A stretch of 64,000 bases of DNA from Chrysoporthe austroafricana. Taxonomy: Eukaryota > Ascomycota > Sordariomycetes > Diaporthales > Cryphonectriaceae. The notes below the pieces were generated by a model, which made no database searches, had not been told where the DNA came from, and saw only the letters and a list, made by a program, of their open reading frames with translations. The translations under genes were made by a program, and so were the position numbers. This document shows, piece after piece, positions 1 through 64,000 of this stretch (its first letter is position 1; each line of letters opens with the position of its first letter). Location: positions 4,996,703-5,060,702 of the forward strand of contig JYIP02000005.1 in assembly GCA_001051155.2 (NCBI GenBank), written 5' to 3'.

Positions 1-302
1 GCGATTAACGAATATATGAAAAATAAATTCGAAGTTAGCAATTGTACGTTTGTATTTTTGGATAGCTAGTTTCCGCAAAAATAAATCGCTTCTCGCGCCC
101 CGCCCTTCTCTTCCTTTATCGTTTTTATTTCCCGCAATTTGCGTTTTCCGCGCAAATTAGATTCGACTATGCTTAATAAACCGCGGTTCCCGTAAGGTTA
201 TTTGAGCATAATTGCGTTTAGCCGGTATAGGAAAGCGATAAAATAAAATAAAAATATAGCAATTTGGCTATAAGCTTGCAGAATTAATATTTCGGTAGCC
301 AT
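1..302. other. Left edge, no gene assigned
   Basis: This stretch has a comparatively GC-rich patch (about 90-150) with intact CpA, unlike most of the window, followed by AT-rich sequence. I see no frame I can support, no RNA gene and no repeat unit shared with the rest of the window. It may hold the 5' part of the relic that follows. Confidence 0.4.
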
Positions 303-1358
303 TTTTGCGCATTAATACGAGAAGTCGGGCTGAAAGTAATTAATTATAATACTAGCCTAATATATCTGGAATGCATAATTGCATAAAAAAGGTTTACAAA
401 CCTATAGGAAGATATTAATATAATCGTATTATTGCTAAGTTTCCAGATTATTAAGCTGAATTTCTATACGTATTATTAGCAGGGCATTTGCTTATTATAT
501 TACTGGAATTATAATTATATAATTCAAGCATTTTACCGGATTATCCGTATAAGCTAAATGCAATCGGTAAATTGAATATTAATTAAAATTAATAATTCGT
601 ATTATAATATCCAAAAGCTGCGGATTATAATAAAATGGGTTGCGCAATTGCTAGCGGAAAGTTCGATCCCGTATCACTTGGACGATAATGTATAAGAAAT
701 TATTATATTCGAGTTCGTATAGTATTGGCTAGAATAATCGTTTAATCGGTATATATAAATTAAGAACCCGCTAATACGCATTAAAGAATATAATTTGGCA
801 TATTATACCAAATCTGAATAGTATTACTCGATTATCGCAATGCTATTTATCTTGCTATGCAATTTAAACGAAAGCAAGAGCAAAGAAATAAATAAGGCTA
901 ACAAGCTTATTATAATCCTATTAGAATATTTCGGGTTGCTAGTCGTATACTGGGAAATATACGGGATCGATTATACTTAAATATAATAAGAGCATATATT
1001 GGAAACGGTTTAAGCGATCCAAGAAAGTATGGCAAAGGATAGCAAGTATATAGAGAAAATGCAAGCGGAATTCGATATTAGCAATACGAAAGCATAGCAG
1101 GCGATACGGATCGATACGCCTTATGCGTTCCGGTATTATGCAATAGCGAAAGGGCTTGCGCGGGCGGCAGTACAGGCTAAAGCTGCCGAAAAAGATAAGA
1201 AGGACGAGCAAAGCGCATTCGAAAACGAAGAAAACGAGCAGGGCGTATTCGAGGACGAAAAGGCGGCGCAAGAGGGCGCGGAAGAAGCGGCGCAGGAAGG
1301 CGCAAAAGAAGCGGCGCAGGAAGGCGCGGAAGAGGCGGCGCAAGAAGACGGCGGGTAA
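303..1358 (+). pseudogene. Unidentified gene relic with Ala/Glu/Gln repeat tail
   Basis: One + strand frame (codons starting at positions divisible by 3) gives about 350 codons of protein-like sequence ending at TAA 1356-1358. It is interrupted by several TAA/TAG codons at places where Gln or Trp is plausible, the pattern left by RIP. The N-terminal part is rich in Ile, Leu and Tyr. The middle is helical and charged, with a segment reading EKMQAEFDISNTKA. The end is an acidic Lys/Glu stretch followed by the repeated octapeptide AAQEGAEE. The true start cannot be fixed. I recognise no domain. It could be a broken host gene or part of an unclassified mobile element; no second copy occurs in the window. 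The frame is fairly certain, the function unknown. Confidence 0.45.
1263..1355 (+). repeat. 24-bp in-frame tandem repeat (AAQEGAEE)
   Basis: Three full 24-bp units (1263-1286, 1287-1310, 1311-1334) and one partial (1335-1355) encode AAQEGAEE-like octapeptides at the C-terminus of the relic. The unit is GC-rich and largely free of RIP-type change, in contrast to the upstream part of the same frame. Shadow frames of this patch give long Arg-rich or Ala/Ser-rich peptides that are not genes. Confidence 0.8.
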
Positions 1359-3057
1359 GCGGTTAACGTAGCAGCCCTTGCGGCTGTTACGCAAGATAGC
1401 AATTATAAAACCGCAGCGCTATCGCTATTGCTATTGCCGGCTATCTTCCCAGTATGGCCTACCCCCTTATCGCTGCCTATATTTCCGTTACCGGCTATAT
1501 CCTTATTGCCGGCTATATAGAAATAATAGTCGAAACGGGCGCGGGTGGATTATGCAAAGGATTCGGGATGCCTTTCGCTTATATAGGGTCGGAATAGGGC
1601 TAAAAAAGGATCTGAGCGTACGACGTTTATTGCTACGGGCTCGAATATATAAGAGGATAATTCGGTTAGGACCGGGCCGGGCAAGAAGCGGAAAAGCAAA
1701 GGCGGTACGAGCGGCAGCTCGGCTAGGGCCAAAAAGAAAAAATAGAAAAAGAAATAAAAGGGGAAAGGGATTATATAACCGGATTATTATCGGCTGGGCT
1801 AGCTAAAGAAGGGTTTTGCTGGCTCAAACCGGTCGGGATAAGGGCTTTTTTGTATCGGGACGGATATAGGCTTTTTTTTTTTTTTTTTTTTTTACGAGGA
1901 TTTTCGGGTAGCTTATAAGTTGCCGGTAGCAATTAAAGTCGGGAGCCGTAAGGCTTCTTGCCGTTTTTCTATCCTTATGCTCCTGCCTTTTCGTATTATA
2001 AGGTAATATTGTAAGGAATATAAGCGGTTTATAGCCATTTGCAAGCATTCGATATAATTAGGCCCTTTCTATAATCGTAAGGTTCGGGAGGTTTTTTTTT
2101 CCGGGTTCTAGCGCCGGGGTTCGGAAGTTTCAAACGCAGCCTTACGATATAAGGCATATTAGGATAGGTTTATAAGGCATTTTAGCTATATAAATGCTAT
2201 TCGAATAAATACGGTATAGCCGAATGGTTATGCGGGCCGATTTTGTCTTTCTGTATTATATTGCAAAAAGGGCATATACAGTTCGAATAGCTAATTTGCA
2301 AATAATTTTTCTCATTATAGCCAAAGCCTTTCTTTTTCTAGTACGGCCGGTATATATAGCAGCATAATGCAACCAAAATTCGGGTAAACTAATATAAGTA
2401 CGATGCTTATTAAAGTAGTTCCGGGTTTTATGCGAATAGCGAGCGAGCGTTTGTACTATATTAATATGCATTCGGCAAAAGCGCAAAAGTTCTTTTGGGA
2501 AATGCATTTTTCAAACGATAATAAGATATATACGGACGGACAGTTAGCGGCAAGCGGGTATACTAATTTCGGTATAGCTGGAAGCAGCGTTCTATAGCAT
2601 AGCGCCCGTATGCGCAATCGTATTCGAAATAGCGGAAGAGGTAATTATATCGGCATACGTACCCTTTAGCGCGCTACGGCTTGATAGGTCTTATTCTACC
2701 GCATTCCGGGTTGCAAGCGTAAGGCAAGTATATGCGGGGGGCGTAGCATACGAGGTTTGCAATACGAGTAAGGCACGGCCGTTCTATTAATATATCCGAA
2801 TAGCATTGCGGGCTGCAAGTAAGGGCGTACGGGTATAGCCGTTATGCGCCAATTAATATTTCCGGGAAATAGAAGCGCTTGATAAAGCAATCCGGGCGGG
2901 AGTTCTGAACGGATTAATAATTTCAGTATCGGATTCGGATTAAGCGGGCAGGCAAGCGGGCGAGCGGGCTTTAGCCGATAAGTTCGGATATAAGGTATTA
3001 TAAGCGATGCAAGTCGATATAAATCGTATCCGAAATGCAGACCGTACGGGGCAGCAA

Positions 3058-3060
<3 letters not shown>
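1359..3060. other. Degraded sequence, no confident gene
   Basis: The + frame continues for a while with a basic stretch (about 1670-1760, reading KKRKSKGGTSGSS), then becomes fragmentary. A T-run lies at about 1870-1893. The fragment at 2403-2597 reads IYTDGQLAASGY, faintly like an RNase H start, but no other motif supports that. I can assign no gene, RNA or terminal repeat here. Confidence 0.35.
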
Positions 3061-3090
<30 letters not shown>

Positions 3091-3291
3091 GGTTTTTTGT
3101 TTTTGCTTGTTTTTTTATTTTTTTCTGACCCTGGTTTGAGGGACGGGGGTGGGGGGTTTTTTTTTGAGAGGGGGGGGGGGAGGGNGAGGGGGAGGAGCTG
3201 GGGGTTTTATTACTGTAAAAATGAAATATATTTTTATTGAAAGTTAAAAAGTAAGGGAGCAGCAAACTTTTTTTTTTTTTTTTTTTTTTTT
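3061..3291. other. Poly-T / G-rich tract with single-N gap
   Basis: Two long T-runs (about 3061-3090 and 3268-3291) flank a T- and G-rich stretch containing N at 3185. The bases before each T-run are nearly the same (GGCAGCAAGCT and GAGCAGCAAACT). The G-rich part does not look like neighbouring genomic sequence. Homopolymer slippage or a poorly resolved contig join is the likeliest reading. Peptides such as poly-Phe predicted here are not genes. Confidence 0.65.
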
Positions 3292-3459
3292 TTCTCTTTC
3301 GGATTTCGGTATCGGCCGGCAATTGCAAAGTATCCGGAACCGGGCTTGAGAAACGGGGCTTAGGGTATTCTTTTAGCAAGGCTGGAATAGATTGGGTTGA
3401 AAAAGGGCGGATTTCGTAAAGTAGTTTCCGGATATAATCGAGTGCTGCAAGGCGGGCGG

Positions 3460-3460
<1 letters not shown>

Positions 3461-3533
<73 letters not shown>

Positions 3534-3541
3534 AAAAACAN

Positions 3542-3625
<84 letters not shown>
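3461..3625. repeat. Poly-A tract (~165 bp) with N gap at 3541
   Basis: The tract is almost pure A apart from one G, one C and an N at position 3541. The real length is unknown because of the gap. It could be the tail of a poly-A retroelement or an expanded microsatellite; no LINE coding sequence is evident just upstream. Poly-Lys and poly-Phe frames over it are artefacts. Confidence 0.75.
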
Positions 3626-3627
<2 letters not shown>

Positions 3628-3787
3628 AAAAGGAAAAGGAAGAAAGGGGGAAGCGCAGGGAAAAAATAAGGATACAAATAGCATCCCCTTAAAACGGCTT
3701 ATAAAGAAAGGAAAGAGGGCTAAATAAGATTATTAGCAGGGCTGGAATGGATTAAGTTGAAAAAAAGGGTATTTAGTATAATTACGG
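3626..3787. other. Purine-rich spacer
   Basis: A G/A-rich transition from the poly-A tract into the VNTR. The phrase GCAAGGCTGGAATAGATT near 3378 recurs in altered form at about 3738-3753 (GCAGGGCTGGAATGGATT), so the two flanks of the poly-A tract are related. No gene is seen. Confidence 0.4.
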
Positions 3788-3788
3788 A

Positions 3789-4080
3789 TTTTCTGGATGC
3801 GATTGAATTTAATCGGGCGAGAAAAAAGGGGAAAGGAAAAAAATAAAAAAGGAAAGGTTTTCTGGAAGCGATTGAGTCCAACCGGGCGAGAAAAAGAGGG
3901 GAAAGGAAAAAAACAAAAAAAGAAGGGTTTTCTGAATGCGATTAAATCTAACCGGGCAAGAAAAAAAAGGGAAAAGAAAAGAAAGAAAAAAACAAAAAAA
4001 AAAAGGGTTTTCTAAGCGCGATTGAATCTAACCGGGCAAGAAAAAAAAAAGGGGGAGGGGGGAAAAGAAAAAGATAAAAG
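3789..4080. repeat. GA-rich VNTR, four ~70-80 bp units
   Basis: Units begin at 3789, 3858, 3928 and 4008 with TTTTCTG/A-(G/A)(A/T)GCGATT, then a conserved AACCGGGC(A/G)AG core, then a variable A/G run. Spacings are 69, 70 and 80 bp; the length differences lie in the purine run. The lysine-rich peptide predicted across it is a by-product of the repeat. Confidence 0.85.
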
Positions 4081-4206
4081 AAAGATTGCTACTATATTAT
4101 CGAATATTCCAATTCGGATTGATTATATTTATTTATATATTTACATATCGGTATTTTCCTTTGTATATAAGATCGAAAGAGTAAGAACGGTAAGGGCCGA
4201 GGCGTG

Positions 4207-4250
4207 CGCGCAAGCGTACGGACAGACGGACGGACGGACGGCGGCGGCGC
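4207..4250. repeat. GACG/GGC microsatellite
   Basis: A short run of GACG units passes into GGC units just before the head of TLH repeat copy A. It is GC-rich and not mutated in the RIP manner. Confidence 0.7.
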
Positions 4251-4257
4251 TGCAGCC

Positions 4258-4750
4258 CTATCTTTAAGTAAAAGTATCCTCAAGGTAAAGGACAGTTTTT
4301 TTGTATGGGCAAAAATTTGGCGCTAGTAAAAACCGGGGGTAGAGGATCGTTTTAAAATTGTACAAACTGTATTCAACCCGTTTTTCAAGGTATTTGCATC
4401 GCTTTAATTCGATCTCTTATCTATTCAATATAGTTTATAATATATCTAAATATAAGAATTGTATAACGTTTAAAAGGATCGCAATTGCAAACCCTAAGTT
4501 TTTACCTAGAAGATTGATAGGGCAAGCCTTATTTTTTGAAATAACTAATCAAAACGAAACGGGTTTTATACTAGTTTTAATTCGGAATTCTGATTAGATA
4601 ATTAATAGATTAAAGAACTTTCTATATTACCCCTAACCCGCTCGCATTTCTAATCAGAAAATAGATTAATAAGATAGATAAGAGAAAAAGCTAAAACTTG
4701 CTATTCTTTCAAACCCCTTTTTTCGTATATCGTAAATATTTATTTCGAAT
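4258..4750 (+). promoter_or_regulatory. Conserved head of TLH repeat (copy A)
   Basis: The repeat starts at CTATCTTTAAGTAAAAG and includes a well-kept core near 4290-4350 (AAATTTGGCGCTAGTAAAAA, then a G-rich box). The same head occurs at 42079, 44486 and 62991. Because it directly precedes the helicase start codon position, it is probably the 5' UTR and promoter. The short frames at 4358-4597 and in the other heads are conserved between copies but stop early. They may be shadows or a leader ORF. Confidence 0.6.
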
Positions 4751-7700
4751 ATAGCTAATCAAATCTATCCATTCGTTTTTCATCCTTAATTATATATTAT
4801 AATATATAAAGAATGCTATTTCGGCATTTTAGTAAACGAAATTCTAGCATATTTAGCTATCTTACGCTACCGAATGCTAAAAAAATAGCGATAATTTATT
4901 GCTTGCATTATTCAAAGCTTGCCTGGTATCTATTATACGCAATAAGACTTGCAAGATTTCCGATTTCCAGATTTGTTAAGCAGTTCTATCCCGTTTCTCG
5001 GTAATGTCCAGACAGACGGCTTTGCTTGCTAAGAATGCTATTTTATTAGCCGGCAATATAATAAAATGCGAGACTATTATCGCATTTCGTATAAATAGGT
5101 TAATCCCCGTATAAATGGCTGTCTATTTGCCCATAAAGCTATTTTCCCAGTTTTTTGGCAAATGCAAATACGTTATTAATAGCTCTTTCCGAACCGGCAG
5201 GCTAGCAAATAGTTCGAAATAGAACGGCAAAGCAGTATTGCAAAAGATAAGCATAATAGCGAAAAACTTCCGAAATAGCAAATTATCGTATCCTTTCGCC
5301 GAATATAACAGATATTTACCGATTAAATAAATAAGCAAATTCAGGAAAAGGACAAGCAGCTAGAACCTAACTTATAGTTTCGCAGAATAGGCTAGGTTGC
5401 TTATTTGCAAGGTTTCGACTTAATCAGAACCAGGAATTTCGTTATGCCGATCTGGAAAGATAAGCCGGTCTTACAAGCTGTATAGGATAGCTTTTAGCGG
5501 AACGCTTAGCAAGTACGGGATATAGCGATCGCTACTATTGTTAGCCATTCTATTCTTTTCGAAATTAACCGGAAAGATAAGCATACGAAACTTAAGCAGC
5601 CGTTCAATAGCCGGTTCGAACCTAGCTTATAAGAGCAGTATTTAGATATCTAATGCCAGATTATTAGCTATATCGTACGAATTCAGGCTATCCTATCTAA
5701 TTAGCGGCTAGGGTATCAATTAATAACCGTATAAAGCCGTTTATATCAATAGCTTTTATATTGGGCCGAAAGCATTTCGGTACGCTCGCATACGGATATT
5801 CTATTGCAATATAATCGGGCCTATTTGGATTTTACGATTCAGCTTTTCGATTATCCGTTTTAGGATATTGAATATTATAGCGCCCTTTTAAGCATTCTAG
5901 CCGTTCTTAATATCCGAGATAATAGCAGCTGAATAATGCTATTCGATTATATTAATACCTATTCTGCTATAATTAAAATAGCCCGAATGCTTATTATTTC
6001 GCAAAATTATTTCGAATGCGAAAATAAGATTATAGCAGAACGGGCCGAAGCTAGCATAGCAATTTCCGAATAATAAATAAAGGAGCAATATTATAAGCTT
6101 TTCGAAATCGTCCAGGCTAAAATCTATCGGTATATAATAATTATTAGCTTTGAAATTAAGCTAATGCCGCTCGATTGGATTTACAAAATACGCTTATATA
6201 ATTTAAAAATCCGGTATATGTTTGCAGCGCAAAGCGGGGTCGAATAGCAAAGAAATCGGATTCTCTATTACGGCATACAAGTTTCGTTTATTTAGATTTC
6301 CGATATAGCTTATAGCCTATTGAGCTTAGCATAGCAAAGCTTTGCCGAAATGCTCAAAATTCCGGATCTGGATATCCTGCTGCTTATCGATTAGCTTTCG
6401 ATCGAAAATAATTATTACGAAAACCAGATCGGCTATTCGTTCTTTATTAATCGTTAAAACTAATAGCTTCTTGATCGCTAAGAATAGCTATTATACTGTA
6501 TTCTCGCCCGTACGGAATTATATACCTATTAATTCGAATAAGGCTTGCAATAAATCCGGATTCGTATTTTCCGCTAATTCCGCTACCGGGCAAAGAAATT
6601 CCGCAAGCAAATCCTAATCTTGATATACCTTACCGGAAGGCAGCCAGTACGGACCTTTAAGATCTTAACCTTCCGATTAGAAAATTCGGTATACGGAAAT
6701 ATCCGTAATCTCTTTATTTACGGCAAGCTTATTTATTTTGTAATTTTATACTATAAAGAATACCGAGCAGCAATATAGTTTAAGATTATTTATTATTATT
6801 TGCTATGCGAAATCGGGGCTCTTATTATCTAGTATTTCTGGCTTACCTTTCCTTTCTAGCAGCAAATCGAAAGGCTTTTAAGCGCTAGCCAGGCGCGAAA
6901 TCCGTTTTTCTAGGCCAAATCTGTCTTAATATTGGCATAACAGAAAGAAGGGCCGGATTCAGAATAAGCGGTTCGAAATGCGTAGCTATAGCTTTCAAAT
7001 CGGATACAGCGCCTTTTCCAGCAATATACGCTATAGCTATTAAGTTCTAAGATTACTATTAGCGCTTAGCAATATATAGCGATTGCTATTGCCCGCTAGT
7101 ATTAGGGAGAAAGCTATAGCAGCTGCGAGCAAGAGCAATAAGAGAATAGCGAAAACGATTTAATTAATAACGAAAAAGCGGATTATATCTTGGACTTATA
7201 AACCGGGCATAATATTGCAATAGCTTATATAATATACGGAAAAGAGTTATAGCAAAGACAGTTCGAATTTACTTTCCGAAAAGACTAATTTCGAATAGCT
7301 AATACTCAATAGCATCGCTTTCTCAGCTTCCGAAACTCTTATAGCCATTAAGTTCTTTTCAAGCGGAAAAAAGAGATTTTCGAAAGAGAATTCGAACAAA
7401 GCCGGCTATAGCGCTTCCGGCAGCTTTACGAAACCGATTTTCCCGGCCAGTTATAGCAAATAATAAGGGAATAAGCGTACTTCCGAAACGGCCAGAAAGC
7501 TATACTTAAGGCAATTATACGAAACGAAATGCTTATTTTGCAAATTGCCGGGACTAATAACGGAAAAGCTCTTTTTTTCCTATTCCCGGCTTATTGCTTG
7601 CCTTAAAGCATTTCGATTATTATTCTTCCGATTATTGCATTATAAAGCAACCTAATCCGAAAATGCTAGGCATACCAAATCGATATGCATATTTAGGCCG

Positions 7701-9229
7701 GGTTTGCAATTAATTATATTGCAATTATTATTTTTATTATGCCTGAATCTATTATTACGTAGCAATTTCGTACTTTTATTAACCGGTTTCGGATTCGCAA
7801 GCAATTGGATTGGGTAATTATGGATAAATGCTATATTTCTTTCGATATTAAAAACGGCTTTCGGCTTAAAGTATAAGAATTCGGGGCGATTATTGCAGCT
7901 TATAGCATATAGCGTATTTTTTTGATAGCTATATTACTTTTTCGAAACGAACTTTCGTTTTTCCGTATAATATAGATTTCTTGCCTTATTATTTTCCGAA
8001 TAATTACAATTCGAAAGAATATTAGCTATCGGGTATATAAAATTACGTCCGATCAAATCGAAATTTCTATCCGTAAAGCAATCGTGCCAATCCTAGCGCA
8101 TTAGGACGAAAGCAAAGCGATTATTTATAGCAGAACTATCTAATATATCGAAAAGCTTAAAGCTGCCTTAAGCTGCGAAATATATTATAGCAAAATAGCT
8201 AATATGCCTGGCAAGCTTGCTATTATTTAGAAATAAATAGAAAATAAGCATATTATTATAGCTATTAATGCATTAAGAATAGGTTTCGATATTCTTACGA
8301 TTTATATAATTATCCATACCGAATTGCTAAAGCAATTACGAGATTACGTTTAAGAAAGCGAACGAGCAAGCCGGGATAGGAATAATAATACTGCTTTTCT
8401 TTTCTAAAATAGCCGGGCTATTAAAGATACTAGTAGCGAAATTAGCCAATTTTTGCAAGAAAAGAAATGCTGCTATATCGTTTTCGACTAAGTTTTCAAT
8501 AAGCATATAACCCGGATGCGGTATACGAATAGCGAAACAGCTTGCGATTTATACAAAACAAGGATTTTGTAGTAAAGCAAGTATAAAGCAAATCAGAATA
8601 TTAGCCGGAAGCTCTTTAACCAAATATAACGGAAAAGCGATTGGGCATAAAAAGAAATAGCTAGAAATGCTAGGGAAAAAGCTTAAATAGCCGATACTTT
8701 TATCCGGCAGCTCGAAATATAAGCCGGGGCCTATATTTTATATAAAAGCAAAAGGCGAAAAAGCATAGCCGCTTTATATACGAAAGCAGATTGCCCGTTC
8801 CAGTAAGATCCGGCTTAATACGAAATCGAAAGGAAGCAAAAGGAATTGCAAGAAATTATTTTTGCGAAAAAGGGCTTAGCGCTATATTCGGAATATTTCT
8901 AATACGGGATTCCGCAAACGTTTTGCGAATTATAAGCGATTATGCTATCGGATTAAAAGTCGTATTGCCGTAAAGCTAGCGGAATATGCTAATATTCCGG
9001 TTTAATCGAATCTATTCTTGCAAGCTTTTAAGCGCTTTATATTTATAAGATTTCGGCATTCGTTTTATTATTTCTCGAACAGAATAAGCTATTAAGCTAG
9101 GGGCAAGGCGCTATTTATATATAGCTAAGCTAGTATTATAAATAGTTTGATATTAAAACGAATAACTTATATTAAGCTTTTTTCGAAATAACGGAAGCGG
9201 TTAATTGCATGCTAGCAGAAGGAAAATAA
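4751..9229 (+). pseudogene. OrsD (DUF3505)-RecQ helicase pseudogene, copy A
   Basis: A 4,479-nt frame, the same length as copy C to the base. In copy C it starts with ATG; here that codon is ATA (4751-4753), so the start is lost by a G-to-A change. The order is an N-terminal OrsD-type cysteine region, a long middle region, a RecQ-family DEAD helicase core and a C-terminal tail. Motif I reads AGTNNGKA near 7530-7560, motif II DECY near 7830 (His to Tyr), and motif VI ESERASRDR near 8356-8383, where Gly-to-Glu and Gly-to-Ser changes replace the ESGRAGRDR of copy C. There are dozens of in-frame TAA/TAG codons. Family members are multicopy, often subtelomeric, putative DNA helicases acting in the nucleus. 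This copy cannot make protein. The family call rests on motif order and similarity I recognise. Confidence 0.85.
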
Positions 9230-9560
9230 AGCTTAATTCGGCAGCTTATAAGATAAGAGGAAAGGAAAGGAAAAAAAAAAAAAATCGGGGGGAAAAAATA
9301 AATCGATTTCTATAGCAAGCCAGGTCTAAGAAAGCTTAATTAGAAATATAGCATAGCGAATTTCTATAAAAAACTATCGAGCTTAAAATAAATAGCAAAA
9401 ATATAATGCAAGCTTATTTGCTAACTTTCAGCTTCTTAATTTATTAAGCCTGCTATATTTACTATTGCTTTAATACTTTCCTTCCGGTTTTATAGCCGGT
9501 TTTCTAATATTCAAGCGGGCTTTTTACTTTCCTATATATTCGCTTTTTATTCCCGTGCTT
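9230..9560. other. Spacer between the two TLH frames (copy A)
   Basis: Contains an A-run at about 9271-9284. The equivalent A-run in copy C is longer (about 49497-49524) and copy C lacks about 154 bp that are present here. So the two copies differ by an indel only in this spacer, not in either frame. No gene is assigned. Confidence 0.55.
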
Positions 9561-11823
9561 TAGTTTTCTATTCTTATTATAAAGTATCGCCTGTTTTTCC
9601 CGCTAGCTTATTTAATATTATTTGCTATTTTTCGAAATCGGGCTTTTATATCGGTATTGGCTAGCAAAACGGGTTTAAAGCTAATATAGGAAATAACAAG
9701 CGAAAAGCTCGTCCCGGTATTAACTTTCGAATTTCGGTTAAAGCTTTGCTTATTATCAATATATCGCTACTTATATTTACCGATTTCGATAATAACGTAT
9801 TGTCGAAATTTATTTAAAATATCGATTTTGCTATTGCTCGTTAAGTAATATCCTTATTGCTTAAAGCTTGCAATAGCCTTTTGAGCTATTTCGATAAATT
9901 AGGCTTAGCAATTAGAATATCGATATTAAGTATAATTTCGAAATTTATCGGAAATTTTTGTAGCGAACCCTATACAGAATTTTACGGAAAAATATATACC
10001 GAGCTTATAAGCAGTATGCTATAAATAAGCAAGGGCTAATTAGATATTCCGGGTTCGGCAAAAGCTTCGATAATAAGCGTAAAAGGGGAAAAATTCGAAA
10101 GCAAGATAGCCGTATAGCCTTTTTTCGAAATTTCGATTTATATTATATTTTTTCCAAAGCTGGAATATTTTTCGATACTTATTATTGCTTTTAACGATTG
10201 CAAACGAAAGCTTTCGGTTTCGAATATTAAAATTGGCAAAAGAATTTGCTATTCTATTATAATAAACTAGGCTAGCATAAGCAAAAACGGGCTGCGAATC
10301 CGATTGGCTATTTACGGATTGAATTCTATAATTCCTAAATTTGTTAGCTATATGCTTATCGGGTTAATCCAAGCATTTTTTGCCCGATCCGAAAGCTATA
10401 TATTGGCTAAGCTTTTCTTGCTATTATACTGCTAATTGTTTAGAATTTTCGTAAAGAATTCGTTCGCTTACAAAATCTTTCCGAACGTACCGAATTTAAA
10501 GCAAATAATAACCAAAAATTCCTTTTCGATATAGCGTTAGAGTAGCAGCTTGCTATTCGTACTCGTATATAAGGCAGATTGCTATTAGTTCGTAAATTTC
10601 CCGTTATATTGCTTTTCGGATTTTCGGAAAAAAAACTGCAAGTTATTTGCTATATGCAAGCCGTAATTCTATTCATTTTTTTAAAAGAAAATAAGTATAT
10701 AGCAATAGTCCAAAGCTTTATTAGCTAGCAACTTATTTATTATTATTAAATGCTATTCGATAAGCTTTATAATAATCTGCTAGAATTTATTCCCGTTAGC
10801 TAATAAAGAATCGAATACTTAAATAATATAGCAATAATAGTCGTATATAGCTATAAACTAATAATGCAAGCAAATGCAAAGGAAAATCGCTTAATGCATT
10901 TCAAGCCCGTATTTATTTCGAAAACGTAAAATAAAATAGCTTTTAAGATTAAAAACCCAGTTCAATATTTAAATTTAGCGAGTCAAATTTATAAGCTATT
11001 ATCGAATTAAACCTATTAAAGCTATATCCGTAATCTATTTGTACTATAAGATAAAAGCTTTAATATTGTAAAGCGCAAATATAATATAAATTTAATGGAT
11101 TTTATTAAGCGTAATTTAATCGAAAGGCTAATCTAAGTTATTATATAGCTGCGAATAAAAAGTAATATCGGAAAAGAAATAGCGGAATATAGCAATCGTA
11201 TTAATTAGCAAGAGGTTAAATAGCTTTAAATCGAAATAATTTAAGCGGTTTGCTAATATTTTCGGATTAATCGGAAAATAATTATTATTAATCGAATTTA
11301 TAATAATCCGGCTTAAATTAAAAGCTGTATAGGAATATTATTAAAGCAAAGCTATATATTTTATTAAGTTAAGCGTTTAGGAAATTAATCGGGCTTCTTT
11401 AGCTAGTATTATAAAATGCTATTATTTTGCTTTATTTAATATTTCGTAAATCTCGTTTGCTGCTGCTTAAAAAGGGTTAATACGTTAAGAAAAAGCTATA
11501 CCGAAATAAGCAGAGCGAGGAATTTCTGGGTTGCTGAATAGCTTTGCCCGGGCTTTTTCGAAAGATAGTATTAGGATATTCGCAAAGCTAATAGGCTTCT
11601 TTCTTTTGCTATCCGATATTTTGGGTTCCGATCGCTAATAGCTGCAATACGGGAAGAGAAAAAAAAAGCAAGCGAATTAAGTTTAAAATCTTTTATTAAA
11701 GCAGCAGCTAAGTGCAAAGAAAGAATGCGAGCAAGAGCAAAGCTAGCGATTAATGAAATTTATATTGCAAGCCGGATTGGTTTTAATTTTCAGAAAAGGT
11801 TAGGAAAAGATTTAAAAAGCTAG
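9561..11823 (+). pseudogene. Second long frame of TLH repeat, unidentified (copy A)
   Basis: A + strand frame (phase of TAA 9895-9897 and TAG 11821-11823) is protein-like throughout and aligned base for base with copy C: the distance between those two codons is 1,926 nt in both copies. It carries many TAA/TAG codons at RIP-type sites. The product is basic, with segments such as KYGINPINPIKRNLIE (best read in copy C) and a C-terminal part rich in Arg, Lys and Ala. I recognise no domain. It lies in a different phase from the helicase and about 0.1-0.3 kb downstream, so it may be a separate gene or a later exon of the same one. The true start is not determined. Confidence 0.55.
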
Positions 11824-12140
11824 CAATAATAAATATTTATACTATTGCATTTAAGCAATATATTGCAATTTCGAACCGTAAAGTCGAATAATTTACAAAT
11901 ATATATAAGTTATTAGCGGCAAGAATTACTTGTAAATTCAAATCGGAACGAATTAATTATTCGTATATAATAAGTTAGTTTATAATAACTTATTTGCTAT
12001 TAAACGTTTAAGCTTTTTATTTTTATTTCTTGCTTATTTGCAAGAAGCTTTTTTTTTAAGTTTTGCAAACTTGCCAGAATATTTCCTTTTCATTTTTTGC
12101 TAGTTTGCTAGCGAATTTCTATATTCTGTCTTGCTAACTT
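11824..12140. other. 3' tail of TLH repeat copy A
   Basis: AT-rich sequence matching copy C 51896-52205. Any gene 2 terminator would lie here, but no clear signal is visible. The satellite begins just after it. Confidence 0.5.
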
Positions 12141-12325
12141 GCTTTTAAGGTTTTTGTTATTACTTTCTTATATTTTGCTTAGCTATTAGAATTATAAAGC
12201 TAAGCTAATTAGAAGCTAAGGCTATTTCTTTTTATAATATATCGCTTATTAATTATATACTTTTCCAAAATCTTTGCTTTTTCCCTTTTTTCAAAATCTA
12301 AATCTTTTATTTTATCTTGCTAACT
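12141..12325 (+). repeat. Satellite, first type-A unit after copy A
   Basis: One ~186-bp unit anchored by AAGGTTTTTG at 12148. It is interrupted at TAACT (12321-12325) by element P and resumes at 33909 with the same TAACT. When P is removed, the spacing to the next anchor (33921) is again 186 bp. Confidence 0.85.
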
Positions 12326-12456
12326 TGATAGCAAAACCTATAAACGAAGTGAATTCATAGTAAATTCGCTTAGTAAATTTATAGTAAATCCCTTAATAAA
12401 TATGCAATGAATTTACTGGGTAAATGCTATATTCTTACTGGGAGGCTTATATAATG
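12326..12456 (+). repeat. Element P 5' LTR, left part
   Basis: The first 131 bp of the 207-bp LTR, ending in TAATG, which is the target site duplicated by E1. The remainder is at 19795-19870. It aligns with 33702-33826 and, reversed, with 40990-41116. Confidence 0.85.
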
Positions 12457-12871
12457 TATTATGAACCAACATACAGAAGGACAAACCCCGACCTAGGGCC
12501 AAATCAAGAGAATGAAAACACATACCCCGCAAAGATTACGTAAGCCAGGGTTAGGGTTATCAGAGCTCAACCGGGCTTACCGGGGCTCGATGAGCAGCCA
12601 TAAGCCCCGATGAGCAGCGATGAGCCAAGGACTAAAAAAATATGGATATATAAGGCTGGAAGAACTATCGGCTAGATAATTAGATAGGACTTTCAGTCGT
12701 TAATCTAAGTATCAATTGGACCTTACCATTAATAGCCATATTGGCTTATGAACCTTGCGATATTCAGTGAATTCGTCCTGAAGCTCAAGATAGTACTTGG
12801 TATCGCTTTTGTTAGCATAAAACCCTTTGTCCCTACAGCCCATCTAAGGATCTGCTGCAGCGTTCATAATA
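12457..12871 (+). repeat. E1 5' LTR
   Basis: 415 bp, from TATTATGAAC to GTTCATAATA, a perfect terminal inverted match. The start is TA rather than TG because of a RIP-type change; the 3' LTR still ends in CA. It contains a TATA box. Its first ~200 bp differ from the E2 LTR, while the last ~200 bp are closely alike. Confidence 0.95.
12647..12654 (+). promoter_or_regulatory. TATA box in E1 LTR
   Basis: TATATAAG lies about 190 bp into the LTR and is kept in the 3' LTR at 19565-19572. Its position fits a U3/R boundary core promoter of an LTR element. Confidence 0.55.
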
Positions 12872-12930
12872 TTTTGATAACTTTTGTTCAAGATCGGTTC
12901 AGTATATACCCCTTGAGCAATATTCAGGAT
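12872..12930 (+). other. E1 primer-binding region
   Basis: The sequence just inside the LTR (TTTTGATAACTTTTG) matches TTTTAACGACTCTTG in E2. Allowing RIP changes, both could derive from a TGG-starting tRNA-binding site, but I cannot name the tRNA. Confidence 0.35.
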
Positions 12931-14935
12931 ATAATAGCGTTCCAGACCCTGTCTTTATCCAACAATCAGGCCTTCCAGGAAGAGGTCCTAATCGTCCTTA
13001 CTAACGAACAACTCCAATAACAGAATGTAACATTGTACTAGCAGCTTAAGGAAATCAAGAACGAAATCATCCGCCTCAACGCCCTTCAGCAGGCCAGGGC
13101 TTTCAAGCTTGACAAGCCCGGCCCGTATAAAGGCATTCGAAGAGATTTCCAGGCCTTCTTGATACAACTCAAGGCCTATTTCAAGCATTATAGAACCCAG
13201 TTTAGGACTACCTATGACAAGATCGATTTCGCGGGAAGTCGCCTTGAAGGAACGGCGCTCTAATGGTAGGAGCCAACCTTTCGCGACTATTTGGACAATA
13301 GCGAGGAATTTCGCTCGGAAGATACCAAGCGCGTCTTCTAGCGCTACGCTAATTTCGAGTCAGCTCTTACTAAGACCTTTGGAGATCCGGATAAACGACG
13401 AACTGCAATACGGCAGCTAGAGGCATTTCGACAAACCGGTTCGGCCGCGGATTATATAGCGAAATTCCGGCAGATCGTTGCCTACCTTAATTACGAGGAC
13501 GAACCCCTTATAGATGCCTATTACGCAGGATTCAAAAAGGAAGTTAAGGATGAACTTTACAAAGAAGACCGACCCGAAAAGCTTAATGAGTTCATTAATA
13601 AGGCAGTCTGCATTGATAACCGACTATACGAACGATAGCAATAACGGCAGAAGAATTATAGTACCTCCCCGCGATATCAGCCAAATACTGGGAAGCGCAA
13701 ATTCCAGCATAAGGGCAAGAACAGTATGGCTTATTCGGGCATTATATACGCTAGGCCTATAGAACTAGATACTCTCGTATGCGAATAACGCAAGGGGGTT
13801 ATTTGTTACAATTGCGGCAAGAAAGGTTATATCGCTCGCAATTGTTAACAGGAACAAAAGAAGCGAGAATGGAAGTTAGTTCCAGAGAAATAGCTTAGCG
13901 TCGCTTGGCAATAGGAACCCAATTAGCTAAGCAAAAATATCCAATCTAAATAAGCAGCAGACCTTGATTACGGCAGTACTAGCTGGACAGCTTGCTACCA
14001 GGATTATTGCATATTGCACCTTTCGAAAAAGAAAGGCTTAGGATAGTTTTTACGCAAGCCTTAAGAATAGCGGCAACTTGCTATGGGCAAGAAAGGCCCA
14101 CTCTACGATACTGTTATCCGGGATAACGATTCCGATTACTTTAGTGAAAGACTCTCGCAAAGCAAAGAAGATTTGGGAAAATACCCCTTGAATTACTATC
14201 TGGAACGATAATAGAATAATATAATAGAAAAGGAAATCGGCATTATGAAACCGGAATTACCGATACCCAGCATTATTATCGAAGAATCGGCATACCCCGA
14301 CAGATAACCAGATAACCTACCAATTCCAGTTCCCGACAAAGAATTATCAGAAAAAACAGCCCGCTATTAATAAAAGAATTGCCAAGATTGCAATAAATGG
14401 ATAACCAAATATACGGAAATGGAATATATTATTTATAGGCTTACGATAAAGGAACTCTTCCAAAGCATACTATTCCAGAATAGTAGTTGCCTACCCCAGG
14501 AAGACGGAAAGATTAGTTACTTATACTTTCGCTATTATAAACTTGCTTGGATTAGTTATATTTACTATAACTGCCAAATACATTTCAGCGAGAAAGTTAA
14601 ATATAATTGGTTTCCGCTTAGGGAATAGAACCAATTGATCCATCCCGTTACGGAAAAAAGAAGAAAGCATAAGAAAGTCCTGTATATCGAAAACAATAAT
14701 GCATATATAGGACTACCCGATAACTGCCCACGAGCATGCATCAATGGAAAAACCATATAGAGATAATGCTATATAACCGCATGCTCTATATATATACGGG
14801 ACAAAGCCAAAGAATAGCATAGGCTACAGAAAATCGAGAAGAATCGGCAGCGAAGCTACGCCCAAGCAAAAAGGCTGGTATAGCAAGCAGCGAAAAGCGC
14901 CCAGGATACCCCAAAAGGGAAGGATCGCCTGTAAT
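12931..14935 (+). pseudogene. gag: E1 gag relic
   Basis: One frame (phase of position 13021) runs from inside the leader to TAA 14932-14934. It contains a retrotransposon gag domain (segments FRDYLDN and DYIAKFRQIVAYLNYED, about 13280-13500) and a CCHC zinc knuckle at 13804-13845 read as CYNCGKKGYIARNC, in which the zinc-binding His is Tyr (CAT/C to TAT). A second Cys-bearing region follows (CQDCNKW near 14380). Gag forms the particle and binds RNA. Stops are TAG/TAA at Gln/Trp positions. The start codon is not certain. Confidence 0.85.
14910..14916 (+). promoter_or_regulatory. Putative -1 frameshift slippery site, E1 gag-pol
   Basis: The heptamer C CCA AAA is in phase with gag (codons ACC CCA AAA GGG) and followed by G. 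Gag ends at TAA 18 nt later, and the protease frame is exactly -1. The same heptamer in the same phase is at 55916-55922 in E2. A possible GATCG...CGATC stem follows in E1. Confidence 0.65.
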
Positions 14936-17900
14936 AGGATAATAGCCGATCAGGATTACGAAGTCCTTATATGCCATTACTAAAGGAAACGAGGAGCATA
15001 TCATTCTAGACGCGTATATCAAAAGACGATAATATAGCGCATTACTGGATAGCGGCGCACAAGGAAATTTCATCTCGCCCGAAATTATTAACAGGGAACG
15101 AATTCCCTGGACGCAAAAGAAGGACTTTTACAAGCTCAATACTGTAGAAGGAAAGTCGGTTATATATAACTTAAGTATAATTGATATAGAGACTAATTAT
15201 TTACCTATTTCGATCCAAAGCCTTACGATAAATATCATTTTTGATATTACAAATACGGCATAATATGAGTTGATTTTGGGAATACTTTGGCTTAAGGAAT
15301 ATAACCCTCGAATTGATTGGACTATTGGCCAGATTTTATGGGAATAAGCCGTACTTACCGAGAAAGTCGCGATTACTAGCAGAGGAAGAGACCTAGTTAC
15401 TGAGGATAGCATAAGTGAAATGCGCTCAAACAGGCTTACGAATACCTTTAGAGCAGAAAAGCAAGCCATAATACAGGGAAGGGTTACGACTACTTTGAAC
15501 TTCCAGACGAAAATTAAGGACGGACCAGGACTATAAACGACTATCGATTAACAGAAATTCGGTTAAGTACGGAATAGCGCAAGAAAATATGGATTGTAGA
15601 ACTATAAAGAAATATAGCTCTTATAGCACGAATACGCTAGAAGATAATTCGGCTCGGTACCCGACAGATATTCGAGACTACCAGAAATAGAAAAGCTCAA
15701 AAAATAAGAAGCTAGCGAGGCAAAATACGCATAGCGATATTTTATATTCTTACAGATCGCAAAAGACGAAGAAGAACTACTGCCAGACCTCAAAAACGTA
15801 TTACGGGAATATTACGAATTCAAAAAACTATAGCAAGGAAGATTCGATAACGGCTTACCCGAATATAATCCCTTTGACCATAAGATCTTACTGAAAGAAG
15901 GGACAAAGTTACAGAACTACCCTATCTATAAGCTCGATCAAGCAAAACTCAAAGCATTCAAGGAATATATCGACGAAAACCTCAAGAGAGGCTATATACG
16001 GAAATCACGATTACTCGCGGGATACCCAATCCTGTTCGTTCCAAAGAAAAACGGCAAATTACGACTTTGTATGGACTATCGGCAACTCAATAATATTACA
16101 ATTAAGAATCGCTATCCCCTGCCGTTGATAGGAGAAATGCGAGATCGTCTGATAGGAGCAAAATGGTTTACTATTTTGGACCTTAAAGAAGGATACTATC
16201 ATATCCGGATTAAGGAAGATAACATTTGGAAAACAGTATTCAGGACCCGTTACGGACATTTCGAATATATAATCTTACTTTTTGGATTAACTAATGCGCC
16301 CGCGTCCTTCCAAGAAATGATTAACGATATCTTTCGCGAATACCTGGATACTATTATTATCGTTTACCTTGACGATATCCTTATTTATTCCAAAAACCTC
16401 GTATTATACAAATAGCATATATGATAAGTATTCCGAATATTGCAAGATAACAAATTCCTCGTAGAACCAAGCAAATGCTAATTCTATTAACAGAAAATTG
16501 ATTATTTGGGCTATATTATTAAACCAGGACAGATTAGCATGCAGAAAGATAAGGTCCAAGCAGTAAAAAAATGGCCCATACCAGAAAAGACTAAGGAAGT
16601 TAGAGCATTCTTCGGCTATGCCAACTTCTATCGGCAATTCATTCGAGACTATAGCAAGATCGCACGATCACTTACGAATCTTACAAAAAAGGATTGCAAA
16701 TTTGAATGGATTTAAGAAACTCGAAAAGCATTCGACGAAATTAAGGAACGAGTTACGTTAGAACCCATACTTTGCAAAGCGGACCCAAACAAACCATTCG
16801 AAATCGAAACTGACGTATCAGATTACGCATTTGGCAGACAATTAGGCCAACGAGACAACCAGGGATATCTTAAGATAGTAAATAATTTCTCAAAAAAGTT
16901 GAACGGCCCGGAATTCAATTATAGCATTCCAGATAAAGAACTAATGGCAATCGTTAAAGCATTCGAAGAATAGCAATACTACCTAATCGGAACTAAATAC
17001 CAAATAATAGTATACTCAGACCACAAAAACCTAATAACGTTCATAATAATAAAAATCTTGAACAAACGACAAGTCAGATAAGCAGAATTCCTTTCGCAAT
17101 TCGACTTAAAAATCATATATTGCAAAGGATTAGAAAACGGCAAAGCAAACGCTTTTAGCAAACAAGCAGACTACTAGGATACGGAACCCAAAGAATTATA
17201 GAATATCTTCAGGCAAGACAAAAATAGCAACCTTATAAGCGAAGCAAGAGAACTTAATACGATTATCAGAATCGAGAATTAAAGAAGAAAACCTGAGAAT
17301 ATAACCCCCGAAAAATAAGACGAACATATTAAGACTATATATAGCGCATTAGCATATAGTTATCAAGGAATCAGAGCCACTTACGAAAGAATTAAGAGAT
17401 ACTGGAACTTATTAGGGCTCAGACGAAGAATCGAAAGAATCTTACGAAAGTGCGACAGCTGCAGGAAGAACAAGATTGAACATTATAAGCCCTATGGATT
17501 GCTCCAACTATTCCCGGTTCCGGAAATAGTTTGGCAATCTATTAGCTGGGATTTCATTACTAAGCTACTTCTTTTACGAGAACCCTTAACTAGAATGCAG
17601 TACGATAGCATTCTAGTAATGGTTTGCAGACTAAGCAAGTACGCTTACTTTCTACCATATAAGGAAAGCAGCATAGCAGAGGAACTCGCATATACGTTTT
17701 TCAGAACGGTTATAGCCAATTACGGCATGCCCAAAGAAATTATTTCCGATAGAGATAGAAAGTTCGTATTAAACTTCTGGACCTCACTTACGAAGCTACT
17801 CGGAATATAACAGAGAATGTCTATAGCATTCTATCTACAAATAGACGGACAAACGGAAAGAACTAACCAGATTATCAAGCAATATCTACGATATTACGTA

Positions 17901-18608
17901 AATTACGAGCAGGACAACTGGGTCAACTTCTTATCCCTAGCGCAATTTGCATACAATAGCGCAGATATAAGCACGATAAAGAAGTTGCTATTCTATGCAC
18001 TCTATAGCTATAACCCGACAGCCTATTACGACGAGATATCAGGAGCAAATGCAGAAGCTGCAGAAAGACGAATCAGAAGAATTAAGAAGGTTCAGAAAGA
18101 ATTCCAGAAAGAACTGAAGTTCGTATAAAAAAGAATAACGAAATATACCAACTCCAAAAGGATCGAAAGACCAATCCTACAGGAAAGGGACAAAGTTTAC
18201 CTTGTTCGACGGAAAGAATACATTAAAATAATAAGACCCTCTTACTTACTGGATTATAAGAAATTGGGACCATTCAAAATCCTAAGGAAAATCTCAAATG
18301 TCAATTTCGAACTTGCGCTACCCTATAGAATGAGAATCCATCCGGTATTCCATATCTCGTTTTTCGAACCAGTACTAAGAATAACCAAAACAGATAGAAG
18401 CATTCAGGTCGAGAGTAACGAGCCAGAATACGAAGTCGAACGAATCCTTAGATACTGCGGACCAGATTACGACCCCGAATACCTTATCAAATGGAAAGAT
18501 TACCCGGCAAATGAAAATTCGTAGGAACCCAAGTCCAACCTATAAAATGCATTTCGAGCATTAGCAGATTACCTGAATAAATAATAACGGAAAGGAATAA
18601 GCATATGA
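14911..18608 (+). pseudogene. pol: E1 pol relic (PR-RT-RH-IN-chromodomain)
   Basis: A single phase (multiples of 3) from the slippery site to TGA 18606-18608. Protease has LLDSGAQGNF near 15042. RT has the catalytic YLDD intact at 16365-16376. RNase H near 16800 reads TDVSDY (Ala to Val). Integrase has a zinc-finger remnant (CDSCRKNK), then Asp 17550, Asp 17748 and Glu 17856, giving the DX35E spacing typical of retroviral-type integrases. A chromodomain (EVERILRY...IKWKDY) lies at about 18430-18510. It is broken by many TAG/TAA codons. The chromodomain assigns E1 to the chromoviruses and would have directed integration to marked chromatin. There are no net frameshifts, so decay is by point mutation only. 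Confidence 0.93.
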
Positions 18609-18630
18609 AAATTCTACTTACCCGAATTAC

Positions 18631-19178
18631 TTAGGAAAACTGCTCGAATCCAGAATAAGAACCAGCCTTACCCAAAAAACCAGACTAGTCTACTACAGAA
18701 TTACTTATACTTACGGAATTCCAGTCAAAACCACTAAAAGAAGGATCCGTAACCGCAGCTGCAAACTTTTCGGAAACTACCGCCTATACTTCGACGGCTA
18801 TACGATTACGCTCTTCTTCCTCCAGACCTTGATTTACCAACTTTATCCCCTTTTCCTGGAAGAAGCGGCGCTATTTCTTTAGCCGTACAAGACGAGCCAA
18901 AGATTCAGTCATGCGGGACTAAAGCTCGAAAAGCTGCCTTTCCTCCTTAACCTTACGACTATCAATCCGGGATAATTTATCGGTAATTCGTAACACTATA
19001 ATAGGATTAGGAAAAAGAATGAGAAGAGCAAGAAGAAGGAAAAAGGGAGCCTACAAGACGATAACGGAACCCGTCCAGTATTGCAAGAACGTTCCCGTTT
19101 CGTACAATTAGAACAACTCTTAACCCTATTTACCATACGATACGACAAGCCCTTTTCAAGACAGAGCGAACAAGGCAT
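18631..19178 (-). pseudogene. E1 antisense gene: Zn2Cys6-like cluster plus coiled coil
   Basis: Read on the minus strand: ATG at 19178, exon 1 to 19055, a 59-bp putative intron 19054-18996 (GTAGGC donor, CTAAT then TATAG acceptor, pyrimidine-rich), exon 2 18995-18631 ending in TAA. The joined length is 489 nt (162 aa). Exon 1 starts MPCSLC and has spacing C-X2-C-X6-(Y)-X8-C-X2-C-X6-C, that of fungal Zn2Cys6 binuclear clusters, with the third Cys turned to Tyr (TGT to TAT). Exon 2 is a heptad-like, charged helical region with 3 in-frame TAGs, then an acidic/aromatic tail containing FDWNSV. It is convergent with pol, 22 bp apart. The function is unknown; a DNA-binding or regulatory role is inference. 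Confidence 0.75.
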
Positions 19179-19374
19179 AATTTCGTACTTTCGAGATTCG
19201 ATAAACGAAAATCGCTTAAGGCGGGCAAGACTCTTGGAAGAAAGAGTAGACAAGGAATTACGAGACTTGCCGACTTTGTAAGATATCTCAATAAGGAAGG
19301 TGCGATAAGAAACCTGCCGAACAAGGACATTCATAAAGCATTGTTAGGGATAATAACCGATAGAGGAGGGATGA

Positions 19375-19789
19375 TATTATGAACCAATATACAGAAAGAC
19401 AAATCCCGACTTAGGGCCAAATCAAGAGAATGAAAATACGTACCCCGCAAAGATTACGTAAGCCAGGGTTAGGGTTATCAGAGCTTAACCGGGCTTACCG
19501 GGGCTCGATAAGCAGCCATGAGCCCCGATGAGCAGCGATAAGCCAAGGACTAAAAAAACATGGATATATAAGGCTGGAAGAATTATCGGCTAGATAATTA
19601 GATAGGACTTTCAGTTGTCAATCTAAGTATTAATTGGACCCTACTATTGATAGCTATATTGGCTTATAAACCTTGCGATATTCAGTAAATTCGTCCTGAA
19701 GCTTAAGACAGTATTTGGCATCGCTCTTGTTAGCATAAAACCCCTTGTCCTTACAGCCCATCTAAGGATCTGCTGCAGCGTTCATAACA
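19375..19789 (+). repeat. E1 3' LTR
   Basis: 415 bp, same length as the 5' LTR, ending GTTCATAACA, so the ancestral CA end is kept. Differences from the 5' LTR are largely C/T and G/A, for example C at 12470 against T at 19388 in a CpA context. A purine tract (GAGGAGGGATGA) immediately upstream is the likely polypurine primer. Confidence 0.95.
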
Positions 19790-19794
19790 TAATG

Positions 19795-19870
19795 CCCTAA
19801 TATACTTTTAGCGTAGTTTACTCTCTGAAAAAACTATGCTTTATAATATATTTCAGTATATTTACTATTA
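19795..19870 (+). repeat. Element P 5' LTR, right part
   Basis: The last 76 bp of the P LTR, resuming after the duplicated TAATG and ending CTATTA. It matches 33832-33908. Confidence 0.85.
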
Positions 19871-19918
19871 ATTAATAGCTACGCTTTGTACGCCTTTGCT
19901 GCGTAATCGGGTTTCGAC

Positions 19919-20071
19919 TATCGGCTTTATAAAGTAACGGCTTTTATAGGAATATCGGTCTTGTAAGATAACGGCTTCTATAAAAGTATCGGCTTTATAG
20001 AGTATCGGCTCCTGTAAGAATATCGGTTTTGTAAGATATCGGCTTCTATAAAAGTAGCATTCCTATAAAAG
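19919..20071 (+). repeat. 34-bp dimeric minisatellite in P leader
   Basis: Alternating 16-bp and 18-bp units beginning TATCGG or TAACGG and ending TATA(A)AG, GTAAGA and the like. Units start at 19919, 19935, 19953, 19969, 19987, 20003, 20021 and 20037, with a decayed ninth at 20055. This gives four 34-bp dimers, located in the leader between LTR and gag. Every unit keeps CGG. Confidence 0.85.
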
Positions 20072-20109
20072 ATATTATAATTATTTATTAACAATTTATC
20101 GCTAATTTA

Positions 20110-22880
20110 CTATAGTAATTACTGGCAATAACGTTTTATTACCGCAGCCTATCGATTATATCGAAATTAAGCATTTTGCCCAAGTATATAAGTTTATATA
20201 AGCCTTAAACGATCTTGAGAGGAAGGATTAGATTATATCGGATATTAAAATCTTTCTCGAAATTGCATGCGCTTTTGTTAATTGGAAATTTTTAGCCGAT
20301 CGATACGGAAAAGCGAAATAAAACCCTAGGGAAGCCAATGCATTTTTATAGAAAACAAAGGTATAAGTAGTTAAGCAAGGATAGCTTTTATTGCTTAAGC
20401 GTTAGATTTAAGAAGGAAGAAAGTCGAATTTCGATAAGAATCTATTTTAATGGATAGGAAAGAATAATATATTCTAGGAAGATTTTTCCAAATATTGTAA
20501 ATTTTAATAGCTTGCCGAAATAATAATAGAAGAAAAGCGATAATAAATGCTTATAGAAATAAATAAAAGCGAAAATACCTTTCGACTTAATAACCCGGAA
20601 AATTTATTAGAAAAATTAGCTTAGCAATAGTTTATCGAAAATCGAAAATATTATATGCTTGAATATATTAATATTAATAGCGAAATCAAATATATTTATT
20701 TATTACGATATTCAATCGAAAATTTAAATTCCAGATTTATTAATAAATCCGGGAATTCTTTAGCTATAATAAGAAAAACAAATAAAAGCAAAAGAAAATA
20801 ACTAGTTTTAGGAAATGGGCGTATTTCTTTCTTTCTAATAGGAATCCAAAGTCGGAATATTTCCAAACAAAATTCTATTGCAGCTATTCCGGCTAACCTT
20901 ATAAACTTTATAACAAAAAGCATATTAACGTTTTAATCGGATTTATCGGATTATCCGTAGTTTTTCAGAGAAGAAGATTATAAAGAAGAAAGATTGAATA
21001 AAGGAAGATTGGACGGTTTTACTATTATCTTTTAGAAATACCCGACTTTTCCTTTCTTAATTATTAGCTTATTGGATTAATTTCTGCAATAACCCGAAAT
21101 GAAAGCAATTTATCAAAACGGCTTTATTTCGGAAAGGGCAGTATGCATTGGGTTTAAGAAAATATTCCGATTATAATAAGCTTTCAATATACAAGCGCTT
21201 TAATCGGAACTTATTAAGGAACCCTTTCCCGTTTCGGCTGCGAAATATTACGCTAGCAATAGATATCGCTTTACTAGACTAGCATTTCCTGATATTAAAG
21301 AACGTATCCAGCAAATATTTATATTAAAAGCAAAAGGTTAACTAAACTAAAAACTATTTTTAAATTCCGAACCAGATATTGAAATTAACTCTAATTTCCA
21401 AGAAGAATTAATTAATAAGCTAAATAGATTACCGGATTTATCGGATTCTAGCAATAGTAAAAGCAATAATTCTCGAAACCTATTATTTAGCTATAAGCGA
21501 TTTAAAGATTTCCGAATATATCGACCTGATTTACTTAAACTTATAGCATTGCCTATTAGCATTAATAGGGAATTTAAGGATACGATTATAAAGCAATTCC
21601 GATTTTACGAAAACTGGAATAATTACGTTAACTTAATAGTCGTATCTATTATAAATAGCAAAATTATTATTTGGAAAAACTTTTAAGCTTTTATAAACTA
21701 ATATAAAATATATATAGCTAAAAATGCAAAATGCGCTAAATATCTTAGCTTCTATTTACCCGCTTATTTAGTTAGAATAGCATATATTTGATTCTATTCT
21801 ATATTATCCTTTTAAAAGCGTAAGGACTTTATTTTGTATAAGCATAATTAAAGCTAATAAAAGAAATAATTGAGAAGAGATTTCTTTATATTGCGGAAAA
21901 CTGCAAAAGACTTGCTAAATGCTTAATAATATTCTAGGAAAAACGTACGAAATAACCGCAATATTCTGGAATTTATTTATTATATCTATTAATTTACTAA
22001 GCTGGCCGAATACTCAAATTCGTATTTGGCTAGAAATATCTGGGATTGGATCGATAAAGAACTAATAGCTAGATATTTCGATAGACCTAATCGAAATAAA
22101 AATGCGAAAGATTTCGAAAAACGTTTTAAAGCGAAATAAGAGATATAGTATATTTTCGAATTAAATTGCATAATAAGACTATTTCGTAAACCTGCGCAAC
22201 CAGTACGGAAAGTTATGCAATCGGCTACTAATCTTCCCAATATTAATATTTATTTCCCAGCTAATATATTCTTAAAATACCCTGGAAGATTCAGGCCTTA
22301 AAGATTTGAATATTTATTTCGCCCGACAAAAATATTTAATTAGCCAAATCCATCCAAAAGTACTGGATATATCCCGGAATACGAATTCCGAAAGCTCTTA
22401 TTAGAATAATAACGAAAGCTAATAAATGCTCAGAATCAATTATAAAAACGGATAGCCAGATAATAAAATATTTTTAATACGGTTAAGAAAATATTAACCA
22501 ATATTATAGATAATAACAGAAATTCAATTTCAAAAAACCGAAATTTCTAATTGCGCTTTTACTATCGATTCGTACAAAAAAATGCTAGAAAACGTTTTAT
22601 CCAATTAACCCTAGCAAATTTCAATATCGATAATAGAAAATTGCAATATAATTCAAATAAAGAAGATAAGCTGGCTCGAAAAGGCTATTTTTTCGTAAAT
22701 AATAATCTGTTTATAATGGATAGCGATAAACAAAATAAAGAAACCGAAAATAATAAAAACCTATAAAGGCAAAAGAACGAATTGGAAAAACAGATTAATA
22801 AAGAAAACGTAATAATCGAGAATAATATCTAAATTTTTCGAACTAAAGAAATAAAATTATTAATAAACGAAAGCATATTT
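20110..22880 (+). pseudogene. Element P gag-like region
   Basis: Long protein-like + strand stretches, nearly all interruptions being TAA/TAG. They include a charged helical N-terminal part (about 20280-20930), a segment around 21480-21600 (YKRFKDFRIYRPDL) and a Pro/Arg/Phe-rich segment near 22190-22400. By position between LTR and protease this should be gag. I see no zinc knuckle, and no domain that proves it. The segment after 22230 is duplicated at 27156. Confidence 0.45.
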
Positions 22881-25800
22881 TATATCAAATACCTTATATA
22901 ATTATTTAATTAATTATAGAATTTTCTTAAAATCGATATATAAAAAAGAGAAATCTTGGAATATAATATTCCTATATTTATAATTAAGCCTTATTAAAGT
23001 AGCAGTTATATATATATAAGAGCTATAACCAGAATATATTTGAATAAGCTGAATATAAAAGTTTGTATCGATATAAGCGCTAATTGTTATGCTATTATTA
23101 AGAAATTGCTAGTATAATTTTTCAAAGCGAAAATAAACTGGAATATAAAAGCTAAATTTAAAAGTATAAGCTAATTGCTAGCAAAAGGCTAAACTAAATT
23201 CGATTTATATTTCTAAAGCAATAAATATAGCTATTCAATTATATTTCATACCCGAATAAGAATTTAAATATTAAATCGATTGGAAATAAGCATTTTGCTA
23301 AGATAGAAATATAATATTCTTTACGAATTAAATATTCTGAATTCAAAATCGTTTATACAATTTAATTATTTTAGTAATATTATAATAAAAATAGAAATAT
23401 TTGCCCGAATATTAATATAATCCCGGCAAATAAAAGCTATAATTATTATAATAATGCTATCCAGATTTTATAAGCTAATCCTTATTAATATTAAGCGAAT
23501 TTTAAAAACGTAATTCTTTTATTCAAACCGAAATAGAAAAGGTAAATGAATTGCTTAATAAGCTATTAAATTAAAGAAGTTCTAGTAACGAATTAAGCAG
23601 CAATTCTTTTAAAAATCCAGAAAAACTAATTTCTAAGAATAATCGAATTATTCCAAATAAATTATATAACCTTATTAACGAATTATAATAATTACTATTA
23701 TATCGCGCAATAATACTTTTTTCAATAAACTTAAGATAGATTATAGCTTTCAGGAAAGCTAAATTCAGATTAATTATTATTCATTAAGCATATTTTCTAA
23801 TAAATTGCGGAAATTATTGGAAAATAATTAGAAAAATATTAATTCCCGAATATAGAAATTCCTGAAATAAGAAATTATTTCGAAAATAATAATAAACTAG
23901 GGATCTAGAAAGATAAAGCTATTAAAGAATCGGAAATTAATTTCGGTATATATATTTGCAAATATTTACCGGAATTTCTTTATAAAATTATAGAATTAAT
24001 ATAAATATATATTAGAATTTTCAAAAATATAAATCTTATTAATATATTAATCGATTAATAAATAAAGGTTAATTTAATCGAAAAATAGCAGAATTAGAAA
24101 ATAGGATAAAAGCTATATTATTTAAATAAAGAAAACTAAAAAGTAATTAACGAAATTTTAAATAAATTATATTAACAAAATCGAACTGAATAAATTATAA
24201 ATATAATGCTATTCGGTTTATTAATTTTTATAATTTGGAAAAATATAAATAATTAGAAAAAAAGATATATAATAATCGATTTATATATTTTGAATAAAGT
24301 TTTAATTTTTAATACTTACTTTTTATTATTATAATAAGAAATTATTAAATAACTAAAAAGAAAAATATATATTATAATAATAAATATATAGCAATTTTTC
24401 TATTAATTCCTAATATATTTAAATTATAGAAACCGATTTACTATTATTAATTATTATAATTAAAAAAAAATAAAAGTTTTACTTATAAGATTTCAAAATT
24501 TATTATCCTATATCTAGCATTTTATAAATTAATTCTTATAATTATATTATAAGTTTGTTTCCGTTTTTATAAATAATATTATTATTTATTTAATTATAGA
24601 ATAAGATTATTTGCGATATTTACAAATTATTTTCTCGCTATTTTTATATAAAAATATTTTATTAACTAAACTCAAATTGTTTTTTGGATATTTTTCAATT
24701 TAAATCTTAAGATTTAAAATAAACGGATTCGGAATTTCCAATACGGAATACTGGATATAAGCTATTCGCGATTTAGAATTCCTTAAAATATTCTAATAAT
24801 TGGAAAGGTTTATTGGATTTATAGAATACTTACGCTATTTAATTCTTAAATATAATTATAGAATTAATCCATTTTAAAAAAAGAAAATTAGGATATTAAG
24901 CAAGGCTTGCTAATCGAATTATTTATTTTCAAATATAGGATAGCGAAATTATATTATATAAGCTATTTTCGATTCAATATTAAATAAAGTTAATAGTTTT
25001 TATAATTTTAAAATAGTTTTAGAAACTAAAAATGCTTTATTTTATTATATTCCAGATAAATTTCTTTTTATTTAATTAAATATATTTAAAGAAATAAGGT
25101 TTTCAAATATTATTTTCCAATTAGTAAATAATTATATATAGAACGGAATATTATTAATAGCAAATATAGCTATATAATTAATCTTTTATTTGAATAAAAT
25201 AATTAATAAAATAAAATGAAAGTATTAATTTATAAAGCTTGAAATAGTTTATTTAATATAGCTAATATAAAAGCTACAAATAATAATAGAATCGAACCGA
25301 ATTAAATTAATTTATATTTTTACTAATTATATAATAATAATTAGCATTATTTATTTATTATTTATAAATATAATAAATAAAATTAAAGCAAATATATAGC
25401 TAATTTTCATTTCGAAATATTTAAATTAATTCGATTTAAAAGCATATTATATACCGAGAAAGTCGAATATTTTTGCAAATGCTATATCAAAATTGCTATT
25501 TACCCAGAAATTTATTAATAATAAAAATATTTTAAATAAAATATAGAAAAATGAATTTATCCAAATTCTTAATAAAATATTTATAAATAGCGAAATAAAA
25601 AGGCATATTAAGAAAAAATACGAAAAATATCTCTTATAATCCAGAATAATTAAATAATTGAAAAATTTAAACAAAATTGCTTAATTACTTTTTATATTAA
25701 ATTATAATAGCTTATTATTTCTTAAGGATTATTATAGGAAATAACGATTATATATCCTGAATAAAATAGTATTGGATTTTATTAAAGAAATTTATAATAG

Positions 25801-27155
25801 AAAATACTATTTCGGTATAAATTGTATATAGCACGACTTAATAAATCGATTCATTATCAGATATTGCTATATTAAAATACGTAATTATATATCGATATAT
25901 CGAGCTTATAACGAAAATAAAAACGATTTATAATAACTTTTAAAAGAAATGCAATTTATATTATTTCTATTAATTCTATTTTATACTATTATTATAAACT
26001 TTATTATAGAATTATTAATAGTATTATTTATAAATATTATATAAATTTTAGCTAAAATGCTATTCCTGGATATATTTCTTATAATTACGAATAAATATTT
26101 TAAAATTACGATTATTATATTAAGTAATGCAATATATATTATAGCAAACTAAACAATTCTTATTTTACGGATATTTTATATTATTAGTTAAAGAATATTT
26201 AAAAGGATTATTTCAAATAGAAATTCGAAATTCCTATCGGAATTTTAGAAATATTTATAAGAAATTATCGGAACGAAACTTGCTTATTTTACCGCTTTGC
26301 ATTTATAAACGGATAGGCAATTTGAAATAAAAAACCGAATAATTGAAATAGCAATTTAGCATTTTATAATCGCTTATTCTAACGCAAAATAAACTAAAAT
26401 AATATTAATATTATAATTCAATTTAAATAATATATATAACCGAATTATAAAATATTTAGCTAGCTAAATATTATTCGGATTTAATTTATTATTAAGCTAA
26501 TAAATAAAAAATATAATATTTTTAATAAAAAAAACCTTTTAAGAAAAAGCTTAATTTTTCATTACCGAAATGCAAATAATAGCCAAATTGCAATATAATA
26601 AGCATTATTGCCAAATAGTTTTCGAATTAGATAATTGAATATATATTTATTTGGATTACGAATATTTATTACTAAATAATTCATTTCTAAAGTTTTTATA
26701 ATAAAGAATAAAACTTTTCTAAATTATTCGAAAAATAAAGAATTTAGTATATAAATTGAAATTAGTTCCTTATATAAATATTTATTTAATAATTTCAGTA
26801 ATATAATTAATATTTGCAAATTTTCTTAAAATGGATTTTTATAAATATAATTTTATATATTAAAACCTAATAAATATATTAAAGGATCCGGATATTGAAA
26901 AATATTTGGAAAATTATTGATATTACAAGCTAGAAAAAATAATTAGCCGCTATAAGCGAAAATATAAATATAATCCGCGCAGAATTGAATATTTGGTAAA
27001 ATAAATAAACTATTTTAGCTATTATAATATATAAATGCCCTGTAATGCTTTAAATACGGACGAAATAATATATAATTTCGAACGGAAATACGAAATTATA
27101 ATCGAATTGCAAGAAAGAATAAAGCGAAAGCGGCTATTAGCGGAAGAAATCTTTA
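22230..27155 (+). repeat. P internal tandem duplication, copy 1 (4,926 bp)
   Basis: The unit starts in the gag-like region (AATCTTCCCAATATT) and ends in the chromodomain-like region (CTTTAA). It is followed directly by a second copy starting AATTTTCTTAATATT, whose first three differences are all C to T. Both copies are heavily mutated. Confidence 0.9.
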
Positions 27156-27180
27156 AATTTTCTTAATATTAATATTTATT
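22990..27180 (+). pseudogene. pol: Element P pol relic, copy 1
   Basis: Protease remnant VCIDISANCY near 23061. The RT block (about 24190-24900) follows the Ty3/gypsy RT order, with the catalytic region read as VFINNIIIYL at about 24555-24580, both catalytic Asp turned to Asn. The integrase block (about 25820-26470) includes ISNRNSKFLSEF, where the central Asp is Asn, followed by TDRQFEIKNR. A chromodomain-like end is at about 26880-27150. It is densely stopped by TAA/TAG. This gypsy lineage differs from E1/E2 in LTR, gag and RT sequence. It is recognisable only by block order, so domain borders are approximate. Confidence 0.7.
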
Positions 27181-30100
27181 TCTTAGCTAATATATTCCTA
27201 AAATATTCTAGAAGATTCAGGCCTTAAAGATTTGAATATTTATTTTGCCTGATAAAAATATTTAATTAATCAAATTTATCCAAAAGTATTGGATATATCC
27301 CGGAATACGAATTCCGAAAGCTTTTATTAGAATAATAACGAAAGCTAATAGATATTCAGAACTAATTATAGGAACGGATAGCCAGATAATAAAATATTTT
27401 TAATACGATTAAGAAAATATTAATTAATATTATAAATAATAATAGAAATTTAATTTCAAAAAACCGAAATTTCTAATTGCGCTTTTATTATCGATTTGTA
27501 CAAAAAAATGCTAGAAAACGTTTTATCCAATTAATTCTAGCAAATTTCAATATCGATAATAAAAAATTGCAATATAATTCAAATAAAGAAAATAAGCTAG
27601 CTCGAGAAAGCTATTTTTTCGTAAACGATAATCTGTTTATAATGGATAGCGATAAATAAAATAAAGAAACCGAAAATAATAAAAATTTATAAAAGCAAGA
27701 GAACGAATTGGAAAAACAGATTAATAAAGAAAACGTAATAATCGAAAATAATATTTAAATTTTTCGAACTAAAAAAATAAAACTATTAGTAAACGAAAGC
27801 ATATTTTATATTAAATACTTTATATAATTATCCAATTAATTATAGAATTTTCTTAAAATCGATATATAGAAAAGAGAAATCTTGGAATATAATATTCCTA
27901 TATTTATAATTAAGCTTTATTAAAGCAGCAGCTATATATATATAAAAGCTGTAATTAAAATATATTTGAATAAACCGGATATAAAAGTTTGTATCGATAT
28001 AAGCGCTAATCGTTATACTATTGCTAAGAAATTGCTAATACAATTTTTCAAAACGAAAATAAACTGAAATATAAAAGCTAAACTTAAAAGCATAAGCTAA
28101 TTATTAATAAAAGGCTAAGCTAAATTCGACTTATATTTCCAAAATAATAAATATGGCTACCCAATTATATTTCGTATTCAAATAAGAACTTAAATATTAA
28201 ATTGATTAGAAATAAGCATTTTGCTAAAATAGAAATATAATATTTTTTACGAATTAAATATTCTGAATTCAGAATTATTTATATAATTTAATTATTTTAA
28301 TAATATTATAATAAAAATAAAAATATTTACCCGAATGCTAATATAATCCCGGCAAATAAAAGCTATAATTATTACAATAATGCTATCCAGATTTTATAAG
28401 CTAATCTTTATTAATATTAAACGAATTTTAAAAACGTAATTCTTTTATTCAAACCGAAATAGAAAGGGTAAATGAATTGCTTAATAAGCTATTAAATTAA
28501 AGAAATTCTAATAACGAATTAAGCAATAATTCTTTTAAAGATCCAAAAAAACTAATTTTTAAAAATAATCGAATTATTCCAAATAAATTATATAATTTTG
28601 CTAGCAAATTATAATAATTACTATTATATCGCGCAATAATACCTTTTTCAATAAATTTAGAATAGATTATAGTTTTTAGGAAAGCTAAATTTAGATTAAT
28701 TATTATTTATTAAGCATATTTTCTAATAAATTGCAGAAATTATTAGAAAATAATTAGAAAAGTATTAATTCCCGAATATAGAAATTCCCGAAATAAGAAA
28801 TTATTTCGAAAATAATAATAAATTAAGGATCCGGAAAAATAAAGCTATTAAAGAATCGGAAATTAATTTCGGTATATACATTTGCAAATATTTACCGGAA
28901 TTTCTTTATAAAGTTATAAAATTAATATAAATATATATTAGAATTTTCAAAAATATAAATCCTATTAATATGCTAATTGATTAATAAATAAAAATTAATT
29001 TAATCGAAAAATAGTAAAATTAGAAAATAAGATAAAAGCTATATTATTCAAATAAAGAAAATTAAAAAATAATTAATAAAATTTTAAATAAATTATATTA
29101 ATAAAATCGAATTAAATAAATTATAAATATAATACTATTCGGTTTATTAATTTTTATAATTTAAAAGAATATAAATAATTAGAAAAAAAAATATATAATA
29201 ATCGATTTATACATTTTGAATAAAATCTTAATTCTTAATATTTACTTTTTATTATTATAGCAAGAAATTATTAAATAGCTAAGAAAAAAAATATATATTA
29301 TAGTAATAAATATATAGCAATTTTTCTATTAATTCCTAATATATTTAGATTATAGAAACCGATTTACTATTATTAATTATTATAATTAAAAAAAAATAAA
29401 AGTTTTACTTATAAGATTTCAAAATTTATTATTTTATATTTAATATTTTATAAATTAATTCTTACAATTATATTATAAATTTGCTTCCGCTTTTATAAAT
29501 AATATTATTATTTATTTAATTATAGAATAAAATTACTTGCAATATTTATAAATTATTTTCTTGCTATTTTTATATAAAAATATTTTATTAGCTAAACTCA
29601 AATTGTTTTTTGGATATTTTTCAATTTAAATCTTAAAATTCAAAATAAACGGATTCGGAATTTCTAATACGGAATACCGGATATAAGCTATTCGCAATTT
29701 AGAATTTTTTAAAATATTCTAATAACTGGAAAAGTTTATTGGATTTATAGAATATTTACGCTATTTAATTCTTAAATATAATTATAGTATTATTTATAAA
29801 TATTATATAAGTTTTAGCTAAAATGCTATTTCTAAATGCATTTTTTACGATTATAAATAAATATTTTAAAGCTATAATTATTATATTAAGTAATGCAATA
29901 TATATTATAGCAAACTAAGCAATTCTTATTTTACGGATATTTTATATTATTAGCTAAAGAATATTTAAAAGGATTATTTCAAATAGAAATTCGAAATTCT
30001 TATCAGAATTTTAGAAATATTTATAAGAAACTATCGGAACGAAATTTGCTTATTTTACTGCTTTGCATTTGCAAACGAATAAGCAATCTGAAATAAAGAA

Positions 30101-30922
30101 CCGAATAATTAAAATAGCAATTTAATATTTTATAATTGCTTATTCTAATATAAAATAAACCGAAATAATACTAATATTATAATTTAATTTAAATAATATA
30201 TATAACCGAATTATAAAATATTTAGCTAGCTAAATGCTATTCGGATTTAATTTATTATTAAGCTAATAAATAAAAAATATAATATTTTTAGCAAAAGAAA
30301 CCTTTTAGGAAAAAGCTTAACTTTTCATTACCGAAATGCAAATAGCAGCCAAATTGCAATATAATAAGCATTATTGCTAAATAGTTTTCGAATTAAATAA
30401 TTGAATATATATTCGCTTGGGTTACGAATATTTATTGCTAAATAATTCATTTCTAAAGTTTTTATAATAAAGGATAAAATCTTTTTAAATTATTCGAAAA
30501 ATAAGGAATTTAGTATATAAATTGAAATTAGTTCCTTATATAAATATCTATTTAATAATCTTAATAATACAATTAATATTTGCAAATTTTCTTAAAATGG
30601 ATTTTTATAAATATAATCTTATATATTAGAACTTAATAAATATATTAAAAGATCCGGATATTGAGAAATATTTGGAAAATTACCGATATTACGAGCTAGA
30701 AAGGATAATTAGCCGCTATAAGCGAAAATATAAATATAATTCGTATAGAATTGAATACTTGGTAAAATAAATAAACTATTTTAGCTATTATAATATATAA
30801 ATGCCCTGTAATGCTTTAAATATGGACGAAATAATATATAATTTCGAACGGAAATACGAAATTATAATCGAATTGCAAGAAAGAATAAAGCGAAAGCGGC
30901 TATTAGCGGAAGAAATCTTTAA
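27156..30922 (+). pseudogene. P internal duplication, copy 2 (pol with 1,160-bp deletion)
   Basis: Collinear with copy 1 except that bases corresponding to 24862-26021 (end of RT, RNase H, start of integrase) are missing. Adding 1,160 to its 3,767 bp gives 4,927, matching the 4,926-bp unit. The junction TATAATTATAGTATTATTT lies at about 29780-29800. The protease remnant (near 27987) and integrase, chromodomain-like end (about 29800-30920) are still recognisable. Confidence 0.85.
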
Positions 30923-31311
30923 GACTGCTAAATAGGGCAAATGAATTTCTAGCAAATGCAAAAAGCTATTATTTCGTAAACCGCTAGTAAATTTATTTTA
31001 TTTTCCTTTTCTTATTAACGCGCTTATAACTATTATTCTTATTTACTTATTATAACCAGCCGTATTGCCCTATTATTATTACTTTTTATTATACTTTTGA
31101 ATATTGTTTTTAAGTATTAAGCTAGTATTATTATCAATTTCGCTTTATTCTATTAAACTTCTATAAATTTATAAAGACCGTATTAATAAAGCTATTAATA
31201 TTACCAAAACCAAAATGCATTACGCAATTATTAAGTTATATCTTTCTATAAATGCTTTGCTATAAGATTAAGATTGATAAGAAATAGTACGTTTAGCTAT
31301 GCTTAACTTTT
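30923..31311. other. P spacer after pol
   Basis: AT-rich sequence between the chromodomain-like end and the extra ORF region. No gene is supported. Confidence 0.4.
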
Positions 31312-33050
31312 ATGCAATACCGTACTTTATATCCTAAGAAAAACCTTCTAAAGTCTGCCGAAAAAGCAAGACTATATAATATGCTAAATATATTTACAAA
31401 ATATCGTTTAAAGACTGCTTTTTCCTGGAAGGATATCGGTAGGCTATATATTTGTATAATAGCAAAAGCCGTTTCTACTATAATATTTACGTAACAAAAA
31501 ACTATTTAAGCGATTTCTTTCGCTATTAAAAAGCTTATACGATAGCCTTTTATCAAGCGCTAATTAGTAAAGATTATACCGATATAATAAACCGAGAAAT
31601 CGAATATAATATTTATATTCTTAATACCGAGCTAAGTAATAGCAATATTAATCGGCCGCTAATTATTAAAGAAGCTTAAAAGCTTATTTCATAATACCTT
31701 ATATTATTATAAATTAATCGTTCTAGCTCTATTTATAAAAGATAAAAGCTTTATCCAAATACCCTTACCGGTACGAATACTATTACGAGCGAAAATACAG
31801 ATAATGGACTAACGGATAATTCTATTAGAAAAGCATTGCTTGAATTTACTTCGAATTTACTTATTATTTATAATCCTATCTCTGCTTTATATACTCTATT
31901 AATAGCTTATCGCATCCTATTTCTTATTATAATATCGAAAAATAATTGCTTACGAAATGGGCATAGCCGTTATATTAAAGATAAAACTAAATAGATAATT
32001 CTAAGCAATTGTAGCAACCTTATTAAAAAGGAAATAAATGCTATACGCTATACAGCCAATATAGCAGAAATTGTTATAATTTACGAATATAATCGTAATA
32101 TAGCCTTTATTGCCTGGAAAAAAATAGCTAAGAATATCAAGCCAATCTTAACCAAGCTTAAAGCTCCCAAGCTTATTATACCAATTGCTAATTTAAGCCT
32201 ATTTGCTATAATAAAACGAAACTTTATAATGCCAGCCAAGCATTATCGAATTATAGATAATACTATCGACTTAACCGAAAACGATTTACCGAATATAGCT
32301 AGCCTATTAGCTATACCAAGCAAGGTTTCCCGAATTAATATTAATAGCATTTTGCTTTTGCAAGCTACGCCTTGCGCTATTCCCGCTTTATTTATTAAAT
32401 ATAATCTCAAATCCAAAGCTATTAAAGCCGAAATCGCAGTATATTACTGCATGCTAGCCTTTTATATATCCAAAAAATATATACGCTATAATTTCATTTA
32501 AGGAAATAACTTTAATACTAATTGTCTTTATATTACTGATAGCTTTGCTATTTATAATAATATTAAGTTCGGTATTATCGGAATTTACGATAATCGTATT
32601 TAATACTTTTTCCCTTTTACTATAAGAGAATATATATACGAATTCGTTATTTAATTCCGCAATTTCGATCTTATTATTTTATTTAACTAGTCGGGCTTGC
32701 ATTTTATTATAAATTAAATCTTCCGTTTCGAATATAATTTTAAGGCTATTAAGATCGTCTTTATTAAGGACGATATGGATTACGATTTCAATATTACTTT
32801 TCAGAAATAGGCTAACGAAAATAAAAACTATTTTAGCGCTGCCCGGTCCTTGCAATATTAAAATTGCATAATAAGCTTCAAATCCTATATCCAAGCGTAT
32901 AAGCTAGTTAAAACTCTGCAACTTGATATTTATAACTATACCGACTTTTGCGATTATATCGGAAAAGAAGAATTATTTGCTATATTCTTTTGCAATTTAC
33001 TAAACTTTAAAACTATTGCTAAAGCCCGGGAAATTACTCTTAACTAGTAA
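31312..33050 (+). pseudogene. Extra ORF region of element P, unidentified
   Basis: Protein-like sense-strand sequence between pol and the 3' LTR. The best part is about 31830-33050 in one phase, with segments such as TIDLTENDLPNIASLLAIPS and FVIQFRN (stops at Gln-like positions), interrupted by TAA/TAG. I recognise no family. Part of it (from about 32770) recurs reversed at 41117-42078. Its place inside an LTR element, in sense, makes it an accessory retroelement gene or captured host sequence. Start and intron structure are unknown. Confidence 0.4.
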
Positions 33051-33701
33051 ATATAGCTATTATTTATTAATATAACCTTATTAGCAGCATATAATGCTAT
33101 TTTCTTCCAATAATTTATAGATTTAGCTATTTATATTGAAAACTAATTACGATATTATTATATAATAACTATATATAGCTATCGGCTTTATATGCTAATA
33201 TATTCTATCGTAACTTTATTTTATATTTACTATTATTATACTTACTTAATATTCTATTATCTGAAAGCTATACTTTTTATTAATATTTACGAGCAATTTT
33301 AGTTTTTAATTATATTTATACTAAATATTTCAGCAATAAATATAATTAAGCATTACCGAAATATACTTGGATATCGGCTAGCCTTATTATATATAAATAC
33401 TATATATATTTATTTATTTTAGGCATAAACCGATTATAATAGAAAATTAATTCTAAATTCCCGGTATAAGCATATTTGTTATTCAAATTCCCGGCATAAG
33501 CACGTTTACTTATTAGGATTCTAGCACGAATCGGCTTTATAAAACGATTATTATTTCTTATATAATTTCTTTTGTCCAATAGTATTATTATGCTTTTCTT
33601 TGCCGTATAATCTAAAGTCTTATTATATCGTATTACTGCTATTCAAAACGTCCTTAACTATTAGCTTCCTTTATAAATAAAGGTTATAAAAGGCCGGCAA
33701 T
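33051..33701. other. P 3' untranslated region
   Basis: AT-rich, with the phrases AATTCCCGGTATAAGCA and AATTCCCGGCATAAGCA about 35 bp apart (33457-33508) and purine-rich AAAAGG shortly before the LTR. It is duplicated in reverse in the P2 fragment. Confidence 0.5.
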
Positions 33702-33908
33702 TAATAGCAAAACTTATAAACGAAATGAATTTATAATGGATTCGCTTAGTAAATCTATAGTAAATCCCTTAGTAAATACGCAATGAATTTATTGAATGGA
33801 TGCTATATTTTTACCGGGGGGCTTATATAATGCCCTAATATACTTTTAGCGTAATTTATTCTCTGAAAAAATCATGCTTTATAATATATTTCAGTATATT
33901 TACCATTA
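33702..33908 (+). repeat. Element P 3' LTR
   Basis: 207 bp from TAATAG to CCATTA, followed by target duplicate TAACT (33909-33913). It holds the uninterrupted E1 target site TATAATGCCC. Confidence 0.9.
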
Positions 33909-36284
33909 TAACTTATTTTTAAAGTTTTTGCTATTACCTTTTTACATTCTATTTAGCTGCTAGAATTGCAAAGCTAAGCTAATTAGAAGCTAGGGCTGTT
34001 TTTTTTTACAATACGCCGCTTATTAACCGTATGCTTTCTTAAAATCCCCGCTTCTTTCCCTTTTTCAAAACTTAAATCTTTTATCTTATTCCGTTAACTT
34101 GCCTTTAAGGTTTTTGCTATTACTTTCTTACATTTTGCTTAGCTATTAAAATTGCAAAGCTAAATTAATTAGAAGCTAAAGCTGTTTTTTTTTTATAATA
34201 TGCTGCTTATTAACCGTATGCTTTTCCAAAATCTTTGCTTTTCCCCTTTTTCAAAACTTAAATCCCTTATCCTATTTTGTTAACTTGCTTTTAAAGTTTT
34301 TGCCATTACTTTCTTATATTCTGCTTAGCTATTAGCATTGCGTAATAGCTTTAATTAAAACCCAGAAATACTTATATCGCCAGTAAATTACTTATTTTCC
34401 CAAAATCCTTTTGCTAAAATCCCTAGTAGTTTATCGGAAGGTTTGTTATTATATCCCGCTATTTCGCTAATAAGTTTCCAAGCACTTGCTCTTTAGCTTT
34501 TGCTTAATTGCTAATATTACGTAACGGCTTTAATTAGAGTTTAGAACTGCTTATTTTGCTAGTAAGCCATTTCTTTCTTTCGAATCCTTTTGCTAAAATC
34601 CTTTACAATATGCGAAATAATCTATTATTATATCCTATTATTTCGCTAATAAATTTCCAAATACTTATTCTTTAACCCTTGCCTAGTTATTAGCATTATG
34701 CAATAGCTTTAATTAAAGCTTAAAATTGCTCTTTTTGCCGGTAAGTTATTTCTTTCTTTAAAACTTTTTTGCTAAAGTCTTTTGCTAAAATCTTTAAGAT
34801 TTTGCTAGAGAATTCGTTATTAAGTTTTGTTATTACGCTAATAAATTTCCAAGCATTTGCTCTTTAGCCCTTGCTTAATTGCTAGCATTACGTAATAGCT
34901 TTAATTAAAACTTAGAAATATTTTTCTTGCTAATAAGCTATTTCTTTCTTTAAAACCCTTTTGTTAAAGTCTTTTGCTAAAGTCCTTAAGATTTTGCTAA
35001 AGAATTCGTTATTAAGTTTTGCTATTACGCTAATAAGTTTCCAAGTATATAAGAGAGCGAATGTCGGTATAAAATAAATAAAAAGGTATATAAATTAAAG
35101 GTAAATATTCGGCTTAAACAATTATATAAATACAGATAAAGAAGAGATAAAAAGAGGGTTGATTTCTGTTATATTAGTTGTTATATAATTATTATTTCTT
35201 TTTTTTCTTGCTTGTTCTATTTATTAAAAGTAAGCAGAAAGCGAGATATATATATTTGAAATCTCTATCTTTCTCGAATATTCTTTGCCACTTGATTTAT
35301 AATTATAAGCTGTATTTATAAGCATTTATCAGCTTATTATAAATTAAAGTTGCATTTGTATTATTTGATTTATCCATTCGAAAGCAATAGGGAAATAATT
35401 ATTATAATAAGCTTTGCATTATGCAAGCTTGCTATTTGCTACTCGCTACTCTTTCGAATATTCTAGCAGCTTTTGCTTACGTAATCAACTGATTATATAA
35501 TTATATCTTATATATAAATATAGTTTATAATAATTATAAATATAGCAACTTTAGTTTTATAACTCGTATAATTATTGAAATATTAAGAAATAAAGTTTTA
35601 ATATTATTTATTTATTAACTTTTCTTCTTTTAATTATTTGAGCTTTTTATATTATTTATATATATATATTTATATTATTATAAAGCTTATTATTTATATT
35701 TTTATATTAATTATTTATATATATATGCTTATAAAGCATTTATTCTTTAGCTTTTGCCCAGTTGCTAATATTATATAACGGCTTTAATCAAAGCCTAGAA
35801 ATATTCCTTTTGCCGGTAAGCTATTTCTTTCCTTAAAACTTTCTTATTAAAGTCCTTTGCTAAAATCCTTAAGATTTTGCTAGAGAATTTATTATTAAGT
35901 CTTGCTATTACGTTAATAAATTTCCAAGTACTTGCTCTTTAGCCCTTGCCCAGTTGCTAGCATTACGTAATAGCTTTAATTAAAGCTTAAAAATGCTTAT
36001 TTTGCCAGTAAGCTATTTCTTTTCCCAAAACCCCTTTGCTAAAGCCTTTTGCAATACGCAAAAGAATTCGTTATTATTATGCTATTATGCTAATAAGTTT
36101 CTAAGCATTTGCTTTTTAACTTTCGCTTAGCTGCTAGCATTACGCAATAGCTTTGATTAAAGCTTAGAAATGCTTATTTTGCTAATAAGCTATTTCTTTT
36201 CTTAAAAACCTTTTGCTAAAGCCTTTTGCAATACGCGAAAGGGTCCGTTATTATATCTTTCTATTACGCTAATAAGCTTTTAAG
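33909..36284 (+). repeat. Satellite array 1 (186-bp type A, then 179/192-bp type B units)
   Basis: Type A anchors (A)AAGGTTTTTG/AAAGTTTTTG lie at 33921, 34107 and 34293 (spacing 186). Type B anchors TAAGTTTCC or TAAATTTCC lie at 34471, 34650, 34842, 35034, 35917, 36094 and 36273, with spacings of 177-179 or 192 apart from the interruption. The array continues the unit that follows TLH copy A and is broken by a solo LTR and by E3. Confidence 0.9.
35048..35733. mobile_element. Solo LTR (686 bp) in satellite
   Basis: The ends TATAAG and CTTATA are inverted matches, as expected from a RIP-altered TG...CA LTR. The flanks are AAGTA (35043-35047) and AAGCA (35734-35738), a 5-bp target duplication differing by one C/T. 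It is very AT-rich, has no coding frame, and the family is not otherwise present. A non-autonomous element of other type is possible. Confidence 0.7.
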
Positions 36285-36700
36285 TATTATAAATGCTGCA
36301 ATAATTCTAGGATAAACTGTAAAGTTAAAGGGTTTATGCTAGCAAAAGCGATATTAAATATAGCTTTGAATACCGAAATACGTTTAATAAAATAATCGCA
36401 AGGTTTATAAGCTTATAAGGCTAGCACTTGAATATATAATAAAGTCTAAGTAATACTTAAATTTATAATTGAAAAGCTATAGCAATCTATTTAGCAAATA
36501 TTCTATCCTTATAGATTTAGCTTTTTAATCTTTGAATTATTGGCTTATTTAATAATTTAGTAATCCTGGCTTACTGGATTATTTAATAATTTAATAATTT
36601 TTATTTTATTTAACTTTAACTTTAAGTTACGTAAAAAGTTATAAAGACTTTTTCAAATAGTGCCGGGGTAAAGCGCTTGGCTAGCTCTTTTTTCTTCTAT
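36285..36700 (-). repeat. E3 3' LTR
   Basis: Begins TATTATAAATGCTG, the reverse complement of the E2 LTR end, and keeps blocks such as AGTTAAAGGGTTTATGCTA and TTGAAAAGCTAT. The inner border is blurred by mutation. Confidence 0.75.
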
Positions 36701-36746
36701 ATATCCGTTCTATAATCTTTCTTTCTTAATCGGGATATCGGGCAGG

Positions 36747-37331
36747 ATATAAAAAACTCGTTTTGCTCGTTCAATTAAAACTTAACGTTATAATTCTTTT
36801 CTGAAAGCGGTTTTGCAGCGCGCTATGCAAATGCCTTTTTATTCGTTTTATAAGGGTTGCAATATTCTTAATTATTAAGTTTCAGAAAATAATTCTTTAT
36901 ATTATTCAGAATATATGCGGCTTAACCGTTCTTAATATAATATTTTAAAGGTTATTTCGGATAAGCTTTGCAAAATAGCTTATTAGCATTAGAAGTTAGA
37001 AAATAAGCTAAAAGCTGCAAAAGAGAAGGTATTCCGCTTGCGTTAATAGAAATGCATATAGTATAAAAAGATAATACGGGCTATTCATTATAGTATTAAT
37101 AATATTAAGGAGTTGGAAAGGTTGGAAGCGGAAAAGGCTAAGGAAAAGTGCTATAAGGCTAAGGCCGAGCGTTATGCTATGGAAGTTTTAGTTTCTAAAA
37201 GTCTTTTTCTTAAAAGTTTTGATTTGGATATTGCTTTACAGCAGTTTAATTCCGATATCGACTGGTTTGCTATTAACTTATTTGTAAGGCCCGAAGCTAT
37301 ATCGGGTTTTTCTAATTATTCTTTTAGCTAG
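36747..37331 (+). pseudogene. E3 antisense-type gene remnant
   Basis: On +, hence antisense to E3. One phase from ATA 36747 (ATG position in E2) to TAG at 37329-37331, 195 codons with about nine TAA/TAG. The segment LERLEAEKAKEK matches the coiled-coil part of the E2 gene, and LQQFNSDIDW matches LQQFGSDIDW of E2. The N-terminal cysteine cluster is mostly eroded. A third independent copy with the frame preserved shows this gene is a constant part of the element family. Confidence 0.7.
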
Positions 37332-40300
37332 CAAATTAATTGCTTTTCTTAATATTTCTTAAATGCTTATTGCGCATTATTCAAGTTATTAACTGGTTTT
37401 TAGCTATTTTCGTTTAAATAATAACTTTTCTATTTGATTAAGTATTTTCTATATTTGATTAGGTTTCGATATTTGAAAATTCTTTCGATTTCGTATTCTA
37501 ATTTATTAATTTCGATTTATATCGATTTGTTTATTCTAGTTGCTTTAAGTATTAGTTCGAGAAATAAGATATGGAATATTGGGTAGATTTTTATTCTATA
37601 GGGTAGCGCAAGTTCGAAATTAATATTTGAGGTTTTCTTTAGAATTTTGAAAAGGCTAAGCTTTTTATAATCTAGCGAGTAAAAAGGTTTTATTATTTTA
37701 ATATGCTCTTTTTATCGAATAAGATAAACTTAATCCCTTTCTTATAGGATTAGTCTTTTAATCTTTTTGGAATTAGCGTATTTTGTTATTCTTTTTATAT
37801 AAATTTTAATTCTTTCTAAAATTCCTTTTAAATTCTCTTAATTTTCCGGACTCGTTTTTCTATTGCTTCTATATTTGCTCCTAATATTTTATCGTAATAG
37901 GCTATCGGATTATAGCCGTAAAATATATAAAATAATAATTTTTTAGTTATATTTGTATTTGTATTATTATATACGAATTATATTAATAATAGCAAGTCGA
38001 CCCAGTTATTTTATTCGTAATTTATATAATATTATAAGTATTGCTTAATAATTTGGTTTATTCGTTCTATTTATTTATCTGTTTGCAAATAGAATGCTAT
38101 AAATATTTTTTGCTATATTCCGAATAATTTTATAAGTAAGGACTAGAAATTTAATATGAATTTTCTGTTTCTATCGGAAATAATTTCTCTAAGCATGCTA
38201 TAATTGGCTATAATTATTCTAAAGAATATATATACGAAATCTTCTGCTATGCTGCTTTTCTTATATAAGAAAAAATAAGCGTACTTATTTAATTTGCAAA
38301 TTATTATTAAAATGCTATTATATTGCATTTTAATTAAAGGTTTTCGTAAAAAGGATAGCTTAGTAATGAAATCTTAGCTAATAAATTGCTAAACTGCTTC
38401 CGGAATAAGAAACGATTAAAGCAATTTATAAGGCTTATAATATTCAATTTTATTTTTCTTATAGCTATTGCATTTTTATAAAATTATTTTAATCTTTTTT
38501 CTTAATTCTGAAAAATTCTAATATCTTTTAATTCTTTTATATATAGCTTTAATTCTTTAATAGCCGTATACGAGTGCACTATATATATTTCTAATATATT
38601 CGTTCTATTTTTCCGGAATTATATTTTCTGATTTCTTTTTATTATTAGAAATCTTAATAATTATATTAAGTTCTCTAATTTCGTTTACAAAATTGCTATT
38701 TTTATCTTATCGGAAGATATTCTGAAGCTCTTTAAGTTCCATATCTTAATAATCCGATCGTTTGCTAAATGCATTTGCTTTGCTATTTTCGGATCCTTTG
38801 CAATAAATAATTTTTAAATTAAATTATAAGAGGAATTCCGCTTATCTGACTTGCCGTTTATTTAGGATTTTTATTATTATAAATATTATTAGATTCTTAT
38901 AGTCGGAATGCATTATAATTTAGTATTTTGTTCCTATTAAATAGTATTGCTATTCTTTAAATGCTTTTATAATTGCTATTAATTTTTTATCCGAAATGCT
39001 ATAATTAAATTCCGGGCTATTTAATTTCTTTAAGAAATTGCTTACGACTTGGAAATATCTTTAATTATCCCGTTAACTAAATTATTTTCCGAATATATAG
39101 TCCGAAATATCGGTTTCAATTTCAAATAGCTTATTTGAGTTTGCCTTGCAAAATATAAGTTCCGATATAATTCTTTTCTTAATTTTGTTAAATGTTTTTT
39201 ATGCTTTTTATATTTATTCGAATTTTCGGTCTTTTTTCGTAAAATTTGTAAGAAAGTATATAATTTTATTATAATTTCGGATAAACTATTAATAAAAGTT
39301 AGCATAACCGAGAAATGCTTTAATTTTCTTAGTTTTTTCTAATATAAACTATTCTTTTATTACTTGAATTTTATTTTTCTATATATTAATCTTGCTTAAT
39401 TTTATTATATAATCGAAATAATTGATTTTTTATTAATAGAAATAATATTTGCTTAATTTAATAAGGAATTTATTATCTTATAAAATCTGAAATATTTATT
39501 GCATATATTACTTATATAATTCAAAATCTCTTAAATAGATAAGAATATTATCGAAATAAATAATAATAATAATATTTAAATATTTGCAAAAAATATTATT
39601 AATTATTTCTTGGAAGAATGCGAGCGTATTAATTAGTTTAAAAAGTAAAATTATATATTCAAAATATTTATAGCAAGTCCTAAAAGCTATTTTCCAAATA
39701 TTATCTTTCTTAATCCGAATATAATAGTATTTTTCTTTGAAATCGAATATAATAAACTAGTTTATTTCAATTAACCGATTTCGCATTTTTCCTATTAAAG
39801 GTAAAGAGTAGCGGTTTTTGATTATAATATCGTTAAGCTATTAGTAATTTATGCAAAGTCGTAATTTGCCGTTCTTTTTAAATATAAATAGAATCGAGTA
39901 TTTTACGAGTAATTGCGATTTCCGTATATAGCTTCTCTTTAAATTTTTATTAATATATTCCCTAAATACTTTAAGCTTTGCTTAATCGAACTTGTAAATA
40001 AAGTAATTTTATAGCTTTATTTTTTCTTTCAATAAGATTTTATAATTAAAAAGCCTATATTTTAATAAATTAATATCGAATTTCTTTTATTATAATTTCT
40101 TAAATTCGTAATATTCTTTTAATATATTTTTGAATTCGAATAATAGTCTTTTTTCGTTTTTTGAAATTTGGAAGAATAAAAAGTACTATTGAGCGTATTT
40201 TGTTTCGCTTGCTTCTTATTATTAATTTCGGGGTTTAATTTCTAGTAATTTTGAATATTTATTATTTATTAGCCCAAATTTCTTCTTGTAATCTCTCTAT

Positions 40301-40908
40301 ATTTATTATTTCAAAAGCGGTATTTCCTTATAGTTCTATAATCCATATAGCTTTATAACGCTTTGCGCTAAATCAGTTTTCCGTTAATCGCTAGTCGCTT
40401 GAATTTCTAATTTGTCTTTAATTTATATTTCCAGGTTCGAAATATCTATAACTTTTCCTTATTTTCTAGCAAGTCCGTTTGTTTTAAAGGCATATCTAAG
40501 CTTATTTAAGCGTATATTCCCAATATTATTTTCAGTAATTAAAACTTTCCTTTCTTTATTAATTATAACTTTTTTAATAAATATAGCTTATTCTTATAAA
40601 ATTTAGCCAGTAATTTAATTAATTCGAAAGTTATATTTTTTAAGCTAAAGTATTCTTAAAATCAATTTATATTATATTGTATTTATAATATCGAAAGTGG
40701 TTTTTATTATAAGGCTTTAAATTAAAATAAGTAAATAATTAATTTCCGTATCGATTATATTAAAGTTATATATAATTGCTTTGCTTTCTATAATATTAAG
40801 CTTATAGGAATCTTTCTTTTGCGTTTAAAGGATTCGTTTTTTATTAATAATTTCTAGCAAAATAAAATTTCCTGATACGCTACTATCTAAAAGCGCGCTA
40901 TATCGTTA
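37332..40908 (-). pseudogene. pol: E3 pol relic
   Basis: The minus strand shows the chromodomain linker (about 37480-37650), integrase with IISDRNRKFILNF (38143-38185 end), RNase H and RT blocks (about 38800-40020), and a protease remnant just before 40908. It is far more AT-rich than E2, and most Gln/Trp codons are stops. Confidence 0.8.
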
Positions 40909-42078
40909 TAATAGTAAACGTATTAAAATATATTATAAAGCATAATTTTCTTAAAATAGTAAATTACGTTAAAAGCATATTAAGGCATTATATAAGCTTT
41001 TCGGTAAAAGTATAGCATTTACTTAATAAATTTACTGTATATTTACTAAAGAATTTATTATAGATTTATTAAGCAAATCCATTATAAATTTACTATATCT
41101 ATAGATTTTGCTATTAATTGCCGGCCTTTTATAACTTTTATTTATAAAGGAAGCTAATAGTTAAAAATATCTTAAATAGCGGTAATACGATATAATAAGA
41201 CTTTAAGTTATACGGCAAGAAAAAGCATAATAATATTATTGGATAAAAGAAATTATATAAAAAATAATAATCGTTTTATAAAGCCAATTCGTGCTAGAAT
41301 CTTAATAAGTAAACGTGCTTATGCCGGGAATTTGAATAATAAATATGCTTATGCCGAGAATTAAAAAGAAAACCTGCTTGCGCTAAAAGCTTAAAATTAA
41401 TCCTTTACTATAACCGGTTTATGCTTAAAATAGATAGATATATATAATACTTATATATAATAAAGCTAGCCGATATTCAAATATATTTCGGTAATGCTTA
41501 ATTATATTTATTGCCGAAATATTTAGTATAAATATAATTAAAAACCAAAATTGCTTATAAATATTAATAGAAAGTATAGCTTTTAAATAATAAAGTATTA
41601 AGTAAGTATAATAATAATAAATATAAAATGAAATTACGATAGGATATATCGGTATGCAAAGCCGATAGCCGTATATAATCGTTATATAGCAATATCGTAA
41701 CTAGTCTTTAATATAAATAGCTAAGTTTATAAATTATTAGAAAAAAGCAGCATTATATATTGCTAATAAAATTATATTAATAAATAATAGCTATATTTAT
41801 TAATTAAGAATAATTTCTTAAGCTTTAGCAATAGCTTTAAAGTTTAATAAATTGCGAAAGAATATAGCAAATAGTTTTTCTTTTCCGATATAATTGCAAA
41901 AATCGATATAATTATAAATATTAAGCTATAAAGTCTTAACTAGCTTATATACTTAAATATAAAACTTAAGGCCTATTATGCGATTTTGGTATTGCAAAGA
42001 TTAAGCGGCATTGAAATAGTCTTTATTTTTATTAGCTTATTTCTGAAAAGTAACATTGAAATCGTAATTTATATCGTC
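40909..42078 (-). mobile_element. Reversed 3' fragment of a second element P (P2)
   Basis: LTR 40909-41116 (TAATAG...CTATTA, 208 bp) plus about 960 bp of the adjoining P 3' region, reverse complement of about 32770-33908. It sits inside the E3 protease and is cut off at 42078 by the head of TLH copy B. With the P 3' end it forms an inverted repeat with 1.14-1.17 kb arms and a 7.0-kb spacer. Confidence 0.9.
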
Positions 42079-44485
42079 CTATCTTTAAGTAAAAGTATCC
42101 TTAAAGTAGAGGACAGTTTTTTTGTATAGGCAAAAATTTGGCGCTAGTAAAAACCGGGGGTAAAGGATCGGTTTAAAATTATACAAACTATACTTAACCC
42201 GTTTTTCAAGGTATTTGTATCGCTTCAATTCGATCTCTTATCTATTCAATATAGTCTATAATATATCTAAATATAAGAACTGTATAACGTTTAAAAGGAT
42301 TGCAATTGCAAACCCTAAGTTTTTACCTAGAAGATTAATAGGGCAAGCCCTATTTTTTGAAATAACCAATCAAAACGAAACGGGTTTTATACTAGTCCTA
42401 ATTCGGAACTCTGATCAAATAATTAACAGATTAAAGAACTTTTTATATTACCCCTAATCCGCCCGCATTTCTAATTAAAAGATAGATTAATAAGATAAAT
42501 AAGAGAAAAAGCTAAAACTTGCTATCCTTTCAAACCCTTTTTTCCGTATATCGTAAATATCTATTTCGAATATAGCTAATCAAATCCATTTATTCGTTTT
42601 TCATTTTCAATTATATATTATAATATGTAAAGAATGCTATTTCGGCATTCTAGCAAATGAAATTCTAGCGCATTTAGCTATTTTACGCTACCGAATACTA
42701 AAAAAATAGCGATAATCTATTGCCCGTATTATTCAAAGCTTGCTTAGTATTTATTGTACGCAATAAGATTTGCAAGATTTCCGATTTCCAGATCCGTTAA
42801 GCAGTTTTATCCCGTTTTTCGGTAATATCCAGACAAATAGCCTTGCTTGCCAAAAATGCTATTTTATTAGCCGGCAATATAATAAAATGCGAGATTACTA
42901 TCGCATTTTGTACGGATAGGTTAATTCCCGTACAAATGGCCGTCCGTCTGCCTATAAAGCTATTTTCTTAATCCTTTAGCGAATGCAAGTATGCTATTAA
43001 CGGCTCTTTCCGAACCGGCAGGCTAGCAAATAATTCGAAATAAAATAGCAGAGCAATACTATAAAAGACAGGCATAATAGCAAGGAATTTCCGAAATAGC
43101 AAATTATCGTATCTTTTTGCCGAATATAATAAATATTTACCGATCAGACGGATAAGCAGATCCAGGAAAAGGATAAGCAGTTAAAGCTTAACTTATAGCT
43201 TCGCAAAATAAGCTAGGCTGCCTATTTATAAAATTTCGACCTGATCAGAATTAGGGATTTCGTTATACCAATCCGGGAAGATAAGCCGGTTTTGCAAGCT
43301 ATATAAAATAGCTTTTAGCAGAATGCCCGGCAGGTACGGGATATAGCAATCGCTATTATTATTGGCTATTTTATCCTTTTCGAAATTAACCGGAAAGATA
43401 AGCATATAAAGCCTAAGCGGCCGTTCGATAGCCGGCTCGAACCTAGCTTATAGAAGCGGTATTTAGATATTTAATACTAGATTATTAGCTATATCGTACG
43501 AACTCAGGCTATTCTGTTTGATTAGCAGCTAAAGTATCGATTAATAACCGTATAAAGCCGTTTATATTAATAGCTTTTATATTAAGCCGAAAGCATTTCG
43601 GTATGCTTGCATACGGATATTCTATCGCAATATTAGTACTTATTCTGCTATAATTAAAATAGCCCGAATATTCGTTATTTCGCAAAGTTATTTCGAATGC
43701 GAAAACGAGATTATAATAAAACGAGCCGAAGCTAGTATAGCAATTTCCGAATAATAAGCAAAAGAGCAATGCTATAAGCTTTTCGAAATTATTTAAGCTA
43801 AAATCTATTAGTATATAATAATTATTGGCTTTGAAATTAAGCTAATGCTGCTCGATTGAATTTACGAAATACGCTTATATAGTTTAAAGATTCGGTATAT
43901 ATTTGTAACGCAAGGCAAGATCGAATAGCAAGGAAATCGAATTCGCTATTATAGCATACAAGTTTCGTCTATTCAAATTTCCGATATAGCTTATAGCCTA
44001 TTAAGCTTAGCATAGCAAAGCTTTATCGAAATGCTCGAAATTCCGGACCTGGATATTCTGCCGCTTATTAATTAGCTTTCGATCGAAAATAATTATTACG
44101 AAAACCAGATCGGCTATTCATTCCTTACCGATTATCGAAATTAATAGCTTTTTGATTGCTAAGAATGGCTATTATACCGTATTCTTGCTCGTACGGAATT
44201 ATATACCGGTTAATTCAAGTAAGGCTTGTAATATATCCGGATTCGTACTTTTTGCCAATTCCGCTACCAAGCAGAGAAATTCCGTAAGCAAATCCTAATC
44301 TTAATATATTTTACCGGAAAGCAACCAGTATAGGCCTTTAAAATCTTAACTTTCCGATTAAAGAACTCGGCATACGGAAATATCCGTAATCTCTTTATTT
44401 ATAGCAGGCTTATTTATTTTGTAATTTTGTATTATAAAAGGTACTGAATAGCAATATAGTTTAAGATTATTTACTATTATTTGCT
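42079..44485 (+). repeat. TLH-type repeat, copy B (3'-truncated)
   Basis: Has the complete head and the OrsD part of the helicase frame, matching copy A to about 6802, then stops abruptly where copy C starts. It lacks a 140-bp block equivalent to 5811-5950 of copy A (deletion between short AT repeats), which shifts the frame. Confidence 0.9.
42570..44485 (+). pseudogene. OrsD-helicase fragment, copy B
   Basis: The N-terminal part of the OrsD-RecQ frame only: start codon position altered to ATA (CGAATATAGCTAATC near 42560-42575), the cysteine-rich OrsD region with several Cys lost, the 140-bp frameshifting deletion near 43640, and truncation before the helicase motifs. Stops are TAA/TAG as in copy A. 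Confidence 0.8.
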
Positions 44486-44976
44486 ATTTTTAAGTAAAAG
44501 TGTCCTCAAGGTAAAGGACAGTTTTTTTGTATGGGCAAAAATTTGGCGCTAGTAAAAACCGGGGGTAGAGGATCGGTTTAAAATTGTACAAACTGTACTT
44601 AACCCGTTTTTCAAGGTATTTGTATCGCTTCAATTCGATCTCTTATCTATCCAATATAGTCTATAACATATCTAAATATAAGAACTGTACAACGTTTAAA
44701 AGGATCGCAATTGCAAACCCTAAGTTTTCACCCAGAAGATTGATAGGGCAAGCCCCACTTTTCGAAATAACCAATCAAAACGAAGCGGGTTTTATACTAG
44801 TTTTAATTCGGAGCTCTGATCAGGTAACTAACAGATTAAAGAACTTTCTATATTACCCCTAACCCGCCCGCATTTCTAATCAGAAGATAGATTAATAAGA
44901 TAGATAAGAGAAAAAGCTAAAACTTGCTATCCTTTCAAACCCCTCTTTCCGTATATCGTAAATATCTATCTCGAAT

Positions 44977-47900
44977 ATGGCTGATCAAATCCATCCATTC
45001 GTTTTTCATCCTCAATTACATATTGTAATATGTAAAGAATGCCATTTCGGCATTCTAGCAAACAAAATTCTAGCGCATCTAGCTATTTTACGCTACCGAA
45101 TGCCCAAAAAACAGCGATAATCTATTGCCCGCATTATTCAAAGCTTGCCTGGCATCTATCGTACGTAATAAGACTTGCAAGATTTCCGATTTCCAGATCC
45201 GTCAAGCAGTTCTATCCCGTTTCTCGGTAATGTCCAGACAGACGGCCTTGCTTACCAAGAATGCTATTTTATTAGCCGGCAATACAATAAAATGCGAGAT
45301 TACTATCGCATTTCGTACGAATGGGTTAATCCCCGTATAAATGGCTGTCCGTCTGCTTATAAAGCTATTCTCCCAGTCTTTTGGCGAATATAAGTACGCT
45401 ATTAACGGCTCTTTCTGAGCCGGCAAGCTAGCAAATAATTCGAAATAGAATGGCAGAGCAGTACCGCAGAAAACGGGCATAGCAACGAGGAATTTCCGAA
45501 ATAGCAAATTATCGTATCCTTTTGCCGAATATAATAAACGTTTACCGATCAGACGGATAAGCAAATCCAGGAAAGGGACAAGCAGCTAGAACCCAACTTA
45601 TAGCTTCGCAAGGTAAGCTGGGCTGCCTATTTGCAAGGTTTCGACTTGATCAGAATTAAGGATTTCGTTATGCCGATCCGGGAAGATAAGCCGGTCTTGC
45701 AAGCTATATAGGATAGCTTTTAGCAAAACGCTCGGCAGGTACAGGATATAGCAATCGCTACTATTATTAGCCATTCTGTCTTTTTCGAAATTAACCGGAA
45801 AGATAAGCATACGAAGCCCAAGCGGCTATTCGATAGCCGGTTCGAGCCCAGCTCGTAAGAGCGGTATTTGGATATCTGGCGCCAGATTATTAGCTATATC
45901 GTACAAACCCAGGCTATCCCGTCTGATTAGCGGCCAGAGTATCGATTGATAACTATACAAAGCCGTTTATATTAACAGCTTTTATATTGGGCCGAAAGCA
46001 TTTCAGTACGCTCGCATACGGATATTCTATTGCAATATAATCGGGCCTATTTGGATTTTACGATTCAGCTTCTTGACCATCCGCTTTAGAATACTGAATA
46101 TCATAGCGCCTTCTTAAGCGCTCTAGCCGTTCTTGGTATCCGAAATAATAGCGGCTGGGCAATGCTACTCGATTATATTAATACTTATTCTGCTATAATT
46201 AAAATAGCCCGAATGCTTATTATTTCGCAGAGTTATTTCGAATGCAAAAACGAGATTGCAGCAGAACGGGCCGAAGCTGGCATAGCAATTTCCGAATAAT
46301 AAGCAAAAGAATAATGCCGTAAGCTTTTCGAAATCGTCCAGGCCAAAGTCTATCGGTATATAATAATTATTGGCCTTGAAACTAGGCTAATGCCGCTCGA
46401 TTGGATTTACGAAGCACGCTTGTATGGTTTAAAGATCCGGTATACGTTTGCAGCGCAAGGCGGAATCGAATAGCAAAGAAATCGGATTCGTTATTACGGT
46501 ATACAAGTTTTGTTTATTTAGATTTCCGATATAGCCTATAGCCTATTAAGCTTAACGCAGCAGAGCCTTGCCGAAATGCTCGAAATTCCGGATCTGGATA
46601 TCTTGTCGCTTATTAATTGGCTTTCGATCGAAAATGATTATTACGAAAACCAGATTGGCTATTCGTTCTTTACCGATTGTCGAAATTAATAGTTTCTTAA
46701 TTGCTAAGAATGGTTATTATACCGTATTCTCGCCCGTACGGAATTATATACCGGTTGGTTCGAGCAAAGCTCGCAATATATCCGGATTCGTACTTTCTGC
46801 CAGTTCCGCTGCCAGGTAGAGAAATTCCGTAAGCAAATCCTGGTCTTGATGCACTTTACTGGAAGGCAGCCGGTACGGGCCCCTAAGATCTTAACCTTCC
46901 GATCAAAAAATTCGGCATACGGAAATATCCGTAATCTCTTTATTTACGGCAGGCTTATTTGTTTTGTAATTTTATATTATAAAGGGTATCGGGCAGCAAT
47001 ATAGCTTAAGATTATTTACCGTTACTTGCTATGCGAGGTCGGGGCTTTTATTATTTAGTATTTCTGGCTTGCCCTTCCTTTTTAGCAGCAAATCGAAAGG
47101 CTTTTAAGCGCTAGCTAAGCGCGAAATCCGTTTTTCTGAGCCGAATCCGTCTTAATATCGGCATAATAGGAAGAAGAGCCGGATTCGGAATAAGCGATTC
47201 GAACTGCGCAGCCGTAACCTTCGGATCGGATACGGCGCCTTTTCCAGCAATATACGCTATAGTTATTAAGTTCCAAGATTACTATTAGCGCTTGGCGGCA
47301 TATAGCGATTGCTATTGCCTGCCGGTATTAAGGAAAAGGCTATAATAGCTGCAAGCAGGAATAATGGGAGAATAGCGAAAACGATTTGATTAATAACGAA
47401 AAGGCGGATTATATCTTGGACTTATAAGCCGGCTATAGTATAGCAATAGCTTATATAGTATACAGAAGAGAGCTATAGCAAGGACGGTTCGAATTTGCTT
47501 TCCGAAAAGACCAATTTCGAATAGCTAGCACCCAATGGCATTGCTTTCTCGGCTTCCGAAGCTCTTATAGCCATTAGATTCTTTCCAAACGGAAAAAAGA
47601 GATTTTCGAAAGAGAATTCGAGCAAAGCCGGCTACAGCGCTTCCGGCAGCTTTACGAAACCGACTTTCCCAGCCAATTACAGCAAATAATAAGGGAATAA
47701 GCGCAATTCCGAAACGGCTAGGAAGCTATACTTAAGGCAATTATACGAGGCGAAACGCTTATCTTGCAAATTGCCGGGATTAATAGCGGAAAAGCTCTTT
47801 CTTTCCTATTCCCGGCTTATTGCTCGCTCTAAAGCATTTCGATTATTATTCTTTCGATTATTGCATTATAAGGCAACTTAATCCGAAAATGCCAGGCATA

Positions 47901-49455
47901 CCAAATCGATACGCATATTTGGGCTGGGTTTGCAATTAACCGTATTGCAATTATTATTTTTGTTATGCTTGAATCTGCTATTACGCAGCAATTTCGTACT
48001 TTTATTGACCGGTTCCGGATTCGCAAGCAATTAGATCGGGTAATTATGGACGAATGCTATATTTCTTTCGATACTAAGGACGGCTTTCGGCTTAAAATAT
48101 AAGAGCTCGGGGCGATTATTGCAGCTTATAGCGTATAGCGTATTTTTTTGATAGCTATGCTGCTTTTTCGAAATAAACCTTCGTTTTTCCGTATAATATA
48201 GATTTCTCGCCCTATTATTTTCCGGATAGCTATAATTCGAAAGAATATTAGCTATCGGATATATAAAATTGCGTCCGATCAGATCGAAATTTCTATCCAT
48301 AAAGCAATCGCGCTAATCTTAGCGCGCTAGGACAAAAGCAAAGCGATTATTTATAGCAGAATTATTTAGCATATCGAAAGGCTCGGGGCCGCCCTAGGCT
48401 GCAAGATATATTATAGCAAGATAGCTAATACGCTTAGCAAGCTTGCTATTATTCAGAGGTAGATAGAAAATAAGCGTATTATTATAGCTATTAATGCATT
48501 AAGAATGGGTTTCGATATTCTTACGATTTATACGGTTATCTATACCGAACTGCTAAAGCAATTACGAAATTACGCTTAGGAAAGCGGACGAGCAGGCCGG
48601 GATAGGAATAATAGTACTGCTTTTCTTTTCTAGGACGGCCGGGCTGCTAAGAATGCCAGTAGCGAAATCAGCCAGTTTTTGCAAGAAAAGAAATGCCGCT
48701 ATATTATCCTCGATTAAGTTCTCGATAAGCATATAACCCGAATGCAATATACGGATGGCGAGGCAGCTTGCGACTTATACGAAACAAGGATTTTGCAGCA
48801 AAGCAAGCACGAAGCAGATTAGAATACTAGCCAGGAGCTTTTTGATTAAATGCAATAGAAAACCGATTGGGCGCAAAAAGAAATAGCTAGAGATGCCCGG
48901 GAAAAAGCCCGGACGGCCGATACCTTTATCCGGCAGCTCGAAATATAAGCCGGGGCCTATATTTTTTGTAAAAGCAGAAAGCGAAAAGGCATAACCGCCC
49001 TATATACGAAAGCAGATTGCTTGTCCTAGCAAGATCCGGCTTAGTACGAAATCGAAAGGAAGCAAAAGGAATTGCAAGAAATTGTCTTTGCGAAAAAGGG
49101 CCTAGCGCTATATTCGGGATATTTCTAATACAGGATTCCGCAAGCATTTTGCGAATCGTAAGCGATTATGCTGTCGGATTAGAGGTCGTATTGCCGCAAG
49201 GCCGGCAGGATATGCCAGTATCCCGGTTTGGTCGGGTCTATTCTCGCAAGCCTTTAAGCGCTTTATACTTACAAGATTTCGGCATTCGTTTTATCGTTTC
49301 TCGAGCAAAACGGGCTATTAGGCTAGGGGCAAAGCGCTATTTATATATAGCTAGGCTAGCGCTATAAATAGCTCGATATTGAAACGAATAACCTGTATTG
49401 GGCTTTTCTCGAAATAATAAAAGCGGTTAACTGCATGCTAGCAGAAGGAAGATAA
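44977..49455 (+). pseudogene. OrsD (DUF3505)-RecQ helicase pseudogene, copy C
   Basis: ATG 44977 to TAA 49453-49455, 1,493 codons in one phase. N-terminus: Cys19-X2-Cys22 (ICKEC) and a second OrsD cysteine block around residues 88-125 in which Cys/His are partly Tyr (LAYQECYF, KMRDYYR). The middle region (about 550-720) includes GNIRNLFIYG, typical of this fungal family. RecQ core: motif I AGINSGKA near residue 933, motif II DECY near 1025 (His to Tyr), a motif III remnant near 1057, motif VI ESGRAGRDR near 1202-1210, intact. After that comes a Cys-containing tail. There are dozens of TAG/TAA at Gln/Trp sites, so it is inactive. Related genes are repeated, subtelomeric, putative DNA helicases. 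The stop at 49453 may itself be a mutated Gln codon. Confidence 0.9.
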
Positions 49456-49539
49456 AGCTTGATTCGGCGGCTTATAAGACAGGAGAAAGGGAAAGGAAAA
49501 AAAAAAAAAAAAAAAAAAAAAAAACTATATTTACTACCG
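49456..49539. other. Spacer with A-run between TLH frames (copy C)
   Basis: An A-run of about 28 bp at 49497-49524. Lacks ~154 bp found in copy A beside its shorter A-run. Confidence 0.6.
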
Positions 49540-51895
49540 CCCTAGTATTTTCTTTCCGATTCTATAGCCGGTTTCCTAGTATTCAGGCAAGCTTCTTACC
49601 TTCCCGTACATCCGCCTTCTATTCCCGTACCTTAGCCCTTTATTCTTGCTATAAGGCATCGCCTATTCTTCCCGCTAGCCTATTCAATACCGCTTGCTAT
49701 CTTTCGAAATCGGGCTTTTATATTAGCATTGACTAGCGAAATGGGTCTAAAGCTAGTACAGGGAATAGCAGGCGAAAAGCTCGTCCCGGTATCAACTTTC
49801 GGATTTCGGTCGAAACCCTGCTTGCTATCGATATATCGCTACCCATACTTACCAACTTTAATAACAGCATATTGCCGAAACTTATTTAAGATATCGATTT
49901 CGCTATTGCCCGCTAGGCGATATCCCTGCTGCTTAAAGCTTGCAGCAGCCTTTTGGGCTGTTTCGATAGACTAGGCCCGGTAATTAGAGTATCGATATTG
50001 GGTATAGTCTCGAAATCTATCGGAAACCCTTGTAACGAACCCCGTACGGAATTTCGCGGAAAAGTGCATGCCGAGCTCGTAAGCGGTATGCTATAAATGG
50101 GCGAAAGCTGATTAGACGCCCCGGGCTCGGCAAAGGCTTCGGCAGTAAGCGTAAAAGGAAGAAGACCTGAAAACAAAATAGCCGTATAGCCCTTTCTCGA
50201 GATCTCGACTTATATTATGCCCTTCCCAAAGCTGGAATATTTTTCGATACTTATTATCGCTTTTAGCGATTGCAAGCGAAAGCTTCCGGTTTCGGGTATT
50301 AAAGTCAGCAAAAGGATTCGCTATTCTGCTGCAGCAAGCTAAGCTAGCATAAGCGGGAACGGGTTACGGATCCGATCGGCTACTTACGGACTGAATTCTA
50401 TAACCCCCAAATTTGTTAGCCGCATGCTTATCGAGTTAACCTAAGCATTTTTCGCCCGATCCGAAAGCTGTATATTGGCTAAGTTCTTCTTGCTATCGCG
50501 CTGTTAGTTATCCAGAGTTTTCGTAAGGAATTCGTTTGCTCGCAGGATCTTTCCGGGCATGCCGAGCTCAGAGCGAATAGCAATTAGAAATGCCTTTTCG
50601 ATATAGCGCTAAGGCGGTAGCTTGCTATTCGTACCCGTATATAAGGCAAATTGCTGCTAGTCCGTAAATTCTTTGCTACGCTGCTTTTCGGGTTCCCGGA
50701 AAAAAAACCGTAAGTTATTTGCTATATGCAAGCCGCAATTCTATCCGTCTTCCTGGGAGAAAGTAAGTATATAACGATAATCCAGGGCTTTATTAGCCGG
50801 CAGCTTATTTATTGCCGTTAAGTGCTATTCGATAAGCTTTATAATAATTTACCGGAACTTATTCCTGCTAGCCAATAAGGAATCGAATACTTGGATAGCA
50901 TAGCAATAGTAATCGTATATAGCTATAAACTAGTAATGCAAGCGAATGCAAAGGAAAATCGCCCAGCGCATTTCAGGCCCGTACTTGCTTCGAAAACGTA
51001 AAATAGAATGGTTTTTAAGATTGAAAACCCAGTTCGGTATCCAGATCTAGCAAGTCAAATCTATAAACTGCTATCGGATTAGGCCTATTAAGGCCGTATC
51101 CGTAATCTGTTCGCGCCGTAAAATAAAGGCTTCGATATCGTAAAGCGCAAATACGGTATAAATCCAATAAATCCTATTAAGCGTAACTTGATCGAAAAGC
51201 TAATTTAGGTTATTGCATAGCCGCAAATGAAAAGTAATATCGGGGAAGAAATAGCAGAATATAGCAATCGCATTAGCCAGTAAAAGGTTGGGTAATTCCA
51301 AATCGAAATAATCTGAGCAATTTGCCAATATTTTCGGATCAATCGGAAAATAGTTATTACTAACCGAATTTATAATAATTCGGCTCAGATTAGGGGCCGT
51401 ATAGGGATGCTATTAAAGCAAGGCTATATATTCCGCTAGGCTAAGCGTTTGGGAAACTGATCGGGCTTCTTTAGCCGGTATCGTAAAGCGCTATTATCCT
51501 GCCTTATCTAACATCTTGTAAATCTCGTCCGTTACCGCTTGGAAAAGGTTAGTACGTTAAGGAAAGGCTATACTGAAACGAGCAAGGCGAAGAATCTCTG
51601 AATTGCCGAGCAGCCTTGCCCGGGCTTTTTCGAAAAACGGTATTGGGATATCCGCAAGGTTAGCAAGCTTTTTTCCTTTGCTATCTGATATCTTGGGTTC
51701 CGATCGCTAATAGCTGCAATACGGGAAGAGAAAAAAAGAGCAAGCGAACTAGGTTTGGAATCCTTTATTAAAATAGCAGCTGGGTATAAAGAAAGAATGC
51801 GGGCAGGGGCAAGGCTGGCAATTAGTAAAACGTATATTGCAAGCCGGATTGGTTTTAGTTTTCAGAAAAGGTTAGGAAAAGATTTAGAAAGCTAG
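49540..51895 (+). pseudogene. Second long frame of TLH repeat, unidentified (copy C)
   Basis: A frame of about 785 codons (phase of TAG 49967 and TAG 51893), protein-like along its length with RIP-type TAG/TAA and two TGA at probable Arg or Trp sites. Recognisable segments: DLDLYYALPKAGIFFDTYYR (50203-50262), NRMVFKIENPVRYPDLA (~51010-51060), KYGINPINPIKRNLIEKLI (~51150-51205), and a basic C-terminal helix, IGFSFQKRLGKDLES. Copy A has the same frame with no indel over 1,926 nt. I recognise no domain. The antisense frame over part of it (49913-50176) is open but is not matched in copy A, so I take + as the coding strand. It may be a partner gene of the helicase or an extension of it. Confidence 0.6.
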
Positions 51896-52205
51896 CAATA
51901 ATAGATATTTATGCTATCGCATTTAAATAGCGTATTACAATTTCGAACCGTAAAGTTAAGTAATTTATAAGCGTAAGCAAGTTACTAGCAGCAAGAATTG
52001 CTTGCAAATTCGAATTGGAACAAATTAGTTATTCATATATAGCAAGTCAGTTTATAATAACTTATTTGCTGCTAAGCGTTTGGGCTTTTTATTTCTATTT
52101 CTTGCTTGTTTGCAAGAAGCTTCTTTTTTAAGTTTTGCAAACTTGCCAGGATATTTCCTTTTTACCTTTCGCTAGCTTGCTAGCAAGCTTCCTCATCTTA
52201 TCCTG
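51896..52205. other. 3' tail of TLH repeat copy C
   Basis: Matches the tail of copy A. No gene is seen; the satellite starts at its end. Confidence 0.5.
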
Positions 52206-53455
52206 CCAACTTGCCCTTAAGGTTTTTGCCATTACTTTTTTACATTTTGCCCAGCTGCTAGAATTATAGAGCTGGGCTAATTAGAAACCAGGGCTGTTTT
52301 TTTTTTTACGGTATGCTATTTACTAACCGCGTGCTTTCCCAAAATCCCCGCCTCCTTCCCTTTTTCAAAACTTAAATCCCTTATCCTGTCCTGCTAACTT
52401 GCCTTTAAGGTTTTTGCCATTACTTTTTTACATTCTGCTTAGCTGCTAGAATTGCAAAGCTAGGCTAATCAGAAGCCAGGGCTGTTTTTTTTTTACAGTA
52501 TGCCGCTTACTAACCGCATACCTTCCCAAAATCCCCGCCTCCCCCCCCCTTTCAAAACCTAAATCCCTTGTCCTATCCTGCCAACTTGCCCTTAAGGTTT
52601 TTGCCATTACTTTCTTATATTCTGCTTAGCTGCTAATATTGCGCAACGGCCCTGATTAAAGCCCAGAAATGCTTATATTGCTAGTAAATTACTTGCTTTT
52701 TCAAAATCCCCCTGCTAAAATCCTTAGCAGTCTATCGGAAGGTTCGTTATTATATCCTGCCATTTCGCTAACAAGTTTCCAAATACCTATTCCTTAGCCC
52801 TTGCCTAGCTGCTAGCATTACGCAATAGCCCTAATTAGAGCCTAGAAATGCTTATTTTGCCAGTAAGCCATTTCCTTCCCTAGAATTCCCTTGCTAAAAT
52901 CCCCCGCAATACGTAATACGGTCTATTATTATATCTTGCCGTTTCGCTAATAAGTTTCCAAATACCTATTCCTTAGCCTTCGCCCAGCTGCTAGCATTAC
53001 GCAACGGCCCTAATTAAAGCCCAGAAATGCTTATCTTGCTAGTAAGCTATTTCCTTTTCCAGAACCCCCTTGCCAAAACCTCCCGCAATATGCGAAAGGG
53101 ATCGTTATTATATTCTGCTATTACGCTAATAAGTTTCCAGGCACTTGCTTCCTAGCTTTCGCTTAGCTGCCAGTATTATATATCGGCTTTAATTAGAGCT
53201 TAGAAATGCTTTTCTAGCCGGTAAATTATTTCCTTTCCCAGAACCCTGCTACCAAAATCCTTTGCCAAAATCCCTAAAATTTTGCCAGAAAATTCGTTAT
53301 CAGGTCCTGCTATTACGCTAATAAGTTTCCAGGCACTTATTCCCTAGCCCTTGCCCAGTTGCTAGCATTATATAACGGCTTTGATTAGAACCCAGAAATG
53401 CTTATCTTGCCAGTAAGCTACTTCCTTTCCCAAAACCCCCTTGCCAAAGCCTCCC
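52206..53455 (+). repeat. Satellite array 2, left part
   Basis: Type A anchors at 52219, 52407 and 52594 (188 and 187 bp), type B anchors at 52772, 52951, 53130 and 53322 (179, 179, 192). It ends at the E2 target CTCCC (53451-53455). The order A then B is the same as in array 1. Confidence 0.92.
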
Positions 53456-53585
53456 TATTATGAACCAACGTACAGACCAGGGTACGACATCCCGGTCACC
53501 CGAAAACGGCCTACTGAGTACCAGGATTTCCGGACCTTACGAAAGGAACCCCGCAATGCTTACATACGCAAGGGTTAGGATCGCA

Positions 53586-53643
53586 GGATAGCTAGGCTAC
53601 CCAGGCTATCCAGTAGGATAGCTAAGCTATCCTAGCTATCCCC
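53586..53643. repeat. Palindromic GATAGCTA-rich block in E2 LTR
   Basis: Several copies of GGATAGCTA(A/G)GCTA and its complement TAGCTATCC lie within about 60 bp upstream of the TATA box, kept in the 3' LTR at about 60475-60533. Absent from the E1 LTR. It could be a cis-regulatory cluster or a hairpin. Confidence 0.6.
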
Positions 53644-53658
53644 AACTGAAAAGCTGGA

Positions 53659-53666
53659 TATATAAA
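53659..53666 (+). promoter_or_regulatory. TATA box in E2 LTR
   Basis: TATATAAA, about 200 bp into the LTR, conserved at 60550-60557 in the 3' LTR and at the equivalent place in E1. Confidence 0.55.
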
Positions 53667-53984
53667 GCCCGGACATCTACCAGATAGATAGATAGCTTTT
53701 CAGTCGTTAATCTAAGTATCAATTGAACCCTATTATTGATAGCTACATTGGCTTATGAATATTGCGAAACTCAGTAATTTTGTTCTGAAACTTAAGGCTA
53801 TACTTGGCACTGCTCTTATTAGCATAAACCCTTTAACTCTATAGTATATCTTAGGATTTGCTGCAGCGTTTATAATATTTTAACGACTCTTGTTTAAGAT
53901 CGGTTCAGTATATACCCCTTAAACAATATTCAGAATACAATAGCGCCCTAGACCCCGTTTTCGTCCAATAATTAGGCTTTCCAG

Positions 53985-55935
53985 GAAGAAATTCCGGTTA
54001 TCCTTACTAACGAACAATTCCAGCAGCAGAATATGGCTCTGTACCAGCAACTTAAGGAAATCAAGAACGAAGTTATCCGCCTTAATGCCTTCCAGCAGGT
54101 TAGGGCTTTCAAGCTTGACAAACCCGGCCCGTACAAAAGCACTCGGGGAGATTTCCAGGCCTTCTTAACGCAACTCAAAGCCTACTTCAAGCATTATGGA
54201 ACCCAGTTCAGAACTACCTATAACAAGATCGACTTCGCGGGAAATCGTCTTGAAAGAACGGCCTTCCAGTAATAGGAGCCGACCCTTCGCGACTATTTAG
54301 ACAATACTGAAAAATTTCGCTCGGAAAATACCAAGCGCATCTTCCAGCGCTATGCCAATTTCGAAGCAGCTCTTACTAAGACTTTTGGAAACCCGGATAA
54401 ATGACGAATTGCAATACGGCAGCTAGAGGCATTTCGACAGACCGGTTCGGCTGCAGACTATATGGCGAAATTCCGACAGATCGTCGCTTACTTCGATTAC
54501 GAAAACGAACCTCTTATGAATACCTATTATGCAGGACTTAAAGAAGAAATCAAGGACGAACTTTACAAGGAAGATCGATTCGAAGAACTTAGTGAGTTCA
54601 TTAACAAGGCAGTCCGCATTAATAACCGATTATATAAACGATAGCAATAATAGCAAAAGAACTATAGTACTGTCCTATAGTATTAGCCAAATACTGGGAA
54701 ATGCAAATTCCAGCATAAAGGCAAGAATAATACGGCTTATTCAGGTATTATACATGCTAGGCCTATAGAACTAGATGCTTTTGTATGCGAATAACGCAAA
54801 GGAATTACTTATTATAATTGCGGCAAGAAAGGCTATATCGCTCGCAATTGCTAATAAGGAAAAGGGAAACGAGAATGAAAGCCAGTCTTAAAGAAATAGC
54901 TTAATGTCGCTTAGTAATAGGAACCCAATTAGCTAGACAAAAATATCCTACTGGAATAAGTAGCGGACCCTGATTATAGCAGCATAAGCTAGATAGCTTG
55001 CTATTAAGATTACTGCTTACTGCACTTCTCGGAAAAAGAAGGTTCAGGATAATTCTTATGCAAGCCTTAAGGATAACGGCAATTCGCTATAGGCAAGAAA
55101 GGCCTATTTTACAATACTATCATCCAGGATAGTAATTCCGATTGTTCTAATGAAAGACTTTTACGAAACGAGGAAAACTTAGGAAAATACCCTTTGAATT
55201 ATTATCTGGAACGATAATGGAACAATATAATAAAAAAGGAAATCGGCATTATAAGATTAGAATTACCAATACCCAGCATTACTATCGAGGAATCGGCATA
55301 CCCCGATAGATAGCCAGATAACCTATTAATTCCAGTCCTTAACGAAGAATTATCAAAAGAAACGACCCGCTATTAGCAAAAGAACTGCTAAGATTGCAAC
55401 AAATGGATATCCAAATATACGGAAGTAGAGCATATCATTTATAGGCTTACGATAAAAGAATTCCTCTAAGGCATACCATTCCAGAATAGCGGATGCCTAT
55501 CCTAGGAAGACGGAAGGATTAGTTACTTATACTTTCGATATTATAAATTTGCTTGGATTAGCTATATTTACTATAATTGCCAGATATATTTCAGCGAGAA
55601 AATCAAATAAGATTGGTTTCTATTTAGGGAATAGGACCAATTGATCTATCCCGTTATAGAAAGAAAGGGAAGATTCAGAAAAGTCCTGCATATCGAAAAC
55701 AATAATGCATATATAAGGCTACCCGATAATTGCTTACGAGCATGTATAGATGGAAGAACTATATAGGGATAATGCTACGTAATAGCATATTCTATATATG
55801 CATAAGACAAGGCCAAAGAATAGTATAGGCTGCAGAAAATCGAGAAGAATCGGCAGCGAAACTACGCCCAAGCGAAAAAGCTGGTATAGCAAGCAGCGAA
55901 AAATGCCCAGGAAACCCCAAAAGGGAAAGATCGCC
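53985..55935 (+). pseudogene. gag: E2 gag relic
   Basis: One phase (multiples of 3) through the slippery site to a TAA just after it. A plausible ATG is at 54033, but homologous coding continues upstream as in E1, so the start is open. The gag domain at about 54285-54620 has DYMAKFRQIVAYFDYE. In the zinc knuckle at 54810-54851 the first Cys and the His are both Tyr. Many TAG/TAA codons. Confidence 0.85.
55916..55922 (+). promoter_or_regulatory. Putative -1 frameshift slippery site, E2 gag-pol
   Basis: The same heptamer C CCA AAA in gag phase (ACC CCA AAA GGG) as E1, with the gag stop shortly downstream and pol in -1. Confidence 0.65.
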
Positions 55936-58900
55936 TATAATGGGATAATAGCCAATTAGGATTACAAGGTCCCTATATGCCACTACTAAGAAAGACGAAA
56001 AGCATATTATTCTGGATGCATATATTAAAAGATAACAATATAGCGCACTATTGGATAGCAGCATATAAGGAAATTTTATCTCGCCCGAAATCGTTAATAA
56101 AGAACGAATTCCCTGGATACAAAAGAAGGATTCTTACAAGCTCAATACTGTAGAAAGAAAGTCGGTTACGTATAACTTAAGTATAATCGATATGGAAACT
56201 GATTATTTACCTGTTTCGATCCAAGGCCTTACGATAAGTATCGCTTTCGATATTACAGATATAGCATAATATAAGTTAATCTTGGGAATACTTTGGCTTA
56301 AGAAGCATAACCTTCGAATTAATTGGACTACTAGCCAGATCTTATAAGAACAAGCCGTACTTACCGAAAAGATCGCAATTACTAAGAAAGGAAGAGACCT
56401 AGTTATTAAGGATAGCATAAGAGAAACGTACTCAAATAGGCTTACAAATACCCTTAGAGCTAAGGAATAAACTATAATATAAGGAAGGGTTATGGATACT
56501 TTGAACTTCCAAATAAAGGTTAGGGACAGACCAAAATTACAAGTAACTATCGATTAACAGAAAAACAGTCAAATACGGAATAATACGAAAAAGTGCGGAC
56601 TATAGAACCATAAGGAAATATAGCTCCTATAGCATAAATATGCCAGAAGATAATTCGGCTCGGTACTTAACAAATACCTGAGATTACTAGAAACAAGAAA
56701 GCCCCAAAAACAGAAGGCTAGCGAAAGAAAATATGCATAACGGTACCTCATATTCTTACAAATTGCAGAAAACGAAAAAGGACTAATACCGATATTCGAA
56801 AACGTACTAAGAGAATATTACGAATTCAAGAAACTATAGCAAAGGAAATTTGATACGGGATTACCAGAATATAGCCCGTACGATTACGAAATCCCTTTGA
56901 AAGAAGGAATATAGCCAAAATTCTTCCCTATTTACGGACTTAACGAAACAAAACTCAAAGCGCTTAAGGAATATATTGATAAGAACCTGAAACGAAGCTA
57001 TATACGACTATTGCAATTACTAGCAGGATATTCTATCCTATTCGTACCCAAAAAGAACGGTAAATTACGGCTTTATATGGACTACTAACAGCTCAATAAT
57101 ATTACTATCAAGAATCGATACTTATTGCTGCTAGCAAGTAAAATGAAAGATTGACTAATTGGAATAAGATAGTTTATTACGTTTGACCTCAAAGAAGGAT
57201 ACTATCATATCAGAATTAAGGAAAATAATATTTGGAAAATAGCTTTCAGAATACGCTACGGATATTTCGAATACATAATTATGCCTTTCGGGCTTACAAA
57301 CGCACTAGCATCCTTCCAGGAAATAATTAACCATATCTTGCATAAGTTTCTGGATATTACTATCATTATCTATTTCGATAATATCTTGATTTTCTCGAAA
57401 GACTTTGAAATATATAAGCAGCATATACGAGAAGTATTTCATACGCTGCAAAACAATAAACTTCTAGTCGAGCCAAACAAATGCTATTTCTACTAACAAA
57501 AAGTTAACTATTTAGGCTATACTATCGAGCTAGGACAGATTAGCATATAATAAGATAAAGTCAAAGCAGTACGGGAATAGCTTACCCTAAAGAATGTTAA
57601 GGATATTAGAGCATTCCTCGGATATGCCAACTTCTACCGATAATTCATCCGAGATTATAGCAAGATCGTATACCCGCTTACAGATTTAACGAAAAAAGAT
57701 CGGAAATTCGAATAGATTTCAGAAGCATAGGAAGCATTTAACGAAATTAAAAGACAAGTTACGACAGAACCTATTCTTTACGAAATAGATCCAGAAAAAC
57801 CCTTTGAGGTTGAAATCGACGTATCAGATTACGCATTCGGCAGATAACTGGGCTAGAAAGACAATTAAGGACGCTTTAGGATTATAAGCAATTTTTCAAA
57901 GAAACTAAACGGCCTAGAATTTAATTACAGTATTCCCGACAAAAAACTAATAGCAATCGTTAAAGCATTCGAAGAATAGTAGCGATACTTGATCGGAACC
58001 AAATATTAAATTATAGTATATTCGGATTATAAGAATCTTATAATATTCATAACTACTAAAGTCTTGAATAAATAATAGATTAGATAGGCAGAATTCCTCT
58101 TACAATTTGACTTAAAGATCGTTTATTGCAAAGGATTCGAAAATAGCAGAGCAAACGTATTCAGCAAACAATTAGATTATTAAAATTCAGAATTAAAAAA
58201 ATTCCAGAATATCTTTCAATAAGATAAGGATAATAGCCTTATAAATAAAACAAGAGAATTTAATACGATTATCAGAATCGAAAATCAAGAAAGAAATCCT
58301 GAAAATATAACCCCCAAAAAGCAAGACAAATATATTAGAACTATATATAGTGCACTAGCATATAGTTATCAAGGAATCAGAGCTACTTACGAAAGGATTA
58401 AGAAATACTAGAACTTACTAGGATTCAGACAAAAGATCGAAAGAATCCTACAAGAATGCGATAGCTGCAAGAAGAATAAAATCGAACATTACAAGCCTTA
58501 TAGGTTGTTCCAACTATTCCCGATTCCGGAAGCAATTTGGCAATCTATTAGCTGGGATTTTATTACCAAGCTATTTCTTTTACGAAAACCTTTAACTAAA
58601 ATGCAGTACGATAGCATTCTAGTAGTGATTTGCAAACTGAGCAAGTACGCTTATTTCCTATTATATAAGGAAAGTAGCATAGCGGAAGAATTCGCATATA
58701 CGTTCTTCAAAACGGTTATAGCCAATTACGATATGCTTAAAGAAATCATTTCCGATAGAAACAAAAAGTTCGTATCAAATTTCTGGACCTTACTTACGAA
58801 ACTATTTGGAATATAATAGAGAATATTTATAGCATTCTATCCACAAACAGACAGATAAACGGAAAGAACTAACTAGATTGTCAAGCAATACTTACAATAT

Positions 58901-59614
58901 TATATGAATTACGAATAGAATAACTGGATCGACTTCCTACCCCTAACGCAATTTGCATATAATAATGCAAATATAAGTACGATAAAAAAATTACCATTTT
59001 ACGCACTCTATAGCTATAACCCGATAGCCTATTACGACAAAATACCAGAAGCAAACGCAAAAGCTGTAGAAAGACGAGTTAGAAAGATCAAGAAAGTTCA
59101 AGAAGAATTCCAGAAAGAACTGAAGTTCGTACAAGAAAGAATAACGAAATATGCCAATTCCAAAAGGATTGAAAGACCAATCCTATAGGAAAAGGATAAA
59201 GTCTACCTTATTCGACGAAAAGAATATATCAAAATAACAAAACCCTCTCACTTACTGGATTATAAGAAATTGGGACTATTCAAAATCCTAAGGAAAATCT
59301 CAAATATCAATTTCAAATTCGCACTACCCTATAGAATGAGAATCCATCCGGTATTCCACATTTCGCTTCTCGAACCAGTACTAAGATCGACCAAAACAGA
59401 TAAAAGCATTCAGGTAGAAAGTAATAAGCCAAAATACGAAATCGAACGAATCCTCAAATACCGCGGACTAAATTACGACCCCGAATACTTCGTTAAATGG
59501 AAAAGCTACTCGGCAAGCGAGAACTTATAGGAACCCAAAAGCAACTTACGAAATGCGCCTCAAGCTTTAGCAGACTACCTGGACAAACAGCAGCGAAAAA
59601 AGGCTAGCCATTAA
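55917..59614 (+). pseudogene. pol: E2 pol relic (PR-RT-RH-IN-chromodomain)
   Basis: One phase to TAA 59612-59614. The protease active site near 56054 reads LLDSS (Gly to Ser). In RT the catalytic box at 57371-57382 reads YFDN, the second Asp turned to Asn. RNase H near 57815 reads IDVSDY. Integrase Asp 58556, Asp 58754 and Glu 58862 retain DX35E. Chromodomain at about 59440-59510 (EIERILKY...VKWKSY). Unlike E1, both protease and RT active sites are destroyed. There are no net frameshifts. Confidence 0.93.
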
Positions 59615-59644
59615 AAAAACGATCGATCAGAAAGGACCTACCAG

Positions 59645-60253
59645 TTAGCCGGAAAGATAATCAATACCAGAAAGACCGGCCATATTCCCAGATCCAGCTT
59701 CCAAACTAACGACGGACCAATCAATATCGGAACCAAACTGCTGCAAAGCAGCATTAAAATCGAAACTCTCAAGAAGAAAACCTTCGGGAATAAGAAATTC
59801 CGCAGCCCGACATTCCGTTTCGGCCTTGCGACGTTCCTTTTCGGCCTCCTCAGCTTCAATACGCTCAAAGTCTTCCAGATTAGACAAGCCATAACGGAAC
59901 GTACGCGCTATCCGCTCCCGCTATAGCCGCTTTTGTTTGCGCAAGCGTACTAACCGATCCTCAAGCTCTTCGATCTCGTCTTCCAGCTTCTGGTATTGCG
60001 CAAAGGCATGCAAGAGCTCCGCTGCATTAGTAGGCTCTAGGACGTCGCATTTCGACCGGCCGTACTGGACGTATCGAAAGTAGCAAGAAGAATCTGCCTC
60101 GAATACCGCGCAGGATTCAAAGCCCAGGCAATCACAATAAGAATAGGAACGCATTTCCACAGCGTTCGAAATAATACGGAACAGTAAGGCGGCGCGCTAT
60201 TTGTCCTTATCAGAATGAAGGGAAGATTTTGATTTTCGAACCTTGCTAGACAT
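59645..60253 (-). pseudogene. E2 antisense gene: cysteine cluster plus coiled coil
   Basis: Minus strand ATG 60253 to TAA 59645, 203 codons in one phase with two TAG. Residues 32-70 carry a cysteine pattern close to a Zn2Cys6 cluster (Y-X2-C-X7-C, then Y-X2-Y-X7-C), three Cys being Tyr. Residues about 80-110 are a strongly heptad-like acidic/basic helix (KLEDEIEELEDRLVRLRKQ). A second helix (RIEAEEAEKERRKAE) and an acidic tail with LQQFGSDIDW follow. It is convergent with pol, 30 bp apart. The architecture resembles small fungal zinc-cluster proteins with a dimerisation helix. No intron is needed here, unlike E1. Confidence 0.75.
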
Positions 60254-60346
60254 CCTAATCAGGAAAAGACAATAAATAGACAGGGGAAAGCTATAGAAAG
60301 ACTTACAGAAAGTTATTAAGGACAATAACTGATAGGAAGGAAATAA

Positions 60347-60768
60347 TGTTATGAACTAATATACAGACCAGGGTATAATATCCCGGTTACCCGAAAACGG
60401 CTTACTGAATACCAGGATTTCCGGACTTTACGAAAGGAACCCCGCAATGCTTATATACGCAAGGGTTAGGATCGCAAGATAGCTAAGCTACCCAGGCTAT
60501 CCAGTAGGATAGTTAAGCTATCCTAGCTATCCCTAACTGAAAAGCTAGATATATAAAGCCCGGATATTTACTAAATAGATAGATAGCTTTTCAGTTGTCA
60601 ATCTAAGTATCAATTGAACTCTATTATTAATAGCCATATTAGCTTATAAATATTGCGAAACTCAGTAATTTTGTCCTGAAACTCAAGGCTGTATTTGGCA
60701 CCGCTCTTGTTAGCATAAACCCTTTGATCCTATAGTATATCTTAGGATTTGCTGCAGCGTTCATAATA
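60347..60768 (+). repeat. E2 3' LTR
   Basis: 422 bp. Begins TGTTATGAAC, showing the unmutated TG start, and ends GTTCATAATA. The purine tract AGGAAGGAAATAA just upstream is the probable primer site. Confidence 0.95.
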
Positions 60769-61275
60769 CTCCCGCAATACGCGAAAGGGATCGTTATTAT
60801 ATCTTGCCATTACGCTAACAAGTTTCCAGGCACTTGCTTCCTAGCTTTCGCTCAGCTGCCAGTATTACGTATCGGCCTTAATTAGAACCCAGAAATGCTC
60901 CTTTAGCCAATAAGCCATTTCCTTCTTCAGAACCTTGCTGCCAAAATCCCTTGCTAAAGTCCTTAATATTTTGCTAAAAAATTCGTTATCAAGTCCTGCT
61001 ATTACGCTAACAAATTTCCAGGCACTTGCTTCCTGGCCCTTGCCTAGCTGCTAGCATTACGTAACGGCCTTAATTAGAAGTCAGAACTGCTTATCTTGCC
61101 AGTAAACCATTTCCTTCCTTAAAACCCCCTTGCCAAAATCCCTTGCGATATGCGGGAAAGTCCGTTATTATATCTTGCTATTATGCTAATAAATTTCCAA
61201 GCATTTACTTCCTGGCCCTCGCCTAGCTGCTAGCATTACGTAACGGCCCTGATCAGAGCCCAGAATTGCTTATTT
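60769..61275 (+). repeat. Satellite array 2, right part
   Basis: Type B anchors at 60819, 61011 and 61190 (192, 179 bp). The array ends near 61275, where unit sequence gives way to unrelated, GC-richer DNA. Confidence 0.9.
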
Positions 61276-62860
61276 CGCCTGCAAACCGACTGCTTGCCGC
61301 TTGCCTTTCAAAAGCTCCTCTCGAAAGCCCCGGCATTTATCGCCCACAATAGCCAGCGCTAGCAAGCCCGTTTTCATTTCGCCCTGCCCTATTGCCCTTC
61401 CGCTTATATGGAATCGGATTACGCTTTTTAAAGCAATGCCTCAGCCTGGCTATGCCTAATATTGCAATAAGTATAAAAAACTGCATAACTTCTTCCAGTT
61501 TCATACGCTATAAGGCTTTGCCGGAAAGTTATATAGCGTTTGGATCCTAAATATAGAAGAAAAATCAATAAAGGCTATCGGAAATGCTTTCGGCCGGCTT
61601 TTGCTTGCGCAGGAAAAAAGCTTCTGGATAGCATATATAGCACAATTCCAAAAGATCCAGCCAAACCCTATCTTTGTCGAGCTTTCTGGCTTTCGGCCTT
61701 TCGGCAAATATCTTGCCTTCCTAGGGCATAGCACCGACGCCCGATAAATGCCGGCTTTAATCGTTACTCTCTTTGGCTTTCGAAACCGAAATCCGTGCGA
61801 TTGCTATTCGCAAAGAGCTGCAAGCTATATGCGCTAGTTCAGCGACGGAAATACCGCTTATATAATAATTCCCTTTTTCGAATGCCGTTCTATTCCCCAA
61901 ATTCAAGATAGCGCTTATACCAATTGCATTTAGCATATCGAAGCTAGCCAATATACATTTAAAATATATAGAATGCATTCAGTTATCTATAAAGCTAAAG
62001 CGCTTATAAATATTAATATAAGTTTGCTTTTATACGAATGAAAATTGATTAGCTTTTCTATTAGTTTGGCTTTAAGCTGCTAAGTATGCTTCTTTCGGAA
62101 CTCGAATTTAATAAAATAGTAATTCTCGAATTACGGATTAATATTAAGGCAGAGAAGGATATAATAGCTAATATATAGCGAAAAGGTTAGCTTTAGCTAA
62201 ATTTTTGGGCCGGGAAGAGGATATTTCATAATACGAAATAAAGAGTAATAGAAAATGAAAATTGCATTTTTTTTTTTTCGGTTTTTATTAGCTAAGCTTA
62301 ATTACGTATATAATAACTGGATTTGATTTATTATTTATTATTATATCTCTCTAAAAGGAAGGAAGGAAAAAAAGCTATAAGCAATAACTAAAATATAGAA
62401 ATAGCTTTTGCTTTAGCATATAGGCTATATCTTAGCCTATTCTTATATGCTAGAATGAATAGCTTTAGCTATTCTATACTAGCTATTCTATATTAGCAGT
62501 TTTTTTCTTTTCTTATAATGCTTTTTCTTTTCCTTTTTATAGCTTATTTACGAATTCTTTTATATAAACTATAAGCTAATTATTATCGATAAGGCGTTTT
62601 AATATTTTATTTAATATTGCTTTAATAAAAGTATTAGCTAAATTATTATTACTATTAATCTATTATATTTTTATAATCTCGCGCCGTTCGTACGATTATT
62701 TGAACGCTATTATATTAATTATAAAATATTTCTCTTTAATCGTTCCAAACTTAATAAAGCATTCGTATAGCAAATACGAATCCGTATATACAATTAGAAA
62801 AATCGTAAAGAACGATAGCTATTTTATAATTATTTTTAAGGTTATAATAAAAGCTATATT
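61276..62860. other. Less-mutated segment, no confident gene
   Basis: 61276-61960 retains more GC and CpA than most of the window. It has short open frames on both strands (for example 61501-61734 minus and 61540-61731 plus) that overlap and show no recognised domain. From about 61980 it becomes AT-rich, with a run of AGCTATTCTATA-type repeats at about 62460-62500. It may be the remnant of the sequence beyond the satellite. Confidence 0.4.
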
Positions 62861-62869
62861 AATATTAAT

Positions 62870-62990
62870 CCTTAAATTTTTATTTAGAAATTGATAGAGC
62901 AAGCTCCGCTTTTTGAAATAACTAATTAAAACGAAAAAGGGTTTATATTAATCGGCATTCAGAATTCTATATAAATAATTAACTTTAACT
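62870..62990 (+). repeat. Diverged piece of TLH head
   Basis: The segment around 62893-62965 (GAAATAACTAATTAAAACGA, then GGGTTTATA) resembles the second half of the TLH head, e.g. 4512-4600, and abuts another head start. Confidence 0.6.
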
Positions 62991-63493
62991 CTATCCTTAA
63001 ATGAAAGTATTCTTAAAGTAAAGGATAATTTTTTTGTATAGGCAAAAATTTAATGCTAGTAAAAACCGGGAATAAAGGATCGTTTTAAAATTATACAAAT
63101 TATATTCAACCCGTTTTTCAAAATATTTATATCGCTTCAATTCGATTTCTTATCTATCCAATATAATCTATAATATATCTAAATATAAGAATTGTATAAC
63201 GTTTAAGAGGATTGCAATTGCAAACTCTAAGTTTTTACCCAGAAAATTAATAGGGCAAATCTTACTTTTTGAAATAACCAATTAAAACGAAACGGGTTTT
63301 ATACTAGTCCTAATTCGGAGCTCTAATCAGATAATTAATAGATTAAAGAACTTTCTATATTATATCTAACCCGCTCGCATATCTAATCAGAAAATAGATT
63401 AATAAGATAAATAAGAGAAAAAGCTAAAACTTGTTATTCTTTCAAACTCTTTTTTCCGTATATTATAAATATTTATTTCGAATATAACTATTA
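62991..63493 (+). repeat. TLH-type repeat head, fragment D
   Basis: Matches 4258-4758: starts at CTATCCTTAAATGAAAG, keeps the AAATTT...GCTAGTAAAAACC core, and ends right at the helicase start codon position. The sequence then turns into low-complexity A/T. It is the fourth head with an intact 5' end. Confidence 0.85.
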
Positions 63494-64000
63494 TAGTAAA
63501 TAAAAAGTAATATAAATATTTAATATTAATAGCAAAATNATAAAGCAATAATAAAGAATAAAAAATAAAAAAGAAATAATTTATTATAAATTATAAAAAT
63601 AATAAATGAAAAATAAAATAAATAAGAAATAAAATAAAGAATAAAAAAAGCAAATAGTAAATAATAAATAATAAAGAATAAATAAAAAGAAAAATAAATA
63701 ATAAAAAAAGCAAGTAATAAGCAAAATAAAAAGCAAATAAAGGAAATAATAAATAAAAAAAGCAATATATATAATAAGCAAGAAANAATAAAGAATAAAT
63801 AAAAAGAAAAATAAATAATAAAAAAAGCAAGTAATAAGCAAAATAAAAAGCAAATAAAGGAAATAATAAATAAAAAAAGCAATATATATAATAAGCAAAA
63901 AATAATAAGTAATTAATAGCAAAGAAAATAAATAGCAAATAAAGTAAATAAAATAAGCAAAAAGAAAAATAAATAGCAAGTAAAATAAATAATAAGTAAA
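63494..64000. repeat. A/T low-complexity sequence with two N gaps
   Basis: Mixtures of AATAAA, AAGCAA and AATAAT. N at 63539 and 63786. The ~116 bp left of the second N (63670-63785) are repeated right of it (63787-63902) at an offset of 117. Long Phe/Leu/Ile/Tyr frames on the minus strand are by-products of composition, not genes. Confidence 0.75.

What the first reader, a model, noticed from the sequence alone, without database searches (positions are those of the whole stretch)
18631..19178. Antisense gene in E1 encodes an exact-spacing Zn2Cys6-like motif plus coiled coil, with a 59-bp putative intron
Seen: minus-strand frame between pol and 3' LTR with C-X2-C-X6-(Y)-X8-C-X2-C-X6-C, then a heptad helix; a GT...AG segment of 59 bp whose removal gives one 489-nt frame (apart from RIP stops). 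Known: this spacing defines fungal Zn2Cys6 DNA-binding clusters, usually followed by a dimerising coiled coil. Inference: a chromovirus carrying its own antisense zinc-cluster regulator, perhaps controlling the element or competing with pol transcripts.
Basis: partly seen in the sequence, partly recalled or inferred. Interest (0 to 1): 0.78.

Follow-up and report, generated by a model that had tools for sequence, protein, structure and literature searches.

The report
Retrotransposon's backward-strand zinc-cluster gene
A fungal jumping gene carries on its opposite strand a conserved, spliced gene for a small protein that looks like a DNA-binding regulator; this copy is broken, but relatives of the gene occur in many fungi.

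Summary
The minus-strand frame is a spliced gene of a Ty3/gypsy chromovirus: in 40 aligned copies the exons have no indel while the intron has five, and 10 of 12 transversion sites in the spliced frame are synonymous (P 9e-7; other antisense frames 0 and 1 of 12). Of 150 chromodomain loci scored, 137 have a family member antisense, 361-804 nt downstream. Homologues occur in many fungi; 49 of 55 checked have six cysteines in Zn2Cys6 order, and 7 of 28 have an insert exactly at the intron site. Foldseek's PDB matches to one model are nearly all zinc-cluster proteins, but each is weak, and Pfam Zn_clus stays below its cut-off. Corrections: the gene probably starts at 19286; the third cysteine is Tyr here; this copy is dead; it does not overlap pol. 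Antisense genes at this place are known (brtn in Boty; homology untestable here). DNA binding and regulation are inferred, and the LTRs are not enriched in CGG triplets.

The parts
12457..12872 (+). 5' LTR (aligned block)
   Evidence: 416 nt, 93.0% identical to 19375-19790, no gap
16071..16415 (+). pol: reverse transcriptase piece
   Evidence: Pfam RVT_1 70.9 bits, cut-off 29.6
17499..18128 (+). pol: integrase region (two ORF pieces)
   Evidence: 17499-17810 touches rve at 22.3 bits, below the cut-off 32.6; 17817-18128 has no Pfam match
18264..18524 (+). pol end with chromodomain
   Evidence: Pfam Chromo 28.0 bits, cut-off 25.1; SH3_Tf2-1 42.5 bits, cut-off 30
18631..19286 (-). antisense accessory gene, probable full extent; decayed copy
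   Evidence: stop at 18633-18631; upstream start by comparison with relatives
   Evidence: no indel in 19178-19055 in 40 copies
19083..19172 (-). cysteine domain, five Cys and one Tyr in this copy
   Evidence: codon table of 40 copies
18996..19054 (-). intron, 59 bp here, 50-62 in 40 copies
   Evidence: GT in 33 of 40, AG in 32 of 40; gap runs inside the gene fall only here; insert at the same site in 7 of 28 relatives
18631..18995 (-). exon 2
   Evidence: no indel in 40 copies
18766..18995 (-). long helix, probable dimerising coil (limits approximate)
   Evidence: by alignment with helix 82-164 of the P0016 model
18673..18729 (-). acidic/aromatic tail motif with two DW pairs in relatives
   Evidence: D172 W173 of P0016 nearly invariant in 28 relatives; second W is a stop in this copy
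19375..19790 (+). 3' LTR (aligned block); likely side of the antisense promoter (inference)

Best explanation
The feature is a decayed copy of an accessory gene that belongs to a lineage of fungal chromoviruses. It lies between pol and the 3' LTR and is read from the opposite strand. It is spliced; the intron can survive retrotransposition because the genomic RNA is the sense strand, in which this intron is not recognised (inference). It codes a protein of about 200 residues with a Zn2Cys6-like domain, a long helix that probably dimerises, and a short acidic/aromatic tail. Most likely it works as a small DNA-binding transcription regulator of the element, much as HBZ does for HTLV-1: made from the 3' LTR side and acting in trans on element transcription. 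Shown here: frame, intron site, protein-level selection, position, family spread, six-cysteine pattern in relatives. Supported by modelling: zinc-cluster-like fold and long helix. Inferred: dimerisation, DNA binding, activation or repression, and target. My odds by step: protein-coding and spliced 0.97; zinc-cluster fold 0.85; DNA-binding regulator 0.6; acting on its own element 0.4.
For: No exon indels and five intron gap runs in 40 copies; 10 of 12 transversion columns synonymous, P 9e-7; pol end as a control has 10 of 13 transversion columns at the sense third position; 137 of 150 chromodomain loci with a family member antisense and downstream, 0 on the 5' side; homologues; six cysteines in 24 of 28 and 25 of 27; insert at the intron site in 7 of 28; AlphaFold2 model with two short helices in the cysteine domain and a helix 82-164; Foldseek PDB list dominated by Put3, Gal4, Ppr1, Pho7, Leu3, Hap1 and AlcR; Zn_clus touched by 21 of 28 relatives at E up to 10, best 0.001.
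Confidence: 0.62

Rival explanations
1. The protein is coded and selected but acts elsewhere in the cycle: as a chromatin or nucleic-acid cofactor of the chromodomain integrase (nuclear entry, choice of insertion site), not as a transcription regulator.
For: Constant company of the chromodomain in this genome (137 of 150); no CGG/CCG excess in the LTRs; basic cysteine domain with a long helix would also suit such a role.
Against: Tail with conserved DW motif and zinc-cluster order are the layout of small transcription factors (recalled).
Confidence: 0.22
2. The antisense transcript, not the protein, is what matters: it forms double-stranded RNA with the genomic RNA and feeds silencing or limits copy number.
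For: Proposed in general for antisense ORFs in a review (PMC7264820, passages).
Against: Selection on the amino-acid sequence and on the exon frame, relatives alike as proteins at 30-70% identity.
Confidence: 0.06
3. A host transcription factor was captured by chance and is carried as a passenger without use to the element.
For: An intact stand-alone member without pol in the 4.8 kb fetched exists (L048).
Against: The gene is kept under selection in copies of the element and sits at the same place in 137 of 150 loci and in four of five divergent loci fetched.
Confidence: 0.06
4. A chance open frame whose cysteines and helix mean nothing.
For: The window ORF alone scores only 10.8 bits against Zn_clus.
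Confidence: 0.01

Closest known systems
brtn, the additional antisense gene of Boty-like retrotransposons of Botrytis cinerea (Zhao et al. 2011, Virology 417:248; not held; known here only through passages of PMC7264820, PMC8365987, PMC4227169 and PMC5987419)
   Same: Extra gene of a fungal Ty3/gypsy element with a chromodomain, antisense, between pol and 3' LTR.
   Different: Whether the proteins are related could not be tested: no brtn sequence was available, and no Botrytis or Sclerotinia protein came up. No passage seen mentions a zinc cluster or an intron.
Fungal Zn2Cys6 binuclear cluster proteins (Pfam PF00172; Gal4, Put3, Leu3, Hap1)
   Same: Six-cysteine order in 49 of 55 relatives checked, predicted fold, long helix after the cluster.
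   Different: Below the Pfam cut-off; only about 200 residues; carried by a retrotransposon; one subfamily has 7/9/7 spacing (20 of 27).
HBZ of HTLV-1 (PMC10186651, passages)
   Same: Antisense gene read from the 3' LTR side, spliced, coding a regulator-type protein with a dimerising helix.
   Different: HBZ is a bZIP protein of a retrovirus; no sequence relation is claimed. Convergent device at most.
Antisense TRP28 ORFs of plant Retand elements (PMC11963269, passages) and gene23 of Grande (PMC7264820, passages)
   Same: Antisense ORF between pol and 3' LTR, predicted DNA-binding or nuclear protein.
   Different: Other domain, plant elements, Retand is not a chromovirus.

Membership tests
Chromovirus (Ty3/gypsy with chromodomain) | Reverse transcriptase and a chromodomain at the pol end | tested here: met
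   RVT_1 70.9 bits and Chromo 28.0 bits, both over cut-off
[quoted passage not shown]
   40 aligned copies; 137 of 150 chromodomain loci; coding test
Zn2Cys6 zinc-cluster family (PF00172) | Six cysteines in the order C-X2-C-X6-C-X5-12-C-X2-C-X6-8-C (pattern recalled) | tested here: met
   Relatives: 24 of 28 with 6/8-9/6 spacing, 5 of 27 with 6/8/6 and 20 of 27 with 7/9/7, the latter one residue longer than the recalled first loop. Window copy: five of six, Tyr at the third
Zn2Cys6 zinc-cluster family (PF00172) | Score over Pfam's curated cut-off (21 bits) | tested here: not met
   10.8 bits for the window ORF, best relative 19.6; best E among 28 relatives 0.001
Zn2Cys6 zinc-cluster family (PF00172) | Zinc-cluster fold | tested here: inconclusive
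Zn2Cys6 zinc-cluster family (PF00172) | Binds two zinc ions and DNA | not testable with these tools
   needs purified protein
brtn family | Sequence homology with BRTN of Botrytis | not testable with these tools
   paper not held; no Botrytis protein among the matches
HBZ | bZIP domain | tested here: not met
   no bZIP model among the Pfam rows printed for P0001, P0004, P0006-P0008, P0016 and ten more relatives; one search prints 25 of 75 families for its 28 members

The most novel reading that the evidence does not exclude
A so far undescribed family of retrotransposon-borne, antisense, spliced zinc-cluster transcription factors, spread through fungal chromoviruses in two diverged subfamilies, works as a fungal counterpart of HBZ and controls the element from its 3' LTR; at least one member (L048: 219 residues, open, 52.7% GC, no pol in the 4.8 kb fetched) may have become a host gene.
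Probability: 0.35. Interest if true: 0.82.

Novelty: new variant of a known kind. Interest (0 to 1): 0.63.

Why it matters
Antisense genes of LTR retrotransposons are known, but what their proteins do is not: a 2020 review says no clear similarities had been described for them, apart from an SMC domain in PvRetro13 and a transposase-28 domain in Retand (PMC7264820, passages). Here the protein family has a readable layout (Zn2Cys6-like domain, long helix, acidic/aromatic tail), an intron site shared across species, and well over a hundred loci in one genome. What such antisense genes do thus becomes testable with one small protein and standard DNA-binding and reporter assays. If the reading is right, fungal retroelements and HTLV-type retroviruses arrived separately at the same device: a transcription factor coded backwards at the 3' end.

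Tried and rejected
Chance frame: rejected by the substitution and indel tests and by homologues. Upstream extension as constrained coding sequence: not supported by transversions (2 of 7 synonymous). Tyr at the third cysteine as a lineage trait or as a RIP-saturated site: undecided, since 11 of 43 comparable columns are at least 90% A. Self-control through CGG triplets in the LTR: no enrichment, 6.65 observed against 6.46 expected, 17 of 31 copies above expectation (31 of 40 copies had an LTR match long enough). Tandem array 19919-20056 with repeated CGG: lies outside the LTR, not counted. NCBIfam: 8 proteins, no row over its cut-off. Viral fold library: 13 matches, none at E up to 0.001. PDB by sequence: 4 and 6 matches, none a zinc-cluster protein by name. 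Literature: the searches listed no paper whose title or printed abstract start describes a zinc-cluster protein coded antisense by a fungal retrotransposon; the brtn paper is not held, so this does not prove absence. Host name: not given by the tools; Diaporthales is an inference from the best homologues (Cytospora, Cryphonectria) and recalled taxonomy.

Selections and dropped rows. One search scored 40 of 77 candidates; all 40 matches were used, and per copy only the best BLAST piece was aligned. One search used the 150 rows, the 150 rows and 82 rows that match beyond the cysteine exon; the exon-1 rows, its unlisted matches and all were left out; coordinates were copied by hand. One search aligned 28 of the 55 relatives held by then, chosen for length and domain. 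One search checked 27 of the 29 proteins printed (P0087 and P0088 lack the domain and were left out). One search fetched five divergent loci, chosen by hand.

Full report
What was checked. The window lies in an unnamed fungal genome (G000, 48.15 Mb in 22 contigs). The element has LTR blocks at 12457-12872 and 19375-19790, 93.0% identical, a reverse transcriptase piece at 16071-16415 and a chromodomain at the pol end 18264-18524: a Ty3/gypsy chromovirus.

Is it a gene? One search found 40 scored matches in the genome (77 candidates), the window included. The other 39 were fetched and aligned with the window. In all 40 the exon stretches measure 124 and 364 nt without a gap; the intron runs from 50 to 62 nt and holds the five distinct gap runs seen in 19178-18629. 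For comparison the pol end has none in 261 columns, the stretches on either side of the gene four each. GT is kept in 33 and AG in 32 of 40. RIP makes transitions, so only transversions were counted: 10 of 12 transversion columns in the frame are synonymous, expected fraction 0.169, P 9e-7; the two other antisense frames give 0 and 1 of 12. As a control, 10 of 13 transversion columns of the pol end fall at the sense third codon position. The frame is thus selected as protein. No base was restored for this test.

State of the copies. One of 40 copies has no in-frame stop, the mean is 2.6 stops, and none of 40 has the long start codon, both splice sites and an open frame together. The window copy has four stops. 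The third cysteine position is Tyr in 38 of 40 and Cys in 2. Other columns of the same dinucleotide context are also often near saturation (11 of 43 at 90% A or more), so RIP alone may explain it.

Relatives. A profile of eight copies found eight proteins, best P0001 of Cytospora mali (64% identity to the first profile sequence, 173 aa, called Zn(2)-C6 fungal-type domain-containing by UniRef). Two wider searches, each of which scored only the roughly 8,000 candidates sharing most words, gave 53 and 34 proteins, partly the same, from Cryphonectria, Metarhizium, Verticillium, Corynascus, Staphylotrichum, Canariomyces, Apiospora, Colletotrichum, Cordyceps, Conoideocrella, Sarocladium, Pyricularia, Gaeumannomyces, Microdochium, Beauveria and Thermothelomyces (Sordariomycetes by recall) and from metagenomes. 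None of the listed rows has a precomputed Pfam domain. The six-cysteine pattern is complete in 24 of 28 and 25 of 27. Spacing of the three loops is 6/8/6 in one subfamily (one member 6/9/6) and 7/9/7 in the other; the two misses have six cysteines with a longer first loop. In 23 of 28 aligned relatives the protein starts upstream of MPCSFC, by about 26 to 45 residues, which moves the likely start in the window to 19286. Seven of 28 carry 17-19 residues without counterpart exactly at the intron site; the likely reading is an unspliced intron translated by an ORF caller, though their DNA was not seen. If so, the intron site is shared across species.

Place and abundance. With the window's chromodomain as query, 150 of 493 candidate loci were scored. 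Compared with the family loci (82 rows used; 150 rows), 137 of 150 chromodomains have a family member on the opposite strand 361-804 nt downstream between hit starts (median 475), 1 has one on the same strand only, 12 have none in these capped lists, and none has one within 1.5 kb on the 5' side. Seen from the gene, 77 of the 82 and 60 of the 150 family loci have one of the 150 listed chromodomains on the opposite strand. Four of five divergent loci fetched show the same layout (L049-L052). The fifth, L048, holds an open 219-residue member with no match to five pol pieces in 4.8 kb, in a 52.7% GC stretch; no LTR-like repeat around the gene was reported.

How it most likely works. By recall, zinc-cluster proteins bind CGG-type triplets, often as dimers through a following coil, and acidic/aromatic tails can activate. 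By that analogy the protein is a small regulator made from the 3' LTR side, with HBZ of HTLV-1 as the nearest working model: an antisense, spliced gene whose bZIP protein lowers expression from the 5' LTR (PMC10186651, passages). Against the simplest version, the element's LTRs have no excess of CGG/CCG (6.65 observed, 6.46 expected, 31 LTR copies). An intron on the antisense strand is not removed from the sense genomic RNA, which explains how an intron persists in a retroelement (inference).

What is known. [quoted passage not shown] PMC11963269, passages; PMC8365987, passages; PMC4227169, passages; PMC5987419, passage). The brtn paper is not held, so whether this family includes brtn is open. 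The searches listed no paper whose title or printed abstract start describes a zinc-cluster protein in this role; the listed papers were otherwise not read.

Verdict. The regulator claim is plausible and untested. Novelty: a new variant of a known kind (antisense accessory gene), with a recognisable DNA-binding-type layout.

Noticed in passing
window 59270-60253: A second chromovirus copy with its own, intronless antisense gene of the other subfamily (59645-60253, minus strand, two in-frame stops) next to a chromodomain ORF at 59270-59530.
   Followed up: partly
L048:2860-3519 (minus strand): Open stand-alone family member of 219 residues in a GC-rich stretch without pol in the 4.8 kb fetched; possible host gene.
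   Followed up: partly
window 19919-20056: Tandem array of 16-18-bp units, each with a CGG, about 130 bp beyond the 3' LTR.
   Followed up: no
window 19235-19179: 57 bases upstream of the ATG at 19178 show one transversion column in 40 copies and follow a pyrimidine-rich stretch ending in AG; a further upstream intron or a constrained leader is possible.
   Followed up: partly
P0003: A metagenome relative is named 'predicted anti-sigma-YlaC factor YlaD' by its source; this looks like a wrong name.
   Followed up: no
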